DNA of 47,449 nucleotides from assembly GCA_903866255.1 (NCBI GenBank), contig CAIPMW010000095.1:1-47449 (forward strand). Direction: 5' to 3'. Source of the stretch: an uncultured Chlorobiaceae bacterium. Lineage in GTDB: Bacteria > Bacteroidota > Chlorobiia > Chlorobiales > Chlorobiaceae. How positions within the stretch are numbered: position 1 is the stretch's first letter; each line of letters begins with the position of its first letter. Both the position numbers and the translations under genes were made by a program. Under the pieces are notes generated by a model. The model was not told where the DNA came from and searched no databases. It saw nothing but the letters and a program-made list of their open reading frames with translations. Below, in pieces: positions 1 to 47,449 of the stretch.

Positions 1-36
1 TCACAAGCCGAAACAAGCAGGTCAATCAGTCAAACC

Positions 37-2958
37 ATGAAAGAAGCTCAAGTTGAAGAAGCTATGCGGCCAGGCATTGCCGAAAAGAATGCTTATCGGT
101 CAGGAGAAGCTGTGGTGCTAAAGGCCAAGCCCTCGAAACCTCAAGTCAATATATTTGTCTCTTATGCACACGAGGATATAATGCATAAAGAAGGGTTTGT
201 CAAGTTGCTCGCAAATGCTTTGGGAAATGGGGATTATGAATATTCATTTATTGGTGATGAAGCAATTCCGATCGGGGAGGAATGGCACGACTGGCTTCAG
301 GAACATTTGACACATTGTGATTTTGGGCTGCTGTTGCTTTCAACAAGCTTTACGGCCAGTGTGTATATCAAGGAATCTGAACTACCGCTTCTTCGTGAAA
401 AGTGTTTTCCTGTTGCGTTGAGACCTCTTAACCTGCAAAGTGCTTCATTGAAAGCTCTTGCACAAAAGCAGATATTTTTTTCCAAAACAGGAAAATCATT
501 TCTCGAATTGAAAGGAGTTGCTCAGAAGGATCACTTTCTCAATGATCTTGCTCGAAAAATTGAGGACCGAGTAAAGAAGCTGTTCGAAGCTGGCAAGAGT
601 ATCGTGTCTGGTGATGATCAGTCGCTTGCCGATGTTGCTGGAGTCATCGCGCGAAAAGCTGCTGAAACAGAATGGCGTGAATGTGCTCCTGAGTCGATAG
701 ATGGTATGACGCTGGATATATATCAGAAAACATACCATCACGATAGTTATGTAGTTCCGACAGGTCGTACCGGACACATCAGTCGCATTCCTGATACTTC
801 TGACCGGCGTGATACGGTAAACGCAATAGACTATATCAAAAGCTGGGCGCTTGAGTCTGATGTGCCATTTTTTGCACTTCTTGGTGACTTTGGTACCGGC
901 AAAACCTTTACCTGTCGGATGCTTGCGCGGCAGATCAATGCTTTGCATTATGACAAGCCTGAGCGCTATCCGCTCTGCATCTATATTGATATGCGGCTGG
1001 TGGCAACCCGTATTGGCCCTGAAAAGAGGATACCGAAATTGCTCAATATCCTCGAAGATGCCATTGCGAACACAAAAGATCCGCTCAATAAAAAGGAGGT
1101 AAAGCCTGAGCATATTATCCAGTTAGTGCGTGAGAACAGGGCAATGATTGTTTATGACGGTCTTGATGAAAAGACGGTTCATTTTACGCAGGAGGAGACC
1201 AACCAGTTTATTGCCGAGCTCTGGAGTATCAGGGAGATCAGGGACAAAGATGATACAAGAGAGCAGGGGAAGGTTCTGATCAGTTGCCGTACCCATTACT
1301 TCAGGGATATCTTTGAACAGAACAGACTGTTTCTTGGCCGCGACCGGGAGGGACGATCATCGTCAGAGTACCGATCCTGCACCTTGCTGCCATTTGGCGA
1401 CAATCAGATCAGGGAGTATCTGAAAAAGCGGCTTGGCAGCAGCGATGCAGAGATTGAACGAATCGTCGGGCTGTTTGAGCAAGTGCATAACCTGAAAGAG
1501 CTTGCCGGAAGACCATACACCCTCTCACTGATAACGGAGTTTATCCCCGACCTTGAAAAACTGCAAGAGGAGGGAAAGCCCATCAATACAGCACGTCTCT
1601 ATGATTTAACGGTTCAGAATACTCTCCAGCGTGATGGCGGAAAGCACGAGTTCAGTTTCGATCATAAACGGAGACTGATGAAAGCGCTTGCTCTGGAGAT
1701 ACATCGCAGAAAAGGCGCGGGCATGAAGGCAGAGATGCTTGAGGAGTGGCTCGACACCTGGCTCTATGAACATCCCGTCATCAAGGATGCCTACAGCAAC
1801 ATGAATCGTGAAACACTGAAAAAAGATCTTCGCACCGCCACCTTTATTATCCGGGAGCAGGAGAAGGAGTTTTCTTTTGCCCACACCTCCCTGCAGGAGT
1901 ATTTCTTGGCAGGCCATATTGTTGATGCCTTGGCCTTACCACCAGGGGAAATGGGGGTGCTTGCCATGGCCATGCCTTCGATCGAGACGCTGAATTTTGC
2001 TGTTGAGATGCTTGCTTTTGATAATGTGTTGCTGGAGAGTGCTCTCAGGAGTATTGAGGCTGTTCTTGAACATGCTTACCGGAAAGAGGCATCGGAACTT
2101 GCTTTGGCCCTTTGGCAGAAGCTTCTTGAGCACGGGATGAAGCTGCCCAATCCCGGAGTGGTGCATCTTGAGGATGCAGAGCTCTCAGGTTTGAAAATCA
2201 GAAATCTCGTGTTTCGCAATGGTTGTTTTGACAGGGCCAAGCTTCGAGGAACGCAGTTTGAGCATGTAAAGCTTGTTTCATCGTCGTTTAGAAAAGCCTG
2301 TTTGATCAATGCTGAATTTCTCTCTTGCCAGGTTAGTGGTGGCGATTTTTCCATGTCGGAAGCTGTCGGAAGTATCTGGCGGAACAGCAATCTACAGAAG
2401 AGCCTGTGGGATGGAGCACATCTCCGCCTTGCCTCTTTTGTTGGATGTGATCTTTCTATGAGCAGCAACTTTGGGGACATTAGTGAAACAGCATTTGCCC
2501 ACTGTACTGGTCAGGTAAACACGTTGTTGCCTGTTGCATTTCATCTTGATATTTTTACCGACCACTTGCATTCTATCTTGTCGTGCGCGATAAGTCCCGA
2601 TGGAAATTCGGTTGTGTCTGGCTCTGATGATAATACCCTGAAGGTGTGGGATGTCGCGTCAGGCACCTGCCTGATGACGCTGAGCGGCCATTCGGGTTCT
2701 GTCTTGTCGTGCGCGATAAGTCCCGATGGAAAATCGGTTGTGTCTGGCTCTTCAGATAAGACACTGAAGGTGTGGGATGTCGCTTCAGGCACCTGCCTGA
2801 TGACCATGGCAAACCTGCCGCATAATGAGACTGCGGCCTGGGATGGAGCGGCGCAAAAACTGCTCTCATCCTCCGAAGGTTCATGGCGCTGGATTGGTAT
2901 AAGTGCAGGAACCAGGCGCCTGCCCATTGAACTTCTGAACCCTGAATCGGCAACCTGA
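37..2958 (+). CDS. TIR-NACHT-pentapeptide-WD40 NLR-like protein (5' end may lie outside window)
   Basis: This is a large multidomain STAND-type protein. Residues about 36-170 look like a TIR domain (VNIFVSYAHED at the start, a later ESEL segment). A NACHT-type NTPase follows, with Walker A GDFGTGKT at residues 283-290 and Walker B-like AMIVYDGLDE at 369-378. Residues about 705-830 resemble pentapeptide repeats (alternating A-x-L/F layers), and two WD40 units lie at about 848-930. Proteins joining TIR to NACHT with a repeat sensor are known in bacterial antiphage immunity, where ligand sensing activates the TIR domain, often as an NADase; that role is inferred here. No stop interrupts the frame between base 1 and the ATG at 37, and no clear ribosome site precedes that ATG, so the true start may be upstream of the window. 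Two WD40 units are too few for a normal propeller. Confidence 0.85.
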   Translation: MKEAQVEEAMRPGIAEKNAYRSGEAVVLKAKPSKPQVNIFVSYAHEDIMHKEGFVKLLANALGNGDYEYSFIGDEAIPIGEEWHDWLQEHLTHCDFGLLLLSTSFTASVYIKESELPLLREKCFPVALRPLNLQSASLKALAQKQIFFSKTGKSFLELKGVAQKDHFLNDLARKIEDRVKKLFEAGKSIVSGDDQSLADVAGVIARKAAETEWRECAPESIDGMTLDIYQKTYHHDSYVVPTGRTGHISRIPDTSDRRDTVNAIDYIKSWALESDVPFFALLGDFGTGKTFTCRMLARQINALHYDKPERYPLCIYIDMRLVATRIGPEKRIPKLLNILEDAIANTKDPLNKKEVKPEHIIQLVRENRAMIVYDGLDEKTVHFTQEETNQFIAELWSIREIRDKDDTREQGKVLISCRTHYFRDIFEQNRLFLGRDREGRSSSEYRSCTLLPFGDNQIREYLKKRLGSSDAEIERIVGLFEQVHNLKELAGRPYTLSLITEFIPDLEKLQEEGKPINTARLYDLTVQNTLQRDGGKHEFSFDHKRRLMKALALEIHRRKGAGMKAEMLEEWLDTWLYEHPVIKDAYSNMNRETLKKDLRTATFIIREQEKEFSFAHTSLQEYFLAGHIVDALALPPGEMGVLAMAMPSIETLNFAVEMLAFDNVLLESALRSIEAVLEHAYRKEASELALALWQKLLEHGMKLPNPGVVHLEDAELSGLKIRNLVFRNGCFDRAKLRGTQFEHVKLVSSSFRKACLINAEFLSCQVSGGDFSMSEAVGSIWRNSNLQKSLWDGAHLRLASFVGCDLSMSSNFGDISETAFAHCTGQVNTLLPVAFHLDIFTDHLHSILSCAISPDGNSVVSGSDDNTLKVWDVASGTCLMTLSGHSGSVLSCAISPDGKSVVSGSSDKTLKVWDVASGTCLMTMANLPHNETAAWDGAAQKLLSSSEGSWRWIGISAGTRRLPIELLNPESAT
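2577..2805 (+). repeat. 126-bp tandem WD40-coding repeat, two copies
   Basis: Two copies of a 42-codon unit start at 2577 and 2703. Over roughly the first 100 bases they differ at only about 7 positions, including silent sites. The second copy loses similarity after about 2805. Such nucleotide identity points to recent unit duplication or gene conversion rather than old divergence. Confidence 0.85.
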
Positions 2959-3023
2959 ATAGTTATTCGCCTCAGTTCCCTATATTCAGAAAACAGCAGG
3001 CATTCGTTCATCACCATTTCCTC

Positions 3024-5405
3024 ATGAACCCCACCACCCTCAAAAAGCTCGAATTCGACAAAGTCGCCCATTACGCCGCCCGGCTCTGCCTCTCGGCGAT
3101 GGGGCGCGACCAGCTTCTTGCAGCCGTCCCGCAAAGAGAGCGGCAGGCGCTTGTAACGGAGCTTGAGCGTCTGCTTGAGTTGCGCAATCTGCTTCAGGAG
3201 GGCATGGCGCATCCCTTCTCCTATCTGCCCGACACCCGTCCGCTGCTGAAAAAGCTGGAACTGCTGGGGAGCTACCTGGAGACGGAGGAGTTGCAGGATA
3301 TTTACCATCTCCTCTTTTCATCGGTGCAGTTGCGGAAGTTCATGGCGCTGAACCGCGAGGTCTATCCGCTGCTCAATGAGTTTACCCGGCAGATCTGGCT
3401 TGAGAGCGCTCTTCAGGCGGGGATTCGCCGGATTATTGATGAGCAGGGGAGGGTGCGCGATACGGCGAGTGATGCGCTTCTGATGATTCGGGGAGAGTTG
3501 CTGAGCAGTCGTGAACTGATTCGCCGGAGAATGGAGCGGCTGCTTCGCCGCTCCCAGGAGAGTGGCTGGCTGATGGAGGAGAGGGTTGCGGTCAAGAATG
3601 GCCGTCTCACGCTTGGCTTGAAGGTGGAGTACAAGTACAAGATTGCCGGGTATATCCAGGATTACTCCGGCTCGGGGCAGACGGTCTTTATTGAGCCCGC
3701 GGAGACGCTGGAGATCAGTAACCGCATTCAGGATTTGGAGATCAGCGAGCGGCGGGAGATTGAGCGCATTCTGAAGGCGATGACGGAGGAGATTCGGCTT
3801 GAGCTGGGCAATCTTTGTCACAATGAGGCGCTGTTGGCGGCCTTTGATGCCCTCTATGGACGGGCGCGGTTTGCGGTTGAAACTCATGCGGTGCTGCCAT
3901 CCATTACGGAAGGGCAGGCGCTTCGCATTGTGAAGGGGTACCATCCCTGGCTGCTGATTTCGCATCGTCAAAAGGAGGTGCAGCCTCTTGAGCTGATTCT
4001 GGATGAGGAGGAGCGGGTGCTGGTGATCTCGGGCCCCAACGCTGGCGGAAAGTCGGTGGCGATGAAGAGCGCCGGGCTCCTCTGCTGTATGCTGGTTCAC
4101 GGCTATCTGCTCCCTTGCAGCGAGAGCTCGGTGTTCCCTCTTTTCCGCGATATTTTTATCGAAATTGGCGATGACCAGTCGATTGAAAATGATCTCTCCA
4201 CCTTCAGCTCCCATCTTGGCGCTATAAAGACAATTCTTGATGGCGCTGGCAGTCGCGATCTGGTGCTGATTGACGAACTTTGTGCTGGCACCGATGTGGA
4301 GGAGGGGGGAGCCATTGCCCGTGCGGTGATTGAGGAGCTGCTCAATCGCTCCACCAAGACCATTGTCACCACCCACCTTGGTGAATTGAAGGCCTATGCC
4401 CATGAGCGGGAGGGTGTGGTGAACGGCGCGATGGAGTTTGACCGGGCGGAGCTTCAGCCCACCTTCAGGTTTGTCAAGGGGCTACCTGGCAACAGTTTTG
4501 CCTTTGCCATGATGAAGCGGATGGGCTTTGCGGGGAAAATGGTTGAACGGGCCTCCTCCTTTATGCTGCATGAGCGCATCGGGCTCGACCGGATGCTTGA
4601 TGACCTGAGTCGCCTTTTTGAAGAGAACCGCATTGTGAAGCAGCAGCTTGAGGTAGAGAAGGCGGAGAGTGAGAAAAAAGCATTCGCACTGCAGCAGGCG
4701 GAGACGGCGTTTGAACAGAAGCGCCGGGCGCACAAGCTTGGAGCATCGCGGGAGCTGCAGAGGGAGCTGGAGCTGGCCCGACAGGAGATTCGCGAGATTC
4801 TGCAGGAGGTTAAAGCTGCTCCGGCCGACGATAAAAAGGTGCACGAGGCACGGAAAAAACTTGGCATCAAAATACAGCAGACCGAAAAGAGTGCATCGCT
4901 GCTGCGAGCCAGAGCTGAAGCTGCGGCCAAAGTTGATCGTACTATCCGTCCGGGCGACCTTGTCAGTATTCTCGATACCAATACCTCCGGTGAGGTTGAG
5001 AGCATTAACGGTGAGAGTGTGGTGGTGCTGTGCGGCAATTTCAGGTTGACCACGGCGCTGAAAAATCTTGAAAAGAGCTCAAAAACACAGGTGAAAAAGA
5101 GTCTGCGGCTGCCTGAACCGAGGCCGAAGAAAAGCTCCTGGTCGGCCATGACATCGGGTATTGAGTCAACTAAAATTGATGTGCGGGGGTTGACCGCTGA
5201 TGAGGCGACGCTGAAAATCGAGAGATTTCTTGACACCATGCGCCTGAACCGCATCTATGCAGCGATGATTCTGCATGGCAAGGGGACAGGATCGCTTCGC
5301 AAAAGAACAGCGGAGTGTTTGCAGCAGCATCCGGCGGTAAAGAGCTTTCGACTTGGCGAATGGGGTGAAGGTGGTGATGGGGTGACCTTTGTGGAGCTGG
5401 AGTGA
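3024..5405 (+). CDS. mutS2: MutS2 family endonuclease
   Basis: A 793-aa protein, the usual size for MutS2. The ABC-type ATPase domain carries Walker A GPNAGGKS at residues 337-344 and a signature region with LVLIDELCAGTD. A long coiled-coil-rich stretch follows at about 520-640. The C-terminus, from about residue 717, is an Smr nuclease domain with the IDVRG and HGKGTGSLR motifs. MutS2 lacks the mismatch-recognition domain of MutS. In other bacteria it has been linked to suppression of homologous recombination or to rescue of collided ribosomes, and the sequence does not say which applies here. The gene stands alone after the TIR-NACHT gene. The ATG at 3024 has no obvious Shine-Dalgarno sequence. 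Confidence 0.96.
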   Translation: MNPTTLKKLEFDKVAHYAARLCLSAMGRDQLLAAVPQRERQALVTELERLLELRNLLQEGMAHPFSYLPDTRPLLKKLELLGSYLETEELQDIYHLLFSSVQLRKFMALNREVYPLLNEFTRQIWLESALQAGIRRIIDEQGRVRDTASDALLMIRGELLSSRELIRRRMERLLRRSQESGWLMEERVAVKNGRLTLGLKVEYKYKIAGYIQDYSGSGQTVFIEPAETLEISNRIQDLEISERREIERILKAMTEEIRLELGNLCHNEALLAAFDALYGRARFAVETHAVLPSITEGQALRIVKGYHPWLLISHRQKEVQPLELILDEEERVLVISGPNAGGKSVAMKSAGLLCCMLVHGYLLPCSESSVFPLFRDIFIEIGDDQSIENDLSTFSSHLGAIKTILDGAGSRDLVLIDELCAGTDVEEGGAIARAVIEELLNRSTKTIVTTHLGELKAYAHEREGVVNGAMEFDRAELQPTFRFVKGLPGNSFAFAMMKRMGFAGKMVERASSFMLHERIGLDRMLDDLSRLFEENRIVKQQLEVEKAESEKKAFALQQAETAFEQKRRAHKLGASRELQRELELARQEIREILQEVKAAPADDKKVHEARKKLGIKIQQTEKSASLLRARAEAAAKVDRTIRPGDLVSILDTNTSGEVESINGESVVVLCGNFRLTTALKNLEKSSKTQVKKSLRLPEPRPKKSSWSAMTSGIESTKIDVRGLTADEATLKIERFLDTMRLNRIYAAMILHGKGTGSLRKRTAECLQQHPAVKSFRLGEWGEGGDGVTFVELE

Positions 5406-5487
5406 GTGGAGTCAGTGCGCATTTTTTTGCAGGGCACAGTCTGGAAGTGAGTCGGCAGCAGCACTTTCGAGAATCTCTTTTCAGCGA

Positions 5488-5505
5488 TTGAAAAAGCGCT
5501 TTCAA
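5488..5505. promoter_or_regulatory. inverted repeat between mutS2 and pgsA
   Basis: TTGAAA and TTTCAA arms flank a 6-base spacer in the 171-base gap between mutS2 and pgsA. No T-tract follows, so it is not a typical terminator. It could be an operator or chance. Confidence 0.2.
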
Positions 5506-5576
5506 AACTGTATCTTGAGGCGAGTGGAAGAGTCACGCTCTTGACGTGATAATGTTATTATTAAATACAGCGGGGC

Positions 5577-6188
5577 TTGAAAGACAAGTATCTGACCATA
5601 CCCAACCAGTTGACCGCTTTGCGGATTCTGCTTGTTCCTGTTTTTGTGGCGTTACTGCTGCAGTCCGATCCCTATTTCAAGCTGTTCGGGGTTGTTGTTT
5701 TTGTGGTGGCCTCTCTTACTGATATCTATGACGGTTATCATGCCCGCAAATACGGTGTTGAGACACGTCTTGGTGCTTTTCTGGATCCTCTTGCCGATAA
5801 ATTGCTGATTACAGCGGCCTTCCTGCTCTATGTCTGGATGGGTTATCTGGTGCTCTGGATGGTGATTTTGGTCGTGATCCGCGATGTTGTAGTGACCGCG
5901 CTTCGGGTGTATGCCGAATATAAAAACAGACCGGTGGTGACCAGTGTTGAGGCGAAGTATAAAACTCTGGCGCAAAATATTCTGGTCTATCTGATTATGG
6001 TGCTTATTCTCATGAAGGAGGCTGCTTTTTTTGGCCCGAGGCTGGCGGTGACGGTGAACCAGTTTCTTCTCTCCGACTCACTCTATTATATCATGCTGGT
6101 GGTGACTCTCTTTACGGTCTATACCGGAGTCTCTTATCTGGTCAGCAACTGGAGCACCTACTTTCAGAAATCGCTGGAGGGTCGCTGA
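5577..6188 (+). CDS. pgsA: CDP-diacylglycerol-glycerol-3-phosphate 3-phosphatidyltransferase
   Basis: A 203-aa integral membrane protein of the CDP-alcohol phosphatidyltransferase family. The signature DGYHAR, nine residues, then GAFLDPLAD (pattern DG-x2-AR-x8/9-G-x3-D-x3-D) is complete. Several hydrophobic segments surround it. The enzyme condenses CDP-diacylglycerol with glycerol-3-phosphate to make phosphatidylglycerophosphate at the cytoplasmic membrane. The best start is a TTG at 5577, giving the usual N-terminus just before the first membrane segment; no in-frame ATG lies close by. It sits 7 bases upstream of pgpA, the next enzyme of the pathway, which supports PgsA over other family members. 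Phosphatidylglycerol is a major lipid of photosynthetic membranes. Confidence 0.93.
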   Translation: MKDKYLTIPNQLTALRILLVPVFVALLLQSDPYFKLFGVVVFVVASLTDIYDGYHARKYGVETRLGAFLDPLADKLLITAAFLLYVWMGYLVLWMVILVVIRDVVVTALRVYAEYKNRPVVTSVEAKYKTLAQNILVYLIMVLILMKEAAFFGPRLAVTVNQFLLSDSLYYIMLVVTLFTVYTGVSYLVSNWSTYFQKSLEGR

Positions 6189-6195
6189 GGTTATC

Positions 6196-6669
6196 ATGCG
6201 ACTTGCTGCCAAAATTCTCTCCACTTGTTTCGGAATCGGGTATTTTCCTGTAGCGCCCGGGACGGTAACAAGTATTGTGGCAGTTCTCTGCTATTATTTT
6301 ATCCCCATACTTCACGAGCCGACGCTCCTTTTCTCCCTTGTTGTGCTGTGCAGTGCCGTCGGTGTCTGGTCAGGAACGCTGATGGAAACGGAATTCGGAG
6401 AGGATCCCTCGATTGTGACTATTGATGAACTTGCCGGACAGTGGCTGGCACTCGCTTTTTTGCCTGAAGGGTGGTTGCCAGCCCTGCTATCGCTTGCCTT
6501 TTTCCGCTATTTCGATATAGCAAAGCCCGGGCCTGTCGATGCAGTCCAGCGATTCCCCGGTGGCTGGGGCATCATGGCAGATGATCTGCTCGCCGGGTTG
6601 TTTGCCAATCTTGCCGTGCAGGGTGTGCTGCTTCTCTTCAAGGGATTTTACCTCTGGGTGGCCGTGTAA
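6196..6669 (+). CDS. pgpA: phosphatidylglycerophosphatase A
   Basis: A 157-aa membrane protein with the PgpA family blocks: APGTVTS near the N-terminus, TIDELAGQW in the middle, and FRYFDIAKPGP followed by GGWGIMADDLLAG towards the C-terminus. It removes the terminal phosphate from phosphatidylglycerophosphate, giving phosphatidylglycerol. It starts 7 bases after pgsA, so the two are very likely cotranscribed and cover consecutive steps. Its 3' end overlaps the 3' end of the convergent dxs by 22 bases, so both C-terminal codon sets share DNA and no room remains for a separate terminator between them. Confidence 0.94.
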   Translation: MRLAAKILSTCFGIGYFPVAPGTVTSIVAVLCYYFIPILHEPTLLFSLVVLCSAVGVWSGTLMETEFGEDPSIVTIDELAGQWLALAFLPEGWLPALLSLAFFRYFDIAKPGPVDAVQRFPGGWGIMADDLLAGLFANLAVQGVLLLFKGFYLWVAV

Positions 6670-8573
6670 AACCGTTTGATGTTTTCCATCATTGTTGGGG
6701 TGTCGAAGCCGATCTGCCGGTAAAGATTGTTCATATCTCCGTGGCATACAAAGGCATCGGGCAGCGCCACTTTCAGCACAGGATGGTGCTGCCCTGTGGC
6801 ATTGAGGTGGTCAATCACCGCGCTGCCCAGCCCCCCGATTGCGCTGTTCTCCTCAATGACGGCAAAATGGGTTGAGCGGGATACCAGCGTGTCAATCACT
6901 TCAGTGTCGAGCGGTTTGAGGAATCTCATGTTGACAACGGTGGCGTTGATGCCCTCTTTTTCCAGAAAAGAGGCAACTTGAACTGCTTTTACCACCATAT
7001 TTCCGATCGCCAGAAGCGTCAGCCCCTCTCCTTGACGGATAATCTCCGCTTTTCCGACAGGAAGCGATGTAAAGTTTTTTCGGAGGGTGACACCGGTGCC
7101 GTTGCCCCTTGGATAGCGGATGGCAACTGGTCCGGTTATGTCATAAAGCGCGGTGTAGAGCATATCGCGCAGCTCCTGCTCATCCGCCGGGGCCATGACA
7201 ACAAGCCCGGGTACGCTGTTGAGATAGGAGAGGTCGAAAGAGCCGTGGTGCGTCGGGCCATCCTCGCCTACAAGGCCAGCGCGGTCAATGGCAAAGACAA
7301 CATGAAGCTTTTGCAAGGCCACATCGTGGATGAGTTGGTCATAAGCTCGCTGGAGAAAGGTGGAGTAGACACCGAAAACGGGTTTCAATCCCTGCGTGGC
7401 CAGCCCTGCGGCAAAGGTGACAGCATGACCTTCAGCAATGCCGACATCATAAAAGCGATGCGGCAGGGCGTTCTGAAAGAGGTCGAGCGAAGTGCCGCTC
7501 GGCATGGCGGCGGTAATGGCGGTAATCCTGATATCATTCTGGGCAAGCTCTACCAGCGCTTCACCAAAGATCTCCTGATATTTTGGCGGGAGAGAGCCGT
7601 CGGCAACCTTCAGGTTTTTACCTGTTGTGGTATCGAAACCGCCGCTGTGGGCGTGCCACTTGCTCTGATTCTCCTCGGCAGGCTTGAACCCTTTGCCTTT
7701 GGTGGTGATGACATGCAGCAGTTTTGGATGGGGAAGCGACTGCATCTCCTTGAGCGCCTTCACAAGCTGCTCCATGTTGTGGCCATCAATCGGCCCAAAA
7801 TATCTCAGCCCCAGCGCCTCAAAAAATGCTCCCGGAGTCAATGCAGCCTTGAATCCATCCTCAAGCTTGCGAAGAGCCTTTTTTGCCTTCTCGCCAAGAT
7901 CATTGTTGATCATGGAGATAGACTGCCAGAGCAGTGTGCGGGCCTTGTTGTAAGTTTTGTTGAGGGTCACGTTGATCAGATGGGTTCTGAGGCCGCCAGT
8001 ACTTGGCGAGATGGCCATCTGGTTGTCGTTGAGAATGACAAGAACGTCACTTTTCAGATCTCCGAGGTGGTTCATGGCCTCAAATGCCATGCCGCCGGTC
8101 ATGCTGCCATCTCCAATGACGGCAATAACTTTCTCTTTGCTTCCACTCAGTTCTGCTCCAACAGCGATTCCTGCGGCTGCAGAAATTGAGGTTGATGCGT
8201 GCCCCACCCCAAAAGCGTCATGAGGGCTCTCTGATCTTTTGGGAAAACCGGCAAGTCCATTGTATTGACGATTGGTCTGCATCAGCTCTCTTCTTCCGGT
8301 AAGGATTTTATGCACATAAGCCTGGTGCCCTACATCCCATATTATTTTGTCGTGAGGAGTGCTGTAGACATGATGCAGCGCCACCGTCAGCTCAACGACA
8401 CCAAGGCTCGATCCAAAATGGCCGCCATTGACTGAAACAAGACTGATGACTTCGTTCCGGCACTCATCTGCCACCGCCTGAAGTTCCGCAATTGAAAGTT
8501 TTTTGAGATCACCGGGCGAATTGATTTCGGGCAGATGAGGCAAGCGCTGTGCTACAGGAATTGAATCAGGCAT
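6648..8573 (-). CDS. dxs: 1-deoxy-D-xylulose-5-phosphate synthase
   Basis: A 641-aa thiamine-diphosphate enzyme that condenses pyruvate with glyceraldehyde-3-phosphate, the first step of the MEP isoprenoid pathway. It shows the N-terminal GGHFGSSLGVVE block at about residue 50, the TPP-binding GDGSMTGG at 154-161 with the downstream ND asparagine, and the transketolase-type pyrimidine-binding segment DRAGLVGEDGPTHHG. Length matches the family. In a phototroph it would feed carotenoid, quinone and bacteriochlorophyll side-chain synthesis. It lies downstream of yjbQ on the same strand with an 83-base gap, so cotranscription with yjbQ and the GH13 gene is possible. The 3' end overlaps pgpA. Confidence 0.97.
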   Translation of the reverse strand: MPDSIPVAQRLPHLPEINSPGDLKKLSIAELQAVADECRNEVISLVSVNGGHFGSSLGVVELTVALHHVYSTPHDKIIWDVGHQAYVHKILTGRRELMQTNRQYNGLAGFPKRSESPHDAFGVGHASTSISAAAGIAVGAELSGSKEKVIAVIGDGSMTGGMAFEAMNHLGDLKSDVLVILNDNQMAISPSTGGLRTHLINVTLNKTYNKARTLLWQSISMINNDLGEKAKKALRKLEDGFKAALTPGAFFEALGLRYFGPIDGHNMEQLVKALKEMQSLPHPKLLHVITTKGKGFKPAEENQSKWHAHSGGFDTTTGKNLKVADGSLPPKYQEIFGEALVELAQNDIRITAITAAMPSGTSLDLFQNALPHRFYDVGIAEGHAVTFAAGLATQGLKPVFGVYSTFLQRAYDQLIHDVALQKLHVVFAIDRAGLVGEDGPTHHGSFDLSYLNSVPGLVVMAPADEQELRDMLYTALYDITGPVAIRYPRGNGTGVTLRKNFTSLPVGKAEIIRQGEGLTLLAIGNMVVKAVQVASFLEKEGINATVVNMRFLKPLDTEVIDTLVSRSTHFAVIEENSAIGGLGSAVIDHLNATGQHHPVLKVALPDAFVCHGDMNNLYRQIGFDTPTMMENIKRFYTATQR

Positions 8574-8656
8574 GGTGTTTCAGGGCTTCAGGTTAATTCA
8601 TACACTATAACTGTAACCATGCTTGAGCCTTCCCCGTTCCTTGCATATCCTGTAAT

Positions 8657-9082
8657 CTATATTCCTGAAATCTGCAGGAGAATAGTTCTCGCAGTGCGAG
8701 GGCCGTCAAGTTCAACGAAAAAGATTGACTGCCACTCTCCAAGCAGCATCTTCCCTTCTGAAAAAGGAATCGTTTCCGAGCTGTTCATAAAGAGCCCGAG
8801 TAGATGGGCATGGGCATTGTGGCGCCCGTCGACTGGATTGAGATTATGCAGGTAGTTGCCATCTTTGGGAACAAGTCGCTTGAGAAAGGTCTCCATGTCT
8901 TCTAAAAGATGCTCCTCTTTTTCATTGATGTTAATGAATGCTGTGGTATGCCGGCTTATGACGGTGATCTGTCCTCGCGTGAGTCCCACAGAGGCAAGAG
9001 CAGCCCTTACCTCTGTGGTAACGTCGATGATTTCAATTGGCCTCGTGGTATGAACCGTGATAGTGTGTGTTGTAACTTGCAT
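8657..9082 (-). CDS. YjbQ family protein (UPF0047)
   Basis: A 141-aa protein covering the whole YjbQ/UPF0047 family. Conserved segments are visible: HTTAFININE in the first half, a central NAHAHLLGL histidine cluster, the LGEWQSIFFVELDGPR block and a short C-terminal tail. Members are small cytoplasmic trimers with a metal-binding histidine site. A weak thiamine-phosphate synthase activity has been reported for the family, but the physiological role is not settled. It starts 13 bases after the end of the GH13 gene on the same strand, so the pair is probably one transcript. Confidence 0.9.
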   Translation of the reverse strand: MQVTTHTITVHTTRPIEIIDVTTEVRAALASVGLTRGQITVISRHTTAFININEKEEHLLEDMETFLKRLVPKDGNYLHNLNPVDGRHNAHAHLLGLFMNSSETIPFSEGKMLLGEWQSIFFVELDGPRTARTILLQISGI

Positions 9083-9095
9083 AAAATAATTGTAC

Positions 9096-10643
9096 TTAAA
9101 CAGGATTTACCGATGACCGGGTGATATTTTTTTCCTTTTGCTGGAGTGTTGCCACCGTAGTCAAACAGGTTATGACCAGTGCCTCATGAGGGGCGAGATT
9201 CACCTTCATGACCTTTTCTCTGTAACGGACGCTTGTTTTGTGTTGGTTTTCAGTGCTGAGTATACTGAGTTTCTTGATGTTATCATGTTCCAGCGAAGGG
9301 TGCTGAAATTCAAGGGCTATGCCAGTTCCGCTGAAATTGGCCAGGATATAGGCATTTTCCTTGGCTGTAAAGCGGTGAAATCCCAGACAGTGGGAGTTGT
9401 TTGGCGCATTCAGGTTGAGCCATTCTATTCGGCCTTCCTGAAATACCTCCCTCTCTTGCAGTAAAAAAAGTTTTTTATAGAGATCTCCAAGCATTGCGTT
9501 CCTGGGTTCAATAGCTTGCCTGAGAAGTTGTACCGGAATTTTTTTTCTGAAGCCATCCATCTGATCCTGATGGATAAGGTGCATTCCGGGAGATGTCATC
9601 AGCACCAGCGCAGCCGCATTGTTGTTCAGTCCAATTTTTTCAGCAGCTCTGGGCTCATCATGGTTTTCAAGAAACCGGCAGAGATGTTTCTGGTAATCCC
9701 AATTGCCAAGCAGGTGACCTGTCAGTTGTTCAACATTGACCGCCCCATTGCTGAGGTAGTCATAAAAGGGTTTGTCGTAGGTAAAGTCAAACCCCTGTTG
9801 CTGAAGTTCCCACTCCTTGTTCCAGTAAGATTCTGCCAGGAAGAGAAAGTTGGGGTGGCGGGACTTGACTGCGGCGATGGCATTTCCCCAGAACTCCTCT
9901 TCCATCAAGCCCCCAAGGTTGCTCCATGTGGTATTGAAAACACTTTTCAGAACCAGCATGGCGACATCGCACCTGACCGCATCACACAGTGAAGCTATCT
10001 TGAAAAGATTTTCAGTCATCATCTTGTGCGTCTCTTTCCGGGCGTAGTTGAGCTGCAGCGTGTCGGTCCAGGGAGCAAAATAGGGGTCTTTTCCGTAGGC
10101 CAAATATCTCCCCTTCATATACTCATAGCTGGCACCCGGCTCCTGGCACTGCTCTTCGTTACAAACTGGAATAAAATATTCAGGGTGCTCAGGAAGGAAT
10201 GCATTGTCGAGAGCAAGATGGTTGGGCACAAAGTCAAGCATAAGTTTGATTCCGCTCGACTGAAGTTTTTCACGGAATGTGAGCAGCTCGGTCTCTCCTC
10301 CCAGCGCTTCATTGACGGTATATGATGGAATGGAGTAGGGAGAAGATGCTATGTCTTCTGGAGTCACCGTTTGAATATGTTGCAGGAAAGATGCCCTGAG
10401 GCCCTGGTGAGCAGTTGCAATTGCTTTGCTGTACAGGCTTGGTTTCCACACACCCATCAGCCAGATAATATCAAATCCACAGCTTGAGAAGAAGGCAAAC
10501 TCCTCATCCGGGATGTTGCCGAGGGTGACGGAGCGGTTATGCTCTATACTCAGTTTCTGCAGCCAGATCCTGGTGTTGATTTCGTACACAAGTGGGAACA
10601 TGGAATCAGGGGTCTTCAGTTTCAAGGCAAAAATTTGAGGCAT
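9096..10643 (-). CDS. alpha-amylase family (GH13) glycoside hydrolase or transferase
   Basis: A 515-aa protein with the four GH13 catalytic-barrel regions: DFVPNH (region I), VRCDVAM with the nucleophile Asp (II), FLAESYW with the acid/base Glu (III), and ENHDEPRA with the transition-state Asp (IV). No signal peptide is seen, so it should act in the cytoplasm on alpha-glucans such as glycogen or maltodextrins. Substrate and whether it hydrolyses or transfers cannot be read from motifs; the barrel sequence is divergent from classical amylases. It heads a possible minus-strand operon with yjbQ and perhaps dxs. The gap to the divergent helicase gene is 195 bases and must hold both promoters. Confidence 0.85.
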   Translation of the reverse strand: MPQIFALKLKTPDSMFPLVYEINTRIWLQKLSIEHNRSVTLGNIPDEEFAFFSSCGFDIIWLMGVWKPSLYSKAIATAHQGLRASFLQHIQTVTPEDIASSPYSIPSYTVNEALGGETELLTFREKLQSSGIKLMLDFVPNHLALDNAFLPEHPEYFIPVCNEEQCQEPGASYEYMKGRYLAYGKDPYFAPWTDTLQLNYARKETHKMMTENLFKIASLCDAVRCDVAMLVLKSVFNTTWSNLGGLMEEEFWGNAIAAVKSRHPNFLFLAESYWNKEWELQQQGFDFTYDKPFYDYLSNGAVNVEQLTGHLLGNWDYQKHLCRFLENHDEPRAAEKIGLNNNAAALVLMTSPGMHLIHQDQMDGFRKKIPVQLLRQAIEPRNAMLGDLYKKLFLLQEREVFQEGRIEWLNLNAPNNSHCLGFHRFTAKENAYILANFSGTGIALEFQHPSLEHDNIKKLSILSTENQHKTSVRYREKVMKVNLAPHEALVITCLTTVATLQQKEKNITRSSVNPV

Positions 10644-10838
10644 AATATACTAACTCTGGAAGCCAAATGTGAGCGGAAGGGAGACGAAAAAGACAATGTT
10701 GTATCTGATAGTGATTTGTTCGGGAGTTATTTGTAAAAAGGGTAAAGTTATACGAAATTCAGGGGAAGAATTTTGCGCTATCTGGTCGAGTCGGAAGAGC
10801 AGGGGAGCGTTCTAACTGTAAACAGGTAGCCAGAAGTA

Positions 10839-13058
10839 TTGACTGATTTTTTGAACGACCTTAATAACGTACAACGAAGTGCAGTGGTTGCCACCTCCGG
10901 TCCAGTTATGGTGCTTGCTGGCGCTGGTTCCGGCAAGACAAGGGTGATTACCTACCGTATAGCGTATCTTATTAATAATGAGGGTGTTGCTGCAAATAAC
11001 ATTCTTGCCCTCACCTTTACCAACAAGGCGGCTGGCGAGATGCGTCACCGGGTTGATACGCTGCTGCATCGTGGCAGTTCACGTGGTTTGTGGATAGGGA
11101 CGTTTCACTCAATTTTTGCTCGTCTTCTGCGTAATTATATCAATCTTATCGGTTACGATCGGAACTTTTCAATTTTTGATACTGACGACAGTAAAAGTCT
11201 CATCCGGCAATCCATGACTGAACTGAACATCTCCGTTGAGTCGGTGCCGGTCAATACGGTGCAGGGGCTGATCAGCAGGGCTAAAAACAGCTTCATCTTG
11301 CCCGCAGAGTTTCATCGTAATGCAAGTGACTATAACCAGCAGAAGGCCTCACAAATCTATGAATTGTATGCCAGGAAGCTGAAAGAGAACAACGCCCTTG
11401 ATTTTGATGATCTGCTCATCAAGCCCCTTGAGCTTTTCAATGCGCATCCGGATGTGTTGCATGAGTTGCAGGAGGCTTTCCGCTATATCATGATTGATGA
11501 GTATCAGGATACCAACCGGGCTCAATACCTTGTTGCCAAAATGCTTGGAGCCAGGCATCGTAATATTTTTGTCGTGGGTGATGATGCCCAGTCCATCTAC
11601 TCCTGGCGTGGCGCTGATATCTCCAACATTCTCAACTTCCAGGATGACTATAATGAGGCATTGACCTTCAAACTGGTTGAAAATTATCGAAGTACGGGAA
11701 ATATTCTGAAGGCGGCAAACAGTGTGATTGGCCGCAACCTCCGGCAGATTAAAAAAGAGCTGATTTCACATCGTGACGATGGGGAACCGTTGACGTTGAT
11801 TGAAGCATATAATGAGCGCAATGAGGCAGAACGGGTTGGCGAGCAGATACGCATCCTGCGTCAGAAGCAGGGTTACGAGTTCAGAAGCTTCGCAATATTT
11901 TACCGTACCAATGCACAGTCGCGTGTGGTTGAGGATGTAATGCGCCAGAACAAGATTCCGTACAGATTGTTTGGAAGCGTCTCATTCTATAAACGCAAGG
12001 AGATCAAGGATGCTGTTGCTTATCTGCGGTTTATTCTCAATGAGCGTGACAGCGAATCGCTGCTGAGAATTATCAATTTCCCGCCCCGCAAAATCGGCGA
12101 TGTCAGTATCAGCAAGCTTAAGGAGCTTGCCGAAGAACGCGGGATCACGTTGTATGACGCTATCAGGCGCTCTGAAGAGGTGGGATTTCCGGCACGACTG
12201 GTTAATGCCCTCAGCTCTTTCAGTGCAGTCATTGAAGCACTCAAGTTTCTCGCGGTGAACGGGACGGTCTTCGAAGTGTTGACTGAGTTATTTACCCTGA
12301 CCTCTATTCCATTACTGCTTCAGGCGGAAAATACACAGGAATCGCTGGCGCGTCACGAAAATCTTCAGGAGCTGCTCTCCATGGCGAGGGATTTTTCTGA
12401 CCATAACCCTGATGCTGGTTCACTTGGCGATTTTCTGGAGAATATCTCCCTTGCTTCCGACTATGAAGAGACACAGGATTCGGATAATTATGTTTCATTG
12501 ATGACGGTGCATGCGGCCAAGGGGCTTGAGTTTCCTGTGGTCTTTATTACCGGTCTTGAGGAGCGGTTATTTCCACTGCACTGCTATGAGCCTGAAGAGC
12601 TTGAGGAAGAGCGCAGGCTTTTTTATGTGGCAATGACGAGGGCGCAGGAGAAAATTTTTCTCTCATGGGCGCAGAGCCGATATCAGTATGGGCAGTTACA
12701 TTACTCGTTGCCATCAATGTTTATCAGTGAAATTGACTCTTCAATAGTTCAGACAGAGGGTGGACAACAATTGTCAGCTCGTCTGTTGAAGGATAAGCCC
12801 TCTCCAGGAACAGCATCTGTGTCGAGAGGGTACCAGCAAAAACCGGCAACGCCATCAGGAGGAGGATCCGCGTTGAATCCACAACCACCCCGCCCAGAAC
12901 TTCGTGAAGGTGTGATGGTACATCATGCTCTTTTTGGCCCGGGTGTTGTGCTTGATGTTCAGGGAAGCGGGGCAAAACAGAAAGTCCGGATCACATTTCG
13001 CCGTTCAGGGGAGAAGACTCTGATGGTACAGTATGCTAATCTGAAAATTCAGCAGTAA
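10839..13058 (+). CDS. pcrA: ATP-dependent DNA helicase PcrA/UvrD
   Basis: A 739-aa superfamily 1A helicase. All motifs are present: GAGSGKT (Walker A), FTNKAAGEM (Ia), DEYQDTN (II), GDDAQSIYSWRGA (III), ENYRST (IV), MTVHAAKGLEF (V) and FYVAMTRA (VI). The C-terminal 50 residues form the small Tudor-like domain typical of PcrA (HHALFGPGVV), which in other bacteria contacts RNA polymerase. It unwinds DNA 3' to 5' in repair and transcription-coupled processes. The only sensible start is a TTG at 10839, which gives the standard FLNDLNNVQ N-terminus. The stop overlaps the start of the following gene (TAATG), indicating translational coupling. Confidence 0.95.
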   Translation: MTDFLNDLNNVQRSAVVATSGPVMVLAGAGSGKTRVITYRIAYLINNEGVAANNILALTFTNKAAGEMRHRVDTLLHRGSSRGLWIGTFHSIFARLLRNYINLIGYDRNFSIFDTDDSKSLIRQSMTELNISVESVPVNTVQGLISRAKNSFILPAEFHRNASDYNQQKASQIYELYARKLKENNALDFDDLLIKPLELFNAHPDVLHELQEAFRYIMIDEYQDTNRAQYLVAKMLGARHRNIFVVGDDAQSIYSWRGADISNILNFQDDYNEALTFKLVENYRSTGNILKAANSVIGRNLRQIKKELISHRDDGEPLTLIEAYNERNEAERVGEQIRILRQKQGYEFRSFAIFYRTNAQSRVVEDVMRQNKIPYRLFGSVSFYKRKEIKDAVAYLRFILNERDSESLLRIINFPPRKIGDVSISKLKELAEERGITLYDAIRRSEEVGFPARLVNALSSFSAVIEALKFLAVNGTVFEVLTELFTLTSIPLLLQAENTQESLARHENLQELLSMARDFSDHNPDAGSLGDFLENISLASDYEETQDSDNYVSLMTVHAAKGLEFPVVFITGLEERLFPLHCYEPEELEEERRLFYVAMTRAQEKIFLSWAQSRYQYGQLHYSLPSMFISEIDSSIVQTEGGQQLSARLLKDKPSPGTASVSRGYQQKPATPSGGGSALNPQPPRPELREGVMVHHALFGPGVVLDVQGSGAKQKVRITFRRSGEKTLMVQYANLKIQQ

Positions 13059-14089
13059 TGAAAATCCTTTATGGTGTTCAGGGAACGGGGAATGGCCATA
13101 TCAGCCGCAGTCGTGAGCTTGTCAGAAAGCTCAAGACGGACGGCCATGATGTCGAGGTCATTATCAGCGGCAGAAAGGAGGATGAGCTGAAAGAGATAGA
13201 GATATTTGCGCCCTTCCGGGTGCTGAAAGGCCTGACGTTGATCACCCACAAGGGAAAGCTGGATTATCTCAACACGATGGTTCATCTGGATCTGGTAAGT
13301 CTTATGGCGGATATTGTCCTGCTTGATACGACTGGCACTGATTTGATTATTACCGATTTTGAGCCGATTACCTCCATGACTGCGAAACTGAAGAATATTC
13401 CTTCCATGGGGTTTGGTCATCAGTATGCGTTTCAATACGATATTCCTGTTGCCGAGGGAACAGTCTTTGAAAAATATGCCCTTATGAATTTTGCTCCGGC
13501 CCGGTATAATGCCGGCCTGCACTGGAACCATTTTAATCAGCCGATTTTTCCGCCAGTTATTCCAGAGAGTCTCTATACTCGAAAAGCGTTGACGGTCATT
13601 ACCGGGAAGGTGCTGGTCTATCTTCCGTTTGAGGAGTTGGAGGATATCGCCCTTTTTCTCTCCCCGTTTACAGGATATGAGTTTTTTATCTACGGCAAGG
13701 TGCAGGAGTGCTGTGATGAGGGGCATCTGCATTACAGGAGCTACTCACGAGAAGGTTTTCTTGCTGATCTTATGGAAAGTGCCGGTGTGGTGTGCAATGC
13801 AGGATTTGAACTTCCAGGCGAGGCGCTTCATCTTGGAAAAAAGCTTCTGCTTCGACCTCTTGATGGGCAGATTGAGCAACAATCCAATGCGCTTGGCATG
13901 GTAGAACTTGGGTATGGCATGGCGATGGATAGCCTTGACGGCGCTGTACTTGCCGACTGGCTGCAAAAAACCGGGCGGGAGCCGTTGCGTTATTCGCGAT
14001 CTGTGGACTACATTGCGGAATGGATAGGTTGTGGTCACTGGGAGGAGCTTCCGAAATATTCTGCTGCCGCTTGGGCAGAGCAGTCTTGA
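13058..14089 (+). CDS. MJ1255/VC2487-family glycosyltransferase-like protein
   Basis: A 343-aa protein with a GT-B type N-terminus (ILYGVQGTGNGHISRS, a glycine-rich loop as in MurG and UDP-glycosyltransferases) and a C-terminal half containing VCNAGFELPGEAL, the equivalent of the nucleotide-sugar binding block, followed by a QIEQQSNA segment. These are features of the MJ1255/VC2487 uncharacterised glycosyltransferase family. No membrane segments are seen. Donor and acceptor are unknown. The ATG overlaps the pcrA stop by one base, so expression is tied to the helicase; no functional link between them is evident. Confidence 0.8.
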   Translation: MKILYGVQGTGNGHISRSRELVRKLKTDGHDVEVIISGRKEDELKEIEIFAPFRVLKGLTLITHKGKLDYLNTMVHLDLVSLMADIVLLDTTGTDLIITDFEPITSMTAKLKNIPSMGFGHQYAFQYDIPVAEGTVFEKYALMNFAPARYNAGLHWNHFNQPIFPPVIPESLYTRKALTVITGKVLVYLPFEELEDIALFLSPFTGYEFFIYGKVQECCDEGHLHYRSYSREGFLADLMESAGVVCNAGFELPGEALHLGKKLLLRPLDGQIEQQSNALGMVELGYGMAMDSLDGAVLADWLQKTGREPLRYSRSVDYIAEWIGCGHWEELPKYSAAAWAEQS

Positions 14090-14100
14090 CCGTTGTTGCC

Positions 14101-14679
14101 ATGCGTTTCAGGGAGCTTGTAACACAATGCCGGAGTTACCGGAGATTTGATGGTACCCATGCGGTGACGGAGGAGGTTGTTCGTGAGTTGGTTGAGCTTG
14201 CCTGTTATGTTCCTTCGGCCAAAAACCTCCAGCCACTGCGTTATCTTGCTGTTTGTGAGTCGTCTCAAGTTGCAGCAATTTATCCATGTCTCTCGTGGGC
14301 TGGCTATTTTGAAGACTGGTCAGGTCCGGAAGAGGGGGAGCGTCCACAGGCCTGCATTGTCATGCTTGGTGATTTGGGGATAAGCGACGATTTTGCCTGT
14401 GACAGTGGTATTGCCGCACAGACGATTCTTCTCGGCGCGACAGCTTTTAGCCTTGGCGGGTGCATTCTTGGTGCGATTGATCGAAAAAAAATAAGAGAAT
14501 TGCTCAGGATTCCTGCGGCTTATTCCATTCTTATGGTCATTGCACTTGGAAAACCAGCCGAAACTGTTGTCATTGATCAGATGGATGATCAAGATTCGGT
14601 CCGTTACTTCAGGGATGTGAATGGTATTCACCATGTGCCCAAAAGAGTGGTTGACGATGTTCTTCTGAAGTTTTATTAA
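14101..14679 (+). CDS. nitroreductase family flavoprotein
   Basis: A 192-aa protein of the FMN-dependent nitroreductase superfamily. The N-terminal CRSYRRFD motif (FMN phosphate contact), the PSAKNLQPLRYLAV block and the GIAAQTILLGATAFSLGGC helix with a following glycine-rich segment are all present. Such enzymes reduce nitro compounds, quinones or flavins with NAD(P)H; the physiological substrate is unknown. I chose the ATG at 14101, which gives the standard length; an upstream ATG at 14020 lies inside the preceding glycosyltransferase gene and adds residues unlike the family. The gene follows the glycosyltransferase by 11 bases and probably shares its transcript. Confidence 0.85.
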   Translation: MRFRELVTQCRSYRRFDGTHAVTEEVVRELVELACYVPSAKNLQPLRYLAVCESSQVAAIYPCLSWAGYFEDWSGPEEGERPQACIVMLGDLGISDDFACDSGIAAQTILLGATAFSLGGCILGAIDRKKIRELLRIPAAYSILMVIALGKPAETVVIDQMDDQDSVRYFRDVNGIHHVPKRVVDDVLLKFY

Positions 14680-14789
14680 TTGTCCTTCTTCAAGGCAGGG
14701 GAAAAATGGTACCTTACAAAACGGTTGTTTTTTCTCCTGAAGAGGGATTGCCTTTTGGGATTTTTGAGCTTTAACAAGGGGAATTTTAT

Positions 14790-16091
14790 ATGTTGTCAAG
14801 AGAGTTGACGGAAAACCAGTCGCAGACAAGAGTTATCATTTATTCGGGAAAAGGTGGGACTGGAAAAACCACCATTTCATCATCAACGGCAGTTGCGCTT
14901 GCACGGCAGGGCAAGAGGGTGCTCATTATGTCCTCCGATCCAGCCCATTCTCTTTCGGATGTCTTCGATACTCGCATCAGTCGCAACGATCCGCAGAAGA
15001 TTGAAGAGAATCTTTACGGGTTGGAGGTCGATACGGTCTATGAATTGAAGAAAAACATGTCCGGGTTCCAGAAGTTTGTCTCTACCTCTTACAAAAACAA
15101 GGGTATTGACAGTGGTATGGCCTCCGAACTCACCACCCAGCCGGGGCTTGATGAGATCTTCGCCCTGAGTCGTCTGCTTGATGAGTCGCAGTCCGGTAAA
15201 TGGGATGCCGTTGTTCTTGATACCTCTCCTACCGGCAATACGCTGCGTCTGCTTGCCTATCCCGAAATCATTATTGGCGGTAATATGGGAAAGCAGTTTT
15301 TTAAACTCTATAAAAACATGTCGTCGCTGGCTCGTCCGCTTAGTGGCAAGTCAATTCCTGACGATGACTTTTTTAACGAGGTTAATGTTCTTCTGAAGCA
15401 GATGGAGGATATCAACAAATTTATTCTCAGTCCTGAGGTAACCTTCCGGCTGGTGCTGAATCCTGAAAAACTTTCCATTCTTGAGACCAAGAGGGCTTAT
15501 ACTTTTGTGCATCTTTACGGTATTAATATTGATGGTATTGTCATCAACAAGATTCTTCCTGCATCCAAAACCGTCGGTGAATATTTTGAGTTCTGGGCCG
15601 ATCTGCACAGCAAATATCTGCTTGAGATTGACCAGTCCTTTTATCCGACGCCTGTTTTTCGATGTCAATTGCAGAGAACCGAGCCGATAGGAACCGATGC
15701 GCTGCATGAGGTCAGTAAACTGGTTTTCGGAGATCAGGTGCCCGACAAGACCTTCTATACCGGCAAAAATTTCTGGATTGAGAGCAAGAAAAATGAGGCC
15801 ACTGATGATCATCGTGAGGTGCTCTGTATCAAAATACCATTCCTCAAGGATGCTGAAGAGGTGACAGTTGATCGAATGGGCACTGATATTGTCGTTGTCG
15901 TAGATAGAGCCCAGAGGATCATTACCCTTCCAAGGGCTCTCTACAGTCTTGAAATGGAAAAGTTTATCCGTGAGGATAATCTTCTTCGAGTAGTGTTCAA
16001 GGAGATTGTTGTCGAAAAAGAGGAGGTTGAGCTGAGTGTCAATAAAAATATGCTTGAGAAGCTGCGTTCCATGCGACGAATAAAAGTGTAA
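14790..16091 (+). CDS. ArsA/Get3-family ATPase with alpha-crystallin-like C-terminus (Get3d-like)
   Basis: A 433-aa deviant-Walker ATPase. The P-loop GKGGTGKT lies at residues 20-27, SSDPAHSLSDVF (switch I) at about 50 and LDTSPTGNTLRLL (switch II) at about 150. Residues about 345-410 form a beta-rich segment (CIKIPFLKDAEEV, VDRAQRIITLPRAL) resembling the alpha-crystallin/HSP20-like domain of Get3d, a Get3 paralogue found in photosynthetic bacteria and plastids. The CxxC zinc motif of eukaryotic Get3 is not seen. Get3 proteins bind hydrophobic helices; the client of the bacterial form is unknown, and an arsenite-pump role is unlikely as no arsB or arsenical cluster is nearby. A clear ribosome site (AGGGGA) lies 7 bases before the ATG. 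Confidence 0.85.
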   Translation: MLSRELTENQSQTRVIIYSGKGGTGKTTISSSTAVALARQGKRVLIMSSDPAHSLSDVFDTRISRNDPQKIEENLYGLEVDTVYELKKNMSGFQKFVSTSYKNKGIDSGMASELTTQPGLDEIFALSRLLDESQSGKWDAVVLDTSPTGNTLRLLAYPEIIIGGNMGKQFFKLYKNMSSLARPLSGKSIPDDDFFNEVNVLLKQMEDINKFILSPEVTFRLVLNPEKLSILETKRAYTFVHLYGINIDGIVINKILPASKTVGEYFEFWADLHSKYLLEIDQSFYPTPVFRCQLQRTEPIGTDALHEVSKLVFGDQVPDKTFYTGKNFWIESKKNEATDDHREVLCIKIPFLKDAEEVTVDRMGTDIVVVVDRAQRIITLPRALYSLEMEKFIREDNLLRVVFKEIVVEKEEVELSVNKNMLEKLRSMRRIKV

Positions 16092-16230
16092 TATGTGTAT
16101 TTATTGTCAGAAGGCACAAAAAATCGGGGTAAACAGTTTAGGTTTTCAAGGGAATCTTGTATCTTCACTGTTTCAAATATCGAGTTAAAGAGGATTTATC
16201 CCAATCTTTGTTAAAGAATCAGCTTATATC

Positions 16231-17127
16231 ATGTCCGAGAAAGCGCACTATGGTTTGTTGAAAGGGAAGAAAGGAGTTGTTTTCGGCCCGCTTGATGAGA
16301 GCAGTATCGGCTGGCAGATTGCGCTTCATGCCTACAGGGAAGGTGCCGAGATTGCCATCTCCAATGTCGCGGCAGCCTTGCGTTTTGGCAACATCGAAGA
16401 GCTTTCGGTACAGTGTGGTAACGCTCCTATGATTATGTGCGACGCATCGAAAAACGAGGATGTCGATAACTGTTTCAAGGAGTTGAAGGAAAAAATAGGA
16501 CCAGTCGACTTTATAGTGCATTCTATCGGAATGTCGCAGAACATTCGCAAGCAGATGCCCTATGAAGATCTCAATTATGAATGGTTTATGAGAACTCTTG
16601 ATGTGTCGGCATTGTCGCTGCATCGCCTGGTCTCTTATGCCCTGAAAAATGAGGTGATCAATCATGGGGGCAGCATTCTCTCTCTCTCCTACATAGCTTC
16701 ACAGAGAAATTATTGGACATACTCCGATATGGGAGATGCAAAGTCTCTGCTCGAATCTATTGTTCGCAGTTATGGCCCAAGGCTTGCAAAGTTTGGGATA
16801 CGAATCAACACAATATCACAAAGTCCGACCTACACCAAAGCTGGCAGTGGTATTCCCGGGTTTGAAAAGATGTATGAGTACAGTGACCTCATGTCTCCTC
16901 TGGGAAATGCCTCTGCTGAGGAGTGTGCCGAGTACTCCATGACCATTCTCAGTGACCTTTCCCGCAAGGTGACCATGCAGAACCTGTTCCATGACGGTGG
17001 TTACAGCTCCATGGGGGCGACCATTCCCATGATCAAGCTTGCTCATGAAGTGCTCAATGACAAGGAACTTGCCGACCGTGTTGGTCTTGATGAGTATACA
17101 CCTTCACGTCAAGCTCCTGCGGAGTAA
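16231..17127 (+). CDS. fabI: enoyl-[acyl-carrier-protein] reductase (NADH)
   Basis: A 298-aa divergent short-chain dehydrogenase of the FabI type. The N-terminal cofactor loop GPLDESSIGWQIA matches the FabI variant GxxxxxSIAxGIA rather than the classical TGxxxGIG of FabG. The catalytic pair is Tyr164 and Lys171 (YSDMGDAK, Tyr-x6-Lys), with a second Tyr161 just upstream. It reduces trans-2-enoyl-ACP in the last step of fatty-acid elongation. It is about 35 residues longer than typical FabI, mainly at the C-terminus. It stands alone, with a 139-base gap upstream and no terminator visible downstream. Confidence 0.9.
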   Translation: MSEKAHYGLLKGKKGVVFGPLDESSIGWQIALHAYREGAEIAISNVAAALRFGNIEELSVQCGNAPMIMCDASKNEDVDNCFKELKEKIGPVDFIVHSIGMSQNIRKQMPYEDLNYEWFMRTLDVSALSLHRLVSYALKNEVINHGGSILSLSYIASQRNYWTYSDMGDAKSLLESIVRSYGPRLAKFGIRINTISQSPTYTKAGSGIPGFEKMYEYSDLMSPLGNASAEECAEYSMTILSDLSRKVTMQNLFHDGGYSSMGATIPMIKLAHEVLNDKELADRVGLDEYTPSRQAPAE

Positions 17128-17186
17128 CTCAAAGGTCTTTTTGCTGGTTTGGAGAGTAACGGTATTTGATATGCCTTGATACTGTT

Positions 17187-17209
17187 GCTTCGATGATATA
17201 TCGAAAGCT
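17187..17209. promoter_or_regulatory. inverted repeat upstream of icd
   Basis: TTCGAT (17189-17194) and ATCGAA (17200-17205) are perfect arms around a 5-base spacer, with GC-containing flanks extending the dyad imperfectly. It lies about 140 bases before the icd start in a 214-base non-coding gap. It could be an operator for icd, but one copy alone is weak evidence. Confidence 0.2.
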
Positions 17210-17320
17210 TTTCATTATATGTATATCTGTTTTCACCCTGGTTGTGGCTTCATGATCAGGTGTGATCTCTTCGGGCTCTCTTGCAGGAGTATCTTTTACT
17301 TTGTTTAATGATTTTATTAA

Positions 17321-19567
<2,247 letters not shown>

Positions 19568-19596
19568 CGAACGCTTTTTGGCCAGAAAGAAAACAC

Positions 19597-19634
19597 GCAA
19601 AAGCCCGGGCATGGTTCCGGGCTTTTGCTTTTTT
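19597..19634 (+). terminator. Rho-independent terminator of icd
   Basis: A perfect 12-bp stem (GCAAAAGCCCGG with CCGGGCTTTTGC) encloses an 8-base loop and is followed by six T. It starts 30 bases after the icd stop. An A-rich stretch on the left side means it may also stop transcription of the convergent gene ending at 19657. Confidence 0.93.
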
Positions 19635-19656
19635 GGTAATCATCTGATTTGTCTCC

Positions 19657-21018
19657 TTATCCAATCGAATAGGTTCCTAACGCCTCCATAATCTCGCCAG
19701 CCCAGAATCCCTTGAAGATGTGCGTATTTGCGTCGTGCATGAATGCCCCTGCCATTTCGCCTTTTGTGGCTTGATGGCTCATCAGCATGGTGTACAGTCG
19801 AGGAATGACGCGTCCAACTATCTGCGGATTTGCACCACACCGTTTGCACAACACAGCCCCCTTGAGCGCAAGAGCAATCGTATGGGGATCCTTATCGCCA
19901 TTCGTAGCTGACGGGGCTGTTGGTGGCTGTTTTTCCGTGAAGGAGGTTGGCACGTAAGCATCTTTCGGGTGCGCGGTGAGCCATGCGTCGAGCCAGCCGA
20001 GAAACGTGGTACACACTTTTGCTGCACTTGCCACGGCGGCGTTGCTGGTTTGTGAGTACACGCAGTGATACCAGAAATCAGCAGTGGCAGCAAATGGTCG
20101 ATACTGAAATCCTCCCCAGAAGGTGTTCGGATCCGGTCCTTCCCACGTAAAGCTGTTTTTCACTGCTTTGCCTAAAAAAGAATCGTCGTAGTGATAGACT
20201 GGCGCAAATGGTCCGGTAATACCAGTGCTTGTTGCATAAGCCGCTTGTGCGTCAATCAGAAATTGCAGGGTATTTGCCGCTGCGGTGTAATCTTGCAGAT
20301 AATGCCATGGCAACGGATCCTGATAGCCTGCATAATATGGGCCACGAAAGATTGGCAAAGAGTTTACAGAGAGGTTTGCACCTTTATTGGTGTATTCAAA
20401 AGGCATGGCACCCTTGTAGGGAATGTTTTTTCTGGGATCAGTAAGCAGCTTGAACTCTCTGAACATGGCATTTCGGGCGTTGAGCCACTTTGCTCTCATC
20501 TCCCCGGCTTCAAGCAGGGCAAAAAGATCAAAAGTGGTAATAAACCAGTGGAGTGAATCGCCAGCAGTTGCAAACTCATTGTGACGCAATTTTCGCCACG
20601 AAGGCCAGCACTCATAGGCCTCGCCATAGGCGATCTGCTCCGATGTATGTCCCTCCTCCTTCGAGTTGAACGAAGCGCCAGCATTAACAATCCAGTGCGA
20701 GCGCCATGGAGCTGTTGAGGGGATAACGCCAAAAAAGAAATAGTTGATGAGCGCGTCGGCAAAGCTCCGGGCTGCCGTCAGATAGCGACTCTCTTTTGTT
20801 GCCTGGTATGCCCTGAGATAGCCTCGAACCATCATGACCTGACTTTCTGAGGTGCAGGCACGCTCCTGATAATAGCCGCCACGCCCCAGCTCATCATCCA
20901 TATTATTACGGACAAGAGCTTCAGGTGTTATCAGATAGGTGCCACTGTACTTGCCACTTTTTGCTTTCCAGTGCTGGATGAAGGTGTCAAGACTTGCTAT
21001 TGCTGCTGCTGCGGGCAT
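19657..21018 (-). CDS. hypothetical protein, possible (alpha/alpha) toroid / six-hairpin fold
   Basis: A 453-aa protein that I do not recognise by name. It is rich in Trp, Tyr and Ala and contains several helical-hairpin stretches (MVRGYLRAYQATKESRYL, LQFLIDAQAAYATSTG, TFLGWLDAWLTAHP) of the kind seen in six-hairpin glycosidase-type toroids. That is only a visual impression and no catalytic residues can be assigned. No signal peptide or membrane helix is evident. The ATG at 21018 has a good ribosome site (GGAGAG, 4 bases before). It is transcribed alone, next to a decayed island on one side and icd on the other. A phage or mobile origin is possible but unproven. Confidence 0.65.
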   Translation of the reverse strand: MPAAAAIASLDTFIQHWKAKSGKYSGTYLITPEALVRNNMDDELGRGGYYQERACTSESQVMMVRGYLRAYQATKESRYLTAARSFADALINYFFFGVIPSTAPWRSHWIVNAGASFNSKEEGHTSEQIAYGEAYECWPSWRKLRHNEFATAGDSLHWFITTFDLFALLEAGEMRAKWLNARNAMFREFKLLTDPRKNIPYKGAMPFEYTNKGANLSVNSLPIFRGPYYAGYQDPLPWHYLQDYTAAANTLQFLIDAQAAYATSTGITGPFAPVYHYDDSFLGKAVKNSFTWEGPDPNTFWGGFQYRPFAATADFWYHCVYSQTSNAAVASAAKVCTTFLGWLDAWLTAHPKDAYVPTSFTEKQPPTAPSATNGDKDPHTIALALKGAVLCKRCGANPQIVGRVIPRLYTMLMSHQATKGEMAGAFMHDANTHIFKGFWAGEIMEALGTYSIG

Positions 21019-21030
21019 GGTTCTCTCCGA

Positions 21031-21106
21031 TTGACATTGTTAATGACAGATGACAAAATATAGTATCATTTTCTTGACATTCCGTTCATCATAATGTAAT
21101 TTGACA
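21031..21106. promoter_or_regulatory. intergenic region with three TTGACA hexamers
   Basis: The 185-base gap between two divergent genes carries TTGACA at 21031, 21074 and 21101, all on the plus strand. The one at 21074 has TAATTT at 17-base spacing, a poor -10. The set may be a plus-strand promoter or a repeated binding site. Confidence 0.3.
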
Positions 21107-21203
21107 CTGTTTTAGTCTGATTAAGCCGAATAAAAGCAGGTATAGAGGGTCGTCACAGGCAACTGTATGCTTGAACATAAAACAAGCTTTTGGAGAAAAA
21201 AAG

Positions 21204-21407
21204 ATGGAAGACCGATGGTTATCTGTTGATGAGATTGGAAGCTATCTCGGCATCAAGCGGGATACGGTTTATAAATGGATAAGTGAAAAAGCCATGCCGG
21301 CACATAAAACAGGGCGGTTATGGAAGTTTAAAAAAGATGAGATTGATAAATGGGTACGCACCAACGGAGCCAGTGACAAAAGTAGCACACATGATGATGA
21401 TAACTGA
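21204..21407 (+). CDS. excisionase-family helix-turn-helix DNA-binding protein
   Basis: A 67-aa protein that is almost entirely a MerR-like winged helix of the excisionase (HTH_17) family: WLSVDEIGSYLGIKRDTVYKWI for recognition, then GRLWKFKKDEIDKWV for the wing and last helix. The ATG at 21204 is preceded 8 bases upstream by GGAG, which favours it over an in-frame TTG at 21171. Such proteins act as directionality factors or as small transcriptional regulators at the head of defence and mobile loci. The end overlaps the start of the next, truncated, frame by 17 bases, which suggests it once led an operon. It appears intact. Confidence 0.85.
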   Translation: MEDRWLSVDEIGSYLGIKRDTVYKWISEKAMPAHKTGRLWKFKKDEIDKWVRTNGASDKSSTHDDDN

Positions 21408-21531
21408 CAGCAAACTCACATACTTCGGATTTAGTACCGAAAGGGGCGGAGCACATATCTCCCGCACAATAATGCTGGAGGAGTTGCGAAAGTTACTCTC
21501 TTTTGTGGAGCATCCATTCATACGGCAATGA
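21391..21531 (+). pseudogene. truncated N-terminal fragment of a defence-island gene (BREX-associated type?)
   Basis: A 46-codon frame starts inside the end of the excisionase-type gene and reads LTYFGFSTERGGAHISRT, then MLEELRKLLSFVEHP, before stopping. From memory this resembles the N-terminus of a much larger protein family that follows an excisionase-like gene in BREX-type loci, but I could not search it. The stop comes abruptly after a coherent amphipathic segment, as expected for a gene cut by deletion. Identity is uncertain; that it is a remnant is more likely than that it is a functional small protein. Confidence 0.45.
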
Positions 21532-21547
21532 CAAAGGAATACATGAT

Positions 21548-22043
21548 ATGATTACTGAACTGAAATTAAAAAACTGGAAAAGTTTCAGGGATGGAACTCT
21601 GTATATCAATCCTGTTCCGAGCCATATGCGGAATTATGTTCCTTTTTCTGAAACGCTCCAGCCTGATGGTTCAAATATTGCAGGTGTACTGGCGGCGCTA
21701 GTGTCGAGTCATGTATGATAAGTCGCATAGGTCTATTTCTCGTATTTTCTATAACGTGTTTTATAGAATAAAGATAATAGGTCAATAGCTGTCCTGATAA
21801 CCATAACTCAACAGTCTCTGTATGCGTGACTCGACACTAGACCCGTTACGAAAAGAAGAGGTTGAAAAAACACTTACCCATTATCTGAAAAAACTTCCTG
21901 AACGTGATATCCAGCGAATCTGGACTGAACCAGTTGGGAAGTTTCAAAATGATGCAATGTTATACTGCCAGGAGAGGTTGATGCAAAAAAATATGGCACG
22001 AGAGAACAGGTATGACCAACAGAACATAACGCATGGATTTTGA
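21548..22043 (+). pseudogene. remnant of AAA-family (RecF/SMC-like) ATPase, deleted and interrupted by a MITE
   Basis: The frame opens with MITELKLKNWKSFRDGTLYI, the typical first strand of OLD/RecF-like ABC ATPases, but the P-loop (GxNxSGKS) that should follow within about 15 residues is missing. It jumps to a segment normally far downstream (SHMRNYVPFSETLQPDGSN). A 139-bp insertion then breaks the frame after GVLAAL. The sequence resumes with DPLRKEEVEKTLTHYLKKL and LPERDIQRIWTEPVGKF and stops before any Walker B or signature motif. Removing the insertion plus one target-site copy joins both halves in frame. So there are three lesions: internal deletion, insertion and loss of the C-terminus. 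Such ATPases are common in defence islands. Not functional as an ATPase. Confidence 0.8.
21698..21840. mobile_element. miniature inverted-repeat transposable element (MITE)
   Basis: Fourteen-base perfect terminal inverted repeats (CTAGTGTCGAGTCA and TGACTCGACACTAG) bound a non-coding 143-base segment. The outer CTAG, or the TA inside it, is the likely target duplication; TA would fit an IS630/Tc1-type transposase, which is inference. An internal hairpin with 8-bp arms (TTCTATAA/TTATAGAA) lies at 21747-21768. There is no transposase, so movement must depend on one elsewhere in the genome. Exact frame restoration of the host gene on removal confirms it as an insertion. Confidence 0.85.
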
Positions 22044-22051
22044 GGTGATGT

Positions 22052-23293
22052 ATGCTGAAAGCTGAATTTTTTGAAATGCTCGCCAATGGTGAGAATTCCG
22101 GTGTGGAATTTAAACGGGATGATATTCGGCCTGAGCAGTTGGCAAAGGAGATTGTTGCTTTTGCGAATGTTCAGGGGGGCCGGATTTTTCTTGGCGTTGA
22201 GGATACTGGTGACTTTACCGGGCTGCAGCGTGCCAATGCCCAGGAGTGGGTTCTGAACGCATTCATGGACAAGGTACATCCTCAAATTATTCCATACTAT
22301 GAGGAGATAGAGCTTGAAAAGGGTTTGCGAATCGGGGTGATAACGATTGCTTCCGGAATATCAAAACCCTATGTGATGCGCCATAATAACCGCGAAGAGG
22401 TCTATATCCGAATGGGCGACCGTTCTGAACTTGCCTCACGGGAACAGCAACTGCGTCTGTTTGAAAGCGGCGGGTTGCTTCATGTTGAGGTGCTGCCGGT
22501 TGCGGGTACATCATTATCCACTCTTGACAAAAGCAGGCTTTCTTATTATCTGCAAGATATTATCAAGGATCCTGAGATCCCATTCACCGATGACGAATGG
22601 GTTGAACGCATGCTTGGTCTTGGGTTGATGGCCGATGATGGTATGGGTAACAGGGTTTGTTCGATAGCCGGATTGCTCTGCTTTGGCATAAAACCCAGGC
22701 GTTTTCTCCGTCAGGCGGGATTGCGGGTAATGGCGTTTCAGGGGGATGATAAAGAATATCAGGCGTTACTCGATGTGGTGCTTGATGCCCCGTTGGTCGG
22801 GCGTTGGCAACGCTCTGCATCAGGGCAAAAAGAGCTGGTTGATGAGGGTTTGATTGAAAAATTTTCTTCAATGATTGAACCCTTTATCACTCAGGAGTCT
22901 GCCGGGATTGATAACAATATGCGGCGGGAAAAAAGCTGGTTTTATCCGTGGGAAGCTATCCGAGAAACCGTTATCAATGCTCTGGCTCACCGTGACTGGA
23001 CAAGGTCTGTTGATATAGAGGTGACAAATTACTCTGATCGACTGGAGGTCATCAGCCCGGGGAAACTCCAGAATTCGATGACGGTCAGCAAAATGGTTGC
23101 CGGGCAACGCTCTCCACGAAATACCCTGATTATGGAAATCTTGCGCGACTATGGGTATGTTGATGCAAGAGGTATGGGAGTACGAACCAAGGTTATTCCC
23201 CTGATGCGCACATTCAATCAGGCAGAGCCGGTATTCGAGGCAACGGAGGATTACATGAAAACAATACTTTACCGGAAGTCTACGGATGAGTAA
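22052..23293 (+). CDS. AlbA_2 (Schlafen-type) domain ATP-binding protein, putative transcriptional regulator
   Basis: A 413-aa protein of the COG2865 type. The N-terminal AlbA_2 domain covers about residues 10-130 (GVEFKRDDI, then EIVAFANVQGGRIFLGVED). The C-terminal half contains a GHKL-like ATP-binding segment: EAIRETVINALAHRDW carries the N-box-like motif, with VISPGKL and a glycine turn (DARGMGVR) after it. Such proteins are annotated as regulators and often sit inside restriction, BREX and other defence loci. A good ribosome site (GAGGTG) precedes the ATG. The frame is full length while its neighbours on both sides are broken, so it may have been kept for its own function or simply not yet decayed. 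The winged helix found at the C-terminus of some relatives is not seen. Confidence 0.82.
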   Translation: MLKAEFFEMLANGENSGVEFKRDDIRPEQLAKEIVAFANVQGGRIFLGVEDTGDFTGLQRANAQEWVLNAFMDKVHPQIIPYYEEIELEKGLRIGVITIASGISKPYVMRHNNREEVYIRMGDRSELASREQQLRLFESGGLLHVEVLPVAGTSLSTLDKSRLSYYLQDIIKDPEIPFTDDEWVERMLGLGLMADDGMGNRVCSIAGLLCFGIKPRRFLRQAGLRVMAFQGDDKEYQALLDVVLDAPLVGRWQRSASGQKELVDEGLIEKFSSMIEPFITQESAGIDNNMRREKSWFYPWEAIRETVINALAHRDWTRSVDIEVTNYSDRLEVISPGKLQNSMTVSKMVAGQRSPRNTLIMEILRDYGYVDARGMGVRTKVIPLMRTFNQAEPVFEATEDYMKTILYRKSTDE

Positions 23294-23580
23294 AGTAATA
23301 CGACATCTTCAGTGTGCCATTCGCAATGCGGCTCTGCATAACCCGGAAGTTGAGGTTGCTCCCGCCTGCATTTTGTGGCCGGATCGTGAGTGGCAGTGGG
23401 AAGCCGTCATTCCGGCGCTGCAAGCTGAAATTGCTGTTGAAAAAGGCGGCTACCGTATTGCTTCTCCCTGTCGCTTGCCGTCGCCAATTGTTTGAGCTTT
23501 CAGACGAGATGGCCACCAAAATCGATATCCAGTTTTACCTGGATGCAATGGATTTCTTGCTGAAAGCTATGGTGGAGTGA
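23286..23580 (+). pseudogene. truncated pglZ-like fragment fused to an unrelated tail
   Basis: A frame starts at 23286, overlapping the end of the previous gene by 8 bases, and encodes VIRHLQCAIRNAALHNP and then APACILWPDREWQWEAVIPAL. This closely recalls the N-terminus of PglZ (type B) phosphatases of BREX systems, normally about 800-900 aa. It turns to nonsense near residue 50 and stops at 23495. A second frame ending at 23580 carries a coherent tail (LFELSDEMATKIDIQFYL, then DAMDFLLKAMVE), as if the 3' end of another gene had been joined by deletion. The pglZ assignment is from memory. Confidence 0.6.
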
Positions 23581-23709
23581 TTGTTGTTTTGTGTAACTTC
23601 CCCGCGTAGTCAGTAAGCCTTTATGAATAAGCGTTCGAACTTGAGTACTTCAAAATAATTAATCGAGGTTCCCCTCAGTTTTAAGCAATAGAACAGGTTA
23701 AGGAAAAGT

Positions 23710-24543
23710 ATGGCACAGAAAACCCTGAACGTGATGTTCATCGGCGATGTTGTTGGCACTCCGGGTCTCCAGATGGTTGGGCGGATGCTTAAAAGTTTTA
23801 TCAGCAAGTATCATGTTGATTTTGTTGTCTGTAATGGTGAGAATGCCCATCATGGAAAGGGTTTGAGCCTTGAGGCCTTGAACCAGCTCCTTGAGGCAGG
23901 TGTCAATGTGGTGACCGGGGGAAATCATACATGGAGCAATTTCAACTTTTTTGATACCCTGAAAACTCATCCGCAGGTGCTGCGCCCGCTGAACTATCCC
24001 AAAGGCACCTATGGTAAAGGCTACGGGATCTACAAGTTGCCGAACGGGATGGGTGAAATTGCTGTCGTCAATCTGCAGGGCAGAACCTTTATGTACTCCA
24101 TCGACTGTCCTTTTCGGACGGCAGACTGGGTGATCAAGCAGATCAGGGAGCAGTCGAAAGAGAGTGTCAAGTGTATTTTTGTTGATATCCATGCCGAAGC
24201 AACAGCCGAAAAGATTGCGCTTGGCTGGTACCTTGACGGCAAGGTTTCTGCGGTGATTGGCACGCACACGCATGTGCCGACGGCCGATGAGCGTATTCTG
24301 CCGAAAGGAACCGGATATTGCACGGATGCTGGTATGACCGGACCGCATCAGTCAGTCATCGGGATGCAGATAAAGTCGGCAACTGACCGGATGCTCTACC
24401 AGACACCCCACAAGTATGAGTGTGCTGAGGATGATGTCCATTTTTCAGGTGTGCTGCTTTCGCTGGAGCTGTCGAGCGGTAAAACCGTTGGCATTCAACG
24501 GCTTTTTTACCCGGAATTTGAGCGAGGGGAGATCAAATACTAA
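23710..24543 (+). CDS. YmdB/TIGR00282-family metallophosphoesterase
   Basis: A 277-aa metallophosphoesterase with the family motifs in order: FIGDVVGTPG, CNGENAHHG, GGNHTWSN, DIHAEATAEK and GTHTHVPTAD. These supply the two-metal site. YmdB of Bacillus hydrolyses 2',3'-cyclic nucleotides and affects biofilm and sporulation decisions; the role in this organism is not known. Length and N-terminus fit the family. A ribosome site (AGGAAAAG) lies immediately before the ATG. It stands alone downstream of the decayed island and converges on fbp, with which it shares a terminator. Confidence 0.92.
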   Translation: MAQKTLNVMFIGDVVGTPGLQMVGRMLKSFISKYHVDFVVCNGENAHHGKGLSLEALNQLLEAGVNVVTGGNHTWSNFNFFDTLKTHPQVLRPLNYPKGTYGKGYGIYKLPNGMGEIAVVNLQGRTFMYSIDCPFRTADWVIKQIREQSKESVKCIFVDIHAEATAEKIALGWYLDGKVSAVIGTHTHVPTADERILPKGTGYCTDAGMTGPHQSVIGMQIKSATDRMLYQTPHKYECAEDDVHFSGVLLSLELSSGKTVGIQRLFYPEFERGEIKY

Positions 24544-24544
24544 C

Positions 24545-24576
24545 AAAAAAGGCCCCTTTGTCAAGGGGTCTTTTTT
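24545..24576. terminator. bidirectional Rho-independent terminator between ymdB-like gene and fbp
   Basis: AAAAAAGGCCCCTT and AAGGGGTCTTTTTT pair over 14 positions with one G-T pair around a 4-base loop. The A-run on one side and T-run on the other suit termination from both strands. It begins 2 bases after one stop codon and ends 23 bases before the other. Confidence 0.93.
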
Positions 24577-24599
24577 GTTGGCGTCGAAGCGATGCCCTT

Positions 24600-25601
24600 T
24601 TATCTCTTTCCCTGCTCAAATTCCTCGGCAACGATCACGTCATCAACGCTGCCAATATAGAGCGGTGTGCGCTGGTGTAGTTCGAGTGGCTGAATATCAA
24701 GGATGCGATCTCTTCCGTTGGTAGCACGGCCACCAGCCTGCTCGCAGATGAAGGCGAGTGGATTTGCTTCATACATGAGGCGAAGCTTTCCTTTGGTATG
24801 CTTTGTGGTTGGTGGATAGATGAAGATACCGCCGGTCAACAGGTTGCGGTGGAAGTCGGCAACCAGGGAACCGATGTAACGGGTGCTGTAAGGGCGATTG
24901 GTGGCTTTGTCCTCCTCCTTGATGTAGTCGAGATATCTCTTTGTTCCCTCATTGAACTGTGCATAAGAGCCCTCGTTGATTGAGTAATATTTGCCGCTTT
25001 TCGGGGTGACGATATTCTCGTGCGAAAGAAGGAACTCTCCGATGGTTGGATCATAGGTGAAGCCATGAACACCGTGTCCGGTGGTATAGACCATCACCAC
25101 TGAAGAGCCGTAGATGACATAGCCAGCCGCCACCTGTTCGTAGCCATGCTGCAGGCAGTCGCTGATGCTCGCTTTGCCGGGGTCGTCACCCTTGAGTTTG
25201 AAGATTGAAAAAATGGTGCCGACGCTGACGTTAACATCAATGTTTGACGATCCATCGAGTGGATCGAAGAGAAGCGCGTAGCTTCCTGATTCGTTTTTTG
25301 GCGGAATAATGACCCCTTCGTTCTCTTCAGAGCCCATGATTGCAAACCGGCCATGCTGGCCGATGGCAGAGATGATTTTTTCATTGGCAAACAGATCAAG
25401 TTTCTTGACCTCTTCACCCTGAACATTGGTGCTGCCTGCAAAACCGAGAATATCGACCAAACCTGCGCGAACAACCTCCCTCCTTACCAGTTTTGCTGCA
25501 AATGCAACATCAGTGAGAAGATCGGTAAGTTCGCCATGCGCTTCCGGAAAAAATTTCTGCTGTTCAAGAATGTGGCGTTCAATGGTAATCAAATTGCTCA
25601 T
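24600..25601 (-). CDS. fbp: fructose-1,6-bisphosphatase class I
   Basis: A 333-aa class I FBPase. The metal and substrate site [12 protein letters not shown], the upstream GSEENEG, and the C-terminal [18 protein letters not shown] block are all intact. It hydrolyses fructose-1,6-bisphosphate to fructose-6-phosphate in gluconeogenesis. In an organism fixing CO2 through the reductive TCA cycle this carries carbon towards glycogen, cell-wall and chlorosome sugars. A ribosome site (GGGGA) lies about 9 bases before the ATG at 25601. It appears monocistronic. Confidence 0.96.
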
Positions 25602-25788
25602 GCTTTGTTTCCCCGATGGTTAATGTGTTGATGTGGGACATTGCTGAATCAGTTGGAAATGTAAGAAATATTCATCCCTTCTTTTCATAGTAAAGAGTGT
25701 CAGCGGAGGATGTCAGAATGTTTTTTTCAAGAAAATGCCGACGGGTTCCCTACATTACCCAACAGTTTTTATTACTCTGCTATTTTTC

Positions 25789-27525
25789 ATGAAACGATAC
25801 CGCTGGAATTTACTCTCTCCTGACGAACAGGCTGTTTTTGCTCTTTCGGAGGCGATCAATGTTACCCTGCCCATAGCAAAAGCCTTGTGCAATCGAAGGA
25901 TCTTGACCTTTGCCGAAGCGAAAGATTTTTTTCGTCCATCCCTTTTTGGCCTTCACTCTCCCTTTCTTTTCAAGGATATGGCCCGGGCTGTTGAACGGGT
26001 TGTGTGTGCCATCAGAGAGCATGAAAAGATAATGCTTTATGGTGACTATGATGTTGATGGTACAACTGGCACAGCGATGCTTCTGCTTTTTCTGAAGGAG
26101 ATGGGTGCGGAGCTCTCCTGGCACATTAATGATCGTTTTGTTGAGGGCTATGGTCTGTCGAAGGAGGGGGTTGACTCGGCTATTCAACAGAAGATTGGCC
26201 TTCTTGTCACGATAGATTGTGGTATAAGGGATAACGAAGCAATACGCCAATGCCAGGAACTTGGTATTGATGTGATTGTGTGCGACCACCATGAAGCTGA
26301 TGAACTGCCGCCAGCTTATGCAATTTTGAATCCAAAGGTTCCGGGTTCGACCTATCCGTTTCGTGACTTGTGCGGCTGCGGTGTTGCATTCAAGTTCATT
26401 CAGGCCATAGCGGAGCAGAGCAACGCCGAACCGGAGAGCTGGCAACAATATCTCGATTTTGTAGCCATTGCTACTGCCGCCGACATGGTTGTTCTTGAGG
26501 GCGAAAATCGCACGCTGGTTCGTGAGGGAATTCAGCGAATGCGCACAAAGCCGAGAGTCAATATCAAGGCGATGTTCTCTCTCATGAACGTTACTGCGTC
26601 AGAATTCGGAATGTTTCATATTGCTTTCGGTATTGCGCCGCGTATCAATGCGGCAGGCAGAATGCACTCCGCACACCTTGCAGTTGAGTGGCTTCTTTCG
26701 GATTCGTCAACTGATGCGAGACGGCATGCCGAGGAGCTTGATCGTATCAATTTGGAGAGAAGAGCGTTGGATGCCGATATTATGGCGAAGGCTGAAAAGA
26801 TGCTCGATAACCATTTTGCCTCATGGTGTTCCTCTATTGTGCTTTATGATGAGTCGTGGCATCTTGGAGTGCTGGGTATTGTGGCTTCCAGAATGATTGA
26901 AAAACACTATCTGCCCACAGTCATCCTTGGCGGTATGAACGGGCTCATAAGGGGCTCTGTACGAAGCGTTGAAGGGCTTGATATTCATGCCGTTCTGGAG
27001 CAATGCAGCGACTATCTCGAACAATTTGGGGGGCACCATCAAGCGGCAGGCCTTACGCTGAAGCCTGAGAACCTGGGGGGATTTCGTAAAATGTTTGATG
27101 AGATATGTGGTAATCTTCTCTCCATCACACAACTCCAGAAAGAGCTGCTTGTCGATGCAAAACTGGATCTTGAGCAGGTTACCGATAAATTCATCAATGT
27201 GCTTGAGCAATTTGCCCCTTTTGGGCATGGCAATCGAGAACCGCTGTTTGTTTCAGATAGCCTTACCCTTTTTGGTCAGCCCAAACTGCTCAAGGAGAGG
27301 CATGTGAAGTTTTCGGTAAGGGACAAGAGCGGACGAACGTTTGATGTGATCGGTTTTGATCGTCCTGACATCTATGCCGAGCTTGCTGCTGCGGCTTCTC
27401 CATTGTTTGCCATGGTCTATTCAATTGAGAAAAGGGTTTGGAACAACAAGGTACAGATACAGATAAAACTCAAAGACCTTCAGCTCAGTAAAGGCTTTCA
27501 GGGGGTGGAAACACTTGTTTCATGA
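25789..27525 (+). CDS. recJ: single-stranded-DNA-specific exonuclease RecJ
   Basis: A 578-aa protein with DHH-phosphoesterase motifs YGDYDVDGTTG, TIDCGI and CDHHEAD, followed by ATAADMV, the IAPRINAAGRMH block and the DHHA1 motif GGHHQAAGL, then an OB-like C-terminal domain. RecJ degrades single-stranded DNA 5' to 3' in recombination and repair. I chose the ATG at 25789 because the usual N-terminus begins there (RYRWNLLSP); an in-frame ATG 18 codons earlier adds unrelated residues. The 3' end overlaps the convergent membrane-protein gene by 28 bases. Confidence 0.94.
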   Translation: MKRYRWNLLSPDEQAVFALSEAINVTLPIAKALCNRRILTFAEAKDFFRPSLFGLHSPFLFKDMARAVERVVCAIREHEKIMLYGDYDVDGTTGTAMLLLFLKEMGAELSWHINDRFVEGYGLSKEGVDSAIQQKIGLLVTIDCGIRDNEAIRQCQELGIDVIVCDHHEADELPPAYAILNPKVPGSTYPFRDLCGCGVAFKFIQAIAEQSNAEPESWQQYLDFVAIATAADMVVLEGENRTLVREGIQRMRTKPRVNIKAMFSLMNVTASEFGMFHIAFGIAPRINAAGRMHSAHLAVEWLLSDSSTDARRHAEELDRINLERRALDADIMAKAEKMLDNHFASWCSSIVLYDESWHLGVLGIVASRMIEKHYLPTVILGGMNGLIRGSVRSVEGLDIHAVLEQCSDYLEQFGGHHQAAGLTLKPENLGGFRKMFDEICGNLLSITQLQKELLVDAKLDLEQVTDKFINVLEQFAPFGHGNREPLFVSDSLTLFGQPKLLKERHVKFSVRDKSGRTFDVIGFDRPDIYAELAAAASPLFAMVYSIEKRVWNNKVQIQIKLKDLQLSKGFQGVETLVS

Positions 27526-28379
27526 CGAATTCGTGTCAGCACTCCCGCGAGTGACGAAACAGCGGACATAGCGAAAAATATAATCGATAATGCTACCCCG
27601 GGGTTGGTATCGAGGTGGACAAAATTGAGCAGATAATAGAAGGTTATTTCACGGGCTCCAGCCCCCCCTATGGTAACAGGCAGGATGGTTGCAATTGTTG
27701 AAATTAGGAAGATTGCCAGATAGTCTACCTGGTTGGTGTGTAGTGAGATGGCCTGGAGGATGAAATATGCCGCTATGGTCTGGGTAATTTGTACCATCAT
27801 CGACTCGATGGCCGTGACTGTAAAAATTCCGACAAATTGTTTATAGAAAAGCTTGTTGATGAGCAGCAAAAGGGGGTAGACTACTGCCAGGGATGCCCAG
27901 GCATAAGGTACCAGTTGAGGGAATTCGGAGGAAAATGAGCTGGGCAGCAGCAGAACAATTGAGAGAAACAGAAGGGCAAACATCCCGCCAATTCTGTCCC
28001 ACAATACGGCGTGGAAGATATTAACCATTTTTAACCCATGGTTTTTTTGCAGCACATAGATTTTGTAGCCATCGCCACCAACGCCTCCGGGCAGAAACAG
28101 ATTATAGAACATTCCGAGGTAATAGAGCTTCAGATTGTACATCATCGAAAGCTCAATGCCGATAGCTTTGAGGAACCTGTTCAGACGCAGTGCATTGAAC
28201 AGCTTTGAGATATTGAAAAAGAGAAGAGAGAGAAGTAAATACAAAGGGTTTGCATCCTTTATGGTGCTGACCAGTTTGAAAACATCGGTTTTCCTGAGTA
28301 CCAGATAGAGGGCCAGAGCGGTTCCAAAAATCTGGAGCAGAGGTTTCAGTATCTTTTTCGGGTTACTGTGATATGCCAT
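27498..28379 (-). CDS. lysylphosphatidylglycerol synthase/UPF0104-type flippase-like membrane protein
   Basis: A 293-aa polytopic membrane protein of the UPF0104 (AglD/MprF N-terminal-like) family. It has about eight hydrophobic segments and the typical blocks FLPGGVGGDGYK, AVLWDRIGGM and PVTIGGAGAREI. Members are thought to be lipid or polyprenyl-sugar flippases or to act with glycosyltransferases; the substrate is unknown. I prefer the ATG at 28379. It overlaps the end of the PAP2 gene by 17 bases, so the two are coupled, and a PAP2 phosphatase next to a flippase-like protein suggests a shared lipid-phosphate pathway. The 3' end overlaps recJ. Confidence 0.85.
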   Translation of the reverse strand: MAYHSNPKKILKPLLQIFGTALALYLVLRKTDVFKLVSTIKDANPLYLLLSLLFFNISKLFNALRLNRFLKAIGIELSMMYNLKLYYLGMFYNLFLPGGVGGDGYKIYVLQKNHGLKMVNIFHAVLWDRIGGMFALLFLSIVLLLPSSFSSEFPQLVPYAWASLAVVYPLLLLINKLFYKQFVGIFTVTAIESMMVQITQTIAAYFILQAISLHTNQVDYLAIFLISTIATILPVTIGGAGAREITFYYLLNFVHLDTNPGVALSIIFFAMSAVSSLAGVLTRIRHETSVSTP

Positions 28380-28989
28380 GGTTAAGGCTCTCAAATTTTG
28401 TCTTAAAAAAACAGGTATAGAGAAGAGCGGTTGTGGCAATGCCCAGAAAAGAGCCTGCAATAACATCGCTTATGAAGTGTTGCGCCAGAAAAATTCGGCT
28501 GAATGCCACCAGAAATCCGGTAAAAATGGAGACAACCCTCCATCGAGGGTAGAGCGTGGCAAGAAGCATGGCAACACTCAGTGCGGTCGCTGAATGGCCT
28601 GAGGGAAAGGATGTCCATACTTTTTCAGTCTGGAAAAACGCAAATCCATAAAGGTTTTCATTAAAACAGAGCACGGGCCTTGCTCTGCCTGCTATACATT
28701 TAACAAGATCAGCAGTTAAGCCCGACGTTGCGACTGCAGTGAAGAGAAAAAGGCCAATATATGTCCGATAGCGGTTCTTGTGGCGAAAAAGGATAAAAAG
28801 CAGTATTCCACCAAAGAGGTAGACGATTGAATCGCCCAGGAGAGTAATGAGACCGAACAGCTCATACAGGCGGGTGTGCTCGAACAGATGGAACCAACGT
28901 GCAGCCGGTATATCAGCATAACTGTAACTTGCCATGCAGAGAAGAATAACTGCTGTTGATGCTATACTCCATTGCAAAACTTTGTTCAT
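28363..28989 (-). CDS. PAP2-superfamily membrane phosphatase
   Basis: A 208-aa membrane protein with the three PAP2 motifs: KCIAGRARP, FPSGH and SRIFLAQHFISD. It has about six hydrophobic segments. Family members dephosphorylate phosphatidic acid, undecaprenyl pyrophosphate or phosphatidylglycerophosphate on the periplasmic side. As pgpA is present elsewhere in the window, an undecaprenyl-pyrophosphate or phosphatidate role is a reasonable guess. It is the first gene of a two-gene unit with the flippase-like protein. The gap to the divergent CDF gene is 219 bases. Confidence 0.9.
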   Translation of the reverse strand: MNKVLQWSIASTAVILLCMASYSYADIPAARWFHLFEHTRLYELFGLITLLGDSIVYLFGGILLFILFRHKNRYRTYIGLFLFTAVATSGLTADLVKCIAGRARPVLCFNENLYGFAFFQTEKVWTSFPSGHSATALSVAMLLATLYPRWRVVSIFTGFLVAFSRIFLAQHFISDVIAGSFLGIATTALLYTCFFKTKFESLNHGISQ

Positions 28990-29208
28990 AAGGGTGCAGC
29001 GGGCGTTAAAGTAATTGGCCGATAGTCTGCCATTTGATAAGGAAAATACATTAAATTAGGGGGACGGTTGAATCTCAGGCAGGGAAGATAGTCATGAGAA
29101 GGACAAGTGCAATACTGTTCAGGCTGTTGAGTACTGCTCACACATTCTGGATGGGGTAAGGGGTGGTTGCGCAGCCGTGCGGCAAGCAATATAAACAGTA
29201 ATGAAATT

Positions 29209-30150
29209 ATGGGCCATACACCAGCAGGAGCGTGTGATCATACGCATGATGTCAGCCATGATCACCACCACCACGGCCATCATCATCATGCATCCGGTAA
29301 TATCAAGATTGCTTTTTTTCTCAATCTTGGATTTACCCTCGTCGAAATTGTCGGCGGCCTTCTCACCAACAGCACGGCTATTCTTGCTGATGCTGTCCAC
29401 GATCTTGGCGACTCCATTGCGCTTGCCCAGGCGTGGTACTTTGAACACAAAGCCGGAGACAAAAGCAGCGCACGATACTCCTACGGTTATAAACGCTTTT
29501 CTCTGCTCGGTGCACTGATCAGCTCGGTGGTGCTTTTGACCAGTTCACTCTTCGTGCTCGCAAACGCCATCCCCCGCATTCTTGAGCCGCATCACCCCAA
29601 TGCTGGCGGGATGATTCTGCTGGCGGTGGTTGGTGTTTTGGTCAACGGCATTGCCATGGCACGACTGTCGAAGGAGAGCGGGATGAATGCCAGGGTTGTG
29701 GCCCTGCATTTACTTGAAGATGTGCTTGGTTGGGTTGCCGTGCTTGTTGTTGCCATTGTCCTCTACTTCTGGGATATTCCTGTACTTGATCCTCTTCTTG
29801 CAGTCATCATTACTTTGTATATCCTTTCCGGTGTTGTCAAAAATCTGAAGGCTATGCTGCCAGTTTTTCTGCAGGCGGTGCCTTCTGATCTCGACCTCGG
29901 TGTGATCACCAGAGAGATCGAAGCCCTGGAGCATATCCATGCAGTTCATCACGCCCATATATGGTCACTCGATGGAGTGCATAGCGTCTTTTCCGCTCAC
30001 CTTGAAGTGGACATCCAGCTTGACGCCGGAGCCTATATGCAGCTCAAGGAGTTGATCAGGGCACTGGTTGAGCGGTATGGCATATACCACTCAACAGTTG
30101 AGATCGAATACCCCGGAGAGGCGTGCAGGAATGTTCAGGGTTTAATATAG
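29209..30150 (+). CDS. cation diffusion facilitator (Zn2+/Cd2+/Co2+ type) transporter
   Basis: A protein of about 313 aa in the CDF family. The cytoplasmic N-terminus is a histidine-rich metal loop (DHTHDVSHDHHHHGHHHH), followed by about six membrane segments. The metal-site residues lie in DAVHDLGDS (helix 2) and HLLEDVLGW (helix 5), which is the HxxxD arrangement of zinc exporters. The C-terminal domain has IHAVHHAHIWSLDG. It expels divalent cations by proton antiport. I chose the ATG at 29209; a TTG at 29167 is also open. Its end overlaps the convergent small gene by 16 bases. No metal-responsive regulator gene is adjacent. Confidence 0.92.
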   Translation: MGHTPAGACDHTHDVSHDHHHHGHHHHASGNIKIAFFLNLGFTLVEIVGGLLTNSTAILADAVHDLGDSIALAQAWYFEHKAGDKSSARYSYGYKRFSLLGALISSVVLLTSSLFVLANAIPRILEPHHPNAGGMILLAVVGVLVNGIAMARLSKESGMNARVVALHLLEDVLGWVAVLVVAIVLYFWDIPVLDPLLAVIITLYILSGVVKNLKAMLPVFLQAVPSDLDLGVITREIEALEHIHAVHHAHIWSLDGVHSVFSAHLEVDIQLDAGAYMQLKELIRALVERYGIYHSTVEIEYPGEACRNVQGLI

Positions 30151-30317
30151 GCGTTCAGTCCAATCGTCACGGGTTTGCCGTTAATTTCAACGTTGGTGAC
30201 CGTGTTGCCATGCGTGCTTGCCACGACGAGCGTTTTGCCGGATGATGAAGGTGTTGGCTTTTCAAGGTCTATTTCAATACAGAGCTTGTTGTTTTTTATT
30301 TCGACGGTCATGGCCAT
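30135..30317 (-). CDS. conserved small protein, 60 aa
   Basis: A compact 60-aa protein: VEIKNNKLCIEIDLEKP, then SSSGKTLVVASTHGN, then VEINGKPVTIGLNAYIKP. It resembles short conserved hypothetical proteins that I recall from several phyla, with a predicted all-beta pattern. GGAG lies 9 bases before the ATG. There is no signal peptide. The stop lies inside the 3' end of the convergent CDF gene. The function is unknown. Amino-acid composition and the ribosome site argue that it is real, not a shadow. Confidence 0.7.
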   Translation of the reverse strand: MAMTVEIKNNKLCIEIDLEKPTPSSSGKTLVVASTHGNTVTNVEINGKPVTIGLNAYIKP

Positions 30318-30494
30318 GGGTGAAACTCCGATTTGGTTATGGTGAGTGAACGAGGTTAGTATACGAAATTATTGCATTGGTATGGGTATTTTATCGCCTC
30401 GACTTTATTGCTGAAAAGAGTTACCTTCAAAAATATCTTTCCCCGATGTTTTTTTGCATTACATGAGTAATGAGTGTACTGAAGTCGTCGTCAC

Positions 30495-33400
30495 ATGAAA
30501 ATTCTTGAATATACAGGTCTTGATACCTCAAGCGTCAAAGCCGGCTATCGCAAAGTGAAAGAAGCGCTTGCCCGTGACGATTTTTGTGCCGCCCAGGTCA
30601 AAAAACTGGTCAATCTCACCCATGGCAAGTTTTACAGGGCAAAGCTCGATGCGGCCAACCGGTTGCTTTTTACCATTGTGCGTCATGGCGACGAGATCTG
30701 TGCTCTGATGCTTGAGGTTATTACCAGCCATAATTATGATAAATCCCGTTTTTTGCGGGGGGCAGAGATTGATGACTCAAAAATCCCTGATGTCAATGCC
30801 GCTGAAGCAATCAAGGAGGCCGAGCCCTTACGCTACCTCCATCCCGAGCATACCGCAATTCATCTCCTCGATAAACCCATCTCCTTTGATGATGCACAGG
30901 AATCCGTTTACCGCCAGAAACCTCCACTAATTATTGTTGGCAGCGCTGGCAGTGGAAAAACTGCTCTGATGCTGGAGAAGCTGAAAGATGCCGAAGGCGA
31001 GGTGCTCTATGTGACCCACTCGGTTTATCTTGCCCAGAACGCCCGCAACATCTACTATGCCAATGGGTTTGAACACGCCGGACAGGAGGCTCAGTTTCTT
31101 TCGTACCTTGAATTTGTTGAGTCTATTCGTGTTCCTTCTGGCAGGGAGGCGACGTGGCGCGATTTTTCGGCCTGGTTTTTCAGGATGCAGAACTCCTTTA
31201 AAGGTATTGATGCTCATCAGGCATTTGAGGAGATTCGTGGAGTCATTACGGCTGGTGAAGGAGCTGCGCTGAACCGCGATGACTATCGGCTTCTCGGGAT
31301 TCGCCAATCTATTTTTCCTGACAATGAGCGCGACAAACTGTACGATCTCTTCGAAAAATATCGACAGTGGCTTGCTGATGAGGGGCTGTTCGACCTGAAT
31401 TTGATAGCCCATAAATGGGTTGCTACGCCCCGATACGATTTTGTTGTGATTGATGAGGTGCAGGATTTGACCATAGCCCAGCTCTCACTGGTGCTGAAGA
31501 TGCTGAAAAAACGAGGACATTTTCTTCTCTGTGGCGATTCCAACCAGATTGTGCATCCCAACTTTTTCGCATGGAGTCAGGTTAAAACGCTTTTCTGGAA
31601 TGATCCGAAACTGGCTGGTCAGCAGCAGTTGAGTGTGCTCACGGCCAATTTTCGGAATGGAACCGAAGCGACCAGGATTTCCAATCAACTGCTCAAAATC
31701 AAGCATCAGCGTTTTGGGTCTATTGACAGGGAGAGCAATTTTCTGGTTCAGGCTGTGGGGGGTGATCCGGGTCAGGTGGTCCTGATGGCCGACAAGGAGT
31801 CGGAAAAGCGTGATCTCGACAAAAAAACGAAACAATCAACCCGTTTTGCGGTGCTGGTGATGCGTGAAGAGGATAAACTGGAGGCGCGAAAACATTTTGC
31901 AACACCTTTGCTGTTCTCTATTCATGAAGCCAAAGGTCTTGAGTATGACAACATCGTCCTTTTCAAGTTTGTTTCGGGCTATCGGGCAGAGTTTAATGAA
32001 ATTGTTGACGGAGTCTCCAGCGAGGAACTCTCTGTTGAAACGCTTGAGTATCGAAGGGCAAAAGACAAAGGCGACAAATCGCTTGAAGTCTATAAATTTT
32101 TTGTCAATGCGATGTATGTAGCCTTGACGAGAGCGATCAAGAACATCTATATCATTGAATCTGATATCGGTCATCGGTTGTTTACCCTCCTTGATTTGGC
32201 AAGTGCCGGCAAGGTGAGTGTTGACGCGTCAGAATCATCACTTGAAGAGTGGCAGAAAGAGGCCAGAAAGCTTGAGCTTCAGGGCAAGCAGGAGCAGGCC
32301 GAGGCGATTCGCCGCAATATTTTGAAGGAGGTTCCGCCGCCGTGGCCGATATTTGACGAATCTCGTCTGCGAGAGCTTCTTGTCAAGGTTTTCCGCGACA
32401 AGGTGCCCGGGAGCAAGGCCAAGCAGCAACTTTATGAGTATGCTACATGCCATGACGAGCCTGTATTAGCGGAAAGGCTTTCAGATTATGCTCAATTTGA
32501 TGCTCGTGGCGCATTTGAAGATCATAAGGATACCATCGGGCGAAAAAGTTATGTTCCCTATTTCAGCTTGCAGACAAAAAATATTCTGAAACAATGTGAG
32601 CATTATGGTGTTGATCATCGGTTGCCGATGAACCAGACTCCGCTTATGGCCGCTGCTGCTGCTGGCAATGTGCCGTTGACGGAGGCCTTGCTTGAACGGG
32701 GCGCAGACCGGGGGAAAACCGATCAGTACGGGTACAATGCCCTCCACTGGGCCATGCGCAAAGCCTTTCGACTTCCTGAATATGCTCGCAGAAACTTTGG
32801 TCCACTTTATGAACTGCTTGCTCCTGTCAGTGTTGATGTCAGCACTGGCGTGCGTATGGTTCGCCTTGATCGTCATCTCTCTGAATACTTCCTTTTCCAG
32901 ACACTTTGGGTGCTCTTCAAATCACGTTTTTTCAGAGAGTCCCGTCCTCACTATGGAGCTGTGGACACTCGGCTTATTCTGGATGTCTGGGCTAATTTAC
33001 CAGCCAATATTGTTACTCCAGAGCGCAACAGGCGCCAGTATCTCTCGTCGGTTCTTGCAAGAAATGAGGTGTCGCGTGATTATGCCTATAACCGGTCATT
33101 ATTTCAGCGACTTACCCAGGGGTGGTATCAGTTCAATCCGGCGCTTCTGGTGCGCTCTTCCGATCCCGACAACAAGCAAGGATGGATGTCCGTTTTTCGG
33201 GCTTTGAATCTTCCACTGATTTATGAGTTTGCCTATGAGGCTTCGTTACCTCGTCTTGAGCAATGCTTTTTGACAGCAGGAATGAGGTCGCCAGCGCCCT
33301 CTGTCAGTGGCGAACAGGCAGTTGTCCGCCAGGAAGAGCTTGAGAAGATGCGTGAACGATCACGAGAGTTGTATCGTTTACAGCGAGAACAGGAGGAGAA

Positions 33401-33554
33401 GAGAAACAGGGAGGCTCTTGAGGCTTATCGTAAGGCTCTGGAGCAAAAAAAACAGCTTGCTCTTGAACAGCAGGCAAGAAGAGCCGGGAAGCAAATTTCA
33501 AAGCTTGAAAAACAGGAACAACTGATCAGCCAGCAGTATACTATTGAGTTTTGA
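30495..33554 (+). CDS. SF1 UvrD-like helicase with RelE-like N-terminus, ankyrin repeats and coiled coil
   Basis: A 1019-aa multidomain protein. Residues about 40-90 (FYRAKLDAANRLLFTIV, then LEVITSHNYDKSRFLRG) look like a RelE/ParE-type fold. A superfamily 1 helicase follows: Walker A GSAGSGKT at 149-156, Walker B VVIDEVQD at 317-324, motif III GDSNQIVHP, motif V SIHEAKGLEY and motif VI VALTRA at 542-547. Residues 712-760 are one or two ankyrin repeats (TPLMAAAAAGNVPLTEALL, then ALHWAM). The last 80 residues are a highly charged coiled coil. The combination resembles large UvrD-ankyrin proteins such as vertebrate TRANK1 in layout only. A role in RNA or DNA surveillance, or defence, is inference. 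It stands alone before an HD-domain gene. Confidence 0.85.
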   Translation: MKILEYTGLDTSSVKAGYRKVKEALARDDFCAAQVKKLVNLTHGKFYRAKLDAANRLLFTIVRHGDEICALMLEVITSHNYDKSRFLRGAEIDDSKIPDVNAAEAIKEAEPLRYLHPEHTAIHLLDKPISFDDAQESVYRQKPPLIIVGSAGSGKTALMLEKLKDAEGEVLYVTHSVYLAQNARNIYYANGFEHAGQEAQFLSYLEFVESIRVPSGREATWRDFSAWFFRMQNSFKGIDAHQAFEEIRGVITAGEGAALNRDDYRLLGIRQSIFPDNERDKLYDLFEKYRQWLADEGLFDLNLIAHKWVATPRYDFVVIDEVQDLTIAQLSLVLKMLKKRGHFLLCGDSNQIVHPNFFAWSQVKTLFWNDPKLAGQQQLSVLTANFRNGTEATRISNQLLKIKHQRFGSIDRESNFLVQAVGGDPGQVVLMADKESEKRDLDKKTKQSTRFAVLVMREEDKLEARKHFATPLLFSIHEAKGLEYDNIVLFKFVSGYRAEFNEIVDGVSSEELSVETLEYRRAKDKGDKSLEVYKFFVNAMYVALTRAIKNIYIIESDIGHRLFTLLDLASAGKVSVDASESSLEEWQKEARKLELQGKQEQAEAIRRNILKEVPPPWPIFDESRLRELLVKVFRDKVPGSKAKQQLYEYATCHDEPVLAERLSDYAQFDARGAFEDHKDTIGRKSYVPYFSLQTKNILKQCEHYGVDHRLPMNQTPLMAAAAAGNVPLTEALLERGADRGKTDQYGYNALHWAMRKAFRLPEYARRNFGPLYELLAPVSVDVSTGVRMVRLDRHLSEYFLFQTLWVLFKSRFFRESRPHYGAVDTRLILDVWANLPANIVTPERNRRQYLSSVLARNEVSRDYAYNRSLFQRLTQGWYQFNPALLVRSSDPDNKQGWMSVFRALNLPLIYEFAYEASLPRLEQCFLTAGMRSPAPSVSGEQAVVRQEELEKMRERSRELYRLQREQEEKRNREALEAYRKALEQKKQLALEQQARRAGKQISKLEKQEQLISQQYTIEF

Positions 33555-33636
33555 CCGTTCTTTTCTAGTGGTACATTGGTGATAGTGTGGTATCGTGTAC
33601 AATTTAACAACAGAAGTTCAAAACAGGCCTTTCATA

Positions 33637-34200
33637 ATGAAGCATATTGAACTGCACGACATGGAGGTTATGACCAGTTTTGCCTTGCTTGACGATCTGT
33701 TTTCCGGGTATAAGCCGGTATTGGGAGTTGATTATGATTTATATCGAAATCACTGTATGCGAGTTTTCAACTTTTGTCGTGCTTTTGCCGGCGATAGTTC
33801 TGATGCTGCAGATAAAATTGCTATTGCAGCTCTCTTCCATGATCTCGGGATATGGAGCGACGATACTTTTGATTACATTGCACCTTCTCAATTACTCGCG
33901 AGGAGTTACCTCGAAAATAGTGGAAGGGTTACCTGGATTGATGAAATTGAGGCCATGATCGGTGAGCACCACAAGCTTACCCGGTATCGGGTGAATCCTT
34001 TGTGGCTGGTTGAATCATTCAGAAAAGCGGACTGGATTGATATTTCTGGAGGAATGCTTCGCTTTCATTTACCGGATGATTATGTTACCGACGTGCTTGA
34101 GGCATTTCCAAATGAAGGATTTTATAAAAAACTGGCGCAGCTTTCTGTTGATCGTCTGAAAACTCATCCCTTCAATCCATTACCCATGGTGAAGTTATAA
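33637..34200 (+). CDS. HD-domain protein
   Basis: A 187-aa protein with an HD-type metal site: YRNHCMRVFNFCRAF supplies the first histidine, ALFHDLGIW the HD pair, and IGEHHKLTRY the later histidines. Members are phosphohydrolases acting on nucleotides or related substrates; the substrate is unknown. I prefer the ATG at 33637; a GTG 14 codons upstream is open. It follows the large helicase gene by 82 bases on the same strand, so cotranscription is possible. Confidence 0.8.
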   Translation: MKHIELHDMEVMTSFALLDDLFSGYKPVLGVDYDLYRNHCMRVFNFCRAFAGDSSDAADKIAIAALFHDLGIWSDDTFDYIAPSQLLARSYLENSGRVTWIDEIEAMIGEHHKLTRYRVNPLWLVESFRKADWIDISGGMLRFHLPDDYVTDVLEAFPNEGFYKKLAQLSVDRLKTHPFNPLPMVKL

Positions 34201-34339
34201 AACATGAGTTTTCGCCTCTCATGGGCAATCTTTTTCGAGGTAGTATATCAATGTTTATGAGCGATTGTTATATATTTACGCATACGTAGACTTCAAATGC
34301 ACAAGATTGCGCCCTTGTCACAGGTTGCAGATTTTTTCG

Positions 34340-34353
34340 CTTGAGGTCTCAAG
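34340..34353. promoter_or_regulatory. inverted repeat upstream of hupS
   Basis: CTTGAG and CTCAAG arms with a 2-base spacer, about 73 bases before the hupS start in the 225-base gap. The position suits an operator for the hydrogenase operon, but it is a single copy and no regulator gene is nearby. Confidence 0.3.
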
Positions 34354-34425
34354 GAATTATTTCGTGATCTTGATGTGGCTGAAAGACAAACTTTTTCTGT
34401 TTAACACTTCAAAACGGAGGTAGTA

Positions 34426-35511
34426 ATGCAAAGTAACCAGACCTTTGCTGATCTCTTCAGGTCCAGGGGGGTAAGCCGTCGTGACTTTCTCAAATTTTGT
34501 TCCCTCACGGCAGTCTACCTTGGTCTTTCCCCCTCTCTGGCTCCGAGTATTGTCGAGGCGATGGAGAATAAACCCCGCACTCCAGTTTTATGGATTCACG
34601 GTTTGGAGTGTACCTGCTGTTCTGAATCTTTTATCCGATCTTCCCACCCGACGATTGAGAATCTTCTGTTCAACATGATCTCGCTGGACTATGATGATGT
34701 TCTCAGCGCTGCTGCAGGCCATCAGTTGGAGGCGGTGCGCAAAAAGATCATGAAGGATTACAAGGGGAAATACATTCTTGCCGTTGAGGGAAATGTCTCG
34801 ACCAGGGATGATGGTGTCTATTGCATGGTTGGTGGAGACTCATTCCTGAACATTCTGAAAGAGACTGCAGCCGATGCAGCGGCAATAATAGCATGGGGAA
34901 CCTGCGCATCATTCGGCTGTGTGCAGAATGCAGCTCCGAACCCATCCGGAGCAGCTCCAGTTTCAGATATTATCAAGGACAAGCCCATTGTCAAAGTGCC
35001 GGGTTGTCCACCAATTTCAGAGGTGATGACCGGAGTTATTGCTCATTTTCATACTTTTGGGACTCTTCCTGAGCTTGACCGCTTCGGTCGTCCAAAGGCC
35101 TTCTACAATACGAGGATTCACGACAAGTGCTATCGGCGAGCCTTTTTTGATGCAGGGATGTTTGTCACAAGTTTTGATGATGAAGCAACCCGGAAAGGGT
35201 GGTGTCTATACAAGATGGGGTGCAAAGGGCCAACCACCTACAACTCATGTTCCAAAATTCAGTGGAATGGAGGAACCAGTTTTCCGATAGGGTCCGGTCA
35301 CCCATGTATTGGCTGTTCAGAGCCAAATTTCTGGGATAAAGGACCTTTTTATGGCAGGCTTGCAGAGGTGCCGTTCCTCGGAAGCGACAGTAATGCAGAC
35401 AAGATCGGTATGGTTGCTGTTGGTGCTGCGGCTGTTGGCGCTGCGGCTCATGCTGCAGTTACAGCAGTCCAGAAGGCAAAATCAGACAAGCCTGGTAATG
35501 ATAAAGCATAA
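34426..35511 (+). CDS. hupS: uptake [NiFe] hydrogenase small subunit
   Basis: A 361-aa protein with a Tat signal (SRRDFLKF at residues 17-24, then a hydrophobic stretch), so the enzyme is exported folded. The mature part holds the cysteines for the iron-sulfur clusters, starting with LECTCCSE (proximal cluster), then VPGCPP and later [28 protein letters not shown] and CIGCSEP. A C-terminal Ala/Val-rich helix could anchor it in the membrane. It passes electrons from the NiFe site to the cytochrome b subunit. A strong ribosome site (GGAGG) precedes the ATG. It is the first gene of the hupSLCD operon, whose 225-base upstream gap must carry the promoter. Confidence 0.95.
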
Positions 35512-35527
35512 TCATGGAGTATAACTT

Positions 35528-37246
35528 ATGGCAAAAAGAATAGTTGTTGATCCGATTCCCCGTATTGAGGGACATCTTAGAATAGAGGCGAAGCTGAACG
35601 ACAGCAATGTTATTGAGGACGCATACTCCAGTGGCACCATGTGGCGTGGTATTGAGGTTATTCTCAAGGGGCGTGACCCAAGAGATGCCTGGGCCTTTAC
35701 GGAGCGCATCTGTGGCGTTTGTACAACGGTTCATGCTCTTGCGTCGGTAAGGTGCGTTGAGGATGCCCTTGGAATTACCATTCCGACCAATGCCCGTATC
35801 ATCAGAAACCTGATGAATGCCACCCAGGTGACTCAGGATCATCTGGTGCACTTTTACCATCTTCATGCGCTTGACTGGGTTGATGTTGTCAGCGCTCTCA
35901 AGGCAGATCCAAAACAGGCCTCTGCCATTGCTCAAAGCATCTCCCCATGGCCGAAGTCGTCGGTTGGCTACTTCAAGGATCTTCAGCAACGTCTGGTCGG
36001 GTTTGTTGAAAGTGGACAGCTTGGTATTTTCTCGAATGGTTACTGGGGCCATCCTGCCTACAAGCTTCCAGCGGAAGTGAATCTGATCGCGGTGGCTCAC
36101 TATCTTGAGGCGCTTGATTTTCAGAAGGAGATCATCAAGATCCACACGATTTTTGGTGGCAAAAATCCCCATCCAAATTATCTGGTGGGCGGTATGGCCT
36201 GCGCTATTGATCCAAACAGCGATACGGCGATCAATATTGAACGTCTGATGATGGTCAAGAAAATTATCGATGATACCAACACCTTTATTGATCAGGTCTA
36301 TATTCCTGATCTTATTGCAATTGCAGGATATTACAAGGGATGGCTCTATGGTGGTGGCCTTGGCAACTACCTCAGCTATGGTGATTTCCCCGAGACAACC
36401 CTTGCTGATTTCAAGACGCTGCTCTGGCCGAGAGGGGCTATTCTCAACAAGGATCTTGCCAATGTCATTGACGTTGATCCAAGGGATGCGGCTCAGGTTA
36501 CCGAGGAGGTGAGCCACAGTTGGTACACCTATTCGGGTGGTGACAACAAGGGGCTTCATCCATGGAAGGGCGAAACAACGCCAGCGTATACGGGCCCGAA
36601 ACCTCCGTTCGAACATCTTGATACCACCAAAAAGTACAGTTGGCTGAAGACGCCTCGCTGGAAGAACCATCCGATGGAGGTGGGTCCGCTTGCTCGAGTG
36701 CTGGTTGCTTATGCCAAAGGAGATCCGATGATCAAGGATACCGTTGGAATGGTGCTGTCCAAGCTTGAGGTTGGGCCGGAGGCGCTCTTTTCGACACTTG
36801 GCCGTACTGCCGCTCGTGGCATTGAGTGCAAGCAGACAGCCGGGTTTATGAATCATTATTACGCTCAATTGATTGCCAACATTAAAACCGGTGATTACCG
36901 TACCTTTAACAGTGAACGCTGGGATCCCGCCTCCTGGCCGGAAGAGTGCAAGGGATTTGGCTATACCGAAGCGCCCCGTGGTTCACTTGGTCACTGGATC
37001 AAGATCAAGGACAAGAAAATCAAGGAGTACCAGATTGTTGTGCCCTCTACCTGGAATGCTTCGCCACGTGATGCCAATGGCAATTCTGGAGCTTATGAGT
37101 CTGCACTGAAGGGGACGCCAATGATCAATCCTGAACAGCCTCTTGAGATTCTCAGAACGGTGCACTCATTCGATCCCTGTCTTGCCTGCGCCTCTCATCT
37201 TTTTGATATGAATGGCAAGGAGATAACATCTGTTACAATCGTCTAA
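35528..37246 (+). CDS. hupL: uptake [NiFe] hydrogenase large subunit
   Basis: A 572-aa catalytic subunit. The nickel ligands lie in RICGVCTTVH near the N-terminus and DPCLACASH near the C-terminus. Fifteen residues follow that final histidine, the tail removed by the maturation protease (HupD) once nickel is inserted. It oxidises H2 on the periplasmic side in complex with HupS. It begins 16 bases after hupS, with GGAG upstream. In a green sulfur bacterium H2 is an electron donor for photosynthesis or CO2 fixation. The hyp maturation genes and nickel transport are not in this window. Confidence 0.96.
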   Translation: MAKRIVVDPIPRIEGHLRIEAKLNDSNVIEDAYSSGTMWRGIEVILKGRDPRDAWAFTERICGVCTTVHALASVRCVEDALGITIPTNARIIRNLMNATQVTQDHLVHFYHLHALDWVDVVSALKADPKQASAIAQSISPWPKSSVGYFKDLQQRLVGFVESGQLGIFSNGYWGHPAYKLPAEVNLIAVAHYLEALDFQKEIIKIHTIFGGKNPHPNYLVGGMACAIDPNSDTAINIERLMMVKKIIDDTNTFIDQVYIPDLIAIAGYYKGWLYGGGLGNYLSYGDFPETTLADFKTLLWPRGAILNKDLANVIDVDPRDAAQVTEEVSHSWYTYSGGDNKGLHPWKGETTPAYTGPKPPFEHLDTTKKYSWLKTPRWKNHPMEVGPLARVLVAYAKGDPMIKDTVGMVLSKLEVGPEALFSTLGRTAARGIECKQTAGFMNHYYAQLIANIKTGDYRTFNSERWDPASWPEECKGFGYTEAPRGSLGHWIKIKDKKIKEYQIVVPSTWNASPRDANGNSGAYESALKGTPMINPEQPLEILRTVHSFDPCLACASHLFDMNGKEITSVTIV

Positions 37247-37259
37247 ACGGAGCGGTGTC

Positions 37260-37943
37260 ATGGGTAGAATAATTGAAGAGATCTATGTCTGGAGGCTTCC
37301 GGTCAGATTTTACCATTGGATCAATGCGCTGTGTATGGTGGCACTTTTTGCAACTGGTATGTACATTGCTGCTCCGGTGCTGAATCCAGCACTTGGTGAG
37401 GCAGTATGGCACAAGGGCATGGGATGGTGGCGCTATCTCCATTTTGCTTTCGCCTTCATTTTTATTGCCAACTTTTTGTTTCGCTTGTATTGGGCACTGT
37501 TCGGCGGCGACAAATATGCACGATTTGGTGGATTCAGGCCGTGGTCGGCAGCGTGGTGGGGAAAACCTTTCCGGGAGCAGGTCGAGTCCTATCTTTTTTT
37601 GCGCTCGGATGAGCCTAACTATGTCGGGCATAATCCTGTCGCGGCTTTGGCTCATTTTATTTTCATTTTTTGCGGCTCGACCTTCATGATTTTTTCAGGT
37701 CTGGCGATGTACGGAGAAAATAATCCGGGTGGCTTTAATTCGGCATGGTTTGGATGGCTTATACCGCTTTTTGGCGGGAGTTACAGCCTTCATTTTACTC
37801 ATCACCTTTTTGCCTGGATTTTTCCGGTCTACGTTATCATGCACCTTTATGCGGTGTTTCGTCATGATATTGTTGATCGTACGAGCGTTACCTCCTCAAT
37901 AATTACTGGCTATAAGCATAAGGTTGAGGAAGAGCCCGGATGA
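37260..37943 (+). CDS. hupC: Ni/Fe-hydrogenase b-type cytochrome subunit
   Basis: A 227-aa membrane protein with four main hydrophobic segments. Haem-ligand histidines are visible in RFYHWINALCM at the start, YLHFAFAFI, and HFTHHLFAW plus VIMHLYAVF in the later helices. It anchors the HupSL dimer and hands electrons to the quinone pool. It starts 13 bases after hupL with a ribosome site. The end overlaps the start of hupD by 4 bases (ATGA), so the two are translationally coupled. Confidence 0.94.
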   Translation: MGRIIEEIYVWRLPVRFYHWINALCMVALFATGMYIAAPVLNPALGEAVWHKGMGWWRYLHFAFAFIFIANFLFRLYWALFGGDKYARFGGFRPWSAAWWGKPFREQVESYLFLRSDEPNYVGHNPVAALAHFIFIFCGSTFMIFSGLAMYGENNPGGFNSAWFGWLIPLFGGSYSLHFTHHLFAWIFPVYVIMHLYAVFRHDIVDRTSVTSSIITGYKHKVEEEPG

Positions 37944-38419
37944 AATTTAAAGACATCAATGTTATTGGTCTTGGAAATCTGCTCTATGGGGATGAGGGGT
38001 TTGGAGTTGCTGCTCTTGAGATGTTCAGGGAAGCAACACATTTCCCTTCTTCGGTGCACTGTATTGATGGCGGAACCCAGGGGATTTACCTGCTTGATTA
38101 CATTGAATCATCTGATGCTGTGATTATTTTTGATGCGCTGATTCCTCTGGATTATGATCGGCGTGTTTATGTTTACCGAAACGATGAACTTCCGGCATTC
38201 ATTCACCGGAAAATGTCCTCTCATCAAATGGGACTGAGTGAGATGCTTGGTATTGCAAAACTCCATGGACGGATGCCCCTGGAAATTGCGCTGATTGGTG
38301 TTCCTCCAAGGGAGCTTGAGCTCAATGTTGGTTTGAGCACGGAGATCTCTCTACTGCTGCCCGAAGCGGTAGAGCAGGCCCATGCTCTTGTTGATGGATG
38401 GCTGTCAGAGTCACGGTGA
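37940..38419 (+). CDS. hupD: hydrogenase maturation protease
   Basis: A 159-aa protein of the HyaD/HupD peptidase family (M52). The GLGNLLYGDEGFG motif with the metal-binding Glu/Asp is at the N-terminus, DALIPLDYD in the middle and the SSHQMGLSEML histidine further on. It cleaves the C-terminal tail of HupL after nickel insertion and is specific to that subunit. It is the last gene of the operon. A GC-rich imperfect hairpin follows (38435-38454) without a T-tract, so the operon end is not clearly marked. Confidence 0.94.
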   Translation: MKFKDINVIGLGNLLYGDEGFGVAALEMFREATHFPSSVHCIDGGTQGIYLLDYIESSDAVIIFDALIPLDYDRRVYVYRNDELPAFIHRKMSSHQMGLSEMLGIAKLHGRMPLEIALIGVPPRELELNVGLSTEISLLLPEAVEQAHALVDGWLSESR

Positions 38420-38462
38420 CCCCGTTTCAGTCCCGGGTGACCCGGACCTGAATGGTGGCAGG

Positions 38463-39137
38463 TTATGGCTTGATCAGTCGTAGGAATTCACTCCTTGTGG
38501 AGGGTGAGGTGATGAATTGTCCAGACATGGCTGAGGTTGTGGTGACTGAGTTGATCTTTTCAACGCCACGCATCACCATGCAGAGATGTTTTGCCTCAAT
38601 AACGACCGCAACACCCTTTGGGTTCAGTACATTTTGTATTGTATCCCGTATCTGCTGGGTGAGCCGCTCCTGAACCTGGAGGCGGCGGGAAAAGACCTCT
38701 ACAACCCGCGCAAGTTTTGACAACCCGACAATTTTTCCGTCAGGGATATAGGCGACGTGTGCTTTTCCGAAAAAGGGGAGTATATGGTGTTCGCACATCG
38801 AAAAAAGATCAATATCCCGCACTAGCACCATCTCATCATAAGCCTCGGTAAAGACAGCCTTTTTCAGAAGCTCTTCGGGATCCTCATGGTAACCCTTCGT
38901 CAGAAAACGAAGTGACTTTGCTACCCGTTCAGGCGTTTTCAGAAGACCTTCTCGCCCGGGGTCTTCGCCGATACCCTCCAGCATGGCATACACTGCATCA
39001 GACAATGTATTCATAATCAGCGGATTGGTTTCCGGTGCCTCCCTGCAGCATTTGTCATTATCCCAGCAACTGCCTCTGCTGGATGTATAAGATGGGTTAT
39101 TCTCCAAGATAGCGGACTGAATTTTTCCCTGTTTCAT
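38463..39137 (-). CDS. folE: GTP cyclohydrolase I
   Basis: A 224-aa enzyme with the FolE signature: [31 protein letters not shown] (zinc Cys and His), [13 protein letters not shown] and [11 protein letters not shown] (second zinc Cys). It converts GTP to 7,8-dihydroneopterin triphosphate for folate, biopterin-type and queuosine pathways. The N-terminal 40 residues, including a Cys-rich SCWDNDKCC stretch, precede the core and extend into the upstream gene; the ATG at 39137 overlaps the end of the PTPS gene by 41 bases. An internal ATG in [11 protein letters not shown] is an alternative start that would avoid most of the overlap. Confidence 0.94.
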
Positions 39138-39549
39138 AGATAGTTACTTCATGGAGCGCAAGCTCCTGGTTATTGATGGTCGTTTGCAGCCGTTGTTCAA
39201 GAATATCCCATATCAGCACAGCCAGTACCTCAGTTGTTGGTACGCAATCCTGAAGTTCCGGCACGTCATGGTTCAGGTGCTTGTGGTCAAATCTACCTAT
39301 TATCTCCTTTTCCAGTATGTTTTTCAGCTCTTTAAGGTCGAAAAGAAAACCTGTATTGCGGTCAACCACACCGCTGAGGGTGATTTCCAGCAGATAATTG
39401 TGTCCATGTCCATTGATATTGCTGCATTTGCCATAAATATCAATGTTTTCATGTTCTGTGCAGAGAGGATTGAAGAGCCGATGCGCAGCATTGAACTCAA
39501 TTTTTCTTGAAACGTAGACTTTTCTTGGCTTCTGCAAAAGATTATTCAT
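39097..39549 (-). CDS. 6-pyruvoyl-tetrahydropterin synthase / QueD family protein
   Basis: A 150-aa PTPS-family protein. Zinc histidines sit in FNAAHRL and GHGHNYLLE, with a candidate catalytic Cys in IYGKCSN and the later [10 protein letters not shown] and [10 protein letters not shown] blocks. It takes dihydroneopterin triphosphate, the FolE product, to 6-pyruvoyl-tetrahydropterin (biopterin route) or 6-carboxy-tetrahydropterin (queuosine route). Green sulfur bacteria make glycosylated L-threo-biopterins, so the overlap with folE favours the biopterin route, but sequence alone does not decide. The gene leads the two-gene minus-strand unit. The 283-base gap upstream is shared with the divergent efflux operon. 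Confidence 0.88.
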
Positions 39550-39725
39550 AAAACGGCGTCATAAGTGGTTTACAGACGTGGCAAAGGAGTATGTCAGAAT
39601 TGCAACACCCTTCCCGATTTAACAAACTGGAGTTGGTGGTTATAAGTTTCAAAGTCTGATTTTTGGTAGAGTTAAGGAGATTTTGTGCTGCCAGGGTGGG
39701 GAATACGGGAAAATTTGGTTAGAAT

Positions 39726-39736
39726 GGGGGGGGGGG
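39726..39736 (+). repeat. homopolymeric run of 11 G
   Basis: Eleven consecutive G in the gap between the PTPS gene and the RND operon, ending 96 bases before the adaptor start. Poly-G runs of this length are prone to slipped-strand change and can alter promoter spacing; that role is inferred. Confidence 0.9.
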
Positions 39737-39832
39737 TGGAGGCAGTCAGGCGGCATGATAACATTTGAGACGACAATGAGTGACACTATTATTCAGGAAG
39801 TCAAATGTTGTTCTATAACTTAATACGAGATA

Positions 39833-41008
39833 ATGGATAAAAAACGGGTAAGGGGATTGTTCAGGATACCGATCATCATCGGCGTGTTGTCGCCACTCCT
39901 TCTATGGGGTTGTGGTGCAAACAGTGATGGCGGCAAAGATCCGAAAAAGAGGGAGCAGCCAACCTTGTGGGTGGCATCGGTACAGCGTTCGGATGCAACC
40001 GTTACCACCGGATATGCGGCCCTGCTTGAAGGCAAGGTGAATGTTGAAATTCGTCCCCAGGTTGATGGTACGCTCCAGAATATTTATGTTGATGAAGGAG
40101 CCTTTGTCAAGGCGGGCCAGCCGCTTTTCAGGATTGATGATCAGGTTTACCGCGAGCAGTATAACGGCGCTTTGGCGGCTCAGCATGCGGCAGAGGCGCG
40201 GCTGGTTGCGGCAAAGATCAATATGGATAAACTGGTGCCGCTGGTGCAGAGCAACGTGGTCTCGGATATTCAGCTTAAAGGTGCGCAGGCTGATTATCAG
40301 GTCGCTCAGGCTGCAGTAGAGCAGGCAAAGGCGACTCTTCGTTCTGCTTCGCTCAATCTTGCTTACACCGTTATCAAGGCACCGGTCAGCGGTTATATAG
40401 GAAAAATTCCCTTCAGAATCGGAACTCTTGTCACCAAAAATCAGGCTGGATGGTTGACACTGCTCAGTGATGTCAGCGAGGTGTATGCCTATTTCAGTAT
40501 GAGTGAACTCGACTATATTCGCTTCAAAAAGCAGTTTGCCGGTTTCTCGATGCAGGAGATGCTGCGTCAGGTCCCTCCGGTTTCACTGCTGCTGGCGGAT
40601 GGCAGCAGTTTCAGTGAAAAAGGTTCGATCACAACCGTGAGCGGGCAGTTTGACCAGGCAACGGGGTCGGTCAGGGTAAGGGCCGTATTTCCCAATCGCC
40701 AGGGTCTCTTGCGCTCTGGAAATACCGGTACGGTGGTGATGGAATCGCTCTATCGTCAGGCGCTCATGGTGCCGCAGGCTTCGACGGTTGAGCTGCAGGA
40801 CAAGGTATTTGTTCTTCTGCTCGACAAGGGCAACAAGGTGAGGAAGCAGGCAATTACCGTAGCGGCCAGAACTACCGACAGCTATGTGGTGAGTTCCGGC
40901 CTGAACGAGGGGGATACTTTTGTGATGGTGGGTGTGGACAAATTGCAGGATGGCGCTGTGATTACGCCGGTCAGGAGTACTCCTGTAGCAGGGGAGCCAA
41001 AAAAATGA
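39833..41008 (+). CDS. RND efflux periplasmic adaptor (membrane fusion) lipoprotein
   Basis: A 391-aa AcrA/MexA-type adaptor. A short positively charged start and hydrophobic stretch end in a lipobox, with Cys27 (LLLWGC) the likely lipidated residue. The barrel-sandwich/lipoyl motif (IRPQVDGTLQNIYVDEGAFVKAGQ over two runs) comes next, then a coiled-coil hairpin at about 100-165, the second lipoyl half (YTVIKAPVSGYIGK) and beta-barrel domains. It links the inner-membrane pump to the outer-membrane channel. It is first in a three-gene operon. No local regulator gene is present. Confidence 0.94.
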   Translation: MDKKRVRGLFRIPIIIGVLSPLLLWGCGANSDGGKDPKKREQPTLWVASVQRSDATVTTGYAALLEGKVNVEIRPQVDGTLQNIYVDEGAFVKAGQPLFRIDDQVYREQYNGALAAQHAAEARLVAAKINMDKLVPLVQSNVVSDIQLKGAQADYQVAQAAVEQAKATLRSASLNLAYTVIKAPVSGYIGKIPFRIGTLVTKNQAGWLTLLSDVSEVYAYFSMSELDYIRFKKQFAGFSMQEMLRQVPPVSLLLADGSSFSEKGSITTVSGQFDQATGSVRVRAVFPNRQGLLRSGNTGTVVMESLYRQALMVPQASTVELQDKVFVLLLDKGNKVRKQAITVAARTTDSYVVSSGLNEGDTFVMVGVDKLQDGAVITPVRSTPVAGEPKK

Positions 41009-41068
41009 GAGTGCCACTGAGGGAGAAATTTTTTCCGCAGTGTGCGGATGAGCTAAACGTATTGAGTG

Positions 41069-44000
41069 ATGTTTGAACGATTTATTTCCAGGCCGGTTCT
41101 TGCAACGGTCATATCGGTGATTCTGGTGATTCTCGGCCTTGTCGGGATGAATCAGTTGGCAATTACACGGTTTCCTGATATTGCCCCGCCAAGTGTGTCG
41201 GTGACGGCAAGTTATCCCGGCGCAAGCGCTGAGACGGTGGGTCGCTCGGTTGCGCCTCCCCTCGAAGAGGCCATCAATGGCGTGGAAAACATGACCTACA
41301 TGACCTCCACCTCCGCCAATGATGGTTCGCTCTCCATTACCGTCTTTTTCAAACAGGGCACCAACCCCGATCAGGCTGCGGTGAATGTGCAGAACCGTGT
41401 GTCGCAGGCGACAAGCCGTTTGCCTGCCGAGGTGAACCAGATTGGTGTGACAACAGTCAAGCGCCAGAACAGTCAGATTATGCTGATCAATCTGGCGAGC
41501 AAGATTCCTCAGTACGATACGATCTTTCTGCAGAACTATGCGAAAATTAATATCGTTGATGATTTGTCGAGGGTGCCGGGCGTTGGCCAGGTATCGGTCT
41601 ATGGCAACCTCGACTATTCCATGCGCATCTGGCTGAGGCCAAAGCAGATGGCAGCTTACAAGGTGACACCGCAAGAGGTTGCCGCAGCGATTCAGAGCCA
41701 GAATCTGGAGGCAGCTCCCGGATCGTTTGGTGAGAACAGCTCCCAGGCCTTGCAATATGTGATGAAGTACAAGGGGAAGAATCGCTATCCCGGCGAGTAT
41801 GAAACTATGGTGATTCGCTCAAATCCGGATGGCTCACTGCTCAAGCTTGGCGATATTGCCCGCGTGGAGTTTGGCGCTTACCGCTACACGGTTAACACCA
41901 AAGCCAATGGCGATCCTGCCGTGGTTCTTGCGGTTTTTCAGGCTCCGGGTTCAAATGCCAACAAGGTTGAAATCGGCCTTCGCAAGGCCCTCGAAAAAGT
42001 ATCAGTCTCCTTCCCGGCAGGCATCTCCTATTCGATTCCCTACAGCTCCAAAAAGGTGGTTGATGAGTCTATTAATCAGGTGATTCATACGCTCATTGAA
42101 GCTTTTCTGCTGGTCTTTCTGGTGGTGTTTATCTTCCTGCAGGATTTGCGTTCGACCCTTATTCCTGCTATTGCTGTTCCGGTTGCCATTATTGGCACCT
42201 TTTTCTTTATGAACCTCTTTGGTTTTTCAATCAACGTCTTGACGCTTTTCGGCCTCGTGCTGGCAATAGGGATTGTGGTGGATGATGCGATTGTGGTGGT
42301 TGAGGCGGTTCATGCCAAAATGGAGCAGAAACGTTATCCGGCCAAAGTTGCCACCGTCTCGGCCATGCGAGAGATTACGAAAGCCATTGTCACCATTACG
42401 CTGGTGATGTCGTCCGTATTTTTGCCGGTCGGTTTTCTCGAAGGCTCGACGGGTGTTTTTTATCGGCAGTTTGCCTTTACGCTGGCCATTGCCATTCTTA
42501 TATCAGCCGTCAACGCCCTGACCCTGAGCCCCGCGCTGTGCGCCCTCTTTTTGACGAATCTGCACGATCCGGATGGTGTTGGTCATCATCACAAGCTCAA
42601 GAGATTTGGTGGCTTTGGACAGCGATTTTTCACCAGCTTTAACGCCAGTTTTGAGGCGATGAAGCGGAAATATCTCGGCACTCTTGTTTTTCTCATCCGC
42701 AATAAACGCATCACCTTTGGCGCTCTGGGCGTGGTAATTGCGCTCTCTTTCTGGCTCTTCAAAATTATGCCGACAGGGTTTATTCCTGATGAGGACAACG
42801 GCTTTGTGATTGTCTCCGTCACCCTGCCACCAGGTGCGTCATTGCAGCGCACCCAGAAGACGCTCGACGGCGCAACCACTACCTTGCAGTCCATGCCATC
42901 GGTGCGCAAGGTGATTGCTGTGGTCGGCATTAACATTCTCACACGAAGCTCTTCGCCCTCATCCGGCCTGCTTTTTGTGCAACTGCGAGATCATCAGGAT
43001 CGGGGTGACCAAGGCGATATCAAGAAGATTCTTGCCACGATGTCAAAGAAGTTGAGCAATCGGGATGGCTCGTTCTTTGCCCTTGCGCAGCCCACAGTTC
43101 CTGGCTTCAGTACGGTCGGAGGTCTTGAGTTTGTGTTGCAGGATCGCAGCGGTGGTTCGATCGACAAGTTCAGCGGGATATCGAAGGGGTTTCTTGATGC
43201 ATTGATGAAGCGACCGGAAATCGGGTTTGCTTTCACCAACTTCAAGGCGACTTACCCGCAGTATGAGCTTGAGGTGGATAATATCAAGGCCGGTCAGCTT
43301 GGGGTGAATGTCAAAGAGATCATGACCGTATTGCAGGCTTATTATGGCAGTATGCAAGCGTCGGATTTCAACCGCTTTGGCAAATATTATCGCGTGGTGA
43401 TGCAGGCCGAGCCTTCGGATCGGACCGAGCCATTGTCGCTGAACGGGGTGTTTGTTAAAAATACAAGAGGTGACATGGTGCCGGTTTCATCGGTCATTAC
43501 TCTTAAAAAGGTGTACGGCACGGAGTCGGTCGACCATTTCAACCTCTTTAATGCCATTTCAATCAATGCGGTTGTCAAGCCGGGATTCAGTACCGGTCAG
43601 GCAATCAAGGCGGTTGAAGAGGTCTCCATGAGCACGTTGCCATCAGGCTACAGCTACGACTGGAAAGGACAGAGCAGGGAGGAGATTGAGTCGACCGGTG
43701 GGCTGCTCTTTATTTTTATGCTCTCGATTTTGTTTGTCTACTTCCTGTTGGCAGCTCTTTACGAAAGCTACCTGCTTCCTCTTGCGGTGATGTTTTCGAT
43801 ACCGACAGGGCTGCTTGGTGTTTTTCTCGGGATCAAGCTTGCCGGTATTGAAAATAATATCTATGTCCAGGTTGCCGTTATCATGCTGATCGGGCTTCTG
43901 GCCAAAAATGCCATTCTGATTGTCGAGTTTGCCCTTCAGCGGAGGGTTTCGGGCAGTACGCTCTCTGCGGCGGCAATAGAAGGCGCAAAAGCGAGACTTC

Positions 44001-44281
44001 GCCCTATCTTGATGACCTCTCTTGCCTTTATAGCGGGCCTGTTGCCGCTTCTCTTTGTGAGCGGGCCTGCTGCTCAGGGGAACCACTCGATTGGCGCAGC
44101 GGCTATCGGAGGAATGCTGGTTGGTATGGTGCTCGGTATTTTTGTTGTTCCGGTGCTCTTTGTCACTTTCCAGTATCTGCAGGAGCGCATTACCGGAGTG
44201 GCATGTCCAATTGTTGAGGCCGGGGAGCTGCTTGAAGAGGTGCTCATCGAAGAAAAAGCGCGCTCAAAGAAATTATCTTGA
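41069..44281 (+). CDS. RND (HAE1-type) multidrug efflux pump, inner membrane subunit
   Basis: A protein of about 1070 aa with the AcrB/MexB layout: membrane helix 1 (PVLATVISVILVILGL), a large periplasmic porter domain, helices 2-6 including GIVVDDAIVVVEAVHAKM with the paired proton-relay Asp, a second porter domain and six final helices (ALYESYLLPLAVMFSIP, LLAKNAILIVEFA). It exports amphipathic compounds by proton antiport. Substrates cannot be predicted. I chose the ATG at 41069; a GTG one codon earlier is possible. It is the second gene of the operon, 60 bases after the adaptor. Confidence 0.95.
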   Translation: MFERFISRPVLATVISVILVILGLVGMNQLAITRFPDIAPPSVSVTASYPGASAETVGRSVAPPLEEAINGVENMTYMTSTSANDGSLSITVFFKQGTNPDQAAVNVQNRVSQATSRLPAEVNQIGVTTVKRQNSQIMLINLASKIPQYDTIFLQNYAKINIVDDLSRVPGVGQVSVYGNLDYSMRIWLRPKQMAAYKVTPQEVAAAIQSQNLEAAPGSFGENSSQALQYVMKYKGKNRYPGEYETMVIRSNPDGSLLKLGDIARVEFGAYRYTVNTKANGDPAVVLAVFQAPGSNANKVEIGLRKALEKVSVSFPAGISYSIPYSSKKVVDESINQVIHTLIEAFLLVFLVVFIFLQDLRSTLIPAIAVPVAIIGTFFFMNLFGFSINVLTLFGLVLAIGIVVDDAIVVVEAVHAKMEQKRYPAKVATVSAMREITKAIVTITLVMSSVFLPVGFLEGSTGVFYRQFAFTLAIAILISAVNALTLSPALCALFLTNLHDPDGVGHHHKLKRFGGFGQRFFTSFNASFEAMKRKYLGTLVFLIRNKRITFGALGVVIALSFWLFKIMPTGFIPDEDNGFVIVSVTLPPGASLQRTQKTLDGATTTLQSMPSVRKVIAVVGINILTRSSSPSSGLLFVQLRDHQDRGDQGDIKKILATMSKKLSNRDGSFFALAQPTVPGFSTVGGLEFVLQDRSGGSIDKFSGISKGFLDALMKRPEIGFAFTNFKATYPQYELEVDNIKAGQLGVNVKEIMTVLQAYYGSMQASDFNRFGKYYRVVMQAEPSDRTEPLSLNGVFVKNTRGDMVPVSSVITLKKVYGTESVDHFNLFNAISINAVVKPGFSTGQAIKAVEEVSMSTLPSGYSYDWKGQSREEIESTGGLLFIFMLSILFVYFLLAALYESYLLPLAVMFSIPTGLLGVFLGIKLAGIENNIYVQVAVIMLIGLLAKNAILIVEFALQRRVSGSTLSAAAIEGAKARLRPILMTSLAFIAGLLPLLFVSGPAAQGNHSIGAAAIGGMLVGMVLGIFVVPVLFVTFQYLQERITGVACPIVEAGELLEEVLIEEKARSKKLS

Positions 44282-44297
44282 TGTCTAAAGAGAGGTT

Positions 44298-45707
44298 ATG
44301 AAAAAAAAGAGGGATGTTGTTGTCTTGACAGGGATGCTTTTTCTTGTCGGTTTCAGTATGGCCGGGTGCAGTGGCAGCCGGGAATTAGCGCAGCATGATG
44401 GTGCATTTCCGGCAAGTTATCGTGGCGTTTCACCGGTGGTTTCGGTTGCACCTCTTGATACGGTTATCGCCAGGCTTCCCTATAAAAGTTTTTTTGCGGA
44501 CCAGCCACTGCAAGCGCTGATTGATATGGCTGTGGAGAACAATATTGATCTTCAGGTAGCCGTAAAAAATATTGATTATGCCCAGCAAACGCTGAATGCT
44601 TCAAAACTTGGATCTCTTCCCGCATTAAGTCTGGGAGGGCAGGGCATTCGAAACTACTCATCCGACAATGGGGTCAAGAAAACTCCTGAGGAGTACATTG
44701 CATCAGCTTCAGCCTCCTGGGAACTTGATGTTTGGGGGAAAATTCGCAGCAGGAGTCAATCAGCGCTTGCCTCATATCTAAAAACAGAGGAGGCTGCCAA
44801 AGTTGTGCGTACACGGTTGGTGGCTGATGTGGCGGCTGGCTATTACAATCTTTTGATGCTTGATGCGCAGCTTGCCGTATCAAAGAAAAATCTGGCTCTT
44901 GCCGATACGACACTGAAGATGATTCAGCTTCAGTACACTGCTGGACAGGTCAGTGATCTTGCCATAAAGCAGCAGGATGCGTCGCGTCTCTCAATAGCCG
45001 GTTCCATTCCTCTTATTGAGCAGAATATTGCGTTGCAGGAGAATGCGTTGAGTACGCTTTGCGGGAAAATGCCTGGCCCGATTCGCCGCAATCAGTCGCT
45101 TTTCAATGCAAAAGTGGTTGACAATGTTTCAGTGGGGATTCCTGCAGCCATGCTCCAGAACCGACCTGATGTGCGTGCGGCTGAACTTGCGGTACGAGGT
45201 GCAAATGCCGATATCGATGACGTTGGGGCAACTTTTTATCCCTCGATTGTTATTACTGCCCAGGGAGGAGTAAGTGCCCTTAAAGCAAGTGAGTGGTTTA
45301 CTGTGCCAGGCTCTTTGTTCGGGATGTTGCAGGGCTCCTTGCTTCAGCCGCTGTTTCAGCGTGGGCAGTTGAAAGCAAACTATGAACAGTCTAAAATTAA
45401 ACGGGATCAGGCTGAACTCGGATTCAAGCAATCGGTGTTGAAAGCGGTAGCCGAGGTCTCTGATGCCCTTGTACGGCTTGAGAAGATAAAGGCGCAGGAG
45501 GGTATCGCAGAGGAGCGTGTCGCTTCTTTGAGGATTGCTGTGGGCAATGCGGAAATGCTTTTCAAGAGCGGGATGGCGACTTATCTTGAAGTTATTGTTG
45601 TACAGAGCAATTCGCTTGCCGCAGAGCTTGCTCTTGCCGATCTGCGGAGACAGCATCTGGCTGCCATGGCAGAACTTTATCGTTCAGTTGGCGGCGGATG
45701 GCGGTAG
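44298..45707 (+). CDS. RND outer-membrane channel lipoprotein (NodT/OprM family)
   Basis: A 469-aa TolC-like factor. The signal peptide ends in a lipobox with Cys24 (SMAGC). Two repeated coiled-coil/beta halves follow; NRPDVRAAELAVRGANAD and TFYPSIVITAQGG are the usual conserved block of the second half. Trimers would form the exit duct of the pump. It starts 16 bases after the pump gene with a ribosome site (AGAGAGG). It completes the tripartite system. No clear terminator follows. Confidence 0.93.
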   Translation: MKKKRDVVVLTGMLFLVGFSMAGCSGSRELAQHDGAFPASYRGVSPVVSVAPLDTVIARLPYKSFFADQPLQALIDMAVENNIDLQVAVKNIDYAQQTLNASKLGSLPALSLGGQGIRNYSSDNGVKKTPEEYIASASASWELDVWGKIRSRSQSALASYLKTEEAAKVVRTRLVADVAAGYYNLLMLDAQLAVSKKNLALADTTLKMIQLQYTAGQVSDLAIKQQDASRLSIAGSIPLIEQNIALQENALSTLCGKMPGPIRRNQSLFNAKVVDNVSVGIPAAMLQNRPDVRAAELAVRGANADIDDVGATFYPSIVITAQGGVSALKASEWFTVPGSLFGMLQGSLLQPLFQRGQLKANYEQSKIKRDQAELGFKQSVLKAVAEVSDALVRLEKIKAQEGIAEERVASLRIAVGNAEMLFKSGMATYLEVIVVQSNSLAAELALADLRRQHLAAMAELYRSVGGGWR

Positions 45708-46130
45708 GGTGTACCTTTTTATCCTCTGTCTTCAAGCGGGATGTCATTTTTGTTACAGCACCGACCCGGTACTACGATGTTGGCTTCTGCCCGGTGTTTG
45801 TCCCGTAGTCAGTTAGCTGCTCATTCCGGCTTTGCTTTTGAGCGCGCTTTGATACGGCCTTCGGCCTACTCAGCGGCCGGTCATCGGATGTCGAGTAGCG
45901 CAAAGCGCGTATCAAGGCACAGCACGCCATAATTTTCCGGTTCCAGCGACTAAAAAAATGAGCACCTTGGGCATCCGATTTCCAGCACCAATACTGCCCG
46001 CCCTGTTAACATCAAACTCGCTATTGACAGCATTAAAAATTTTTACTCCAGGGGCATAAAAAAGGAAATCACTCAGTTTAGCTTTATGTTACCATGGAGG
46101 GTTCTTCAATGAGCAAAGAGGGCGGTTGTC
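45708..46130. other. non-coding region of 423 bases
   Basis: No convincing gene is seen between the efflux operon and the P-type ATPase. It holds the hairpin-rich element at 45843-45909. Further on is an AT-rich part (46015-46090) with an A/T run (AAAAATTTTT) that probably carries the ATPase promoter, and a 9-codon frame (46109-46138) with its own GGAGGG ribosome site, whose stop overlaps the ATPase start. Confidence 0.6.
45843..45909. repeat. hairpin-rich palindromic element
   Basis: Outer arms CGCGCTTTG (45843-45851) and CAAAGCGCG (45901-45909) pair perfectly. Inner arms CTACTC (45866-45871) and GAGTAG (45893-45898) also pair, and a small GGCC-TTC-GGCC hairpin sits at 45856-45866. The layered symmetry and GC-rich text differ from the surroundings, as in dispersed extragenic palindromic repeats. 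Confidence 0.55.
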
Positions 46131-47449
46131 ATGCATAAGGTCATTGATCCGAAAGGAGTTGCAGGCCTTTCGGAGGTGGAGGCGGCAGAGCGTCTGGCAG
46201 CGGAAGGGTATAATGAGCTGCCCTCGTCGGGGGAGCGCACTCTTCTTGTGCTTGCGTTCGGCGTTGTCCGCGAGCCGATGTTTCTGTTGCTGGTTGCCTG
46301 CGGGGTGCTCTATCTGGTGCTTGGCGATCTCAATGAGGCGTTGATGCTTCTGGGATTTGTGCTGTTCGTCATGGGGTTGACCCTCTATCAGGAGCGGAAA
46401 ACAGAGCATGCACTGGATGCGTTGCGCGATCTTTCGAGCCCCCGTGCCTTGGTAGTCAGGGATGGCAAAGAGCGGCGCATTGCCGGACGGGAGGTGGTGC
46501 CGGGCGATATTCTTGTGATCAGTGAGGGTGATCGTGTTCCCGCAGATGCTCTGCTTCTCTCGTGCCTGAATCTCTCGGTCGATGAATCGCTGTTGACCGG
46601 TGAGTCGCTGCCCGTCCGAAAATCTGATGACAATCAGGAGAACAAAGAGCCTCGTCCGGGCGGAGATGATCTCTCTTTTGTCTTTTCGGGCACGTTGGTG
46701 GTTCAGGGGCAGGGTGTTGCGAGGGTTATTGCAACCGGCATCAAGAGCGAAATCGGAAAGATTGGCAAGGTGTTGCAGAGCGTTGAACCTGAGGAGACCC
46801 TTTTGCAGAGGGAGACAAACCGATGGGTGCATCATCTGGCGATTGTTGGTCTCTCGTTGTGTCTTCTTGTGGTCATTTTCTACAGCATCACTCACGGCGA
46901 CTGGCTTAATGGATTGCTGGCCGGCGTTACCCTTGCCATGGCAACACTCCCCGAAGAGTTGCCGGTTGTGTTGACCATTTTTCTTGCTTTGGGAGCCTGG
47001 CGCATTTCAAAAAAACAGGTGCTGACCCGCCGGATGCCTGCCATCGAGACACTTGGCTCTGCGACGGTTCTCTGCGTGGACAAGACCGGCACCCTGACCA
47101 TGAATCGCATGACCGTGAGCAAGCTCTTTGCCGGAGAGGAGTTTTTTGATGTTCCAGCGGCTTCAGGGAGCGCTGCGCCAGAAAACTTTCATAACCTGCT
47201 CGAATTTGCCCTGCTTTCCACCCAGCTTGACCCGTTTGATCCGATGGAAAAAGCAATCAAAGAGTCTGGTGATCACTTTCTGATGGAGACTGAACACTTG
47301 CACAAGGATTGGGATCTGGTGCATGAATATCCCCTCTCCAAAGAGCTGCTCTCCATCTCCCGCGTCTGGAAAGCTTCGGAAAGGGAGGAGTATATCATTG
47401 CCGCCAAGGGCGCTCCTGAAGCAATCCTTGATCTTTGTCATTGTGACGA
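46131..47449 (+). CDS. cation-transporting P-type ATPase (partial, runs off window)
   Basis: The first 439 codons of a P-type ATPase. The N-terminal cation-ATPase domain (GLSEVEAAERLAAEGYNELP) leads into the first membrane pair, the actuator domain with LTGESLPV, then membrane helix 4 with PEELPVVLT and the phosphorylation motif DKTGTLT. The start of the nucleotide-binding domain, with KGAPEAILDLC, is at the right edge. The PEELP variant in helix 4 fits P2-like pumps rather than heavy-metal P1B types, which carry CPC or similar and N-terminal metal-binding domains. The ion is not determined. The ATG at 46131 has GAGGG 8 bases upstream. Confidence 0.92.
   Translation, partial: MHKVIDPKGVAGLSEVEAAERLAAEGYNELPSSGERTLLVLAFGVVREPMFLLLVACGVLYLVLGDLNEALMLLGFVLFVMGLTLYQERKTEHALDALRDLSSPRALVVRDGKERRIAGREVVPGDILVISEGDRVPADALLLSCLNLSVDESLLTGESLPVRKSDDNQENKEPRPGGDDLSFVFSGTLVVQGQGVARVIATGIKSEIGKIGKVLQSVEPEETLLQRETNRWVHHLAIVGLSLCLLVVIFYSITHGDWLNGLLAGVTLAMATLPEELPVVLTIFLALGAWRISKKQVLTRRMPAIETLGSATVLCVDKTGTLTMNRMTVSKLFAGEEFFDVPAASGSAAPENFHNLLEFALLSTQLDPFDPMEKAIKESGDHFLMETEHLHKDWDLVHEYPLSKELLSISRVWKASEREEYIIAAKGAPEAILDLCHCD

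Follow-up and report, generated by a model that had tools for sequence, protein, structure and literature searches.

The window analysed here, a stretch of 47,449 nucleotides from an uncultured Chlorobiaceae bacterium, begins with a reading frame that resembles an NLR-type sensor, and the question arises whether this frame codes for a complete receptor or for a part of a damaged one. Frame 1 is open from 1 to 2955, ends with a stop codon at 2958 and codes for 985 residues, in which TIR, NACHT, pentapeptide and WD40 segments follow each other. The following features were assigned.

1-2958, plus strand: 3' part of a broken ATPase-TIR-NACHT-pentapeptide-WD40 gene; the left side is open, the ATG lies 6 nt upstream on contig C75
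1-3, plus strand: right-hand TCA copy (3-bp target repeat) of a 123-bp MITE that adjoins the window on its left side (L003, minus strand)
139-588, plus strand: TIR domain, residues 47-196; the invariant Glu127 (nt 379-381) aligns with the W-x-x-x-E-L Glu of AbTIR
733-1920, plus strand: NACHT/STAND NTPase and helical region; Walker A at 883-906, Walker B at 1156-1173
2143-2475, plus strand: pentapeptide-repeat beta-helix, residues 715-825, pLDDT mostly >90
2560-2685, plus strand: WD40 repeat 1, 126-bp unit
2686-2811, plus strand: WD40 repeat 2, 126-bp unit
2812-2955, plus strand: C-terminal tail, a degenerate last blade (NLPHNETAAWD...WRWIG...RRLPIELL) common to full-length relatives

The order of these domains in one chain, as claimed in a preliminary description made from the DNA sequence, is confirmed by the open frame, by Pfam and by an AlphaFold model. 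Pfam TIR_2 matches residues 51-141 (E 2.6e-9) and Pentapeptide_4 matches with an E-value of 2.3e-11; the NTPase is matched by AAA_22 (E 2.5e-6) and by NACHT, the latter with about 1e-3 to 1.1e-3 and thus below the curated cut-off. The Walker A motif GDFGTGKT (residues 295-302) and the Walker B motif DGLDE (386-390) are invariant across the family. The AlphaFold model, which is based on an alignment of 25 sequences and has a mean pLDDT of 73, contains the TIR-like order of strands and helices at residues 48-139, in agreement with the TIR fold formerly proposed for residues 36-170. It further contains an NTPase with helical domains, a high-confidence pentapeptide beta-helix (residues 720-815), and a WD40 part of eight strands, that is two blades. 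TRF likewise detects two units of 126 bp (2571-2804, 92% matches). By this model, the two blades are too few to close a propeller alone. In a Foldseek comparison of the window model with the PDB, NOD2 and Apaf-1 rank first, and a second structure aligner matches NAIP/NLRC4 over 400 residues. The likeness to Apaf-1 and the NLRs (NOD2, NAIP-NLRC4) concerns the overall fold of the NTPase and the helical region, and Apaf-1 too ends in two WD40 propellers; in contrast, the family studied here is bacterial, has a TIR effector, and contains a pentapeptide helix between NTPase and WD40.

The left side of the gene was found on contig C75 of the same genome, as C75:1-141, read as its reverse complement, and window positions 1-141 agree in every base. 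This extension, recommended earlier as a check, revealed the start and a broken ATPase half. The first in-frame ATG is located 6 nt beyond the left edge of the window, within the right end of an inserted element, and not at position 37 as originally assumed; from there, the frame (MESQAETSRS...) comprises 987 codons. Further left, an in-frame TGA is carried by the element, and beyond it the same frame codes for an ATPase_2 protein that is itself broken by a TAG. In relatives, the ATPase_2 domain (PF01637, E 1.5e-12) precedes the TIR domain in one frame. In the closest relative (G014/L062; 85-86% identity), which occupies the same place before mutS2, both halves form one uninterrupted frame, MTNPFYLRVLPIDAPFCGREKEF ... 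NSGMFPPVRSLSQAETSRS .... At the stop site, G014 has GAG and the window genome TAG; at the junction, G014 reads CGCAGTTTGTCACAAGCC and the window genome CGCAGTGTGTCA[123 bp]TCACAAGCC. The expectation that more domains lie upstream therefore holds for the relatives, whereas in the window genome the ATPase_2 domain is cut off by the TAG and the TGA-bearing element. The notion that TIR-NACHT represents the whole protein is ruled out, since the linker before TIR runs on into ATPase_2 in relatives.

The inserted element has a length of 123 bp and inverted ends of 9 bp, TTCCATTTC...GAAATGGAA; the 3-bp target site TCA is repeated on both sides of it. The genome contains three further copies of exactly 123 bp (L057, L058, L059), whose ends match and whose junctions are clear; in two of the three, the 3-bp repeats on both sides match and follow the pattern TNA. 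A 1.1-kb copy on contig C25 (L061:1500-2604) is bordered by similar ends and contains two frames, which judged by eye resemble an IS630-type transposase; the 123-bp MITE family is apparently derived from this larger element. The MITE ends exactly at the window edge and the window contig begins with the first base after it, which explains the contig edge. A part of the sampled population may lack the MITE; the assembly contains no contig without it at this locus.

A scan of genome contigs yielded 27 relatives, whose architectures were called with family HMMs built in this analysis. An ATPase-TIR-NACHT-pentapeptide arrangement in one frame is present in L062, L064-L068, L073, L075, L076 and L077, and also in the 5'-truncated L063 and L074. 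L076 stems from a Nitrospinota MAG (50% identity) and L077 from a Desulfobacteraceae MAG (36%); the remaining one-frame members with an ATPase include Chlorobiaceae MAGs. Contig C75 and about a dozen close relatives indicate that the intact protein is longer than the window frame; judged from these sequences, it is ATPase_2 - TIR - NACHT - pentapeptide - WD40xN, with N = 14 where the arrays can be read end to end. No prior description of this architecture in Chlorobi was found in the openly accessible literature. The Chlorobaculum members L069-L071 begin at the linker before TIR, and the ATPase had no match in any frame of their fetched flanks. In a tree of the NACHT region, this clade is nested beside an ATPase-bearing member with a support of 0.98, which argues that its ATPase was lost. 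More distant members from Planctomycetota and Kuenenia retain TIR-NACHT. One further member (L072:7941-10700) is decayed: its ATPase is gone save for about 43 residues, a stop codon lies in the linker before WD40, and one unit plus the tail is left. Going by its lesions, this decay is parallel to, and independent of, that of the window copy.

Housekeeping conservation across all relatives, which the preliminary description would have taken as evidence against its reading, was not observed. A full-length member is present in 8 of 37 genomes of the window's genus (two in G027), and the others have mostly weak partial matches; the family is therefore not a housekeeping one. A phage- or plasmid-borne family is unsupported: no relatives were found in viral contigs, and the NACHT regions of plasmids, mostly cyanobacterial, are only 20-25% identical.

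The TIR domain is the putative effector. Glu127 is conserved without exception in the 17 TIRs compared, which stem from several phyla. The family TIR profile matches AbTIR and related bacterial TIR NADases (8g83, 7uwg, 3h16) and aligns this residue with the W-x-x-x-E-L Glu of AbTIR and PdTIR at the start of helix alpha-C, although the spacing from the aromatic position to Glu127 is longer by one residue. The aligned Glu is presumably the catalytic one in AbTIR. Membership in Thoeris can be ruled out: ThsB is a weak match to the window TIR (1.6e-4), nothing beyond this match was found, and no ThsA partner lies next to the gene. Among the hallmarks of NLR-type STAND proteins, an NTPase with Walker A and B motifs and an N-terminal effector (TIR) are present; the C-terminal repeat sensor has up to 14 WD40 blades in relatives and two in the window copy. 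A comparison with Avs/bNACHT catalogues, also suggested earlier, was carried out with PADLOC 2023, which may lack bNACHT models, and with NCBIfam; it gave weak or partial matches, and no model of such a system scored meaningfully. On sequence grounds, the family is best read as a candidate NLR-like immune sensor.

The WD40 unit comprises 42 residues. Arrays read end to end contain 14 units in L073, L074 and L084, and 13 in L083; the ATPase-less L070 has 13 units plus one irregular spacing (about 14), and L071 has at least nine. Adjacent units are homogenised and reach 95-98% DNA identity in L066, L067, L070, L073 and L075. In a structure search with the L073 array, 2ymu ("Structure of a highly repetitive propeller structure") was the top match (E 2.5e-56, 54% identity over 577 columns); we take 2ymu to be WRAP. 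The 14 blades may, by analogy, form two seven-bladed propellers; since the AlphaFold model of the 14-blade L073 array has a low overall confidence (pTM 0.48), this 2x7 arrangement is drawn from the analogy rather than from the model. In the window copy, two units are followed by the conserved tail, a pattern expected from the in-frame loss of units between repeats. The former assignment of a WD40 sensor is thus correct as to the presence of WD40, but merely two repeats and a degenerate last blade remain, and a complete sensor in the window is ruled out.

In the fungal proteins HET-D and HET-E, the variable WD40 codons are 7, 9, 25 and 27, which flank the conserved codons 8 and 26 (PMC1805685). 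In the unit register used here, with V at 13 and D at 31, they correspond to 12, 14, 30 and 32. The three most variable positions of L073 are 14, 30 and 12. At the four codons, pN/pS is 1.67 in L073, 2.06 in L075, 1.59 in L084, 1.29 in L083, 1.24 in L070 and 3.78 in L081, compared to 0.21-0.38 for the rest of the repeat in the same six arrays, each of which contributed 4 to 13 units to the comparison. Among all sets of four codons, a fraction of just 2e-5 to 3e-3 attains the observed pN. Lower four-codon values of 0.7-0.9 were determined for L074, L065, L071 and L077; L074 and L065, which belong to the window's side of the family tree, have 0.85-0.88. Ordinary WD40 proteins of the same genome, which served as a control, also vary most at these positions (pN/pS 0.8-1.1, about 0.5 for the rest), so that the variability of the hot spots is partly a general WD40 property. 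The codon pattern would fit a diversifying selection that acts on the propeller face but falls short of proof, and repeat exchange breaks the assumptions of a simple pN/pS. As a separate observation, contig C71 codes for a 1575-aa protein (L089:1165-5889, plus strand) with an N-terminus that looks kinase-like by eye and many WD40 repeats of low mutual identity.

What is the state of the window copy? Compared to G014, dN/dS is 0.116 for the ATPase half (0.14 before the stop, 0.09 after it), 0.17 for TIR, 0.12 for NACHT and 0.21 for pentapeptide; a relaxed constraint in the damaged ATPase half was looked for by this comparison and gave no signal. As there is no sign of a long relaxation, either the damage arose recently or the gene kept its function until a short time ago. 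The dS values are 0.09 for TIR (136-588), 0.47 for NACHT and 0.76 for pentapeptide (733-2520 for the two together), and this spread points to a mosaic recombination of domain blocks between alleles. The window probably contains the 3' part of a gene that belongs to an NLR-type sensor family and was damaged recently. Its copy is most likely a recently inactivated allele, and the sensing function of the gene has probably been lost through the stop codon, the MITE and the reduction to two blades. The original reading as a candidate NLR can be upheld for the family, with its TIR, its NLR-like NACHT, its repeat sensor with signs of diversifying selection and its patchy distribution, but not for the window copy, which lacks the ATPase and has two blades.

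It is rather improbable that the window copy is a working shortened receptor, in which TIR-NACHT-pentapeptide is translated from the ATG of the element or from position 37, with no ATPase and a minimal WD40 tail. The 985-codon frame is intact, the low dN/dS values of TIR and NACHT given above would suit such a protein, and the natural start of the Chlorobaculum members L069-L071, which have no ATPase, lies at the same linker. However, according to the model two blades do not close a propeller alone, the ATPase-less L070 and L071 retain their long arrays, and no clear ribosome-binding site precedes either ATG by eye. In addition, L072, the other member with a collapsed array, also has a stop codon and no ATPase.

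A somewhat poorer case can be made for artefacts of assembly or strain mixing, with an intact gene and a long array in the real cell. Short-read assembly of such arrays is known from fungal NLRs to fail or to be unreliable (PMC12222747). Among the 14 WD40-bearing close relatives (L062-L071 and L073-L076), the contig breaks off within the array in ten cases and has an N gap at this site in one, and the start of the window contig exactly at the edge of the element hints at a different left neighbour in the reads. This explanation is at odds with the window contig itself, which crosses the array unbroken into mutS2, and with the 141-bp overlap, which suggests long k-mers above the 126-bp unit. 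Moreover, the MITE occurs in three other 123-bp copies whose ends agree and whose junctions are clear, and the TAG sits in the interior of C75. Independently of the window copy, the array is broken off or gapped in 11 of the 14 close relatives; short-read databases thus systematically cut these receptors short, and bacterial NLR catalogues therefore underestimate the sensors.

Least probable is a STAND signalling protein without an immune role, serving for example recognition in cell aggregates or regulation. In line with it, the gene stands alone between housekeeping genes in several genomes, and comparable fungal proteins serve in self/non-self recognition (PMC1805685), but the invariant TIR Glu at the catalytic position, the patchy distribution, the recurrent decay and some defence neighbours fit conflict systems better.

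If the family is read as NLR-type sensors, the propeller face of intact members would bind a variable ligand, probably a phage or another non-self protein. Binding would free the NACHT domain to exchange its nucleotide and to oligomerise, and the clustered TIR domains would then consume or convert NAD+ and thereby halt growth or kill the cell. The ATPase would be an accessory regulatory module, because some members lack it. The sensor would diversify via unequal exchange between repeats combined with selection at few surface codons. The sequences themselves show the architecture, the lesions, the homogenisation of the repeats and the hot-spot codons; ligand, oligomerisation, NADase activity and defence are what we infer for the intact members.

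The closest precedent of the Chlorobi family is the cyanobacterial WRAP. In Nostoc, 14 amplified WD40 blades form two seven-bladed propellers on a STAND protein (Dunin-Horkawicz et al. 2014, in PMC9218822). According to the same summary, this WRAP-STAND gene is coupled to a TIR-STAND gene, copies are frequently disrupted by stops and frameshifts, and an immune role has been suggested. The likeness comprises the near-identical amplified blades (14 in relatives), the tie between STAND and TIR, and the frequent disruption; the top rank of 2ymu adds a structural match. In contrast to the two coupled Nostoc genes, the Chlorobi family combines ATPase_2, TIR, NACHT, pentapeptide and WD40 in one chain, and the description of WRAP consulted mentions neither an N-terminal ATPase_2 nor a pentapeptide domain. 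The fungal HNWD/NWD proteins (HET-D and HET-E of Podospora) share NACHT and tandem 42-residue WD40 repeats of high internal identity, the change in length by repeat exchange, and the strongest variation at the same propeller-face positions. They differ in possessing a HET effector instead of TIR and in having neither ATPase_2 nor pentapeptide; the likeness is given without a claim of shared repeat ancestry. The order of effector, STAND NTPase and repeat sensor is that of the antiphage bNACHT/Avs proteins (PMC10907252) and is also found in the Chlorobi family, whose TIR, however, is preceded by a second NTPase.

We tentatively suggest, as a possible though doubtful generalisation, that green sulfur bacteria and a few distant phyla possess a one-chain TIR receptor with two NTPases, in which repeat exchange and selection at the HET-D/HET-E codons diversify a WD40 face of 14 blades. 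It would constitute an independent bacterial system for a recognition repertoire, from which collapsed alleles such as that of the window are discarded. If this is right, the culturable Chlorobaculum sp. 24CR, which has a member, would allow the gain and loss of blades in an NLR array to be watched, and also a test of what the diversified propeller face binds. The message of the window itself is modest: it holds a decayed allele rather than a new functional receptor.

Most members are located among housekeeping genes, several of them alone, and outside defence islands. Defence neighbours were identified for L075 (AbiEi/AbiEii and a Fic protein), L077 (type I restriction R subunit, YhcG, RhuM), L070 (type II methyltransferase) and L072 (TIR-FGE protein); such gene contexts lend moderate support to a defence role. 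At the window locus, the complete mutS2 (3024-5405) lies downstream of the NLR gene, and a partial second copy on contig C75 (L003:5435-6163, minus strand; residues 40-281, 96% identical to the complete mutS2) lies upstream in the same orientation. These direct repeats flank an island that contains the NLR gene and, by eye, radical-SAM, glycosyltransferase and FkbM-like genes. Near the member of Chlorobaculum sp. 24CR, a 501-aa protein (L069:3843-5345, plus strand) had no Pfam or PADLOC match at E 1e-5. A second NLR-like protein of the window genome is encoded on contig C45 (L090:2673-8555, plus strand), where a 1961-aa frame has a MinD/ParA-like start and a NACHT region with 26% identity, and its last part looks like FGE-sulfatase by eye.
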